NCBI RefSeq assembly: GCF_040807025.1
Contig: NC_090942.1
Location: 205,800,640 to 205,864,639 of the forward strand
DNA from: Struthio camelus
Lineage: Eukaryota > Chordata > Aves > Struthioniformes > Struthionidae
DNA: 64,000 bases
Reading direction: 5' to 3'
In this document: one piece after another, positions 1 to 64,000 of the stretch
How positions within the stretch are numbered: position 1 is the stretch's first letter
Layout: the number at the start of each line of letters is the position of its first letter
Program-made: the position numbers and the translations under genes
The notes under the pieces: model-generated
The model's input: only the letters and a program-made list of their open reading frames with translations
What the model was told of the DNA's origin: nothing
The model's database searches: none

Positions 1-3000
1 ACAATCTCTTAAATGTCAAGCCCATGTGCATGCCTGGGCCCCGCTTTCTTTTACCGAGGTCTATTTTTGCCAGAGGGCAGAGAGCAAATTCGCAGCGTAC
101 ACGCTCTTTATCCATTAATGCTGCTCTGCAAATTCCATATTGTACACCACGATGCACTGCAGTATTTTGTATGAGGAGGAGCCATGTCAATCAGAGGAAC
201 TAACAAGTCACATTGAAATCTCTAGTGAGCTGTTATGATTATTACTAATAAAACATTTTTGTAGTATAAAGCTGTATAAAACACCCATGTGGGTTTTCAA
301 TAGAGGTTTTCAAAGTTCCTTGTAACTCGAGGGAGTCTGTTGTCTCCCATGTATGCTTCCTTCACGATCTTTATGATAGCATTTGAATGACTGCTGGCAA
401 AAAAGAAGTGCATCAAGAGAAGGGAATGATTTATCCAAAAACGAAAGACGTTTCGAAAGACAAATGTACCAACCCAGGAAGTTAACCCTAAGACTTCTTT
501 ACTAGAAGGCAGCAACTGTTTTACAAAGAAAAGGACCTTTCATTTCAGTACTGAAAGAAGAGAATTTGAAGAACAGTTACCATTTCTTTCTGCAAATGAG
601 TATATCAGCCTTTTAGCACTATTTTAAGGCTGCTGGAAGAAAGAACCGAGCAAACTGAATTGTAGCAAACTCAATTAAAATTGTTGTAAAGACGACCTGC
701 ATTTTGCTTTTTAATTAGCTATTAGTATTATAAAGTTTTCCACAGAGACGATTTTGATTTGTTCCTGGTCATTTGACTGCCATTCAGTTAACTGTAAGTG
801 ATAAATCAATACATCTCAGAATTTTCTTTAAAATGATCAGATATTTAGTCTTGATTATAGTAAGGGGATGCAGCATGTGAAGTTACTCATTACTGACCGA
901 CCTGTAACCTCAAGGAAGAGTTCCTCTGGGGCTTGCAACCACGTCCTCCAGATAAAGCTGGTGGATCCGTGTCCCTCAGGTACCGACACATACCTAGACG
1001 AAGACTGGTCATAGTCTTGAAGATTAGTGCAGGACAGGTGCTGCTTTGCAACCAAATCCTTCACATTTTTCCCTTAAAAAAAAAGAGAAGAGAGAGGAGC
1101 AGATGACAGCAGGCAATCTAATATCTCCCAATAAAGGACTGTCCTATCAATACTTCTACTGGATTAATTGTGTCACGTTCCTGGTAATACTGACTACTGT
1201 TGGCTGAAATGGAAATGAGGAACTTGTATGTGTTAGTCTTCCCTCAGCGCGACTGACATAAGCAAGGTTAGTCCTGCCTGATTACGGAAATCTACTGGCC
1301 AAGGGCGCAGGAGCCTCTGCAGGGGCTGTGGGCAGTGTGGTCTGCAGCTGCGACCACTGCTGCAGCTGCAGCGGCCCCAGCAGCCCCGCGTCTAGGCTTT
1401 CTTCCCACCACCAGCAGGCTGCCTGCCCACCTGCCCTGCTCAGCTGATGAGGGTCACCCGAATGCAAGCTGGTAGGGAGGACTGCATGGTGTAACTGGGC
1501 AATAGGTCACCTGAGCAATAGCTAAACAAGCCAGTTTTTGGCAATGTGCTCTGCACAGTGAGACCTGAAGGTTTGTTAACACTGTGTCATTGATCTTGTG
1601 CTGTTGAGAACCTGGCCATCCTGTTGCTGAAGTGCAATTCCCTGCCTGTTTCAGGAATGGGACAACCTGATTAAAAAAACCTTATTGAATATAAAGAAAA
1701 AGTGCTCCTGTGCAGGCTCTGATGCTTATAAAAAGTAGAGAGCACCATTGTCAGCAATGCCTCGCAACGGCATTCGTGCAAGCTCACGTGGTTATGGGTC
1801 TGCCCTGCTAGTGGCAACCTTCAATCTGGCACAACGTCAAGATATAGAGAATTTGTGGGCTTCTCCCCACTCAGTTAGGCTTCTGCGTGATGTGATCTCT
1901 GTTTCAGTAGTAAGGTGATCTGGCAGAGTAATCAGTAAGAAATTATTTAGTGGGAGCATAATGTTGTGAATACACACAGTGCTGAGTTTTTATTCTAACA
2001 ACTTAGTTAATAATTTCACTTTCAAGCAAATTTCAAGCAAAGAGGTAAAGTAGTATGAATTCCAATGCTTTGATCATACAGTGACATTTTTAAGCTAAAT
2101 TGCTAAGATAGTCTGGACTAATGGCTTTACACAAAAGTAATTTGAAAGTACTTTGGTAGTTTTGAAAGTATCCTTTTTGGAAGGTGGACCAATAGTTCAA
2201 GAAAAATCTATGCTCCCTCTGGAAAAGGAACTCAGTCATTTACAAAATGTTAGCTTTGTGGCATTAGCACAAGATAAAGTAGATGCTGACTTCAGATTAC
2301 TTCATCAGGGTCTGTAGTACTTAAACTGTGCCAGGCCTTGGAGAGACGTGAGCCCGTGGGCGCTGTGTGAGGAAGGAAGGAAGTTGTGCACCTCCTTTCT
2401 TTGTGCAGGTAAATGAACCAAGCTGTCAAAACTTCAATTAATCTGTTTAGGCTCTGCCATGAGTAGAGGCTGCTGGGGAATTTCACTGATGTAGGAAGGA
2501 CTGCGATTCGGTGCAGGACAGGAAAATACTCCCAAGCCCTTCTGGTCTCTCTCATTCCCCACCTTGACAAGCACAGCAATAGCTAGGACAGAGCCGAATG
2601 CAGCAAATATGCTTGTGCCCACAGCGGTGCTGGTGTTGCTGCCACCTGAGAGTTACTCTGCCACTCAGGGGAGTGACAGAGATGGGGGACAGAGGATGAG
2701 GACGAGAAGTGGCTGTAAGGAACCTAAGGAAGGCAGACCAGACTCCAGGTCGTAAAATGTCTCAGTAGGCCTCTGCTGATATGGGACTGTGAGAATATGG
2801 ATGATACCTTTCCACAGGGAAATCTGTTGGCTTTCTCACCCAGCTGCTTGCATTTCAGATATTATGTGGAAATATCAGAAATTTACAGATTCAAGCCAAA
2901 AAGGGGGAAAAAATGTTCTCCTCAAGAGGCAGGGGGTATAGTGGACGTTCTGTAGAAGAATGTTTACTGAGAAATACTGTTTCCTGCTTTCTCTTGGTAC

Positions 3001-5204
3001 TCTGATCCTCTCTGACAGCAGGGTTCCTTGCTCTATTATTCCTGCTTAGTCAGTACAAAACATGCTCCAGCAAATCACATTCTAAGATCTAGCATCCTTT
3101 CAGTCTTTTCTATTTATTCTTTTTATTCATTTTCCCTTAAAATGTATCTAGGCTTTATCTAAATAATACAGTGCTTCACTATATGCCAGTGAGATTCAGC
3201 ATTATTTTTATTTTGAAATGACCTAAACGAGTATAGGTCACGTTGCAAGGACAGTTCTGCAGCCAAACATTGCTCTAGGTGTCTGACGAGGAAGCCAGTG
3301 AAGCTGATTGAAACGCTTCCTTCCAACTTTGAAACTCAAACATGTTTCTTGGAGGGAATAAAGAGCTTGACTATTTATACTAATATTTATGTGTATCCAT
3401 TTAACATAAACACCATCACACGTAAGCTCCAGAATACCAATGCCCTGCATTTATGTTTGGTGCTGGCGTCTGTGCTCAGCAGATAATAACACAAACAGTA
3501 GACTCTGCATTTGGTACAACAGATTAGCAGTGCTCAGCTGCAGGTAGACAGCAATGACAGGGGGCAACTTAATTTTGACGTTTGGTAAATGGCTATTTCA
3601 CTGTATTGGCACAAAGGCAGGGAGTAGGGGGTGGTTTTCCACATCTGGGACTCTATTTATAAGCCGGCGGTTGCCAGCCTTTAATCCCTAAGGCAGGTAG
3701 ATATTCTCGATTTTGCACATCTTAATTTTCTCAGTTTCCTTTAATATTAACCTTCCTTTTCTGGAATGACATCTCTAGTGTTCAGTGCAAACTTCTAGGA
3801 CACTTACTGTCACCGGGCTGCTGTCAACAGACAGTACAGAAATATTAGCAAGGGATCAGTTTGGAGCTGTTGGGAGCAGAGGGCATATGGCTTACAACAA
3901 AAGTTGCTCTTGGCCAAGTAGGATCATCCTTAGAAGAGTGAGTTTTGACAGGCATTTAACTATAAAGCCAGCACCAGAGGTACGGCATTTGTGCCCTCGG
4001 CTTAGCAGAAGGTCGGGATGGGAACACTCCAGGTTCCTTTCCGCGCCCCATCATCAGCAGACTGGAAAACTTGAATGTTCCTACACAGAAAAATAATTAG
4101 AAAAGCTTTGTCACATTCCTCTGAGTTGAAATACATGGTTCTACCTATCTGAAACACAAGGATTGGCTCCAGAAGCAGATAGTACTCATTTGTTAAATGC
4201 CATCAGCCTTGATACCCATAAGCTCTTCCTAAAAGAAGGAGAAATATAATTAAGGAAAGTGAGCTATTACAGTTTGTTCTATGATTTCCTAGCACTGAAG
4301 TGCCTTGAATAACCACTCTTTATATTTGTTAATTTGAAAATAGTGTCAGCATAACTAAGCAGCAGAGAAAAAGCAAAGTTTTCCGTAGTGTTGGGAAACA
4401 TTGTTTAACAAATCTGTGAGGTAGCTAGTGTTTGCTTCAGACCATCTCTATCGAGGGTGGCATATTTCTAGTGGTGAGCTTATGAAGTCAAAAATCTATC
4501 ATTTGCTAGTGGCTGACATGAGCTGGTCAAACACCAACTAGATTTGTTTGCAGTGGCTTTACTGTGCTCTGTTTTGATCTTCAGATCTTTCTCCTTTGGA
4601 GCACTGCCTCAGCGGCAGCACGCTTCAGTTAGAAGTTCCTGTCTGGAGAAATACTTTCAGCTGCAATGGTGTTAGATGATTTTCAAAGCTTTTTTTCATC
4701 AGAAATAAGATCTATACTTGCCTACAGTCAACATCTTTGAAACACTATAAGTGAAACAGAAGCTGTCAACAAACTGCATTAATATTTTAAAAAGATATTT
4801 AATTATTTATGGTGATACTTCAGCATATTCTTTATATAAAACTTCAGCATAAAGGAGTTGCCTTGAGATACGTTTCTCACTGAGCAGTACTGTAGCTCTG
4901 GGAACAGTTTATAGGGCTTTTATTTATCAGAGAACATCAGCAATGTTTAGTTAGCTTAGAAGAAGTATATTAAAGGCACTTTTCATATTGGAGTTATGAT
5001 GCTGTTTGGTTTCTGTTTCTGTTTGCAGAAGTCAAACTGCAACAATTGGGTTACTGCCTACAATAAAGAAACAATTCAGGTGCATCAGGGTGCGTGTTAC
5101 CTAAAAAGCATGGAAATAAGTTACTTCACTACAGCTTTTCAGATAACACAATGAAATTGCCCTGAGAAATCCTATGGTCTGGATGACCTTGCCCATAGCT
5201 GGGA
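1..5204. other. Non-coding DNA, no gene supported
   Basis: I see no exon, RNA gene or clear transposon here. Open reading frames are short (up to about 100 codons), overlap on both strands and show no recognisable protein family. An AATAAA near 247 on the + strand could be the end of a gene lying to the left (SLC35F2 is expected on that side from amniote gene order), but nothing coding supports this. A short run of GGAA units lies near 2,370-2,386. Confidence 0.6.
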
Positions 5205-5310
5205 CCCTGGAGTTGCAGGCAGGAGATTCAGTATTGCCACAGTGCTGTTAGGTGGCCTGGGAGAGTCATTTGAGCTTTCAAACTCAAATTTTCTCAGGTG
5301 TTAAAGGGCA
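5205..5310 (+). repeat. Possible MIR-type SINE relic
   Basis: The segment reads, in order, like a strongly decayed core of a MIR element: a 'gcaggcaggagattcag' stretch, then 'attgccac', then 'ggcctgggagagtcatttgagct', then a 'ttctcaggtgttaaagggcat' stretch. These correspond to the MIR blocks around the words CTGCCAC, CCTTGGGCAAGTCACTTAACCT and TTCCTCATCTGTAAAATGGG. The match is by eye and divergent. Chance similarity is possible, and no target-site duplication was identified. Confidence 0.4.
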
Positions 5311-8300
5311 TAGGAAGCTTTCTTTGTAAAAGCTTCTGGAATTACAGATTAAAAGTAGCTTTTGAGTAATCTGGTCCTGAACAATATCAGAGGGCTGCGA
5401 GTTAGAGCTGTGTTAGAGGGTTAATTTTTACAAGTTAATTTATCTAGTCAGACAAGTATGACATTTCCTCTCCAGTGAATGACATTTCCTTCTTGGTGTC
5501 CGTTCAAGGACCCTTTAATCTGCAACATCGATTTTATGTTGTAGCACCGATTACAGCATTATAATTTGCTCTACCAGAACAGGCTGTAATGGCTTGGTCT
5601 GCACTGTATACTGCCAGAGATGGCATTAGAGAGTCAGAGACACAGACCCGAACTTGAGCTGCCCTTGTTGATCTGCCCCAGGTTTAAGTTAGAGTGAGAA
5701 CCAGTGCAGCTGGCATGTGCAAATTGGGGAATGTGGATTTCAGTGGTAATACAGATGTGCAAGAGGTAAGAGCAGTCTCCTCAAAAATACCCCTCTTGCC
5801 ATCAACATCTCCCTCTAGTACCTGAGTGCTTACGCCGCCTTTCCAGGTTAATTTCCCACCTCTGCGAAAGGATCTTAGCCTTTCCTGCACTTCACAGCAC
5901 CACATTCAGGCGTATAATTCTGTGGAATATCACAATGAACTTTCCTGGAATCTCAGTTTTAGCAAGACTGCAGATATTAAATGTTCATTGACGCATTGGC
6001 AGTAAACCTGGAAGTAGCCTGTCATCTTCATGAGGTCCAAGCCGGTGTCCTCTTCCATAGCCCTGGTGCCCTTCACTTGCTGCAGAAGTGTACAGGTGTG
6101 TCATCTCTTGACAGCACATGGGTCACTACATGAAAAGTTTTGTGTCCTCAGTCCTCTTCTCAGGGAAAACGTCATAAATACCAGCATAATTAGGATAAAA
6201 TGGCAGATTCATGGGCAATTTTATTGCACATTTACTGGTATAGGCAATGGATAGAAAAATGGTTAAGAATAGAGAACACTGTACTTCCGTACAGTAGCTG
6301 AACTAGAGGGAGTGAATTTCACAGCTTCTGCTGGGAGTTCATCTTTTCTTTGACTATTGCTAGCCTACACCTGCTGGGCATCACTTTTATCTTTGACTCA
6401 AAGGACACTTCTGAAGAAATTTCCTTCCCTGGCAATTTTTTGACTTGAAAAGGTCTCAAAATCTAAGGCATTTCAAAAGGGAAAAATAGACTCTGGACCC
6501 ACTTGCAAAGATGTTGTCATACCAGTCATACCACCTCTGAAAAAAATCAGTTCTTTCCCTGTACATGAATCTGAAACAAAAGAGCACTGAAAGAAAGAAA
6601 AAAGAAAGAAACCCAAACTTACTAAAGTTCCATGTTTCAAAAGTATAAGAGTCACTTAAATGTACTTAGAAAGCAAAATACCGTTTAGAGGTTTTTTTCT
6701 AGCATTTAGAGATAAATTTATCTATGCTATTAATTCTTATGATTTTATCAGGCACCTTGGGAGGTCCTGGAGACCTGAGACAGTGTGAGGGTTTTGTCTT
6801 TTGTGAAAAATAAGTTTCTTGCCCTTGTAATTGCAGAGGAAATGTGATCCGAAGGAACAGCAAAGGCTTACGTCAAAAGAACCCCATATTTACTGTTATT
6901 TAAAGAAAACTGTTTGGATTTTAGGGGATGTGACTCGTGATTTTTCTATGTTTGAAGCTGGTAATAGAAACACAACTCCCTTTTTCTCTACTCAGAACTT
7001 TCACGAGCTTTTCTCAAAATATCAAGATTCTGATAACACTCAGGGACTTGCATTTTCCCTATATGTGCATGAATTTATAGTAATTCCACAACTTTGGCCT
7101 TTGGTGTTGTGAAATCAGAACAAGAGGAAAAATAAAGCCAAGCTTCAAATGCAATTGTATGTTGTTCCAACTTGTTTGCAGCCCCTCCTGGAGCGCTCAG
7201 CAGCAGAGGGAGTGGATCGGGGGTGTCGGTTCCTGTAAGAGCAGAGGACTGGGCTTGGTGATATGAAGGTTTTCTTCATGTTCCAAACTGAGACCCCGCT
7301 CTTCTAGCAACAAGCCTACTTTGTAGGTAGGAAATGGGAAGTTTATCATGTTATTATGAGCCCAGGAGAGCAGAAGGAAGGACAACCATTTGCCATTTTG
7401 TAAATACCTAATGTTGGTGCTATCAGAAATAGAATTATTACTGCATGAAAAATTGCTAATATCATATTGAGGTATGGCAAAATCCAAGCTTGTTGAGCAG
7501 ACTTTTGTTTCCCACTTTTGTTCCCCATATGGGCTGGAGAGCGGGGGTGCCATGGAAATCTTGCTTTTAGGTAACTGGAGGAGGTTAGCTCTGGAACACT
7601 TTTGTCCTACGTGGCAAACGGACTAGCACTATTCTAGGCAAATAAACTATTCCAGAACAGCACTCCTGTGTCAACTTGATATTCCCTAATAAAAATCACC
7701 TTTCCCACACAGACAGGGACAGGGAAGGGCAGCAGCCTTTTTATTCAATGTATACCTTGTGCCCATATGCAGTGATTCTACCGCATGTGTGAATTTGCTC
7801 CAGAGAGCCTGACCATGAGGCAGCCAAGTCTACAGGCCAGTCCCGCTACTGTGTAGCTAAAAGAGGTCCATGAACATCCACTTCAGTTCCTGGGGCGTGC
7901 ACTTGTCCTTACCTTGTGAGAGACTGCCTGGTTAAATTAAAAGAGGGAGCCAGCGCATTAGCACAACCACAGTTCAGCCTTCCAACAAGAAGCTATTGCA
8001 TCTCTCACTCTCATCAGGCGAGGGCAGAGGAGGGGAGGTTTCTGTGGCTCAGGTGAGCTGCTGCAGATTTTGAGACTGTAAATTAGTTTTAATCTATACT
8101 CGCAATTGCGGCATCTCTGCCTTTCCTCCAAACTACAGAAGCAAGAGCAATTAGTGTGATGAAAAACATGAACGTAAAGCAGGCAGTATGGGTTCTAATA
8201 AAGCAAGCATACTTTTCCATTAAAACAATTTGCATAATGCAATTCTATGAAGTATTTTCTTCATTGTCAAGCTTCTTTCCACTCTCTGAGCTTCACATTG

Positions 8301-11300
8301 ACTGCTAACAAAAACCAGAGCAAGAGTTTTCATTTTAAGGGCTTCCTTTCTGTCTTTTGAAGGAAGAAGCTCAAAGCAAAATATAGTTATGTAGTTCACG
8401 TTCTGATATACTTCAGTGCAGACTAGTTCCCTACCAAAGACAGCTGTTAGCTCAGAGGTCTTTGTCTTTGTGGAGCGCACAAGGGATACCCATTCTGTGC
8501 AATATTCCTCTGGTTCCCATCCTGCTAAGTGCTGCAGATAGCTGTCTAAAGATCAGTGGTCCAGTTCTCCATTCCTTTGTCACCCTGAGTCTGTTCTATT
8601 TTGTCCTGGAGTCAATGTAGCTTCCAGCCAGGTCAGAATTGATGTGACCTATTGTTTCATTTTCTTGGGTCCCTTCTTGCTGCTCACCTGTAGGTCCTTG
8701 GTGCCTTCTGCTCTGAGTGGGCAACACCTCACCCAAGACTTGGAAATGTACCTGTTCTGTATATTCTAACTTCATGTTTTCCCAAAATCATCAAACAGAA
8801 GGAGAATCCATGAAACCTTGGTATGCTGGCATTTGAACAACTGTTGTACGAATAAAATACAAGGATGAAATGAAAGTCTTTGGGAGGACACATGTTGAAA
8901 TTGATTTTTGGGTGTTGTGAAGAACTCTTATATGTCAAATGGTTAAGAGACTTATAAATAAGAGGTACTTGTTAAAAAGCTGAGCTTATCTGCGTGCACT
9001 TCTTGAAGAGATAAGGGGATTCATGTTTATGAAATCTACAACGCTCAGTCGGGAAGATGACAATCATGTGTGATTCAAGTGATCTGTGATATGCAAAAAT
9101 AACAAATCAGGAAGACATAGCAGTTAGTAATAGCAATCAGGTGACAAAGAATGATGCACCAAAATGTGTTTCTGCAAAATATGTCCATTAGGAATGATGA
9201 GTATTAATAAATATCACTAGTTTAATGCAAATAAATATCATATTAATAAACATCATATTGTGCTGATGAGCTCTTCATGTTTTAAAATATAGCTTTCCTT
9301 CCTTGTCAGTGTTTCAAAGACTAGGAGAATATGAATATCTCAAAAGAGAGCATATAGACCTTAAACCATTTAAGTTTCTCCCTCTCAGTCAGCATTAGTT
9401 TTTGGCCACGGCCTACCAGGTTGTCTGCCTGGCCAGATCTAGTCTCCGCAACAGTAGCACAAGGAAGAAGAAAGGCGTGGGAGACCCCAGCTCCAGCTCT
9501 TGCCTTCAGGCCCCATTTCCCTCTCCCTGTTATGCCTCTTACTGAGCATCCTGGCAGACCAGGAACATTGTCCCCAGGGAGAGTCGAGGAAGGCCATTTT
9601 GTCCTGGACTTCTTGCATGGACGTGGGATTTTCTTCTTTCTGCCCTTCCCAAACCATAGACTATTAGAATCTGTTAATTCCTGGAGTCCTAGAGGGAAAA
9701 AGGGACATAAGACATCATGATTAATCACAGGGTCCAGGTAGTTACATGACCTGGGGTAGAATGTCCTTTACAATGAAATGAGACATAACAGAGGTTGTGT
9801 CCCTGGCAAAGAGGCACAAGCTAGGAAGGCCTTCCAGCTTCCAGTCCCTCCGAAGTGCAGGGCAGAGTCGGCAATTCTTCCTCAGAAACAGAGTAATCTT
9901 GTCACAATGCAAAAAAAAAAAAAAGTTTTAACCATGATCGCAGTGATGCTACCAGTCTTATGGTAATCAGCGTACAGTCAAGAGTACCACAGCCTTGGCA
10001 AGGCCCTGCAATTCTGTGGGACCTCTGTTTATCGCAAAGGCATAAATACAGAGAGTTGAGATCCATTTTGCCTAGGCCATTCGTTTGCCCTATTTTAGAG
10101 TCCTCTTTAGCCTGAGACACCCTACGCGTGCCTGTATCTCTGCATTGTCTCTGAAGACAACGGAGGGTAACCAGCCAAGGTAATATGATGGTGCTATAGA
10201 TACCTGGATGGGGTGAGATAAATCTCACCTTCAGCGCCTGAAGGCTTAGGAAATGGAGAGCTTTGCCCTAACTTTCCTTTAGACAGGTAGTTTCCTTAGC
10301 TCCACGCTGGGGTAGAGGTCTGGGTGGCCAGGAGGGTGGAGAGCAGCACAACAGCAGCTAAGGGGCAGTGGGAGCTCCACGTCCTGTGGAGTGCCTCAAC
10401 GATGTGCTCACTGGTGGAAAGTCAGCTGATGGGGAACCAAGCAACATTTGAGCAATTGGGGTCCCAGGTGTAAGTCCCACTTGGTATTGACGCATTTGGT
10501 TCAGTTTCTCACACAAATCCTGAGAGCAAACGGCCAGATTGGTGGAGGGACAGACTGCCAGTGGCTGCCTCCTGTTTCCAATGACAGTCTGTGGCAGAGG
10601 CCTCGCAGCTGAGGTGGATGACCACTGGCCCAGGGGCAGCTCCTAGCCTGGCGCAGGGCCAAGGAGAGATGGCTCCACTTGGTCATGCAGGTGGTGTCTA
10701 TATGCTCTGGTCTAATGCACCACAAGGTATTTTTTCCCAGGATGAGAGGCACGGGCATGTGTGCAGCAAAGGGCCAACATAGGCATTCTTGTACTATTTC
10801 CTTTGTGCTATATCCCAATAGTCCTTGGGAAAAGAGACCATCAGGATCTTCAGTAGCTGGGCTGAAATACCCATTTTCTACCCAGCATCTGCCACTTTCT
10901 CTTGTGTGAAGGGATTTATGAAATAATTTATGCAATAATTAGCATTCGGCATCTAGGAAGTACCAAAGGGCAGCTGTTAGCAGTGGCTCTGGGGTGGGAT
11001 GTGACCCCAAGGCTTCCTGCAGAAGGAGGCCGGTGCATGATGGGCGAGTGAGAATGTTTATTGCCGCGGTCTTGCCTTCGCTTGGGCTCATAACCTCGCT
11101 GCAAACCATTGCAGCTTAGCACTTGCACGTGGGCTGTCTGCACCTTGCAAACCCTGATGATAAATCCTCTGGGGGGATTAGTCTCCAACAGCCCCAGCTG
11201 GTGCCGCTTCTGCTCAGCTTTCTGCACAGAGCCGCCCCCGCACGGAGCTGGGGCGCCCTCGGGGGATCACTCTGCTGCTGGCATTGCCTGCCTTGAGGCT

Positions 11301-14300
11301 GGCGTCAGCTGTGCCCCTCGTGCCTGGATCAGGACCCCCATCCCTAGGCACTGCTCTCCCCCCACGGAGAGCCAGGCTGACCCACACCAGCAGGACCTCA
11401 GGTGAGGGGCTGAACCGGCAGTGCTTGCCCCTGCTGAGAGTCTGCAGGTCACTTGTGGGGGGTGTCAGCCCCCAAACCCAAAACCAATTATGGAAAGACG
11501 GGTGTAAAATTAAGGTCTTATGCAACCTGCAATGACAGCAGCCAAAACTGAGTTACAAGTGTTTATATACTGGTGAAATGGTGGATTAAGAGTTTCCGAG
11601 TGGTGCTCTGAGGAGAGCGTGGACACGAGAGGGAAGCCCGAGCTCCTGCCAGCCAGAGAGCAGATGAGCATGTTCCTCCAGAGCAACAATGCTGGTGCAA
11701 AGCATTTCCATATCAGCCTCTGATGAATTTTCTATGCAGCACGCATTGCTGCAATGGCAGTGCTGGCGCTGCACTGCTGAGAGAGGTGGCCAGGAGCTGT
11801 ACCGTGGGGAGGCGACCTGCCTCCAGTTGCACTGGGGCTTGTGCCTGCACACGAGCCCCATCCTGCCCTTCTGGACCAACTAGGAGGGTCGGCTGCCCCT
11901 CGCAGGGCTTCCTGCAAATGGGGCAGGGGTAAGCAGGAGGGAAGGCATGAGCTGAGGGTCACATGGCTGCTCATTAGAAATATCCCATATTTTACCAGTG
12001 TTGTGTGCATGGCATGAATTTAGGGTAGGAGAAAAGTATGAAAGACCAGATACAAACGTGCCTGGGCATGGCCCCAGATTCACACACACGATCACTTTTG
12101 CCTTTCCGAGTAGGCGGGTCAGCATTCAACAGAGGAGCCAGAAGAAGGGAATGGGGCAGAGTCAGCCATCTGAAGAGATGTCCAAAATAATGGATCTCTT
12201 AGAAGAGTCCCTAGAAACTGAAAATGAGGAAGGAACAGACATAAAATTCTCCTCCTTTGCTGTCTCTCTTTCTTACTTTGCTTTACTAACCCCTCTGGAT
12301 TTTTTTACAAAGCCATTTTTAGGTCACAATTACTTTTAAATTAATATTTTTTTCCGCCAATACATGAAACCTAAAAAAGGAAAAAGGCATCTTGTAGATC
12401 TCCTTAAGTGGAAAACACCCTTTAAAGTATGTCTGATAGTGATCTCATAAACAGCTGCCAGTCCTGGCAAGCATCGAGCAGCCTAGAATGTGCTATTCTT
12501 AGATCAAGACAGCCTAAGTAGGTCAAATTACAATTGGTTCTTGTAAACACCATCGCCACGAAAATCAGAAATGGATACAAAATCAGAAATTTGCAATATG
12601 CTGAATCAGATGGAAAAAATGGCCAAGGGCAATTTAGTCCTGAAATACCTGTTCTTTTGGTTAATCTCAATTTTTACCAGGTTTGTTTTGCTCCATATGC
12701 TGTCAGCAGCCTGAGACTTCTCTTTGGCGGGAGAGATATCATGGAGCCCTTCTTAAGGTCCAACAGAAATAAACCAGCAATACAGTTTAATCATGACTTT
12801 TTATTTAAGCATCCCAAGGTAAAGCTAAATAACTAATGAGGCTAATAAGGAAGTTGCAACTTGATAAGTCCTTAATGTTTGCTAATAAAATATACTGCGT
12901 TCATGAGTACAGCAACTCCAGTCGCAGTGCCACAGTCTTATTTTTCAGAACTGAAACAAACGCTTAGGTTGTGCTGGTCCACCCAGATGCATGTCTCTTG
13001 GAAATGTAATCTCTTAGCTCATTGCTGTTACTGGCTTGCAAGCCCTGGAAGCAGGTACGAGTTGCCACCTCCAGGTTACATAGGCAGAACATGAATTTCT
13101 TCAATTGCACCAAATCTTTCCCATGGAGTAGGGCATTTCTGAATGTCAGTGCTGCACTGGGATGCGGTGCCTGGAGTGGGACACCCTCGTGGCGCCCCTC
13201 TCCCCCAGGTAGCGAGAGCCAGTCCAGGCTGGGACATCCCTTCCCTGGCCCCTGGTCAGGGCTGCCCAAGACTGCCAGGGAGGAGGCAGAAGTCTTGGGC
13301 GGGTGTGTGGGTGCTGTGGCAGCAATCCCACCTCCCCTCCTTGGCAGCTGCTTGCAGGCACTGGCAGGTTTCACCCTGCCCCTACTTCAGGTCTGCTCAG
13401 CGCAAGCAAAAATGATGAAAATCTGACCTCCTTTGGCAGGCCAGATGGTAAGTTCATGTCATTTTTCTGAAGAAACTTACTGCTTTCCCTCCAGTTTCTA
13501 AATATCAACTAATTCCTCAATACAACTTCTTACCTGTCTGCACAGCCACAGGTTTGCCTGATGTTCACCACAGCAGCATCTAAAAACTTAACTCATCTTA
13601 ATTAATTAATTAGTTAATTCCAGGTCTCCTATTAACCCCTTCATGAATTCTGGAGCTGCCCACATCTAGTCAAAATGACAGAGGGTAGCAGTGGGCTGCC
13701 TCTGTATTGCTGCCTGTTGAAAGCAGTTTTCCTAGCAAGGAGGGCTGCGGGACCGCAAGAGGCAGCTGAGGCTGGGCAGCTGAGCTGGCTGGCTGCACAG
13801 TGCTGCTGCTCTTGGAGGGCTGGAAAAAACTCCTGTGTCCTCCGTCCTCTCAAAGGTCCTCATGTCTCTCAGACAGAATGTCCCCTAATGCTCCAGGTCA
13901 CTTCAACTTGGTCTGGCCTTCCACAAAGCCAATTTAGTCTCAGCTGTCTTCATTCTCCCCTCTCTTCCATTCTAAGATGCAAATATTAAATACAGAGGAT
14001 GTTCATCGATAGGCTAAAAACCTGGTTTGGAGTAAAACTGGGGTAGTAAATCAGGTGCAGATTTTGATCCCATGGGCTTTATTTATTTATTTTTATTGCC
14101 AGATTTTATTCTATATTTTATCTGCTCTTTGGACTGGTATTATGATTTCATTTCTACTCTTATTGCACGGAGATATTACGTTACACTTCAGGGATCTCCG
14201 CCCCTGCAGTTGGGCACTACCTAATTATAGCTTGTACTTACCTTTAAATAGGCATAGCATCTTTTCCCAGCTAATGTTCTACTCTGTCAGGTTTTCCTCA

Positions 14301-16816
14301 CAAATACAAAAGATGTGTTGCGGATGTTTAGAGTCCTTGAAAGAGGAATGGAGCCCAAAACACTCTTTAGCAACATTGAGGATATTCTGATCACAAGACA
14401 AAACTTCTGCACTTAATTGCAAAGGAAGAGAAGAAAAGATTAATCTAGAGAGAGTTTCCCAAACAATCCTGATAGGCAGGGCAACATAAAGAGAAATATC
14501 AGTAAGCTCTCTGTAAAAAGACTGAAGCTTAGCTGAGTCTGAAATGAGAGAGAGTTGTCTTAATTGCGAATCTGAGCCCTTTCCTTGAGACTATAACAGA
14601 GTCAGCGGGCAGATTTAATTCCTTGCCCTTGTTAACGCAAAATGGAAAATTGTAACGTGGCTGGGATCCAATTGTCAATCAAAAGCCAAATTAAATGTTT
14701 AAGAATTCAGTTTTTTAATTATGATGGACTTGCCAACTCTTGTGATTGATAATGATTTTTGCAGTATGTTTCAATTTCTTCTTGCAGCACCTGGAATCAT
14801 TTTAACAAATAGATGAATATAAATGATTATGAGATTCCACTTTAAGTGAAAAGCAAATGTGTGTCTGTTGTGGTTAGAAGAGCTTGAAAATGGGACTCCT
14901 AAGGCTCAAAAGCATCAGGCAAATGACCTCTTGCCCCAGCAATTTGTGTTTCAGCTTTCAAAAAAATATTCTACTTTTCAGATCCTGAATCTCTTAAGCA
15001 TCTTGAGGTGCTTGAACTCTTAAGCAGCAATAATATCACTGTTAAGTTCATAGGTAGCTTTTGGTTATACTGCAGCTTTTATTAGGGGAATAAAGTTATT
15101 CATAACTGGATACAGTTGGACACAAGATATAGTTATAGCTTAGGTAGGTCCTACTTTTCCTTGACACTGGTGCGACAGCATCTCTCTCCATCATTCAGAG
15201 ATTTAGAGATCACCATGATGGGAACATTTAAAAGACGGAGAAATCAGGCTAGCTTTGAACTTTACAACTAAGTTTACTAAATTCTTTCAGTAGCAGCACA
15301 CTTGTAACTAGAGGGCAAATCTTACACCATATTAATCGTCATTGCTACATAGGCAAAACTCTTGGTGTTTAACAATCATGTTTTAAATTAGCTCTGCGTA
15401 TACAATGCCACAGAGCTGATAGTTTGTGTGGTTGGCTGTGGCCCCTGGTCATTCACAGTCACCGAGGTCCAGGCGATCAGACCTGAGTTTGTCAGTAAGA
15501 GAAGTCGGAGCCAAAGTGGGTTTGTCTTCTATTTGCTCTGATTTTCCTTGTTTATGCCTAACGTTTTTATGCTACTGCCCTCCTCTCCCAAAGTAGGGGG
15601 GTCTCCTCTGCTCCTGGTACTGCTCATGCTGTTTTCCTTTGACTTGCCATTCAGTCTTCCTCTCCTGCCTATTTGTAGGCCCTTAGGCTTATCCTGTCCT
15701 CTGCCCGGCAACTTTTGTTACCTGAATGCCTCCTATGTGCAATTACACTTATCTTTATTTGCCCCTTTGGTGACTGCATTGCTCATTAACTTATGAAAAA
15801 TTGTGTCTGGCTATGCTATCACAGTGTTACAAAATATTTATGTACTGCTGTTATTTCCACTATTTTAGTGTTGGGGTTGAAGGCAAGCTAATATTATTCA
15901 TATCTTGTTCAGTGCACTTTTGCTTTAAAGGTATCACAGGCCCCTGTTTTGGCTACACTGTGCAGATACGACGGTGATCTAATCTAAACGCTCATTTATC
16001 AAGGGACAACCACAACCAACAGTCCATCTGCAAGAATATGTAATTCTGTAACTGTTTGAGATATCAGAGAAGACGACACTGAAATAGATATCACAGTAAA
16101 TGAAAGAAACAGAACTCAGAGAGCCAAATTATCACCTCTCCCCCAAAAAACAAAAAAAAAAGACCGAGGGTTAAATCAAATCAAGACCAAACAATCAGAT
16201 TATTTGGTAGCAAATTCAGCCTCCTCTTGTATCTGTCAAGGTCAGCCTGCCCACAGTACTGGCTGCTTTTCGGGTTTAATGGGGACTCCTGGGAGCCTGT
16301 TGCCGGTGTCGCTTTCTGGAGCACTTTGCCCTCAGAAGGAAAGCCCTTTCCTCCATGTCTTACATCTTCCTGGGGAGGGGGGGGAGGTACAAGTGCTACG
16401 GCAGGCAAAGCAGTGATCCTAATGGCAACCTTTGATCCTTTGCTGACCCACCACCAGAGCAAGGATCTCTGAACAGAGAAAGACACTGAAGCCCTGCGGA
16501 AAAAAACAGTTCATAATGCTGAAATTAAAACCTTCAGACTACAGCTAGAACAAGCATAGGGATCTGGAGAGGGGCTGAGACAGAACTGAATCACCTCAGC
16601 CAAAATGGAGACCCAAGACATGTCCCTGAACGAGCCAAGCTGTACAACGGTGAGCACTTGAGGGCTCCTGTGTTCGTTGGACACAGTGTGTGGCCCACTG
16701 TGATGTGCCTCCTCGTGCCACAGCTGCTTGCTAGGTGCCAGCTCTCCCATCCTGCTGCCGCAGGGGCCCTGGCATCACTCTTTGAGCCTAAGTCTTACAC
16801 GGATGGGAGCAGGGCC
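5311..16816. other. Non-coding DNA, no gene supported
   Basis: No exon with convincing splice borders and family identity was found. Low-complexity features are a GAAA-rich run at 6,589-6,611, an AT-rich imperfect repeat of 'attaataaatatcat' around 9,200-9,257, and an A14 tract at 9,911-9,924. GC-rich patches lie near 11,200-11,470 and 13,140-13,420. They have open frames on both strands, as expected when stop codons are rare, and do not resemble a known protein. Confidence 0.6.
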
Positions 16817-16842
16817 AACTGCAACTACATGTAGTTGCAGTT
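16817..16842. repeat. Perfect 26-bp palindrome
   Basis: The 26 bases equal their own reverse complement, with half-site AACTGCAACTACA and no spacer. Symmetry stops exactly at both ends (C at 16,816 and C at 16,843 do not pair). It lies in otherwise ordinary non-coding DNA. It could be a dimeric protein site or the relic of a small inverted duplication; function is unknown. Confidence 0.9.
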
Positions 16843-19800
16843 CCTTTCCTTCAGGCACTGGTGATGGTTGTACAGCCATCCTCCTCGAGTGCAGCAAGAG
16901 AAGAGTCCAGCGCTTGCCCTGGAGACGAGAGACCTGGAGCCAGTTCCCTCAGCCTGAAGATGTTCAGCCGGAAGGATGTTCAACCTTCCAGTGCTGGTTT
17001 GGGGGGGATATTTTTCACTCTGCACTGTAAAACAAGACATTTGAGGCTCACAGGACTAGAGGGGCTGGGAAAAGGTTAGGACAGTAATCTAGGAATGAAG
17101 CATCATTAAGCTGGCCTGGATAAAATATCCGTTAGAGCGTGGGACAGCTCTAACACCCAGTGGGCTGCTGGGTGGCAAAGTCATGATGTTCCTCTTCGGC
17201 TCTGGGGAACAAGGTATGTGGTAACAGATCTTAAACAGAGAGCAACAGCATCTCCAATCTGTAGAGGAATTTTAATTCAGGCTCTAAGCTGGCCAAAGAC
17301 TGTGGTAGACCTTAATGCTTATCTTCAGAAATGCAAAGCTGAGACGTATCTTACCCCATTTGAAAGGGCTGGGATGGGTTGAGTGTAGCGCATAAATTAC
17401 CAGGTATAATTTTCCGTTTGTCTTGATACCTTTCCTAGGTAACTCACCTGATTGCACATTTATAGAAGTAGAAATGCAACTCTAAACACATCACATCTGC
17501 AGTGTTTTTTTGATAGAGCGGTCACCTACCTGCTGAGATCTTCAGCATTTTCTCATGGTGTCCTGTGGGGAGCCCGAGGATGAGATGGCAGCAGGGAGTT
17601 TGTGTGGGCTCAGAGCTACAATTCCTCAGCAGAGAAAGTGGTAATGCACAATCCTACAGTCCAGGGAAGTGAAGGTGGTGCCTTGACAACACCTTTCACC
17701 TCTTGGAGCAAGTCTGCTCCTTCAGCCATCCATAGACACAATGGGATCTGGCCTTACGGAGATGTTGTTGTTGTTAGCAATAAAAATAGATGAGAGTATT
17801 TGAGCCATGAATCCAATTGGTTTCCGCTTTTTCACCTAACAGGCACAAAACCCAGTGACTGTGCTGTGACATACGTCCCACACTCATGGGCTGCTGCATT
17901 ATTTCTTCTCTTGGCCACTTTTCCTGCTGCCTTGTTTCTAAAATTAAGCACCCTGGTACATCTGAGGAATCCACAGTCCTTTTGCAAAAGGAAATTTACT
18001 GACTCCACTTCAGACCATCTGTGTTTCCCTTCAACAAATGACAAAGCTTTTGGATGAGCAGCATGAGAAGTTCAGACAAGGCAGAGTTATTTACTCTTCA
18101 TTACTATTTCACATAGTGCATGTACATGCAGCCTCTGGCTAAAGAAATGGAAACGGATTTTAAAATATTGAAACTGATTAACTCTTTCGCATTTCCTTGA
18201 CATTTCTTGGACTGCAGAGAGCCCCTCTAGTGGTCAGTGGCAAAACTGTAAGTGCCTAAAACAAGACTAGATCCACCTCTTTGTCAAGAAGGTCATTAGT
18301 TGAATTTAATGTGTCAGTATGACAGTTTCCCTGGGGCCTAATTTGGCAAAAGCCCTCAAATACATTCAACTTTGTATGTGAGAAGAGTATTCTGAAATCA
18401 GCTGCTGACCCATATAGAGCTAAATATGTGTTTAGTTATAGGATGCTACAGAGTAGCTCCTTGCCTCTGGGTAGCTCAGCACGCAGTCAGGCTTTGGGTG
18501 GTGGGAAAGCACACCCTTGAGACTTCTGCTTTTATTTTATTTGTTATTTATCTTGCCACTAGACAGAAAAGTTGTTGGTGTCTAAAATCCACTGACACTG
18601 TCGAACTTTCCTTCTCTTCCCCTAGCTCCTCTAACTTCCAATTGTTCTGCAGCCCTCAGAAGACACTTAAATAAAAGTGTGCCTTTCTACTGATTTAAAT
18701 GCTGCCTGTAGTGTCTATGCTTGTCTGTAAGCACCCAGCAAGCTGCACTATGGATCCAGGTTTTTTCCGTCGAATAATTTAAGCATATTTTAACTGTCTT
18801 CTGACGCTTTTGCCACTGTGAGAAGAAATGGTTTTTAGGCCCAGACCATTTATAGAGTCATTTTTTGTTGTTGTTTAGACCCATTTCATCACCTGCATAC
18901 ATTTTGGGGTTGACTCTTCATAGTCAGATCATAACAGACAAGGACTTTTTCCACCTGAATGTGACAGCGGATTGCTTAACCAGTCTTCTCGGTGGAAGGT
19001 CATTGAATCCTTCTAATGCCTCTTGGCATATTCTGTCACTTTCCATGCTTGAAAGAGCAAGGACACCAAACTTGAGCTGTGACATTATCCTATAGGATCC
19101 TCACTGTAGAAATAATTCATCTAAACAAGTCCTTCTGCAGTCAGATAATGTCCAACTGTTTCTTAATGAGATTTTGAAGCAAGAGCTGACAGGCATCCTG
19201 TGACAGTGAAGAACATACACATACCATGGATGGCTGCTGCAAAAACTTAAGAGTGCAAAAACCTGCAGTAGTGCTGGCACAATGCTGCCTCAGCTGTGTT
19301 GCCTACAACGAGCATTGGCTGTAACTTGTACTTCTGTTGTTTGAGACTTATGGAGCACAATAGTCTGGGAAATGTGCCAAGCCTCAAGCATATATTGGAA
19401 CAGGGTTGGTGTGAATATATAACAGCAAGTTGTAGAGAATACTTTACATGCTGATCTAGCAAGGACTAACAATTGAAAAACCAAACTCTCTCTGTGTGTA
19501 TAAAGATTAGCCTTCCTTCTTCAATAAATCACGGTCTCCTGTCCTTTACATATCTGTAAACAACAGGGCTTCAGAATATCTTCCCACAGCCTACGAGAAA
19601 CTCAGGAGCTCTAGTAGAAGACTGAAATCCACAGACACAAAAAAATCCACAATATTAATGCTATAGAGAAATCAAAGTTGCTACCTAATGCAAGAGCTGG
19701 GAATTTGCGGACAATATCTGATTCTTTTTTATTATTATTTTGAAATAGAATTTTTAGAAAAAGCTTTATTAGATTATTGCAGAAGAAGAAGATATTTACA

Positions 19801-22800
19801 GTACAGAAAATATAAGCACAGTACCAATACTTTTTAACACAGAACTTTGAAGAGCGAGACTCAACCCCACCATCTTTGGATTGCAATTATCATTTCAGTC
19901 ATTTCAGTTACTGCAAACGGTTGGAGGTAAATCCCCTATGGACCCACATGCTTCATATTTAGACCTCCTTCCTTCCTTGCTAGGAGCATCTTCCTCCATG
20001 GCTATGATCTTTCTGCACTCAGGAAGCAAGTTCTTATTGGAATAAAAGTTCCTGTTTATAGCAGGCAGCTGCAGCGTCCTTACCGGTGCCCAGTGCATGA
20101 AAATATTCGTTCTGGTTCTTCTCCATCTCCAAGAACAGCAAGGAAAGCTACCTGTTTGCTCCTCTGGGCTTAGGCAACCAGAAATGTCAATGTCTTTGCC
20201 TGCCCAAGGCAGCTGCCCTTTTATATTCAGCTCCACCCAAGACTGAAGCGGATGGACAGTGAAAGTTGGATATCTCAAGTCATGTTAAAGAAAAGTTGCC
20301 TCAGCCCCTCAGCACACTCAGGAATTTCTTCTTGTCTCTTCTGGCGTCTTGCAGACTTCACAAAAGCTTTCCAAATCCTTTGTACAACTGAACTGCAGCA
20401 TGATTTTTAGTTCCTTGGAAATGCTGGACATTTGGGGGGCCTGGTGGCCCTGCGGAAGGGCTCAACCAGGTGCCCGAGCTGGCAGGCACCCCAAGAAGCC
20501 CCCTCCCAGTTGTCTGGGGCCTGTAGGTGAGACACTCTCCAGCTCCGGGGGTGGTTCTCACTGAGGCCACCAGCCGCAGCCACCTTGCTAGCTACAGTGA
20601 CTTGCAACAGCTGAGACTCCCTGGAGAGGGATCCAAAAGGGCTAAATTAGAGCTCTCTCTCCGGGGACCTGAGGGTTTGGCCTCGCTAGGCTGAAGATGA
20701 GCTTCTGTTGTATACCCCTAAGTTTTAGTCGTACAGAGAAGTGAGCAAAGAAATTATCACGCTGCTTTCTATACACGTCTTTTTTATCTTTTTTCTCCCT
20801 CCTTCCTGGAAGTATCTAGGAAGAAATGAGACCCACTGCAACAGTTTCATTGTCTTTGAAGTATTTACAGCAAATAGCTTTCCAATGTACCATTTATCAA
20901 ATGGAAAAATTGTAGCTTGGTCTTCAGTGATGCTCAGAAGCTTTGAAATTCCAATAAAGAACTTTGTTGTATATAAAGTAAATAAATGAGTTTGAATGGG
21001 AAAAAAAATCCTTTTTCTCATAGAAGCAATCTTTCTAAGCTTTCTTCTTTCTGTTTCTTTGTAATAAAAAAATCCAATACCCTATTTCAAAGACTTTCAT
21101 CCAAATGAGATTAGTAAACCTGAAAATGCTTTCCATTTTTTTTGTGATCTCTTGGCCTGAAGGTCCCTCCAGCTTTTACAAGAGTATGTGAGGTACAAGA
21201 GGTGAACAGAATAAGTAGTGCTTGAGCTGAAGAGCATGATGGAAAAGTCTCACTGGCTTTCCTGAGGTCTGAATCAGGTGCTAGAGGGAGGTTATTTTGC
21301 CAGCTATTCTGTTCCTCCCTGAGCACACTGCAAGTGCAGTTTGCAGTAAACACTAACTACTTCGCTACTGAAATTTTCACATTTCCCCAGGCTGTATTAT
21401 AAGAAAAATAAGATGTGGTACAATACTTACAGAATAGCTGAATCTATGTAAGTGTTTATAACCTCAACGAGCAGTTCTCATGAAAGGTAGTGAGAAATAA
21501 ACTGTGAGCAATTCCTCCCCAGTCCTAACAGAAGGGAGACAGGAGAAGAGACATTTTAAAATCTCACTTCAGTTGCTGGGGATTTTCTCTGGGCATTTCT
21601 TAATCCTAATGGTTTATAAGGAAAATAAAACAGTATCAAAAAAAATAGTGTTTACCAAAAGTTTGAAGAAAATATTCCTAATGGATAATGGTGCTTCCCA
21701 GCCCCTGTGTAGCCAATTTAGTGTTCCTGACATAGCCAGGTAGCTGAGATGATACAGAATGAGGCAATCTCTGATATAACATAGTCAAGCAAGCCAGTGC
21801 AAAACGCTTTTGGGGCTCTGCCTCCTCTTACGGCTTTCCTCCCACCAAGCTCATTTTAGGCTGTAGTGTATTAACTGCTTTGTACGGCTGCCGGGAATTG
21901 GCTTTTGGATGACAACATGAGGACCGTCACTTTGCTTGCATTGAAGTTCTGTGGTGGAAGTCAGGCTGGTCCTGAGGTGCAGTATCTGTGCGTCTTCCAC
22001 TACAAATATACATCTGTAGGACATTGCTCTCGTTTATAAACACTTGAAATTAGGAGAGGAGCTATGAATGATCTGTCTCCTTGGATATCCATTTATTAGT
22101 ATAGCTACACTGCAGACTGTGGAGTACCACAGGATTCCCATAGATTGACTACCTGAAGTTGCCTTGCTAGATTTTTACCTTTTATACCACCGTGAAATCA
22201 TAATGCAGTCTCTTTAGGCACTGTACAAATCCCCATATCCTTTGGCAGCCTTGGTTTGTCACAGCTCATGCTGTTCCTATAGGAAGGCACCACACTCTCG
22301 TCAATCCCATGTTGGTCCTGAGCATCATGTGCTGCAAAAACCTGGGCTAAGGTTTATGCAGAATGCAGAAAAAAATTATGTGGAAAACCTTCCTCTTAAG
22401 AAGACAACTGTTTTATATTTGAAGCCATGTTCACTGTGTTACTGACCTTTGGGGAACAGCTGTGTCACTCTTCACCAGTGCTGAAGAGGCACCATTTACG
22501 CTGCTCCTCCCCTTTCCTAGTGCACTACTACTTCTGTGCCCTTTTTGGATCGCTTCACTGACCAGTCCCTAGTGGTATGAAGAGTGAATGCTCAGGACCA
22601 ATGTTTATCTCCTGCTGGTTTCAGTGAAACAGAGTTTGTTCACTCTTACGTACACCAAACAGGTGAGCACTATTTTAAAATTTGCCATTGCAGTGTGAGG
22701 GACTGTGATACCTTGCAGGGTCCCATTTGCAGTCTGGCTCTGAGGGGCATGGCGACAACAGCTGAATTACTGAGCAGCTTCTTCTCTTACAGTGATGTCT

Positions 22801-25800
22801 CCATGGTTTGAGCACTAGCATCCACGTGATGCTACTGTCTGTTCTCAGCTCAGCTGTGCTGTTTGTCTGTTGTGCTCCATACTGATTCTTAGGAGGATCT
22901 GCCTCATTGCGGTCGCTGTGGAGACCCTGTGGAGAATTATGTGGTGGAAAAGGTGCCTAGGTATTCCTATGCCAATGCCAGATAGCACTGAGAAAATGTT
23001 GAAAATTAGGAAGAAAAAGGAACTGTTGCACTTGTCAGCTGATGTGGGTTGATGGAGGACTTCTGACTGCAGTGAAGCACAGTAACTTGCACCAGACTGA
23101 TTAGATGTGTGTGTAAATGGTGCAGTGGGGCTCAAAGAAGTTGGGCTTTGCTGCCTGCAGCCCTGGCTGGTGGCAGTGCAGGGGCCCCTTCCTGGGGCAG
23201 CTTCCACCAGCGGGCAGAGCGCCCTGATGTGCAGCAGTGGCTGCAAGGATGCCAGAGCCATGAGGCACTCTGGTGTATGCTGCTCTGGCTGCCTGGGGCT
23301 AGGCCATGAGTCTCTCTTCTGCCTGCTCTGGGAAGCAGATTTCAAGCATCAACGTGGGCAGCTTGAGGGATTGCAGCCCACCTTGGGAAGAGGGACTACT
23401 CTCCTTACCTGGGTGGATGTATGAAGTTTCACCCAAACCAGCAGGAGATAAATTTTGGTCCTGAGCGTTCACTCTTCACACTACTAGGGACAGGTCAGGT
23501 CTCAAGACTCAAGGGAGTGATCCAAGAAGGGCACAGAAGTAATAGTGCACTACAAAGGGGAGGAGCAGGGTAGCTGGTACCTCTTCAACACAGGTCTGTG
23601 ACACAGCTGTTCCCATTAGGGTTCTGAACCTATTGCTCAGGGTCTGCGCATGCAGCTGGTGCTAGTTCTGCGTTTGAAGAGCGCTTGGCACAAAGGGCTT
23701 CTTGGCTACGTGCCCAAGCGCTACAAATCACAACAGCAGAAGAATGCAGCGTTCTTTCCTTCATAGTCATCCTTTGCCACAGGATTAGGACTTTACACTT
23801 CTTCTAGTGCTTCATTAATCCCAGGAGGTGACATCCTATTAAACGTCCTTATCACGTTCCCGAAGTTTATTTTGCAAATATTTCATGGACAGTAAATTGA
23901 ACAGCTGTTCCCTTGAGACACTGTTAATAGCTTAGACCCACTCTGCTGGGATTCCCATTTTTCCACTCCAGTTCTGTGACTGTCTTAACTCTGCCCATCT
24001 TCTGAATTATCGATGAGCAGAAGGTGCTGCTTTCTCTCAAGTACAATTTTATACCTTGTTTTGTATCTCAGTCCTCAGGTGCACGAATAAAGGTCTCCTA
24101 CTACATGGAGGAGATTTAGGGTGCTGGGCAGAGAATAGGAATACTCCAGAAACAGGTGGCAATATATCCCGTGTGGTACAGTTCTTTTCTTGTCAACTTT
24201 AGACACAGTGGGGGAGCTCAGTGTTTACCTCTGAGGTAGGGAAAGGGGAAGGATATCATGTTCTCACAGAACAAGAGCTCTTCTTCCATGGCTGAGCAAA
24301 ACAAAGAGGGAGGGAATGGCTGCCTATGGGGATGTTTACCTCTGTTCTCCCTGCTTCTTGGACATGGTCCCTGAGCGCTGTTGACCTCTTTGCAAGTACT
24401 TTGGGCCAAACATCACTTTCTTAGACACTGTGACTTGCTGGTCACCAGCTTCCCTGAACCTGAATAAACCACTGCTTATTTCTTTGCAACCAGGCTTAGT
24501 GCATTTTCTCTGTCAGGTCACTGTCAGGACAAGACCTTTTTCTTCTAAGTCAAATGCCTTAGGAGAGAGTAGGCAGGTGAAGGCATGTCGATTCATGCTG
24601 CTGGGGGGACCAAGCAGGCTAGTTTGCTCAGAGTATCCCTCACACCCTGTTCCCTCCGCCCCCACTCTTCTCCATTGCTCCTTGGCTGACATTTCTCTTG
24701 TACCTCCCCTTCTCGCAGGCAGGTCATACCCAAGCCATGTGCTGGCAAACCTCGGGAAATAATTGGCACAGAACCAATTTCTTATTACAAGGAGAACAGC
24801 ACGTAGGAAATGGCATGACCTAGCAAGGTTCATGAGTCCTTATTCCCAGGTAATCATTAAACAAGCACCAACCCCTGCTAGCGCATCAGGGGTTATAAAA
24901 CTGAACTTTAGCTCAAGATAATGAAGCGATATGCCCCTAATTTTTTCTGGGATAACAAGTTTCTTGTCTGACACAGCACAGGTTGCTGCTTCTATCCAAG
25001 AGAATAGTGGGCCCCACAGGAACTATGCAGAAGATCAAAGCATGCTTCACCAACAGCACCTTCTGGATTAAAAGATGCTTTTGCTAGCCAAGACTGGCAC
25101 AGGTCAATGTCATGTCATCCAGCATTACCGGTTTACTAGGTGTAAGGTGGTTACTAGGTCCTATGGGCAAAGTACTACTTTGGTTAGTAGGATCAGGAGT
25201 GTGTCAACCTGCTTGCATGACTATCAGGGAAGAGTTATGATGGAGAAGGAATTCATGCTTGCTGCCAGTACAGCCAGAGCCGATATCAGGAAAGTGTCTC
25301 CTCTGACTCACGGTGGAAGGTGCCAGGTAAAACTTCTTCCAGTTAATGAAGAACTAGAAGAGACTTCAGAGAGGGGGCAGATGCCAGACAGATGCATTCA
25401 GCCACTGTTTGCAACACAGCTCTTGCAAGCAGAGCATCTTATAACCATGCATGCATTCATCTCTCCCAGGCGGTATAGGTTAATTGCCTTCCTGATAACT
25501 GCTGTCACTAGGTGTTCACTACCAGGTTCCCAAGGTCCAAGTAGTTTAAAGTGAAATGATGGAAATAAATAATGGTCATCTTCAAAGGACCATGCTTCCA
25601 TCTTCCAACACTCGATGGCTCATTCATTTTTTCTATAGGTTCATCACAGAGCTCCAGGACCTTCCCTCTCCCATTCTGAAACTACTGCTCCACTAGTGAG
25701 CTCCCTACATGAGCGGCCTGACCTGCCACCAGTCCTGTGACTGGTCTCCTCAGTCACACCTGAGGAGATCTGTGCACACCCTACCACAGTAAAAGGACAC

Positions 25801-26329
25801 AACAACCCTCCATCCTCCTTTAACTTGGTTTGTGAGCATACATGTGAGCAGTGTGGCCAATTTTATCTAGAGTATCTGTTCCACCAATTGGAAGCGCGAT
25901 GCCCTGTACAGGGAACCAGCATATACCAACTGCTGGTGGGAATGGACCTCTGTCAGCACCCCTGCCATGCACAGGTCATGCTGCTGCCAGCCTCGGTCTG
26001 CACATAGCACCTTGGACATGGAGATATCATTTTGGAACGTGCCCTGACAAAGTCACACAGTTCTTTCCGGGTGTAGGTAATATGCTGAAAGGCTGAGCTT
26101 GGAAATCCAAAGCTACTCTTAAGGAAGGCAGCTGCAACCACTGACGCAGCGTGATAAGGCTAGCACCTCACAGACTACTGAAGGGTGGAGAGAAGGCCCC
26201 AGGGGGCTGGGGACCTGGCCCCAGCTGCCACAGACACTGAATCTGCGCACTGGTGATTCAGCTGTGCACTGCAGCAGATTTGGTCTTAGTGGTTGTTGCC
26301 TAATGAAGCCCTTGGAGGGTAAAAACAAA
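16843..26329. other. Non-coding DNA, no gene supported
   Basis: No gene is supported. GC-richer patches near 20,430-20,600 and 23,140-23,330 give open frames on both strands, including a 166-codon frame on the - strand at 22,845-23,345. The translations are low in hydrophobic pattern and match no family I recognise. A 159-codon + strand frame at 25,075-25,554 is the cleanest ORF here, but it has no recognisable domain, no codon-level support and no identifiable neighbours. Confidence 0.55.
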
Positions 26330-26358
26330 CAATTTCCTATTTCAGAAATAGGAAATTG
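26330..26358. repeat. Near-perfect inverted repeat, 14-bp arms, 1-base centre
   Basis: Left arm CAATTTCCTATTTC (26,330-26,343) and right arm GAAATAGGAAATTG (26,345-26,358) are exact reverse complements around a single A at 26,344. Pairing ends at the outer bases. The AT-rich arms could extrude as a cruciform or bind a dimeric factor. No transposon ends or coding sequence adjoin it. Confidence 0.9.
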
Positions 26359-29300
26359 CTCACTTGCTGTTATCTGTCTGCTGTTACATACCCTCAGGTA
26401 ATGAAGCCCCCATCTGCTCATACTGAGATGTATTAATTGATTTTGTAAGAAGAAAATAGTGGATTTAATTGTTTATCAGTGATGTACAAAGTATGGTTAC
26501 TGCGATGAGAAGAGGGCAAGGAATATTTATCAAAAGAGAAAGCTTAACCTTATGGCTCTTGCTATCTAGTGTTAAAAGACTTTGCTCCCTTCCTATATGT
26601 TACCGGCCAGTAGTCCTGTTAAAAATTATTGTTTATTTTTAACACTCATCTAGCAAAGAGTTCAGCCTAGTAAAACAGATCAGGAGGGCAACCTCTAAAT
26701 TGCTAATTATAACTTATGTGGATTTTGACCAGGTAGAAGGAAAAAAAACCATGGCAGGGGCCCAGACTAAGCATTCTGGTTTGGGCTGTTCCATGATTTG
26801 GCAGTTCAAAACTCTTTTTTTCTGGGGTTAGATCCTGACAGTCCCTAAAGCTCACCTGCATTAGCGATAGTTTGAAGCAGGAGTCATGGCCCTGGAGAGT
26901 GAGTAATTTACTGGATTGTATAGAATATCTATGTCTGAATTCTTTTCTTTTATTCTATAATAGTAGTAGTGTGCACAAAGAAAGAAGGAATAACAGTTTA
27001 GTTTCAATAGTTACATACAAAACTCCAACTTGCGTTGTTTTAAGCCAAGTTTCTTGTCAAAGTTGTTTCCAGTCACTCAGACTTAATGACTGATTTGATT
27101 AGAAAGTCACTGGAGACCTCCTGACTCTCTTTGAATATTTATACGTACTTCAAAGATGGAAGGGTGAATCACTGCTGAATGGAGATCTGTTCCTGCCTTC
27201 CCTTCCCGTCAAATCACTCCAGCCCATATTAGCTTTCTTTGTCCTAAAAAACATGAATGAGTGCCACCATATATTTAGGGCTCAGTCCCGCCCCAGTTAA
27301 AAGCTGTAATAAGATTCCTAGGTATTCAATGAGAGAAGGCTGAGACCCTTTATGGGCCAAGCAAACCTAACTAGAAGGAAAGTTGATTAGAAGATGGCTA
27401 CTTAAGTTAAGGTCATATTCGCTATTGTTCTTCATATTTTCTCCACTTAATCAACCACTTATTTGGGTTGCTATGGTTACTTGTTACTGTTATGTAAAGA
27501 GAAATCCAATTCAGCCTGTCACTGGGATGCTGGATATGAGCAATGTAAAAGATAAATACCACAAATGCCACATTAATCATGTCAAAGCTCCTCTGATGTC
27601 CTCAAAATTATAAAGACAATACTGTTTATTATTGAGGGGTGCCTCTCAACTTGGTTTTGGTTCACAGAATAATTTATTTTAAGATGAGGATGCTGACTAC
27701 TCCCATTGGAACGACACTAATACACACCAGCCTTGTATTTGGCTCAATAAATAAAACAGAAATTTAACTATCAGCATGTCTCTGCTGAAGTTCTTTATGA
27801 GCGTGGTGAGCCCGCAGGGACATAGTTCAGGCACCATTTAGTGACGCCCTGACCTATTCATTACTTCCATTTACGTTTGTAGAGAATGCCTGAGTCTTGC
27901 AGAAGCATCAGGCCTTCCTGCCCTATTAGGTTCCCCCCAGCCCCAGCATGTTCTGCATAACTGGGGGTTTTGCCTATGGTACCCAGAAACTCAAACTACT
28001 GTAAAAAATTGCTAAATCATACTTCACACTCATGTTATGAAGCATTTATAGAGATAAACTTCCTTTTTGTTTAAATTCTACCGTATTCCTGGTTCTGATA
28101 CTGATATTCAGCCCGGTGTGGTTCCCTTTCTACCAGTCATGGGCTGGGCGCAGCACTTCTGCCCCCACATGCTGTTTGCAGACCACCGTGTGGCCTTGTG
28201 GTGGTCCCTAGCTAGTAATAGTCTGCTCCTTACCCAGCTCTGAGCTTTCAGTTGCAGAAACAGGACAAGCACTTGTTATATGGTCTTTTCTTTTTTCTTA
28301 TATTATTATTTTTTCCCCAGACGGGTTCCAAGCTGTGGTTTCCAGCAAGCTGATTCTGTTACGTGCTGCTCTGACTGTCCCTAAAGCAAGGCACTGCTTC
28401 CTTCCCACGGTCTCAGGGTTAGAGCCTATGTCTTCTATAGAGTGCATGTTGGACTGTGTAAACTGCCCACTGCTGGCTAGATACTTTCTGATGGTCTTCT
28501 AGCTGAGGGGAGATGTCCCACTACGGAACTGTTTGCTTGTCTGTTTGTTTTTAATTTACGCTGCCTGCACCATTCTGCCAGAGTTCTTGCTTTATGTGTG
28601 CGAAGTGCTGGGAATGGAAGCTAAATTTAGGAAACTAAAACTAATGCTAACAGGCAGAGCATCCCCTAGACCTTGTTATTTATTTGGCTGCCCAAAGAGA
28701 TTTGAGGACCCGATTTGGCCAGGGTTTAGCCAGAATTTCAGACTTTCTGCTTTCTTTGGCTCAGGTGGGGGATCTCAGAGGATGCAAGTTTCCCAAGGAA
28801 GTACAGAGAGAGTGGCCAGACCCTCAGTCCTTTTCGGACAGTGTACGCACAGCCCTGTTCCACTGCAGCACTTTGTCTTCAGCTGTCCCTGTCCTCCAGG
28901 ACCCTCCATCTCTCTGCCAAAGCATGCCCCGTCTGGGTCTTTCTAGCGAGCTGTGCCACTGGGAATGGCTATCATGTCTCTGCTGCCACCACAGCTTTGT
29001 GGGGAGGACATGGGCAGGTGAATGAACTGAAGAGAGATAATGCTGCAAATAAAGTCTCTTGAAATGCATCACTGACTCCATGGCATCTGTGTTTGTTCAA
29101 ATACAAAGTAGCTTTTCTCACAGTGGAGGAAGGAGTCCTACCTTGCATACATTGCACTGCATCTGGGGGTACAGGTATGCCCACAGACAGTTACTGCAGA
29201 GTAGCATATAACCACATGGACAGTGTAGACTGAATGTACCAGAGTATATTGGCCCAGCAGCTGGTGGCTATCTAGTAACCCAAGATAAACCTTCCAAGCA

Positions 29301-32300
29301 GCGAGCATTTACAGGCTGCCTTATAAATGACTCTGGAGATTTAAGAACTCACATGACAGCTGTATGAGTTAGAGCTGAAAGCTTTTCACATGGCAGTAGT
29401 GCTGCTATGTTTGTTCATGGAGATAAAAATTGTATTTCTACATGGTGCCAGGATATAGTTTATTAAAGACTCACCTCTTTTCATGTAAAAGAACTAAGTC
29501 TGCTCTCAGGCTACAGGCACACAGGTGCCTCATGCAAGGTAAAGATAGGGGAGAAGCTGCTGGACACCAGTGGCTTCTCATGTCCAAACGCCTACTCAGA
29601 AATAAGTTAATGGTAACTCATCACTTTTTCACAGAAGTAACCACCCCTTTATTTGTTTATACAGCCCGTTACTCGGATGCAGCCATCAGGCTGTAAGCTG
29701 GCAGCCTCCCTTGTTTCAGGTTGCTTTGCGTCCTCTCCTGTTGCGGGACGGCTGGAACTGTTGCTGGAAACTGTTGACACACTGATAGCTGCAATGGCAT
29801 TGAGCAGTCTTCAGGTAAGAGCACTGAACAGTTTCACATGAAGCATTTCTTTAATGCTATGCAATAAGCAGACATCAGTCGTAGGGAAGACCAATTTACT
29901 TTCTCAGCATATCAAGCACAGCAAACTCAAACTTGTTTTGAGGAAGCACCCTGGTGTAGAGGTCTAATACAAAGCCCACTGAAAAGAAAGGACAGACTTT
30001 TGTCTCGAAGAGCTTTTGTTGAAGACAAATTCTAAAAAGATGACGGCTACCAGACCACTAGCATATGTGTTAAACCTCAGACTGTGTCAGGGATAGGAAG
30101 GGCTGACATTAAGGGTGTCCTTGCAGTCTCACCTTCCGCTAGCAACACTATAAATCCCCCACTCCAAACACTAGAAGTTGTCCCACTGGGAAGACCTACT
30201 GGATCTCCAGCCTGACACTGTCCTTGCCTGCTTCGCAAGCTTTCTCTCTGCCAGGCACACGAAACTCACCCAGGCATTGATGTCTGAAGACAGACAGCTA
30301 CACTTCCCAGCCTCAGCCTCTGACCCTGCTATACCAGTGTGCCCTCTCCACCACCTGCAAGCGGAGTTCAGTTCAGGAAACAAGAATGCATTTCAAACTT
30401 CAATGCCTTTTCCTTCCACCTCAGCTTTACTCTCAGTCCTGCTTACATATTTCTCTGTTAGATTGCAGAGTTGAAATTCCAGTTTTTTTGTTCAACAAAC
30501 GCCGACTAGATTTTTTTCCCCTTGTTCCATTAGCACCTTGTATTTGTGGGTGGAAGTCTGCTGGTTTAAGCACAAAGTCCAGGGATGGCATCCATTGCTA
30601 TAAGGAACTGACATAGCAAAGGCCGTAACTGCTCTGCCTCTGAAGAGGTGGCCATCACAGGGGCCCACAGTCTCAGGTAATTATCATGCACCTGACTGCC
30701 CTGGCTGTCTAAACTGCAGCTCTTGCCAAAAGTGCATTTTAAGCTCTCACAGTGTGGAAGAGTGTGGCCACAATAATCTACATCTCTGTGACCTTGACCC
30801 TGATTGCTGCAATTAGCTTTACATAAGGTTAAGCTCAAAAGCCTCTCCATGGCTTCAGCCAGTACTGTCTGGACAAGGGAGCGCAGCGAGAGCGTATCAC
30901 AGAGTGTAGCCCTGAATCCTCTATTAGCCTGTAGTTATCTTCCAGGAGAAATCCACTAAATTCAAGGTCTGATGTTTAGCATCATGGGGATAAGTTGCCT
31001 TTCAATGCCTTTCTTTAAAGTGCGATGAAAGGCAAACGCTGTGTCCTAGACTTCAGCTCTATTCAGAACAAGCTAGAGCATATTCAAGCTGAAATATAAA
31101 ATATAGCCATTTTGACTAAGCTTTCTACAGCATTTCTACATTATTTCTCCTAATTACATTCAATCCCCTAAATGCTATTCACTGGCTTGATTTTTTTGAG
31201 GTGACTGGGTCACTGCTGTTGCAGCTGAATCGATGTTTTCTTCAGTCTTGACCTGACATTTAAATTAGATTGAAGATAGTCAGCAATAAAAGACTAAAAC
31301 TGAGGTCTCTGTCTGCTCTATCCCTCTTGCCCTACCTCTCATATGCAGTGCCTTAGAAACAATTTTAAGGTGTCCTCTTTCCCCATAGTGTTAAAGGTTG
31401 CATGTAATCTTTTCTGGGTCAGGAATACTTAACCGATGTGACTGAATTAACATGCTAGTTTGTAGTCTGGCTTATAATACTGCAGCTTTTGTCCAGCTGG
31501 AAATGGTGGATAGAAATAATGGAGGACTATTTTCTGTCTCTGGGCTTGCTGTGAAAAGAAATCTAAAACCCAAAAAGCTAAACATAAAAACAATAAAATA
31601 ATCATAATAAAAATATAATAAAATAGTCTAAAAATAAATGAAATTGACAGAGAACAAGGGTCAAAAAATCTTGCAACAATTATGAATGTTTATGTGATGT
31701 GGCTATTGTACTTCTCTGAAACATTTTACAATATTATCCTGGACTTCTCTGGTCAGATTCCTTCTCACCTGACTGCAAAGATATAAAAGAGAAATACCTT
31801 CTAGAGAACTGCGAATGTCTACTTTAGGTCAAATTAAACTGCTTGTTGGTGGAGTGTTTCTCTCCATTAACTATGATGTTTGAAGTTGGAGATTAATCCC
31901 ACACCTCAGACACCAAAAAGTAGTGATGATCGCCTGCCTCCCACCTGTTTCCTATTGTGTTCCCATGAGGACTTGCCTCACTAACATTAGTGAGTGAGAA
32001 GCAGAGCTAAACGTGAATGAAAGATTGTAAGAGAGAGCACTGTGGTCATTAAAATTTGAAAGTTTTATTCATTAATATTTTCAGTGATCTCTGGAAGGAG
32101 AGGATCAGTAAGCAGCAAACATCAACAGTATGGGGCAAGATGTTCTACTTTCGATGTCCACACCCAAAATGTAGATCCTTAATATCCTCATTCTACTGGC
32201 ATCTCAACCTGGAGATACTCAGCACTGAAGTTCCCAATCAGCTCTACCTTGTGCCTGTGCTGCTATGCCATCCTTTGCCCATCTGGCCTGCGGGACTCCC

Positions 32301-35300
32301 TTTGCTGAGGACAGAACTGAGTACAGATCTTCACCTCCCTTGTGTGGCTATTGCTGCCGACCTGCTGAGTAAATGGAGGTATAGTTTGCTGTTGTTTGAA
32401 GAAACAATGGCTGTGATTTCTGAAGATTTCTTCAAAGCAGTTGGTTTTTGAGAGCCTAAGATCCGTGGAGATGTAACTAACTGGTAACTCCTTTTGTGAC
32501 TGGGTAGTCTGATTATCTAATGAGTTCTCCTTTGCTTCTGTTGGTCTGATGCCCTTGCCCACTTTGGGATCTGTTTTATACTTCAGTAAGCCCAAAAGGA
32601 GATACTGATGCTAATGTAAATGCCATGCAGACATGATAATATCTGTCAAGCTCTCCTGATCTGCTGTGTTGGCAACTTTATATAGAAACAATACATGACA
32701 TTTCCAGACTGAGATACAGTGCACTGGGCTTTGGAGGATGAAAAGCCCTACTCCTTGCATTGAGGAAGGAAATCAACAGAGCACTTAGCTTTTAAAATAA
32801 AAGTTTAAAAGACTTAACACAAAGAGTTACACCTACCACCTACATCTAATTAGACTGAGCTGTCTCTCTGCAGCTTCAAGAAAGGTACCAGCTTCCCAAA
32901 CAGCGGTAACATTTAAGACTTCTTCTACCTGCAGTATTTTCTGTTGGCTAACTTAAACAGCTGCCTCCTCAGTCCATGGCTGGTATGGATCCCATTCCTG
33001 AGTAACTCAGGTAGGTTAATCTGCCTAAGTATGCTTCATCTGCCGTTTAACCAGGTCCATCCCTCTTAGGCACGCCAAACTCCCTTCACAGTTGATCAGT
33101 ACAATCCATAGAGTTTAGTTCATCTAAAACGGGTAGATGACATGCATGTTCCAAGTGCCTGATCTTCCTTCATGAACTCTTTCAAGGGAGCCTGTGCTGA
33201 CTCTTGCTGAGGGTGGCTTTACGCTGTAGGCTGTGTAGCTACCCATGGAGATGTGGGTCTCATACCTTCCCGTGCACTGTGATGGGAGCCTGCTGTCAGT
33301 GTTGTAAGTTTGGTTAGGAGCCTAAAAACGAGATGATGCGATGTTCAGGCTCCTTCACACGTCTCCTCCCAGTAGCTTTTCCCTGAGTGGTGGTTTCAGT
33401 TTGCTACTGTAAATCGGCAGATAAAAGATCTGTGGCCTATCTGCTGAGCAGTCTTAACCAATAGGTGTTTTCTTTTCTCATACTAAGACGTCATAGTAAC
33501 ATATGAAATACATACTGTGATTGCAAGTACAGTACATTGCAGCAAAGTTGGTTGTTTCCTATAGAATAAGATATCAGTGTTTTAAGTGGGTCTTCTGAAA
33601 ATGTATTCATCATTACACTAGAGAGTAGGGGTGAACCAATTATTAATTAATTTAAAAAAAATTACTGCACTTAGTAAGAATGGTAATAACGAGAGCAAGA
33701 GTGGACACAATCTACTCTGATTATGTAAAAAAGGCTTTGAAAGACTGTGTGCTACTTGATTAGTAGGCTAAGAAGAACTTGAGTAGTCACAGCAACTTTA
33801 AATATAGACTAGAGCCTTAAGTTTGAGTATGTGAGGCACGAAGAGGGAGCTTTGGCATAGGGCATGTGAAAACTGAGAACATCCAGATCTATTAGAAAAA
33901 GAAATAAAAATTGAAGTCCCAACAAGAAAAATATTGAGCACAGTATCTAAGCCTCTGGGCTAGCATTTAAAGTAAAACTGTTCAGTTCATCCTCCTCTTT
34001 CTCTTCTTTCTGCTTTCCTAACCAATATTAAATCACTTGGTTAAATAAACCATCATTTTAAAGATTCTGTCTTTATGGTATTTGGTCTCTCTGTTCGTAA
34101 ACAGCCCAGGTACAGTTTGTTGAAACGGTCCAGAAGTTGCAGTCTCTGGCAATTGCAGCCTCCTGTCTATGGAAGTTAAATGTTCCAAACATGGATTGGA
34201 TTTCCAGGTAAAATCTAGGCACTTTCCACAGCTCAAATATCTTTACTGGTAGCCCCTGTTTAATGTAATGTCTTTTTTTCCAAGACTTTATGTACATATA
34301 TGGGAACATCTTGTCAGGTAGCATCACAAGTACATGTAACATAGTAGTCTGCCTCTTCTAAAGTTACTGTGAACTAGCTCTGTCAATCAGAAAGTGTTTC
34401 TAAGCTAGCTGGGTCTCAGTTCTAGCAAATGAGCTGCCTTCAGATTACTAGGTTGAGGGAAATTAAGTTCTCTGCTATATAGAATATTTGAATTTGCTAT
34501 TTCATTTTTTCAATGCTAAAAATATGCAGGGTATTGTGTAGAGAAGTCCAGCTATGGACAAGTCCGGTGGTGCAGAACTGTTCATAATACAAGCTATTAC
34601 AGCTGCAGGAATAGACCTTTCCATTTAATTTGAAGGAACAGCCTGTTAGTAGGAGCAGTGAAGGAGCCATAAGACCAGCCTTATCTGTAGTCCCAACCCA
34701 CTTGTTTCAATAGGTTGAATCCTAGAAGCTGGAGAATATGCAGGGAAGGAGAGCAGGGAAGGATCATATATATATTTGCTCTGTTTCTACATGCTTTCTC
34801 CAGGTTTCCCTACCAGCCAGGGTGAGATGACTGGGTGAGACGAACCTTTCATCTGGTCCATTTATAATCCTACATACCCTTCTGTGATCTCCTGTAATAT
34901 CCTCCGTTCAAATAACCATAGAAGGGTCTGAGCCTGTAGAGACAGAGGAAGGATAAGCAGAAGTTAGTGTATTTATTATATGTGTGGGTTAATGACATTT
35001 ATAGTGCTCTTTCAGGAGTACTTTGAAGAAGAGAAGTTTTCTAGCTGTTGTGGGTGAGGTCCAAGAAGGTGAAAGTGTGCTGCTCCTGCACAGGAAGGGC
35101 TCGCTGCCAATGTGGAAGCACAAACACCTGCCTGGTGGCCAGAGCTGAGGGGTTCCAGCTAAAGAAAGACATTTCTGTTTGTCTGTCAGTCTGATTTCTT
35201 TTTTTTTTTTTTTTTTGAGTTTTCTGTTGGCAGAAAGTAAAATAAACCCCAAGATCTCCAAGCCTCATAGCCCAAGGGAAACATGTGGGCACTGATGTGT

Positions 35301-37190
35301 AACATTTAATAATTAGGATCAACGGCACCCAAATATTTTACCTTTATCCTGGTGGCTAGTCATGTGATTCAGGGTGAAATGAAATAGCCATTGCCTGAAA
35401 ATTCAAGAGATTTCTGCTTCAGAGCATGTGACACGGAAGAGCATAGGGCAGGTTCATGTCAGATACTCACCCAGCTTCCCTCAGGATGAGGGGGAGTGTT
35501 TTGTATCTGGGTTTCCCAAACCCTCAGTAAATGTTGTAACCACTGGGATATCCACTAAAAGGGAACACGAGGTCGGCCAATGTTCTCCGTATGAGAACGA
35601 GCTGCGGTGCCTCGGCCTGGCAAGGTGTGCATGGCTGCAGGACCCTGCAACTTGCTTAGGCATCTAACTCCCTGGATGAGGTGGCGGTCAAGCCTTTGCT
35701 CTTTCCTCTGTATTTTTCAGTAGAGAACTCCTAGTCAGCTTGTTAGCTTTTGTGAACCTGCTGCTTGGGCATCTAAGAGTGCAGTTGCAAGGCAGTTAAG
35801 CCAATGAAAGTGAAGATTTCTGGTCCTCCTCCTACCTCTAGTGATTATGTGAGAAGGCTATTTATGGAGATCATTCAGCAAAACCCAGGCAACCCTTCCC
35901 TCCACCCCCTTGGTAACCCACGCAGCTATTTGTTTTGTTTTGTTTTTCATTGGGTTGGTTTTCAGCCAGCCAGGATCCCTCACCAGGGGCATGGCACAGT
36001 TACGGGGGTCTCTGTGCTGGTGCAAAGGGAAGGCCGAAATTGGGGACCTCATGGAGGCTTGGATATTGTGAAGCTACACTGTGTCACAGCATGCCCGAAT
36101 GTGAATATACGAAAGGCATCAGAATGAGTAAATAGTTTGCATGCTATATATCATGGCGGGGTTTGGGGGTGAGAATAAGGACCAGTTCTGTGGAGAGCTT
36201 TATGCACTTAAACCTCATCAGGATCCTCACGCTTATGCACTGTGCTCCAGAAGTGACTTCTCTGACTTCAGTGGAAATATAGAAGTTATTCCTTTGAAGC
36301 GAAGGCTACGAGCCCCCATCTGAGGGGATGACCCTGCGAGCGGTGCTTCTGCAGCACAGGGCTGGCAGTATATGGTCCTGGTTCAATCTAGCCTGCTCTG
36401 CTCATGTCCTCTTTCAGATGTATTTGTTCAAAGGAAAGCAAGCAGCAAATTCCTTTTGTCTGAGCGTATAATGAGTTTTAGCAGTGTCTTGGGCAAAGAT
36501 AAGATTATGTGGGGATTATGGCAGTTTGGGCCTCAGAGTAGTGTGCTTTCTGGGAAGAAACGCTTCAGGGTGGCAGAAGTAATTTCTCTGCTCAGGCGTT
36601 TGGAGCATTGATACCAGAGACATTGAAAATCAATGAAGGAAGAGAGTGGAGGTAGGTAAGTGTCTCTTTAATGCAATGGACTATGATTTCCAAAATCCCT
36701 AGCCCCAGACCTTTCCATCTCGCAAATGTTCCTGTATTGCATTAGTCTGTATATAAATGCAAAAAATAGCTTACTCCTGTTCATTTTCTTTTAAAAGTAT
36801 ACGAACATGAGAGGCTGCGGAGACTGCAATAAGTATGTAGGACAGCAACAGCTGTGCTGTTCTTACAAAGCTAACTCTGCAGTCAGGGCTCCAGCCGCAC
36901 GAACCGGTCTTCAGGGACCTTGAAATCTGCACACACATGCTGCTTCTCTCTTCTTCCCTTTTCTTTTGTTTTTTCTTTCCTTTTATTTTCTTTTTGTCGC
37001 ATTAGGGAAATGAAATTAGGGCATGAAGACACCAACTTGCCAAAATAAATTAACTTTAAAATCCCGTTGACTCCCAAGGGTCTGCCCTTAGTACAGCACA
37101 CCATAAGAAGTAATAAAATTACAGTAAGTAAATGATCCCTTAGACTCCCATGCATAAACAACCTTAGCTGAATCCTGCAGCCCAGATTAG
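26359..37190. other. Non-coding DNA upstream of SLN
   Basis: No exon was supported. The segment contains a T18 tract at 35,199-35,216, which on the - strand reads as a poly(A)-like run but has no retrocopy or poly(A) signal next to it. A CAGCTG E-box lies near 36,850. Because SLN is transcribed rightward from about 37 kb, this stretch may hold its muscle enhancers, but none can be demonstrated from sequence alone. Confidence 0.5.
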
Positions 37191-37395
37191 CCCTTTTAAA
37201 ATATTTGGGGTGTGATGTCAGCATCTCGGATGCCAATACATTTGTTCCTCTCCTCCCTCAGACTACTTTAGTTCCCACATAGCGACAAGGCATCCAAACT
37301 GAGCGGGACAGAGCAAGAAGCTGAGAAGGAAATAATATCTGCATTGCCCCAAAGTCCTGGAGGCAGAACCACTGTGCTCCATTTAACTTCTTAAG
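37191..37395 (+). promoter_or_regulatory. SLN: Speculative SLN promoter and noncoding first exon
   Basis: SLN genes have a noncoding first exon followed by an exon carrying the whole CDS, so one should lie upstream of 38,582. The best candidate I see is a TATA-like TTTTAAAATA near 37,193 followed by a purine-rich stretch that ends in a donor-like AAG|GTAAAA with the junction after 37,395. That would give an intron of about 1.2 kb. Start, end and even existence are unproven, and other donors in the preceding kilobases are equally possible. Confidence 0.2.
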
Positions 37396-38687
37396 GTAAA
37401 AAACTTGTTTTACTTATTAAGTCAGATTTTCTCTTGCTCATGGAGATAGGAGTCTGACAAAACAGCATGGGAATGCAGGAATTTTCTTAAGTGTAGGTAC
37501 CAGCCTTTTAATATTTAATCTGCAGACTAAAGCCGTTTCTATTTAAACCCTCTGTCTTCAATCTAGTACAGTCCCAAGGCTTCTCGATGTTATAGACTAA
37601 TCCGGCTTCTCCTTTAAGATTTAGTTTGTGTGGCTGAAATTTTTTGTTTGCCTAGAGCTTATTCTTCATTTGTTTAAAGGTTTTTGTTTTATTTACACCA
37701 CGTTCAGATAGCATTAGAGCTATGTTATGCATGATAAAGTATTCTCTGCATGAATTCCAAGAACATACAAAAATCTAAACTTGTGACAAAGTAAATAAAT
37801 AATAACAATAGCCAACAGAAAACTTTTTGAATTTAACTTGAATGGGATTTCTGAAGTGAGGAAACTAGGGCAGCTTGAAAGTATAAGGAAGTCAGAAGGT
37901 GTTTGGGAAAAGTCTATCTATCTCATCTGTAGGATTAACTCACAGAATTTATGAAGCTTTTCAGAAATGAAAACGTTGCACCTTAGGTTCTCCCTGTACT
38001 TTTAGCAGGAACATGAATTCACTATTTTCTCTGCTAAGCTTTACAAGGGAGGCTGAAATTTGAATTCTTTTAAGCTGTAGTATTTCAGTACAAAATTTTA
38101 TAAATACTAATCCTTTAAGAAAAAGCGGAAAAGTGAGTGAGATAAAAATTGTAGAAATCACTACTTCTTTGTAAGAAAACAGTTTTCACCTACTTTATTT
38201 AGAAAATGAGACTACACAAACGAATATGAGAATATTAGGAACTCTGAACCGCAATATATTTGTGATGTATATCAGTTCAAAGTAATAAATGAGGTTTGGG
38301 CGGTCTTTATTTTAAAAAGCTTGTGCAAAGCAGAGCTAATTTCCAAGGACTGCTCACCTTGTGAGATGTATTTTGGGGTGATACTGAGAAGGCTTCTTGT
38401 CAGGGGGTGGAAATCAAAGAAGGTGATAAGCTGCTGGAGATAGCTTTTGCTTTTAGTGTCCGTAGTGCCTACTAAGTTTTATCCACAGAAAAAGCATTTA
38501 TTTATACCTGTATAAATGGCTCTGTTGAACTTCTCTCCTTCACTTATCTGTTCTTCACATATTTTTCTTTTTCCTTAAAAGAGCCTGTGAGCTGAAGGCT
38601 GATCTCAAGGACGCTCCCAGATAAGCCACTGAAGTTTTCCCTTTGCTTTACCTGTTGACCTCTGCTCTCCTCTGATTATTCCCCCAA

Positions 38688-38783
38688 ATGGAGCGATCTA
38701 CACAAGAACTCTTCCTGAACTTCATGATTGTCCTGATTACTGTACTGCTCATGTGGCTCCTCGTGAAGTCTTATCAGGAGTAA
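38688..38783 (+). CDS. SLN: Sarcolipin, SERCA-regulating micropeptide
   Basis: This complete 31-residue reading frame (ATG to TAA) lies within one exon. Sarcolipin is a single-pass sarcoplasmic-reticulum membrane peptide that binds SERCA Ca2+-ATPases in muscle, lowers apparent Ca2+ affinity and uncouples ATP hydrolysis from transport, so contributing to heat production. The sequence shows a short polar N-terminus with Thr5 (the known phosphorylation position), then the hallmark ELFLNF (residues 7-12), a hydrophobic helix at about 8-26 with Trp23, and a C-terminal luminal tail KSYQE. Against the human peptide as I remember it, changes are at 2, 3, 4, 6, 13, 20, 27 and 31; the last replaces Tyr31 with Glu. 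The start is fixed by length, by family identity and by an in-frame stop 13 bases upstream. The ATG context has C at -3 and G at +4. Phospholamban and myoregulin are related SERCA peptides but fit length and sequence much less well. ELMOD1 nearby supports orthology. Confidence 0.96.
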
Positions 38784-39227
38784 AAGACAATCAGAAACTC
38801 TTGGAGTTGATTTAAGTACGTGTCTCTGCAGACATGAGTAACATCCTCAGCACACCTCTGTGATTAGTTTTCAATCAATTGAGGATGTCATGAATTTTTT
38901 TACTCTTGCATTTCTGTTGCCTGTGCTAACGTTTATAAAGGGTCTGTGATGGTGTAATTATTTTATTCTGCAGTGATCCAGCTGTAAAATGTAAAATGCA
39001 AGATCCTTAGACACTGTTACGTGTGGCTGCCTCCTCCAGCAGTTTCTGGGATTGTTGTAACCCCTTTGTCCGGAACACCCGCTTATTGGGCATCGGTGTT
39101 AGATTTTCTAGTGTATAAAACTGCAATATGCAATGTATTTGTCTTTATTAACCAGCATAAAAGGCACAGACTTGCTAAGCAGAAGGAAATGTGAAGCCTT
39201 TACTTTCTCTTGCTTTTGTTTCACTTA

Positions 39228-39233
39228 AATAAA
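39228..39233 (+). terminator. SLN: SLN poly(A) signal
   Basis: A canonical AATAAA lies 445 bases past the SLN stop codon, with a TG/GT-bearing stretch 20-40 bases beyond. It is the first canonical AATAAA in the 3' UTR and ends a transcript of expected size. Confidence 0.75.
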
Positions 39234-39250
39234 GAAGAACATGTGAAACC

Positions 39251-42174
39251 CTGCTTCGTAGTGTTCCTTATCCCTCTTTTGATCCCATCACTGCTCTCTA
39301 AAAGCCCTGGCGATAACTGCAGTAGAGCGGGTCATGCAAGTCTGGCCTTTTTATTTGTACCTGGATTTTTATTTGTACTGTAAAAAAAAATTGCTACAGA
39401 GTAAGAGTGGAAATCCTGCGGGTTTATTAACGTGTATCCACAGGAACGAGCAGATTCCAGCTGTTCCTGTGACCTTTATGGCCTGAGTTAGTTACACTGC
39501 TAGTGCTATGAATGTCATCGTCACAGAGAACCTCTGTCGCACAACTGGAATTGTCATATAATTGCATTTCTAAAGTTGGATTTTGGACTTGGATTCCCAG
39601 GGTCCTATTTCTGGCAACGCTATGCTTGGAGCAGTGCTGGGCAGAGGTGGCCAGGGGCAGTCACAGGCACTACCGCCCTGCTGAGGTCAGTCAAGGCAGC
39701 GGTCCTGCAGCATCCACGCACAGACTGACCCACAGCAAAGCTGTCCCAGACAGGCCGCCCGCACGGTATGACGAGTTTCCGGGGAGGTGCATGTCCGGGC
39801 TAATGCTGCAGAGCTGTGACCTGCTAACGAAGTCTTCAGCCAATGCAAGGAGCACAACACATTGCAGTCCCTGGGGCTGCGAAATCAGGAATTATGCTCC
39901 TCCTAGGAATTCCTCATGTGTTATTTTCATGGCTTCAGAGGATCAGTATCTTTTATAAAAAGCAGCTTCTTTAAGAAGACAGTTATATGTGTAGCCCCAC
40001 TGTTAATGCAGGTCTCCTTTCCCTCCAGACCTCTGTAAGGAATGCGTGAAATTACAGGGCATTATCCAAATTTGCATGTACGTTACTCAAGGCAGTTCTA
40101 GGTGGGGGCTGTATGTGGGATTGTACCAGCACTGACAGCCTGGACTCAGGACTGTGCCTTAAGGACAGACAGAAAATGTTGCGGTAGCACCATCTGTTGA
40201 ATATCCGTTGCTTAAACGTTGTTGGTAAATGATCCACTGTCCTGTTTCATTTGTATTTCCCCTCCTGGTTTGTAATCACCCCCATTCTCTGCTTCAAATG
40301 CTTTTCTCAAAGGGAAAAGGACAGTTACCACTGACACATTCTCCCAGTCAGGAAAAACTGACTTCAGTGCAACGCTTGATAAAAATTAACTCTTTTTCCC
40401 TTAGCTATGGCTGACCAAACCTCCTTCCAGCATTTCCAAGGAAGACAAATTTTCTCTGAGAAAAGTGAGACCTTGAAATGAATTTTGCCAACAGCCTTCC
40501 TCTGTGATCCACCTTGCACCAGGTGCTGCTGTAATTTCATTAATTTACACCGTCAGTTTGTGTTCATAGGGCTTGACTCAGGTGTGCAGCAGAGACTGGA
40601 GAAGGACATGGAAAAAGCTATTTTTAAATATGGTGAATACTTGATAATTCAGTATGAAAGATTCTCATCTTTCACAAGCTGTGACTCCCTATCCCAGCTG
40701 AACACTGTGTCTTCATCCAGTATTATCAGATCCTCACTGTGGCTTAAAAATAGATTTTTCAGACTCTCAGGTGCGTCACGGCTTTCCCCAGGCACCGCGC
40801 CGCCACACGCCTGCCCTGCCGCTTCCATCACAGAGCAGCTCGCTGCGCCCCTGGCAGGGAGGGGTGAGGCTTTTGTGCCGTCCACAGAGAGTATGGCCCA
40901 TCTCCAGCGAGAACAACGTAACAAGCAAACCAACACATTTGGGCTCACCACAGGCTGGCAATGAAAAGAGGAGAGGTGTGGGCTGTACTGTCTAAAACAG
41001 CAGTGGTGTGAACAGTCACAGTTCAAGGTGATCCTAGCAATTTTTGGGTACAAAGATAAACTGTCATTGAGAGTCTGGGGCATCCAAGACTATGAACCAC
41101 CTCGCTCTTTGAGAATAGGCGCATGCCTAACTTTAGCACAATGTAATTAAGGTTGAGCATCCCAACAAGTTGTTGTAAATGGGACTACCAGTCTAAGTCA
41201 TCTCTTCTCAGGTATTCACAATTTTTAGCAGATTTTGAATGAGAAAAGTTAGGCTGATCCAGAACTGAGGTGCTTTTCTCTTTCTTTTAGGTCAAACCAT
41301 GTAATTTGCGTAAGACTGAAAAAAAGGCAATTCAGTTGTCAGCATTAATGCCAGATGCCCTGACGGGACAGCACTGTGCTGGTAGACAGGCACACTGGCA
41401 TCAAAGAGCACCAGCCAAATACATGGAGGCAGGCCACTTGCCCCAGTCTCAGGGTCCCAGATGTAGGTGCTTGGTGTGACCCTTGAGTCTCAGCTCTTTC
41501 TGTCATTTTCCTGCTTGTCAAAGAGGCCCCGGAGGAGAGGTGGCTCTCTGTGACCTGAGGACTGGTATTTCCAGCTTGTGCCAGCCCTTTGCAGAGAGTT
41601 GCAGATGGAGCACCAGAGGACTTCTATGCTAACACTGATTTGTCTTTAGTTTATCGGTAGAATTATCTTAGGCAAAAATTTTACTAAAATTATACTTAAG
41701 AGTAAGTAGCTGCATTAGCACCTCCCGCAGCCCCATGGGCTGCAGAGCTGGTTGCTCAGGCACTGCAGCCTGTCTGAGCTGGAGCACCCTGCAGATTTCC
41801 AGGCACTTCATCTCACCAGCTCCTGCTGCCTAAGGCTGCCTATCGGAGCCATCCAGGGCAACTGCTGTAGCAGATCTGCTCCTTCTCTAGCCAAAGATCT
41901 TTTCTTTCTTCTGACTTTTCTGACTGATCTGCTGGTCTTTCCAGAGGACTGGGTACCACGGCATCACAGGTTATCTGGAGGATAAGGTTTTTCTTTCTCA
42001 CCTTAAAGTCTCTTAGTTAAAATGTTGTCAATATTTTAATTAACCCATACATCTTTTAAGCTGCAGACTTCTTTCCCATGTTTATGGCCCTTATCACTTT
42101 TTGAATGACGCACTACAGGAAATATTTATTAGGCAAGCTTTCTTTTATGTATATGCAAGCTTTTTTGTTCTATG

Positions 42175-42177
<3 letters not shown>
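39251..42177. other. SLN–ELMOD1 intergenic DNA, left part
   Basis: No gene is supported. GC-richer patches near 39,640-39,800 and 40,770-40,960 give open frames up to 159 codons on both strands without recognisable content. The stretch lies between the facing 3' ends of SLN and ELMOD1. Confidence 0.6.

Positions 42178-42206
<29 letters not shown>
42178..42206. repeat. (CA)n microsatellite
   Basis: About 14 uninterrupted AC/CA units are followed directly by AT-rich alternating purine-pyrimidine sequence (TATATACATATAAACACATA-like) to about 42,290. It is likely to be length-polymorphic. Confidence 0.95.
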
Positions 42207-42210
<4 letters not shown>

Positions 42211-42640
42211 CCAATGTTTGTATCAACATATAAATGTTGATATATACATATAAACACATACATTCCATTATATATAAACTTCTTATAAATGTTCATGTAT
42301 AAACATTAGGCCTTGCTATATGTTTTACATGTGGTGTGCCCCTGACATGAGTGCAGTACCATACCTGCTTATGGAGAAGGTGACACTGTAGCTTAACCTG
42401 TTTCCACTCCTTTCCCATCTGCTTTGTTAGAGGGGTGCTCTGTATAGTACTTACACAGGAATCACCAAAGACAAGCAAAACTGGTTGCTCAGAACCTTGA
42501 ATTTACCTGAACAAGGCTATTTTTATTCTGGTGTCTAAATGTAGATGAATTAGCCTCACACAGAACCAGCAGTTCAATGGGGACCTTTCCATTCAATTTA
42601 TTAGGCTTTGGATAAGACCTTAGCTACCCGATTTTAGATA

Positions 42641-42829
42641 TTCAGATTTCAAAAGCGTGGCTCTAGGCCTGATGATTCAGAATTACTAAGCCCTCAGTAC
42701 GTCACTCAATGCAAAGTAGAGACATAGGACATTCAATGGGCTTCTGCAGAAAAAACTGACCACTAGTTTGGGTGCCTAGATGTGGACCTAGAAATCAAAT
42801 TTTAGGCACCAAGATTGAAACTTTGGCCA
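42641..42829. repeat. Degenerate inverted-repeat dispersed element
   Basis: The left end 'cagatttcaaaagcgtgg' and right end 'aagattgaaactttggcca' are imperfect reverse complements of one another. The interior carries 'ggcctgatgattcagaa', 'tcaatgggctt', 'gggtgcctagatgtgga' and 'tttaggcacc'. I recognise this word order from common turtle, crocodilian and bird repeats with GGCCAAGATTTTCAAA-type ends, probably a non-autonomous DNA transposon family. The copy is old and the family assignment is from memory. Confidence 0.45.
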
Positions 42830-45800
42830 AGTATTAGAACATTGTTTAAAGAGGTATATGAAAATATTTTAATCAAAAAATAGTTTTAGTGGGAAAAGGT
42901 TTCTATCTGTTTTGCAAGAAAAGTGTATTTCTCAAGGAACATTAAAAGTTGCCATAGACAAAGGTCACACTTGAAATCAAATTGTAGCCATTTGGTTATG
43001 CTTTTGAGTTATGTCACGGCTGTTGTAGATCGTATGCCTTGTGCCCCCTTTCTCCTTTATAGACTAGCTTCCAGGTCAGCCTGGTTCTTTATCATGTGCA
43101 ACATAACCATTGGCTCTCATGATGCATCACTACCAAGCTCTGGGATAGGAAACTGTGATGCAATGAGAGATAAAGAAGAGAATGGAAAAGAAGATGGTTG
43201 ATGCTGATGAGTCACATGTGCTGTATTTCTAAGAGTTTTGACTGCACACAAACTTTTCTTGTTGACACTTCTTTAGTTTGCAAATTTTTCACTCAAAATT
43301 CAGATCTCCGTGGAAAATTTGCGCACTAAGCAGTATGTGTGTGTGTTTGCATATGTGTGTTCAGCAGATGACATGGGAAGATGTAGGAAAGGCAAAATCA
43401 AGTTTCTTAGCCATATCAACATCACAATCCTATGTATGCAAATAGTTTTTCTCTGGACCAGCCCAAGAAAGAGTTAAGCATAAAGAACTTCCTCGCCACA
43501 TAGCAAGTCCAGCATGGTTCTATTTATACACTGCATTTGGAAGTGTCCCAAAGGCAGTAGATGCCCTTGCATTTCAAGAAGAACTTTGCACAATAATTAT
43601 CTATATTTTACTGGCGCAGTGAGCTAGGAAAGATCAAGAAGACTGACAGCTGCTGGCACTTTTGGCTTCAATTACAGAGGCTACTAAATCATTCTTCATG
43701 TACACAACTGACCTAGCTTGCCCCTTGTGCATAGGGCTTACCCACAGATTAGCTTCTCACAGGTCTGAGCTGGAAAAGCTTTTCATGTATTTCCCAAGGC
43801 CATATACAGCTGGTGCTCAAGCCAATCAGCTCTGACCTCTTAGCCTAACAGTTCAGCTGTCAGCTTCTAAAGAGAGATGGCTGTATTTTCAGGCAGGCTC
43901 CATTATGCTCATTAGATAACTCTATTCTCTACTTACACTGGGCCAATCCGTGACTGAGCATAAAGAAGTATAAAGTCATGCAAAATGAATGCAGCTAGCC
44001 AGTTAATGCTGGTGTACTTTTTGTGTTGCACCAGTACTTGATAGTTCTTCACTTCAACAGGTACGTGAGGGAGAAGAGAAATAATTCGGTGCTGGCAGCA
44101 GTGTTAGCTAAATGCAGTACTCATATGCTTCCTTTTAGTATGGATTGTGGGATCCAGAAGGGTCTTTATTTGGTGTATGAATGTGCCTTGGTCTATTGAC
44201 TTGGTATATATGCATCTTTGTGTACTCAGAACAGCAATTAGAGCTGAGGCTCTGTTCCAAATGATTGTTTTCCTTGTTCCACTTCCCCACTCTTGGGAAG
44301 CGGTCAGTGGCTTTTAGTATCTCTGCCTCAAAGGAAGGAGTCCGGAATACATGGCGAGAGCGGTACACAATCTACCTCCAAAATATCACACCCCTTCACA
44401 TCTGCTCTGTACTGCTGTCCCTGCTGGTAGCTACGGAGGCCTAGAGGGTGTCACTCAGACAACTTCAAGGTCAAGTTGAGAGGTCAGAGGGGTCACATTG
44501 ACCCAGATATACAATTTTACTCTCACTTTCTTAGGAGGGACTTAATCCTTTGCGGAGATGTGCCTTGGGAGATGGAGTGAGTCCTGCCTTGTGCTTTTTG
44601 CAGTCTCTGCATTCCTGCGTGCACTTGGCATAACTCTGGACTTGCACATTACTGTGACCGACCAGCTTAGATGCACACTGCAGGAGTGGCCTAGTTCTTT
44701 AGTCAAAACTGTGGAGCATACTAAGCAATAAGAAGGCTAGAACGGTTTTTGCATGTACCTCTTTTCCCTGCTGTATTTAACCGTTTTGCTATTCAGCTTC
44801 CTGTCCACAGAAATCTGTCTGCATGTCTGAAAGCAGGGGCATAATTTTTTAAATACCTGCAGTGCAGTTTAATTGGTGACTGCCAGTTTCAGTAGGATTA
44901 CCTGAGCCTTTCAAGCAAGATAGGAAAGATCTGCTTCTGCTTGCTCCAGGCCATAGCTTCAGTGGATTTCAGTGGAACTAGGCCTGTTTATATCAGACAG
45001 GGATCAGCTCCTTTGTGTTTCCCTAGCTCTGACCTGTTCATATGAAAGTCTGTTTCAGCAGCACCTGAAAGAGATAAACTAGAAGCAATTGTTTTGCTTT
45101 TGCTCAAATACAGTTTTGAATAGGTGGCATTCACTATAAAAAATCTTTTATCCTGTATTTATTCAATTAAAATAATTAACATTTGAATGAAAATAAGATT
45201 TGAAACAAGTCACATTTCAAATCCATGGATGCATTTTAAACTATGTATTTGATCTGCTGGGTTCTAAAACTTATTAGGCTATAAACAAAATAAGTAATAA
45301 CAATTAAAACAGGGTTCAATATATTTTATTTTGTAATAAATAAAATTCTGTAGTCTCAGTAGAACTTTAAATCTAGTCCAGTTTTTTGAATGATTTGAAA
45401 CTAAGTGAACTCTGAAGCGAAGTTAATCTAATCAATTTTCTTAATTGGTACTGAAAACACTAAACCTTAAGCTTTTCTTTAGAGCCTAGGATTCTTCCCT
45501 ACTTAACTATACCTCTGGGTACTTCAGCTACGTTTTCACTTGTGCGCCAACAGAAAGATTAAACCAAAACTTTTCAAGAAGGTATAGTCAACTCTGTGTC
45601 ATAATGAAGCTAAACTAAGTTTCCAGTGAGAACAATAGGTAGGAACTCTTACCTGTTGCTGCTACAGTCAAAGTCTTCTTCATCTTCTTGGCTGTGAATT
45701 TTGGCTCATTCTCTGCTGAGTCTGTACTCACTTGAGTACTTAAGACTCACTCACAATCTTGCGGAAAGCTTGTCTGCATAAAAAAGCAGCCACAAAGCTA

Positions 45801-46539
45801 TAGGAATCGTTTCTTAGATGTGAAGTCATGTAATATTGTGTTCCCTGGTAAAGGGCAGGGTGGAAATTGATGAAAATCATGTGGGAAACAAAAATAAATG
45901 GTAATTTCAACAAATAAAGGCCCACTTAATAAGGCACAGAACGAGACCAAGCCCAAAGGTGAAAAAGATTTTTCTGGAATAATTAACAAGTACCAAATGA
46001 AGCTGGGCAGGCTGGAACATACGTTTTTAATGAGAGCAGGCCTATTAGAAGCTTAGTGATTGGAAGATAACCAGGAGGACGGTGTGATATTCTAGTGCAA
46101 ATAACTTCAGAAGGACAAAGAAGATGATATCAATAAGGAAGTAGCAACATATATTAAATAAAGCTTTAGATAAGTGAATTAACTACTACAACAGGTAATG
46201 CAGTATAGCTCTAGCCTGACATCTCAAACATAAATAGGATAAGGGTAATATTAGGGCTAAATTGTCAGCCAGAATCTGCCATGCTGAAGGGCAGCAGAGA
46301 GGCTGTAAGGGCAGAAAGCAAAGCAGCCACAGTGAACCTCACTTACCTTCTACAAAGTGGGTACAAGTCACACGGGGCTCTGATACAGGCTACATTTCTT
46401 ATCATTATAAATTATTTTTTCTTGAGCAGTCAGATGTCACGGAAGGAGAAGCAATGAAGTCGTGAAAAACACACAGGGCCAGGATTAAAATATTATATTT
46501 GAAATATGATGGTGTGATAGTGACCTCAATGTCCTGGAG
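42830..46539. other. Intergenic DNA between relic repeats
   Basis: No gene is supported. A short GT-rich run lies near 43,335-43,360. The part from about 45,120 to 45,350 is notably AT-rich, with several AATAAA words on the + strand but no coding exon upstream to use them. Confidence 0.6.
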
Positions 46540-48200
46540 TGAAACATCTTTATGGGAATGCGAAAGCCAGAAGAAGAATCAACAGGTTACAGGAAGTAAT
46601 TGTAAATAAAACATTGACATTCATAACACAGAAGGTGCATCCAAATGGGGAAAACAGAAAAGAACTCAGACAAATAAATTCAAAATCATAAAGCAGGCAA
46701 AAAAAATGCTGAGTAACAACAGGCCAGAAGCATTAAAAGTTAATAATAAAACACATCAGAGTAGGAAACCTGCCATAGAGACTACAGGGTCTGCAGATGA
46801 TAGATGCAGAAGAGATGTGCTCAGGGAAGAAAAGTTTAATACAGGAAAGATGTATTAATTATTTGCAGCCATGCTCAAGGTGGAATTGATTGAAATGATT
46901 TCCACACTAGAATTTATCTGCAAGTGATGAGTTACAGAAATGGTTTCAACTGCAGGACCAGAAGTTGATGGAAAGAACAGCAATATATCACCGGCACCAG
47001 ATGATGTTCACCCAGTGATTTTAAAGGAACTGAGATATGAAATTGCCTAGGTAGTTACTGTGGAGTGTAACTTATTGCTTATGTCAGATGTAGTACCAAA
47101 GGAATAGAAGGTAGCAGGTGTGATATCAGTATTTAAAAAGGCTGCAGATGACAGCTAGAGAGTTACAGACCAGGCACATACGTGGAAAAAAACAGCAAAG
47201 ATTTTGCAGAGGGAAATCATGCTTCCTAAATCCATTAACTCTTTGGAAGAGCCAGTGAACATGTTGGTAAAAGTGAGCTGGTCAGTACACTCGAAAAATC
47301 CTAAACAGTCACGGGATAGAAAGGGAAGTTCTTCCTATAACTGACTGAAAGTTAGAAAGAGGGAGGCAATGAACAGTGAAATTATAATTAGAAGGAGTAC
47401 CCAGAGACTCTGCATTGTTTGACATATTTACAGGAAAAAGGAATAAACAGGATGCTTGCAAAATTTTCTGGTGGTACAAATGTCACATATGAAGAGTTGC
47501 AGGGTGTTATCTCAATACCAAATGTCAGAATGATAAAATGATAGGTAACATTCATATAAGAAGAAAAAGCACTTCAACATGCAAAATGATGAGGACATCA
47601 GATACCAGAACACAGCAAAAAGATCTAGGAATCACTGAACTCATCACCTCTGTACTCTGTCTTGGAAATATTAGCAAAGGAGTAGAAAACAAAATAGAAC
47701 ATATTTTGTCTCTCTACAGAAATCTGTGTAGTGCCTACGTCTTGAATATGACATACATCTCATCTCTTCTTCTTTCAAAAATGATGCAACTGAATAACAA
47801 AAATTGCAGAGAAGGTCAATAAACATGATAAAAAAATTGGCAACAACTTCCGTGTGAGAAGATATTAAGTAGATTAGGCCTTTTTTCCTTGGAAAAAAAG
47901 ATGACTGAAGAAAGGATATGAATAGTGACAAATAAGGGGCATATGGACTGATTATTCAGATTTTCTCAGTATATCAAGCAAATAGTAAGCAAAATAGGGA
48001 CATGTAAAACAAATAAAGGTATTTCACAGTACAAAGCTAAACTGTAAAACTCATAACTAAAAGATATTATCAGAGAAAACAGTACAGATGTGTTTAAAAG
48101 TGTTTAGATAAACCTATGGAAGAAAAGCTCATCAGGACTTGTTAAATATGAGGATAGAGTTCCTGGCTCCAGAGAAAACTTAAGCCACTCATACACATAA
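46540..48200 (+). mobile_element. Dead CR1/L3-type LINE fragment (RT domain and 3' end)
   Basis: Sense-strand blocks follow the order of a CR1-superfamily LINE ORF2. Near 46,990 a 'ccggcaccagatgatgttcaccc' stretch corresponds to the SPGPDGIHP block, followed by the LKEL equivalent. Near 47,130 'tatttaaaaaggctgcag' corresponds to the FKKG block, then 'agttacagacca' to the NYRP block, then 'gggaaatcatgcttcc' to the GKSCLTN block. At 47,457-47,482 lies the equivalent of the catalytic FADDT box. 'cgtcttgaatatg' near 47,735 and 'ttggaaaaaaagatgactgaa' near 47,890 match the C-terminal region, and 'atgtttaaaagtgtttagataaa' near 48,090 matches the region just before the tail. Frames are interrupted by many stops and indels and the catalytic box reads F-S-G-G-T, so the copy is inactive and old. 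It is truncated at the 5' end. The left edge is approximate and may be further left. Confidence 0.82.
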
Positions 48201-49119
48201 AACTGAGGAGATATGCTTAAGAATTATTGCTGCTTGGTTCACCTATTGGCATGGTGCTGTGGGGACTGGCAGCTCCTGGAGGCCAGTACTGCTGTCGGCT
48301 CCTGGTGGCAGTAGGGCCAGGTCTCACCTCCAGGGCCTGTCTCACTGCCCGCAATGGAGCAGGTCCCCAGGAGCAGCTGGAAATGTCCCAGCCCTGGCAC
48401 TGGCCACTGCTGCAGGAATGGGGATGGGCCTAGGCTGGGCAGGACAGGAACCCATGGGTCAGGGTTGGAAAGGCGGTTGGGAGGCCTGTGACTGGGCAAG
48501 GGTAGGCCTGTGGTGGGGCTGGAGCCTGCACAGCTTTGGCATCATGGGGTAGGGACTGACAGCCCCAGGCTAGGCTGAGATTTTTAAGAATGAGTCGACC
48601 AAACATCCATCAGAAATAGCTTTAACAGAACTGTCCTACCTTGGAGAGGGTTATCATCAGCTGCTACCACAGCAAGTAGCAGGGACTACCCTTCTTATGG
48701 ATGCTTAAGAGGCCACACCCCTCAGCTGGCTCACTGAAGAGGGGATATTTTGCAATGCATAAAAGTGGTAAAAGAAAGCTGCTGTGCTGTGTTTACATGA
48801 GGTAACAGCGAGTATGTGAACAGGCTGATCGGCACTTTTCTTAATAGTTTTTATTGAGTATTTATGAGACTGAGAACAGCGTTTTCCAAAATGGAAAAGG
48901 GGAACAACCTCAGCATGATTGCCATTCTCTGATTTCCACCAGAAACCCAACTGTAATTAACCTAATTTGATAAGCAAAGCTTTCTTGGAGACGGTGAAGA
49001 AGTGTCCCCACTTTTACTGTTCCAACAGTCAACTGCCAGCAAGGGGCTAAAATCCATGGTAGTTCCCAGAGCAGGAGAGAGCTATCAGATATTGTTAACT
49101 TTTTCCTTACAGGCCCAGT
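48201..49119. other. Short GC-rich patch and spacer
   Basis: The bases at about 48,227-48,560 are GC-rich and repetitive in flavour (many CTGG, GGGCTGG and CAGG words), with open frames on both strands and no recognised protein. The rest, to the CpG island, is ordinary non-coding sequence. Confidence 0.5.
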
Positions 49120-49180
49120 GGACCCGGCCGGACTGAGCGCTGTGTGTCCCAGCACACAGGTGGGTCGCTCGGGATTGCTG

Positions 49181-49210
49181 CCCGGCCCGGCCCGGCCCGG
49201 CCCGGCCCGG
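49181..49210. repeat. (CCCGG)6 tandem repeat
   Basis: Six perfect CCCGG units. The - strand carries successive GGG runs separated by CC, which fits a G-quadruplex or a GC hairpin. Confidence 0.97.
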
Positions 49211-49234
49211 CTGTGCCCACGCTGCCGGCTTCGC

Positions 49235-49298
49235 CGGGCGCTGTCCGCGGTGCTGAAGCGGTCGGGTCTGTCGGGCGCTGTCCGCGGTGCTGAAGCGG
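49235..49298. repeat. 27-bp direct repeat, two copies 37 bp apart
   Basis: The identical 27-base sequence (beginning CGGGCGCTGTCCGCGG and ending TGAAGCGG) is present at 49,235-49,261 and 49,272-49,298, separated by a 10-base spacer. Being identical, it is a recent local duplication or under constraint. Confidence 0.97.
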
Positions 49299-49375
49299 CA
49301 GCGCGGCAACACCAACCGCCCGCGGCCCGCCTGCCGCGCGGTCTGCAGCCGCGCCGGGCGGAGAGAGGTGCAGAG

Positions 49376-52300
49376 GCGTTTGCAGGCCTTGGCACAGAAG
49401 GGATGGGGCCGTACACGAACCCTTTATATTCTAGCCCAACGGACACAATGAATATGATGCTGTTCTTAAAAATATCGGCCCTTGTGCCTTTCAGGTTGGC
49501 TTTTTCATTTTTCTCCCTTAAAAATTCAAATTCAACATGCAGTCAGACACCAAAGTTGAAGACTAGGCTGGGAGGGCTTTGCAAGAAGAAAAGCTTTGAA
49601 GAGTGAGTGAGACCTCGGACTGAGCAGGTGAGAATGCATGTAAAAGAAATAGGTGGATGCAGGAAAAATGTGAGAAGACAAAGTCCAAAGGTGGCACTGG
49701 CATCATGGTTAACTCATTGTTTTTAGAAACTGAGGAATGTGCCAGGCAGAAAATAGAGAAAGCTACTATCTCTTTGCTTGGAGGAGCTGACTGTCCACAT
49801 TTAGATGCTGCTTAATGGAGAGATTTAAAGTGTTGCAGAGGGATAGTATAATAGCTTTAAACAAGACAAGGCATTGTCTTCTAAGTTTTCTGTCTGTGCT
49901 GAATAATGTAAACTTCAGCTATATCAGAGAAGAGACACTTACAGTACGCAAGAGTCAAGATAGTGAGGATCTATCCAAGAGTTTTACTCATCAACTATAA
50001 AACAAGATGTTTGGCTCTCAGAGAAAATCCCAGTTGTTTTTGGAGAAGACTTTCTCATGGCTGAAGCAGGGAAGGAGGGAATGGAAATTCAGGTCTCTCC
50101 TAGGTTTGAAGATAGATAAAGCCATGCTTATTTTCTCTCACTCCCCACTCTCCCCAAATGCATTAGGAATTTTTTGTCCATTTATTAGGATTATGTGAAA
50201 TGGAACTCTTTCTGATGTGCAAAGCATTCCTTGTCCTGGCTAAAACATGGCTAATGGGAATCAGTCATACAACAGCAGCATGCTGAGATATATTTATATC
50301 ATGTGGGCTTTTAAACAAAAATTTACTCTCTCTAAAATGCTTATTCTTTTTTCCATTGCAATGTTTGCTACAGGTAATTTAATAAAAAGAAAATCAATTT
50401 ACTACAACTGCTTTGGTTTCATAAGCAGAGAGCTGAGGTATACTGGAATTATCCTTGGCCAGATACAAGACAGTCATAGAAGTCCCCCTATCAGATTCCA
50501 GTATTCAGGAAATGCATCACCCCATCATTTCCAGTTGCCAGTGCGTATTTCAGACACCTCTTTTTTTAAAGAGAGGTACATGTTCTTATATAAATTTCTT
50601 GTGTGTGCTTATTTTCCTCTCCAAAGTGTAGGCATTTGATATTAGCGTTATAGCATTGATTACATTTTCTGTAGCATCACAGATGACCTAGCCCAAATGG
50701 CATAGGCTGCACTGCTTCTCACAATCCTTTGTCCCAAAGGTAATTCTCTCTCTCGGGGGAGGAGAATCTCTAGCTCTCTTTATTACTTGCAGTTCAGGCA
50801 GCTCCAAGATTGTTTAAACTACTGCAGGTTTTCATATGCACTGCACAACCTCTGTGTAGTTTTTAGATCTCTATGGAATTATAAATGCCTTGGTGCTCTA
50901 GCAGCACTGATATTTCTACATGACACCAGACTTACTGACTGGCTTAGTCTAGCTCTTAGCACAAGGACATTCATACACTGGTCAAGGGAGACTGTGGAGC
51001 CCACTCAGTAGGTACACAAGGCTCCCTCAGACCCGCTTTTTCATCCATAAAATGAAAGGAGAGCACCGTGCTGGGATTATAGGTCCTTACTGGAGCTCCA
51101 ATGTTCTTTGCTGTTGCTGCATTCATCTCTTCTGGCCAGATGCGGAGCTAGTGTGAATTTGCACAGCTTCATAGCAGCCATGTGTGATTTACAGTAATTG
51201 AGGGCTATCTCAGGCATGGACAAGAAAAAGAAAAGAAGAGGAGCAACAACTGAAAAGAAATGATCCTCTATTAATTAGGCAAAAGGAGCCAATTCTCACT
51301 TGGGACAGCCTGCTGGGAGTGCGAAAGTGCTTTAGGGGCAGAACTGCATGCAGCAAGCAGAGCAGCTGAGCTGGAGAAGCTGTGTTCCCAGTGTGGCCAT
51401 GTGCTCTTACCCCTTCCTCCTTAGGCCTCCTGACAGGGGCAAGACAGGAGGTGGCAGCTGCCTTGCGGGGGCCAAGCTAAGAGCCATCCTTCAAGATGGG
51501 CCATTGCAGGATGCGGGGAGAGGGTTTGCCAGGTCAGCTCGTGCCTGCTCAGCCCTCTGCTCCTGTGGTCCTTTTTTCCACTCCTTTTGGGCCACAGAGC
51601 TAGTGAGAGCTGACACCCACATCCTCTGCAAAATGTCTCTCTGCCAAGTGTGTGAGATAAACGATGACAGGAGGAGGAGCTGAAGGGGCAGTGAGGACTG
51701 AAATACAGAAACCCAAAGCAAAGCGTGCTCCAGTTGGCTTAAATTAAAACAAATAGAGCCAATGCAAGTGGAAAAACTGGGAGAAAGTGAAGAGGCAGAT
51801 CATGGCTTAGTTGCATCTGTTTAAAGGAATATGTGAGGCTATCCAAGAGCAAATCAGCATCACAGCTATCCCCAGCAAAGACAGGCAGCAAACTAAATCT
51901 TCATGGATGTTGCAGCCTTCTGCATTCTGCCCCTTGGCATTCCCCGCAGCCTGCACATCAAGCAGAGGCTGCTTCACTCTGGTGAGCAGGCTGGTTTCAC
52001 AGCTTAGATCAAGCTCAAAGGCCTGTGTCAGGAGATGCAGAGCACATACCATTCCTATTGATTTGGATTGGTATCAAAAAGCCTGAGTCATTCGCAGGAA
52101 TGAAATTTCAACTCAGCAAAGCTCACACTTGGCTTTGGGCCAGAAGAGAGGGCTCATCCTCTGGTAAGTGCTTGCTTATTTAACCAGTCTTGCCAAAAGG
52201 ATGCCTTGGTTTGACAAGTGCAGGTGACAAAAGTTAAAGGGCTGAGCTGATTTACTGCTTTTGAGGATTTTGCTACTGTTTTTTCTGTGTGCTCACTGCT

Positions 52301-54225
52301 GACTGGCCTGTGGTGGGGTGGCCACTATGCAAGTGCTTTGCTGCATGGATTGAAAAGAATCTGCTCCCATTGAAACTAGACAGGTAATGTCATCTCCAGC
52401 TCAGCTTCTTGCATCAGTGCCTCCTAGCAAATCACCCCGCTCATCCCTCCATTTCCCTGGTGTTCAGGATCTATTGTCTCATTGTCTGCACAAATTGCTT
52501 TACTGAATCTGTTATTATGTTATTGACCATTTACTAACTTCTCAGCCAGGCTAACACACAGCTGGAGTCCAGCCCTTTACTTCACCCTTAGTTACTCTGC
52601 AGTTACTTTCACTGCCATTTTCATATCTCTTCCTCCTCTATGTTTTGCTTCCCTTTTCCAACATCTTCCCTTGCAAAGCTCCCACCAGCTCTACTGCCTT
52701 ACATCTTTCTGCCTTGTGATGACTGCTGTGCCTTCAGTTAGGCCTTCCCGTTTGCTCCCACCCCAGCCCTAATGCTGCCTTTTAGAGCTCTACCCCTTCC
52801 TGTCAGATCCATTGCCTGTTGTCCTTCTCCAGTGCCTACATAGCTAAACCATATTCCTTTGCTTCCTTCTCTCTGCTACATCCTTCTCTCTGCTGATCTT
52901 TCACGAGCTTTTCTTCCCAGTTTCTCGTTTCTGGTCCTTCTGTAGACTTGGATTTCCCCTTCTGTTGCTGCCATTTTGTACAGGTGCCTCTTACTGCACG
53001 CATGCAGCTGCAGTCGACTCTCTTCAGTTGGATTGTGACCATGGATCCCATTTAGCAATAAGGAGGTGAAAGAAGATAGAGATTGAGAGGAGATTTTTTT
53101 TCAGTAAAGAGGCTGATAGGCTTTAAAATAGACATAGTTTACTTCTTAAAGCCAGAGGCACTTGTAAGAATAAGGAAATGGAATACATTTCATGGTAATT
53201 TAAACAATGCTTGTACCACTCTTCAGAAACGCATCATTACGTGCATCAGAAACAGAGCGTATCACAGAGGAATAGATAGGTAGGGCACTTAGCTGTCAGT
53301 TGCCTTTGACATAGGTGACCACAGCAATTTCTTAGCATTGGTCTCCCTTTAGCTTCTGAGACTATCCTTTTTCTGCCTCGCACTTTTTTGATCATTCCTG
53401 CCACAAGCCATACAGAAGAACCTTTCCCGGGGGCTCTGTCATTGGTCATTTTATTTTTTTTCCTGCTTCAACATTTTGTCCATGGATAGGCTCTCGCTCT
53501 GAGACACAGAGCTCTATCTGTTCCAGAGTTTTATCCTAATGTCTATGTTACAGCCTGCTGTAGCTTCAGAGCTCTTTCCAGATGCAAAGAACACTCCCAA
53601 CCTGTTTTTAGACCATGACCACCTCTATCCCTAGACTCTCTTCAGGTCTTTACATCTAGGCTGTGTATAAATCTTGTTGATACTTCCTGCCTCATCTCTC
53701 TTAATAAGCACTGCTTCTCCTATTCATTCGCAGAGGTAAAACTTGCCCCCAGCTTGTCTTCATCTTCTCAGGGCCTGGAACAGGCCATGTTGCCATACTC
53801 AGACCCGTTCAGGACTCTGCCATATAGCCCTTGCCAAGCTCTCTGGGTTAACCGCAGCAGCTTGCGTTAATCAGGCCAGACTCTCCATGGATTGCTCCTT
53901 CAGCATTGTGCTCTCTCTCACTCCAGACTGTTTTTCTGTCATGGACCTTCCCAGTCATATTCTATCCACCACGGATATGTCTACTCTCCTTTCCTGTATG
54001 CCCATAGTGCCATGCTGTGTTGTCCATTCATCTTTTTTTTCACAGTTATCTCCATGTACTGTCCTTGGCTGCCCTTGTAATTGGTAAAAACTGCCCATGA
54101 ACAAAAAGCAAGCTTCCTTGCATCCCTTTCTCCAACTCCTGTTGTGCTGCTTTGCTTTGCTGAGATGATAAGTATTGTCCTATTGATTTTCCTGTGCTCC
54201 CATGTCTTACTCACCTCTCTTGCTT
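49376..54225. other. Intergenic DNA, pyrimidine-rich to the right
   Basis: No gene is supported. From about 52,400 rightward the + strand is unusually C/T-rich, with words such as 'aggccttccc' at 52,741 that occur in L2 LINE bodies. Together with the L2-like tail at 54,226 this may be an eroded L2 element, but I could not align the blocks in order. A TTTCATCCATAAAATG word near 51,040 resembles MIR but is too short to call. Confidence 0.4.
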
Positions 54226-54305
54226 AAGACTGTAAACTCTTTGGGGCATAGGCCATCTTTTAGTTGTATATTTTTGTAGCCCTTCAATACAGGTCTAGGA
54301 ACACA
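54226..54305 (+). repeat. L2/MIR-type LINE-SINE 3' tail relic
   Basis: The sequence 'aagactgtaaactctttggg' begins a block running on through 'gcataggccatctttt', 'tttttgtagcccttcaatacagg' and 'aggaacacag'. It follows the shared L2/MIR 3' tail order (TAGACTGTGAGCTCTTTGAGGGCAGGGAC, then TTTTTGTATC, then GCCTAGCACA). It is diverged but colinear. Confidence 0.6.
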
Positions 54306-56399
54306 GCAACATAAACAACAAGCCCTCTGCCATTCTCCATAGTTCATTGTGATCCAAGCTGCTGTACCAAGTTCTTGCTCAGAGGTTTTATAGCTAAATC
54401 TGCCTTTCTAATTATAGTTCTATATAGAGAAGAACATGTTTCTGTACTAGAATAACTAATGACCTGATTCCTATGTGTGCTGTTCACAGGGGAACGCACA
54501 AAGCCTATCCTACTATATTTCTACACGATCTTATAAAAGACTCCTCTCTAATCTTTGGCAAGTATTATAGAAGACTTGCACTGCTGTGAACCAAGGAAAA
54601 CAATGAATATTTCATTTCCTTATCTGTTTCAGGATTGTTTTCTGCAAAATATCTATTTTAATAATACATGTGATTTTTAGCTGCACCATGCTGCAAACCC
54701 AAGTGTACAGAGGTGACCCATATTGTTTTTCTCAGCATGGCCTAAGGATCCATTAGCGCAAAATTCTAGCTCACACTGACCAAATTCCGAGTGAGAGATG
54801 AAAATCAAGATGATTAGGCATATACAAAGAAAATAGATCAGTTCTCTGAAAATCAGAGATTGTGAGAGTCATTCACAGAAGAATCTTCCTGTGATGACCA
54901 AAGTTGTAATATATTGACAATATCAAGCTTGTCAGGACCAACTGGAGGACAAAGGGACATATATACAGAGGTCCCATATTCCCCAAAAACTATACCAAAC
55001 ATTGAATTAAGCATTTATAAAACTGCATATGCTTGCTATTTCAGCCTGGAGCTGATTCTTCCCTCAGCTGGATCCAGCCGAGCGGCAGAGTTGCAGACTG
55101 AGTCTTCCTCTAGAGCTCATGCAGGAATGCCTCGATTTGCAAGCCCTTACTAGTGGATAACTCTGTGCTGTCGACTGCTCCTGTGCAAAGGTCAAAGCCA
55201 TGAGCCACATTACAACACAAATGGACAGTTCATTTCAAAGGAAATGTTAAAAGATAACCACAACCCGCAAAGGGCAGGACTGAGAATGAAATGATACCAA
55301 CTGCATAAAGGAAAATAACACCTGCACTATGCTACCACTAATCCTTAGAGTCAGAAGCAGCAGATCCGGATTCATTACTCCCAAGCAGTAGTGTTCTGTT
55401 TGCATATCTGCTGCTCCATCTAACAACAGTTATTTCAACTAGGAACATGCTGAAAACTCTCCACTTGCAGCAAGCTGCTTCAGCCAGCACCACTAAGCAG
55501 TGCCGTGCAAGGCGCACAGCACTGACCACACAGCAGCAGGTACAAGTGCTTTTAAAGATTGCTCTTCCATTTATGAGGGCAATGGACTAACACCCTTTAT
55601 ATGACAGGCAATCTTCCAGTGCAGCTTCAATGCTGCTGCAGGAAACAGCTGGACTGCACTCGCTGTGGTGTGTGCAACTGCGGCTCTTGAGAAGCAAACC
55701 TGGTCCCCGTGCTGTGCAGGGTTAACAGCTTCCCTTGGCACTACTGTAGCCTGCTTCATAAAAGCCTGCAGAAGAGGAGATTGCAGGTAAAGCACAGCAA
55801 TAAGGCTGTGGGAAGGTCTTCAAAATTAAATAGTCAACCTAAACCTTTTCTGCTGCTATGCCAAAACTTGTCTTCTGCAGTGACTATAATTATGGATTCT
55901 ATTTTCTTCAAAACAATCTTTAAATTTTTTGCTGTTTTTCCTATTTTCTCCTCCGTAGGAAGAGCAGCATCCAGTTCCTCATAGGTTACCTCTCCAAACT
56001 GTAACCTATGAGGGTATCAACGATAATATAAATTATTACTTTTTTAAAGCAAAGTTTAGATCTTCATCATGGTAAGAGGTAGCGTCACCCAGGGAGGGAG
56101 GGAGGAAGTTACAAAGCCAGATACCCTCTCCCAACAGCACAGAGACAGTTTGACAAGGACACACTTTGCCCCAGCCTATTACAAGAATTTTAAGAGCAAG
56201 AATGTCCCCAGTGCAAGCTGAAGCACGCGGGCAGTAAAATAGATCCCTAGACACCAGCATGAAGGGTCTCTAAGAGAGAAGGAAGTTTCATGTTTAGCTT
56301 CATTAAATACATCTCCCTGCAAGCTAGTAAAAACAGTCACCCAAAGCAGCTGTATTATAATGACACAATCTGACACAGAGCCAGATGACATCTTCTGAT
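54306..56399. other. Intergenic DNA next to ELMOD1 3' end
   Basis: No gene is supported. Apart from the hairpin at 55,977-56,013, nothing stands out. A polypyrimidine stretch ending in 'cctccgtag' at about 55,930-55,958 resembles a splice acceptor on the + strand but leads to no recognisable exon. Confidence 0.55.
55977..56013. repeat. Hairpin: 13-bp perfect stem, 11-base loop
   Basis: Left arm CCTCATAGGTTAC (55,977-55,989) and right arm GTAACCTATGAGG (56,001-56,013) pair perfectly around an 11-base loop. It lies about 390 bases beyond the distal ELMOD1 poly(A) signal. The stem is shorter than a typical microRNA precursor. Confidence 0.92.
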
Positions 56400-56405
56400 T
56401 TTATT
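56400..56405 (-). terminator. ELMOD1: Candidate distal ELMOD1 poly(A) signal
   Basis: AATAAA on the - strand, about 2.05 kb downstream of the ELMOD1 stop codon. It would give a long 3' UTR isoform. Confidence 0.4.
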
Positions 56406-58457
56406 TCAAGTTAACACCTTGAGACAAGGCATAACAACTGAGAAGATCACACCAGTAAACAGGTAACAGAGACCTCTACACTTGCACCCATGAACTCCAG
56501 TACAGAGTATTAAAAATAAAGCAACGCAATCCTCCTGAGATTTTAAGGATAGTGCAGATTGAAAAAAAATCAAAGAGAAACTAAAGTCAAATAGCGGGAG
56601 ATGGAAAGGATGCAAGAGATTCCAGCTTTGAAACGATGAAAAGCACTGCTTAAAGTGTATTTGAGAGGCTCCAAGATCACTGCAAAGTAGTCATTAATAT
56701 TTTATGTATTATAAATAACTATTTTCCAAATCATGCTAATGTTAAGCATGCACAATTTTTTTCTCGTATTTTCATGCAAGATATGCAACATCTAGTATTT
56801 CCAAAGTCCACTAGAGAAGACCACTTATCCTAACATCCATTGAGTCTTGCTGATAAACTTGGCAAAGAGTAGCTTAGTCCTACAGAGAAGTTCTCCCCTC
56901 AATCCTCCCAAACAAGCCCCATTTCATTTCTGAAGTCGCGAAATAAAAGCCCCAGGAACTAACGAGAAGTTTCTCTTCAAAAAATTCAACCACTTAAAAA
57001 AAGAAAAAAGTTATTGCCAAAGCTATAAGGAGAAATAGCATAAAGATCATGATCCAAGGTGCATGTGAGTCATGGTGAAACTCTCAAAGCATTTGAATGG
57101 AGTTTGGAATAAGCTCAGACCACTTTTCAGACCATGGAAACACCACAAATCTGTTATATCCCCTTTTACCTGACCCATTAAAGCTCAACAGCTTTCAGCT
57201 GTATTCCTGCATATCTCAAAAATAAAACCCACAGTGCTTCAGTTTAGAATGACATAATTTATTCATATAATTCACAAGTAGTTGGACACTACTCAAAATT
57301 TACTCTCAATAGGCAAGTGATTTACACAAACGTATAATACTAAAATTGATTGTTTAGAAGGTAAAAAATACCATGGGTATGAAATGCCATGGTAGATGTC
57401 ATTCAATATACTACATAATCTTGGTGTCAAACACTTATGCATTTATATATATACTTTTTTTTTTTTGTAAGAAAAAAAAGGCAGTTTGCCATTCTATTTT
57501 TAAAGTAGTCTGGCAAATTCAGGTAGTTTTGCTCTAAACCTTCTTATCAATTATTTCTCCCAGTTCTTTGGAACTGAGCTAACAACCCAAGCAATGTTTT
57601 CAGTAGTAGAGGTGGGGGGGGAGAGGGGAGAGAAATTTGCTCCCCTGAATTCACCGAGCACAACATGATCAAATCATGTTGCCTTCCAATACGTGACACA
57701 GAACACTAACCCCTGTATATCCAAAGGGTTGTGCAGGAATTGAGACCATGCTTGGTGGTGTTGGTGACAACAGCCTGATCATGTGATTTTTGGCCCCTGC
57801 CAGTACCCATTTGTGAGTGCTTGCACTTCACTAAACATATTAGCATTGCGAGATCATTTGGTGTTCATGCAGCTGTGGAGTCATATTGTAATTCTCCATA
57901 AAGTATTCTCACTGAAGCTTGTATTTTATGAGCCTCAAATTCTGCATTAAGCATATATGGCTGCATGGACAAAATTGGACTTTAATGTGTTAATCTGCAT
58001 CAGATTAATTATGCGCATTGTCTTCTAGATGATGTCCAAACATAACTCCTGGCATTTCAAGCAGAGTGTATCTTAAAACATATCAGGAAGTTAAAAAGCT
58101 TTCACAATACAAGATCCAACTAATTATTCCACATATACAAAAACACAGCTAGAGAAATACAATTCAATTCTTCAATGCTGAATTATGAGGAAAGTCTAAA
58201 AAAATAGAAAACACTCTGATACTTGGACATTAATTCAGAATGTAACACTGCATAATGCCGCAATATGAGCACCCATTTAAAATGAGAAATCCCCAACAAG
58301 AGAAAGGGGATCTAGCAGTATATATGACAAAAATAGATGAATACTGCACCAAAAACATGCATACAATCTTCATGGTCATTCAGTATGTCAGTGATGGTCT
58401 AAACAGTGATCTAACACAAGAGTGAGGCAGTGTTTTCAAATAAAATCAAGTGAACAA
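56406..58457 (-). other. ELMOD1: ELMOD1 3' UTR (extent estimated)
   Basis: This AT-rich sequence directly follows the ELMOD1 stop codon in transcript direction. Two canonical - strand AATAAA words bound a short (about 1.2 kb) and a long (about 2.05 kb) form. It contains a T12 tract at 57,455-57,466 and a G8 run at 57,614-57,621 on the + strand. No open frame of interest lies in it. True ends need transcript data. Confidence 0.55.
57258..57263 (-). terminator. ELMOD1: Candidate proximal ELMOD1 poly(A) signal
   Basis: This is the first canonical AATAAA on the - strand after the stop codon, about 1.2 kb downstream. A variant ATTAAA occurs earlier near 57,981. Confidence 0.45.
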
Positions 58458-58630
58458 CTACATATTGATTAAGCTTTCCGATGCAGCAAAATGAGGGCAC
58501 AGAGCCATCTCTGGGTTCTGGAGCTGTTTCAAGACTCGCTTGTGAAATTTCTCTCTGACACGATTGAACTCCATTATGTCCAGTGGGTCCTCTTCAATCC
58601 AGAATTTGTGGAATTCATGCATTAAGTAGC
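58458..58630 (-). CDS. ELMOD1: ELMOD1, last coding exon
   Basis: Encodes the C-terminal 56 residues plus the second and third bases of a split Cys codon, ending at TAG (58,458-58,460). The exon follows an acceptor with polypyrimidine tract and AG at 58,632-58,631. Recognisable family blocks are HEFHKFWIEEDP, DIMEFNRVREKF, the basic KRVLKQLQNP and the terminal ALCPHFAAS. ELMOD1 is a non-opsin sigma-1 receptor-associated GTPase-activating protein for ARL2 and other ARF-family GTPases, important in inner-ear hair cells. This exon carries the end of the ELMO domain and the C-terminal tail, not the catalytic arginine region. ELMOD2 is a paralogue; the FHKFWIEEDP tail and the adjacency to SLN favour ELMOD1. 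The frame joins the 62,189 exon without shift. Confidence 0.93.
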
Positions 58631-61600
58631 CTATGAAAAAGAAATACACTAGGTAAAAATGTTATATAAGAATTAAAAAGAAACCTGCAAGGACTACAAT
58701 GTACACACAGAGCACTGGTTCCTGAGGTCTGATACTTCATGAAGCTACAAAGGTCAGACTAAACACCTCTGGGACTTCTGCTGCAACACTGCATAACAGT
58801 TATCTTAAGAAACTAAAACAAATGGCAAGAATTTGTTGCCATAGCAGCAGTGCTACCAGTGCTGAGTTATCAGACAACAGTTGGCATTCCATTTAAGGAA
58901 ACCCTCTAATCATATGCTTAAAAAGGCTTCCTGGACTTTGGAACATTTCCCAACAGCAAGTTTTAGATAAGCCTTTTTAGAAGGCTCGCTGACTGGCAAG
59001 CCCAAAATGTAATGAATGCAATAGCAGAACTTCTCCCAGTAAATACAAGAAGCCACTAAGTGTCTCGACATATAGATGCTGAACTGTTGATTTTATTTGG
59101 TTAAGCGATGCACGCACTACACATTAAGCTAATGAGTATAAAAGCCGGGGAAGATGCTGCTGATGAGATTTCAAACAGCCTTTTTCCTCACATTTTGCCT
59201 CACTTATTTCAGCATAAGAATAACACTTACTCGCCAATAAAAACAGTGTATTGGTAAGTAATGCAACAGTGCCACATCTTGCTGTATTAACACTTCTTCC
59301 TCACACAGAGTTTTACTTCTGTTGTGTGCCCATAACTTTGCAAGGAACTTGAACATTTATGCGTATGATCCTGGAAAGGCCAACAACATGATGCGAAGAA
59401 CTACCTGACTTTGTTTAAATATCCTTACATTGGGAAGAAACTTAGTCATGAAGTGGACTGAATATACAGGCTCTGATTAAGGCCCTTTACCATCTCAGTT
59501 CTATGCCATCTCTGCATTGTGGAGGAACCACTGAGAGGAAAGAAAATGTTATATCTCTCACTAGGGCTTCAGTGAGCTAGACACCACCTCTTGATCCTAA
59601 CTCTCACAGCAGACAACGTATAGAGCCTGATCTTCCATTCCAATACAGCAAAATGGTCAAATAAATCTTCTGTACTCTGGGAAGCACACAGCATCTGTTG
59701 TGAAGTAGATTAATTGCTTCTATCCATTTACTTCTATTGTACCACAGCTGGAATGAAACGGCCTCTGACTCTTGAAATATTTGGAAGAGATTTGAAGATA
59801 TACTTCTAAGAGACGTTTCTTTTGCAGAACAGCTCAGTAAAACCCCTTTAAAGTTACGACATAAAGGCAAAACACTACTTTTAGGTCTTCACCTAAAAAA
59901 CTCTGGGAGACTTACAAGGGGTACCTTCTGTACTTCAGCAGTGGTTGTGCTCAGCGTGCCCCAGAGCTATACAGTTCAGTGCCCTGCTTGTACTGTCAAA
60001 AGAAGGCAACAGTACCCAAGAACAATAGGCCAAATTCAATTGTCAGGGTTGTGTCTGTCCCTAAAGTCCAGGGGAGCAAAAGGGTGCAGGGGAAACATGA
60101 TGCACCAGCATTTAGGAGGTCCATGTAGTGCAACCATCATGAGAAAGGGTGCTGACTGGGCAATGCAACCAGCTGTCCAGGTCAGCCCAACAGCCTGTAG
60201 CCATTTACTGCAGCCTAATGGTGTGCCAATATTTTCCTTTTAATATTAAATTAAGGGAAATCTAGAATGACTGAGGCAGGAGAGGGGAGAGAAACCCTGA
60301 GAGCAGAAGAGCAGGGAGTTGTCAGACCCAAAAACAGACGTTCTCTAGAAAAGAGCATCCTTCTCCTTGCTCCAGGAAGGGCAAAAAAAAAAAAAAGATC
60401 TCTCTCAATAACGTCCATCTAATAACATCAAGTTTCTCCTGCAATGGCAGGGAGAGTGTGTAGGAATATCCAAGCACCTCTACCGTCCCATTACTGCACC
60501 AGAGATGGGTGCAAGTCTTATCCTGCTCTAACTCATACACGTGTGGGCTGCCCTGGGAAGAGCTGTCAAGAGCAGCTCCTGTCCAGGGATAGTGTGGGGA
60601 TGGGAACGCTGCTCCTTGCGGGGGACACGCCGGTGCAGGGACTGCCCCAGGCTTGGCCAGCAGAACAGGGCTACCTGCAGCAGAGACTTCAGCATTGCCA
60701 AAAAGATCCAGTAAAGGTACTAAAACATGTCTCTACCCCAAGCTTCAGTGATGGGGGATGTTAAACCTGGGAAAGAAAAATAAAAATAAAGTAAAAAACC
60801 CCAAACCAACAATGAACCAAGGATATGATAGGAAAGGAGAGTCAGACCTGCCCTACTAGACACAGCTGCTCAGCTCAGGAGGACATGAGCAGGCCAGGGA
60901 TTTGGTGAATCAAAAGACAGAGCAGCCCCCTCAAAGAAAAAATATGCTCAAGTGGATACTTAGACAGATATTTATCTATTTTATCAAGCCAGCCACCTAC
61001 AAAGGCAGAGACATTTATGAGTCATTTGGGGTGGAAGAAGCCTACCCAGTAAATTGTCCTGAACAACTACCAGCCAGTCTCAGCCAGGCCAGCAACCTAA
61101 AAGCAATCACGAAAGGGAGACCTCCGTTAGGGTATGGGAACTGTCCATGGAAGATGTGGGGTAAGTGAGTCTTATTAAATGGCAACCTGGTTCCAAAAGG
61201 CCTATATTATTAAATGAGAGATGCACAGGACATTATTTGCTATTTATCCAGTCAAGCAAACAGAAAATATTGCTGAAACAAAATACAAGTTCTCGTTTTA
61301 AAAATAAAGAATCTTACTACAACCTTAAAAACAAAACAACTCAACTTGCAAAGTTAAAAAAAACAGAACATTCACCCGCCCCACCACCTACTGACCTAGA
61401 AATTACAAAAGATTGCCATTTTTTCCCATTTAGTTGGGTCTATCCCACCTTCAAAACCACCTTCCTCCTCCCCTTTCTCATCTCCTAAAGGTTTCTTATG
61501 TCCTTAAAGTGTTTTTAATGCTTACGTTAAAAAGTAAAACCTCATTTCCAATTCACTGATTGCACTGAAGTACTGGAGCACTGAGCACGTCTACCACATT

Positions 61601-62188
61601 ACTGGGGCTGTGAGGGGACTTCCCCATCAAACCCTCTGTGTGCTGCACGCTTTGTGCTGCACCTCCGCCACGGTGCAGCTCCTGCTGCAGTGCTGTTCTG
61701 GCAAGGACGCACAGCAGGTCTGCGCTTCAAGGGGATGCTCAAATACAGTTAGAGGGGCTAGAAAAGCATTACTCCTGAGGGGGAGGAATCTACTGAAAGA
61801 CGCAGGGAAACACATGAATTTATATGTGGGTATCTTAAGAGGCAGATGGCTTTACAGAAAAACAACATTTCAAAGCTCTTTAGTTTCTTATTATTTACCT
61901 TTTCCTATTATTTAAAGCCAATTGAGGCATATAAAAGGTCACTTTAGTTTGGGCCAAACTGTTTTTTTCACCCCTTGGTTTGGTGGTGATATACACCACA
62001 ACTAAAAACTGGGTCCAAGTTTTCTAGAGACCAGATAGCAAAACAAGTGTGATAGCAGCTGTGCTGTGTCAACAGGTTTGCAGGACTTGCCACTACTGTA
62101 AAACAACAATTAAAAAAGCAACGGGTGATGAAAAACTGATAGTAGGAAGACAAGCTAGTTATAGTCCCCACCTCTGCCCCCAACTTAC
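58631..62188 (-). other. ELMOD1: ELMOD1 intron (last)
   Basis: An intron of about 3.56 kb with GT donor at 62,188-62,187 (GTAAGT) and AG acceptor at 58,632-58,631. It contains an A14 tract at 60,383-60,396. Open frames inside it on either strand (up to about 107 codons) have no recognised content. Confidence 0.88.
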
Positions 62189-62322
62189 AGAAGGTCTGTT
62201 GAAAGTGTATTAGTGTTGGTGCCTCTGGGGCGACATTGTAGAAATGGGTCTTCAAAGCTCCGCTCACAAGCAGATTGTATGCCAGGTCTGTTATGTTAAT
62301 GCCCACAATAGCAAAAGAGTAG
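62189..62322 (-). CDS. ELMOD1: ELMOD1, internal ELMO-domain exon
   Basis: This 134-base exon has an AG acceptor (62,324-62,323) after a pyrimidine-rich tract and a GTAAGT donor starting at 62,188. It begins with the last base of a split Gly codon and ends with the first base of a split Cys codon. The translation includes YSFAIVGINITDLAYNLL, then VSGALKTHFYN and APEAPTLIHFQQTF, which are typical of the ELMO domain of ELMOD1. This is a helical, partly hydrophobic part of the domain. The open frame overruns both splice sites, so exon limits come from splice consensus and family continuity. Confidence 0.95.
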
Positions 62323-63843
62323 CTGTAAGAAAAAGAGAGCAGCAACATTTAGAGGTAGTTTGACTTCTTTCAGCATGCTAGAAGAAACTCTGACAACACT
62401 GCAAGTGCAACTGAGGCGCATTAATTCTCTCTTGCTTCTGATGAGCTTCCAAAGAGGGGCTGAGGAAGGGGGTGGAAAACAAGACAGACGTTTTTCCTGT
62501 CTGCTTTGTACACTATAATGGCAACGCTGTGCTAGTGAAGCAAGTGGCCATAGTGAAAACAGGAGTTTCCTCATCACACCAGCCATTTTCAGTGGAGCAG
62601 CACAGATTCATTTCTGTGAAAGACCACCAAGGCTAAAAGTCCCTGAGCTCCTGGACTTGCTTTGAGTCAGGGTTGACACGCCTCATGATGGCTTTGTTTG
62701 CAGCATGGCCAGTTATTTACTGTTTCAACCTGTCTGTCCAACTGTAATTCCTTACCCATCGTTAGGAACATAAGGTTTGGGCAATCAGACCTACAAAGAC
62801 TTTTGCCTATAAGAGACATTTCACATGCTTTTCAGCCATGTGAGAAGAATCAGCTGTGTTGACTCCAGTTTCTTCCCAACAGAAACTAGCTATACAGGCC
62901 AGAAAACAGGTAAAGACCTATTTCTCTCTCCATCATGCTTTGATGGAGCAAAACCCTGTCTTGCTAAGAGGGTGTATTAACTAGAAAAAGTATTTTTTAG
63001 GTACAACAAAATAAAAAATTGGAAGTCACTTCTTAATTTGTGAGCCTGTTGCATAAAGAACTCAATGAGGGAAAAGGGAAAGTACTTTCTGGCAGTGACC
63101 ATTTCAAGGAAACATGCACGTCCCATGCTGACATTTAGAGACAGAAGCAAATACGTTTAGCTATGCAGCAATTTTTAAAAACAGTTGTCATATATAATCT
63201 GGCTTAGGTATTTTCCAGTTATGACTGTTAAGCAAGCTAAAATTTGTATTTTTGATTTTATATTTTTAAACCTTTGACATATTGCAGGAGCAAGAACATT
63301 CAGAAGCTACCAGCAGCAGGCAGCCTATTGGGAAGTTTCACAGAACAATGAAATTTCATTTCATTGAGACCCTGCTATGGACATTAAAATGTTGTATTAC
63401 AGTTTCTCAAACACGCTCGTTACGGAAAATACAGTTCTGTACTCATGAATATAGCTATACCTCACTAGGTATAGCTCCTCACTAGGATTTCTTCCCTATT
63501 TTTATACTTACCTGAAAGCACATCAGAATCTGTTTCTGACAGTCAGAAGTGAGACCTGATCACATTGCATATTAAGAAGAATTAGACATTCATAACTGCA
63601 CTATACATAGCACACAAAAAGCTTCTCCTTGCTGCAAGCTTCTTCCCCTCGCCAATTATTACTTAAAAGTGACATTTTTTCCTGTAATCCTAGCCACACC
63701 TTGATTTACAAAGATAGTATGTGTTAGAGTCCATATACTGAAGTTTCCTTAAAAATGCAGTCAGGAAACTTCCACTCAAATATACAGTGTTATTGACAAC
63801 AGTTTTGTTTGTAGCAGCTTTAAACGTATGACTTTAAACTTAC
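62323..63843 (-). other. ELMOD1: ELMOD1 intron
   Basis: A 1.52-kb intron bounded by a GTAAGT donor (from 63,843) and an AG acceptor (62,324-62,323). A short local duplication of 'cctcactagg' occurs near 63,460-63,487. No embedded gene was seen. Confidence 0.88.
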
Positions 63844-63894
63844 CCAATTGCCTTATCGAACCTTTTTTTCTCCCATTCAGCTTTACTGAATTGG
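63844..63894 (-). CDS. ELMOD1: ELMOD1, upstream coding exon (too short for ORF scans)
   Basis: This 51-base exon lies between an AG acceptor at 63,896-63,895 (after a strong pyrimidine tract on the - strand) and a GTAAGT donor starting at 63,843. It starts with the last base of a codon and ends with two bases of a Gly codon completed by the next exon. It encodes QFSKAEWEKKRFDKAIG, which runs straight into GYSFAIVG of the following exon. Together the three exons give about 118 C-terminal residues. The remaining exons, including the catalytic arginine region, lie right of the window. Confidence 0.9.
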
Positions 63895-64000
63895 CTGGGG
63901 AGGGAGGAAAAAGAAAAAAGTCATCCAGATGTTGCCTTGCATTGCTAACTGATAAGTTTTTTCAATTTCAATTTGTTTTACACTATTACGTTAAGTGGAC

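Follow-up and report, generated by a model that had tools for sequence, protein, structure and literature searches.

The stretch of DNA analysed here comprises 64,000 nucleotides of Struthio camelus (the window; C1:205800640-205864639) and carries a short intact frame that we assign to sarcolipin (SLN), together with exons of an ELMOD-type gene (Table 1). The frame opens with an ATG at 38688-38690 and closes with a TAA at 38781-38783 on the plus strand, and contains 31 codons with zero internal stops, confirming the intact 31-codon frame reported in a preliminary description of this DNA. That description had also presented the gene as hidden below ORF-length cut-offs. This is true of mechanical ORF lists only and does not by itself make the gene worth reporting, as passages of two earlier publications already describe avian sarcolipin (PMC5684175, PMC6170647). 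The encoded peptide of 31 residues is laid out as a cytosolic N-terminus (MERSTQE), one membrane helix at approximately residues 8-26 and a luminal tail (KSYQE), with a hydropathy maximum of 2.76 in the 19-residue stretch starting at residue 8. It thus displays the family feature of a chain of ~31 residues with a single membrane helix.

Table 1 Features of the sarcolipin locus, its downstream neighbour and the phospholamban paralogue. Positions are those of the window unless a contig is given.
Feature	Position	Strand	Basis or remark
Proposed last exon, coding, with a short piece of 5' UTR, the CDS and the 3' UTR	38582..39250	+	Proposed from acceptor and AATAAA
Upstream in-frame stop TGA	38673..38675	+	First one 5' of the ATG
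Sarcolipin coding sequence	38688..38783	+	Open frame, profile and PDB matches, genome search
AATAAA, likely poly(A) signal	39228..39233	+	~445 bases past the stop codon
Last coding exon, with stop, of the downstream ELMOD neighbour	58458..58628	-	ELMOD1-type C-terminal motifs; PF04727, 15.3 bits
Internal ELMOD exon (downstream neighbour)	62184..62321	-	tblastn; PF04727, 20.4 bits
Phospholamban, intact 52-codon frame	C3:65189209-65189364		Pfam scan, 112.5 bits

The muscle transcript of SLN has an upstream non-coding exon. At the present locus, the best acceptor sets an intron end at 38581 and an exon start at 38582. With a pyrimidine share of 0.84, it ranks first among the 27 AG sites listed for 38300-38687, although this score is crude, a share of 0.8 being reached by 40 of the 4947 AG sites on the plus strand. 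It is also the sole site of those 27 without an AG in the preceding stretch checked. No ATG lies between this proposed exon start and the sarcolipin start codon, which stands in a moderate context (C at -3, G at +4), and the in-frame TGA upstream means that the frame cannot extend further 5' within the exon. The AATAAA downstream is weak evidence when taken alone, because 64 copies are found on the plus strand of the window (1.0 per kb), and the 3' end of the exon is approximate, being set at the poly(A) signal plus ~17 bases. The splice acceptor with its pyrimidine tract, the upstream stop and the poly(A) signal of the preliminary description were hence all recovered, the last with this reservation. 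A search for exon 1 by donor, TATA, MEF2 and CArG sites pinpointed neither the exon nor a promoter; it returned six donor-like sites at 6/7 consensus positions in 24000-38580, none standing out, as well as scattered TATA-like sites, two places matching MEF2 and zero CArG matches. Judging from the sequence, these features agree with those expected for the coding exon in a spliced mRNA, which would presumably be expressed in muscle.

The family assignment was examined with profile searches and a sequence search of the PDB. The peptide matched the Pfam Sarcolipin profile (PF05366) over residues 1-30 of 31 with 72 bits (E 3.1e-20; cut-off 26.4). A phmmer search against all PDB chains yielded 7 distinct sequences at E <= 10, headed by sarcolipin chains that we take to be from rabbit (3w5a/4h1w, E 5.9e-11) and human (1jdm, E 1.5e-10), while the remaining five were phospholamban with E-values of 0.12 to 0.51. 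Identities counted on the phmmer alignments amounted to 23/30 with 3w5a and 22/27 with 1jdm. Both sarcolipin alignments end at residue 30, and the divergence sits at the last residue, Glu31. The full-length match claimed earlier thus holds for residues 1-30 and gives way at residue 31, where a Glu takes the place of the Tyr in mammalian RSYQY.

Another small SERCA-binding peptide of the superfamily, e.g. phospholamban, might be considered instead, given a weak match of the peptide to the Phospholamban profile (PF04272; 20.5 bits, E 0.00034, under the cut-off of 25) and a QELF.NF stretch in common with the phospholamban of the same genome. However, the sarcolipin profile is far ahead, the peptide comes without the 26-residue cytosolic domain, and the phospholamban gene sits elsewhere, on contig C3, where a PF04272 search of the genome gave 110.8 bits as compared to 21.3 bits, below the cut-off, at the sarcolipin locus. 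The separate loci on C1 and C3 indicate that both paralogues are present and distinct. We therefore ruled out phospholamban or another family, judging from the profile scores and the separate phospholamban locus, and regard such an identity as exceedingly improbable. A best match to another family, which the preliminary description had named as speaking against its proposal, was not what we found, with sarcolipin leading phospholamban by 72 to 20.5 bits.

To place this assignment to sarcolipin in its genomic context, we searched the whole assembly of 1.45 Gb in 262 contigs. The peptide found one match, its own locus, and PF05366 retained 1 of 41 scored candidates at E <= 1. A chance match is excluded by the E-value of the profile match and by this single hit among the 41 candidates. 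Sarcolipin identity, as originally proposed, is thereby borne out by the PF05366 score, by the ranking of sarcolipins as best matches in the PDB and by the lone genome match. The coding region is confined to one exon, as would be expected of a processed (retrotransposed) copy, and the site search did not find exon 1, so that a retrocopy or decayed copy instead of a working gene deserves consideration. Yet the genome offers no parent for a retrocopy in the form of a second sarcolipin match at E <= 1, the frame is intact, the ATG is preceded at 106 bases by a pyrimidine tract with AG, as at a real intron, and the neighbour is of the ELMOD type, as presumably expected for SLN. Owing to the absence of a second match, we rejected a retrocopy and consider a non-working copy very unlikely.

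In human, we take ELMOD1 to adjoin SLN in a convergent arrangement, with SLC35F2 on the other side. The ELMOD side of this neighbourhood is represented here by matching exons downstream of the sarcolipin gene on the opposite strand. The internal exon was detected by tblastn with ELMOD-type exons from contig C4 of the same genome (match at about 62324-62184, 55% over 47 residues, E 2e-15), and the last coding exon was located through what we take to be the C-terminal motifs of ELMOD1 and matches PF04727 (ELMO_CED12) with an E-value of 0.022. Both exons score below the PF04727 cut-off of 23.3, as may happen because they are short pieces. A genome search with the same profile gave ten matches, one of them at C1:205868779-205868925 on the minus strand, ~4 kb past the right end of the window; the stops inside this match arise because it overruns the exon edges, the exon itself being open. 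This third ELMOD exon, just outside the window, was also recognized by tblastn with a C4 exon (78% over 45 residues). A mechanical ORF at 61968-62348 on the minus strand corresponds to the internal ELMOD exon of the window read on into its introns. The two ELMOD exons in the window most likely make up the 3' part of an ELMOD1 gene that converges on SLN; the choice of ELMOD1 over another ELMOD gene rests on the C-terminus and the human order. Taken together, our analysis indicates that the locus is an intact orthologue of vertebrate SLN, single-copy in this assembly, to which we assign a probability of about 0.97.

Further scans addressed other features of the window. Rfam gave 0 matches at the gathering threshold over the window and 0 matches at E <= 0.1 over 36000-40000, and ARAGORN detected 0 tRNAs; a non-coding RNA reading found no support in these scans. 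A comparison with bird CR1 repeat tails produced a single, uninformative 9-base match. The sole CpG-island-like stretch met in the window scan lies at 49001-49500, ~10 kb downstream of SLN, and was found as three overlapping 300-base segments with a GC content of up to 0.74 and a CpG observed/expected ratio of 0.80-1.03. It includes a pure GCCCG array at 49180-49211 and, as judged by eye, a ~26-base sequence in two copies. This stretch coincides with no gene start identified in the window and may serve as promoter for a transcript that is not annotated.

With regard to function, the family literature suggests that the peptide would insert as a single helix into the groove that TM2, TM6 and TM9 form in SERCA, would lower the apparent calcium affinity of SERCA and would let the pump hydrolyse ATP without moving calcium. 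The position of SLN in this groove, and the need for its N-terminus in uncoupling, are described in part of a published account (PMC6170647). The present peptide would presumably bind SERCA and may uncouple it. Acylation of sarcolipin at Cys9 is discussed for other species in a section of PMC7711957; position 9 being Phe, it cannot occur in the present peptide.

The luminal tail reads KSYQE and the mammalian RSYQY is absent, which is compatible with membership, RSYQY being typical of mammals and not required of the sarcolipin family. Published passages give KSYQE/Q instead of RSYQY as the C-terminus of avian sarcolipin (PMC5684175, citing Montigny 2014) and likewise mention a KSYQX-type avian tail (PMC6170647). 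The latter text also reports conservation of Glu2 and Glu7 among the sarcolipins of sparrow, chicken and pigeon (PMC6170647); both residues, as well as Thr5, are present in the peptide. Since KSYQE is an already known avian form, the gene holds no surprise as far as avian sarcolipin is concerned. A proposal that we regard as rather doubtful is that SERCA coupling is altered by a tail of the bird type (Lys27, Glu31); the peptide might then uncouple poorly, or it might be an uncoupler with a better fit to avian SERCA. Both readings of the tail appear in the literature (PMC5684175, PMC6170647), the better fit to avian SERCA being the suggestion of one opinion paper. A passage of a review judges SLN-based muscle thermogenesis in birds unlikely because of the tail (PMC5684175), and a thermogenic role in birds is called speculative in part of another article (PMC6011225).

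The locus is thus an ordinary, already known gene, and its earlier identification was correct without amounting to a new discovery. For annotation, its value is to confirm that this genome has SLN in intact form and apparently as a single copy. Wider interest attaches to sarcolipin as a SERCA regulator that may also generate heat in muscle; birds are without UCP1-based heat production, and according to the passages cited above the heat role of sarcolipin in them is disputed and turns on the KSYQE-type tail. The gene provides one more data point, a natural example, for the question of tail and coupling; this question is older than our finding, and sequence alone does not take it further.

In comparison to known systems, the peptide shares with the solved sarcolipins (3w5a/4h1w, 1jdm) the length of 31 residues, the same helix and the residues Thr5, Glu7, Trp23 and Tyr29, while it differs from 3w5a in having Q6, F9 (Cys9 in 3w5a), M13, I14, L20, M22 and K27. 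Avian sarcolipin as published, compared by description, is matched in its KSYQE tail, Glu2 and Glu7, and no difference was found. Phospholamban (PLN) has a related membrane helix and, in this genome, the QELF.NF stretch in common with the peptide, but comprises 52 residues as opposed to the 31 of the sarcolipin peptide.
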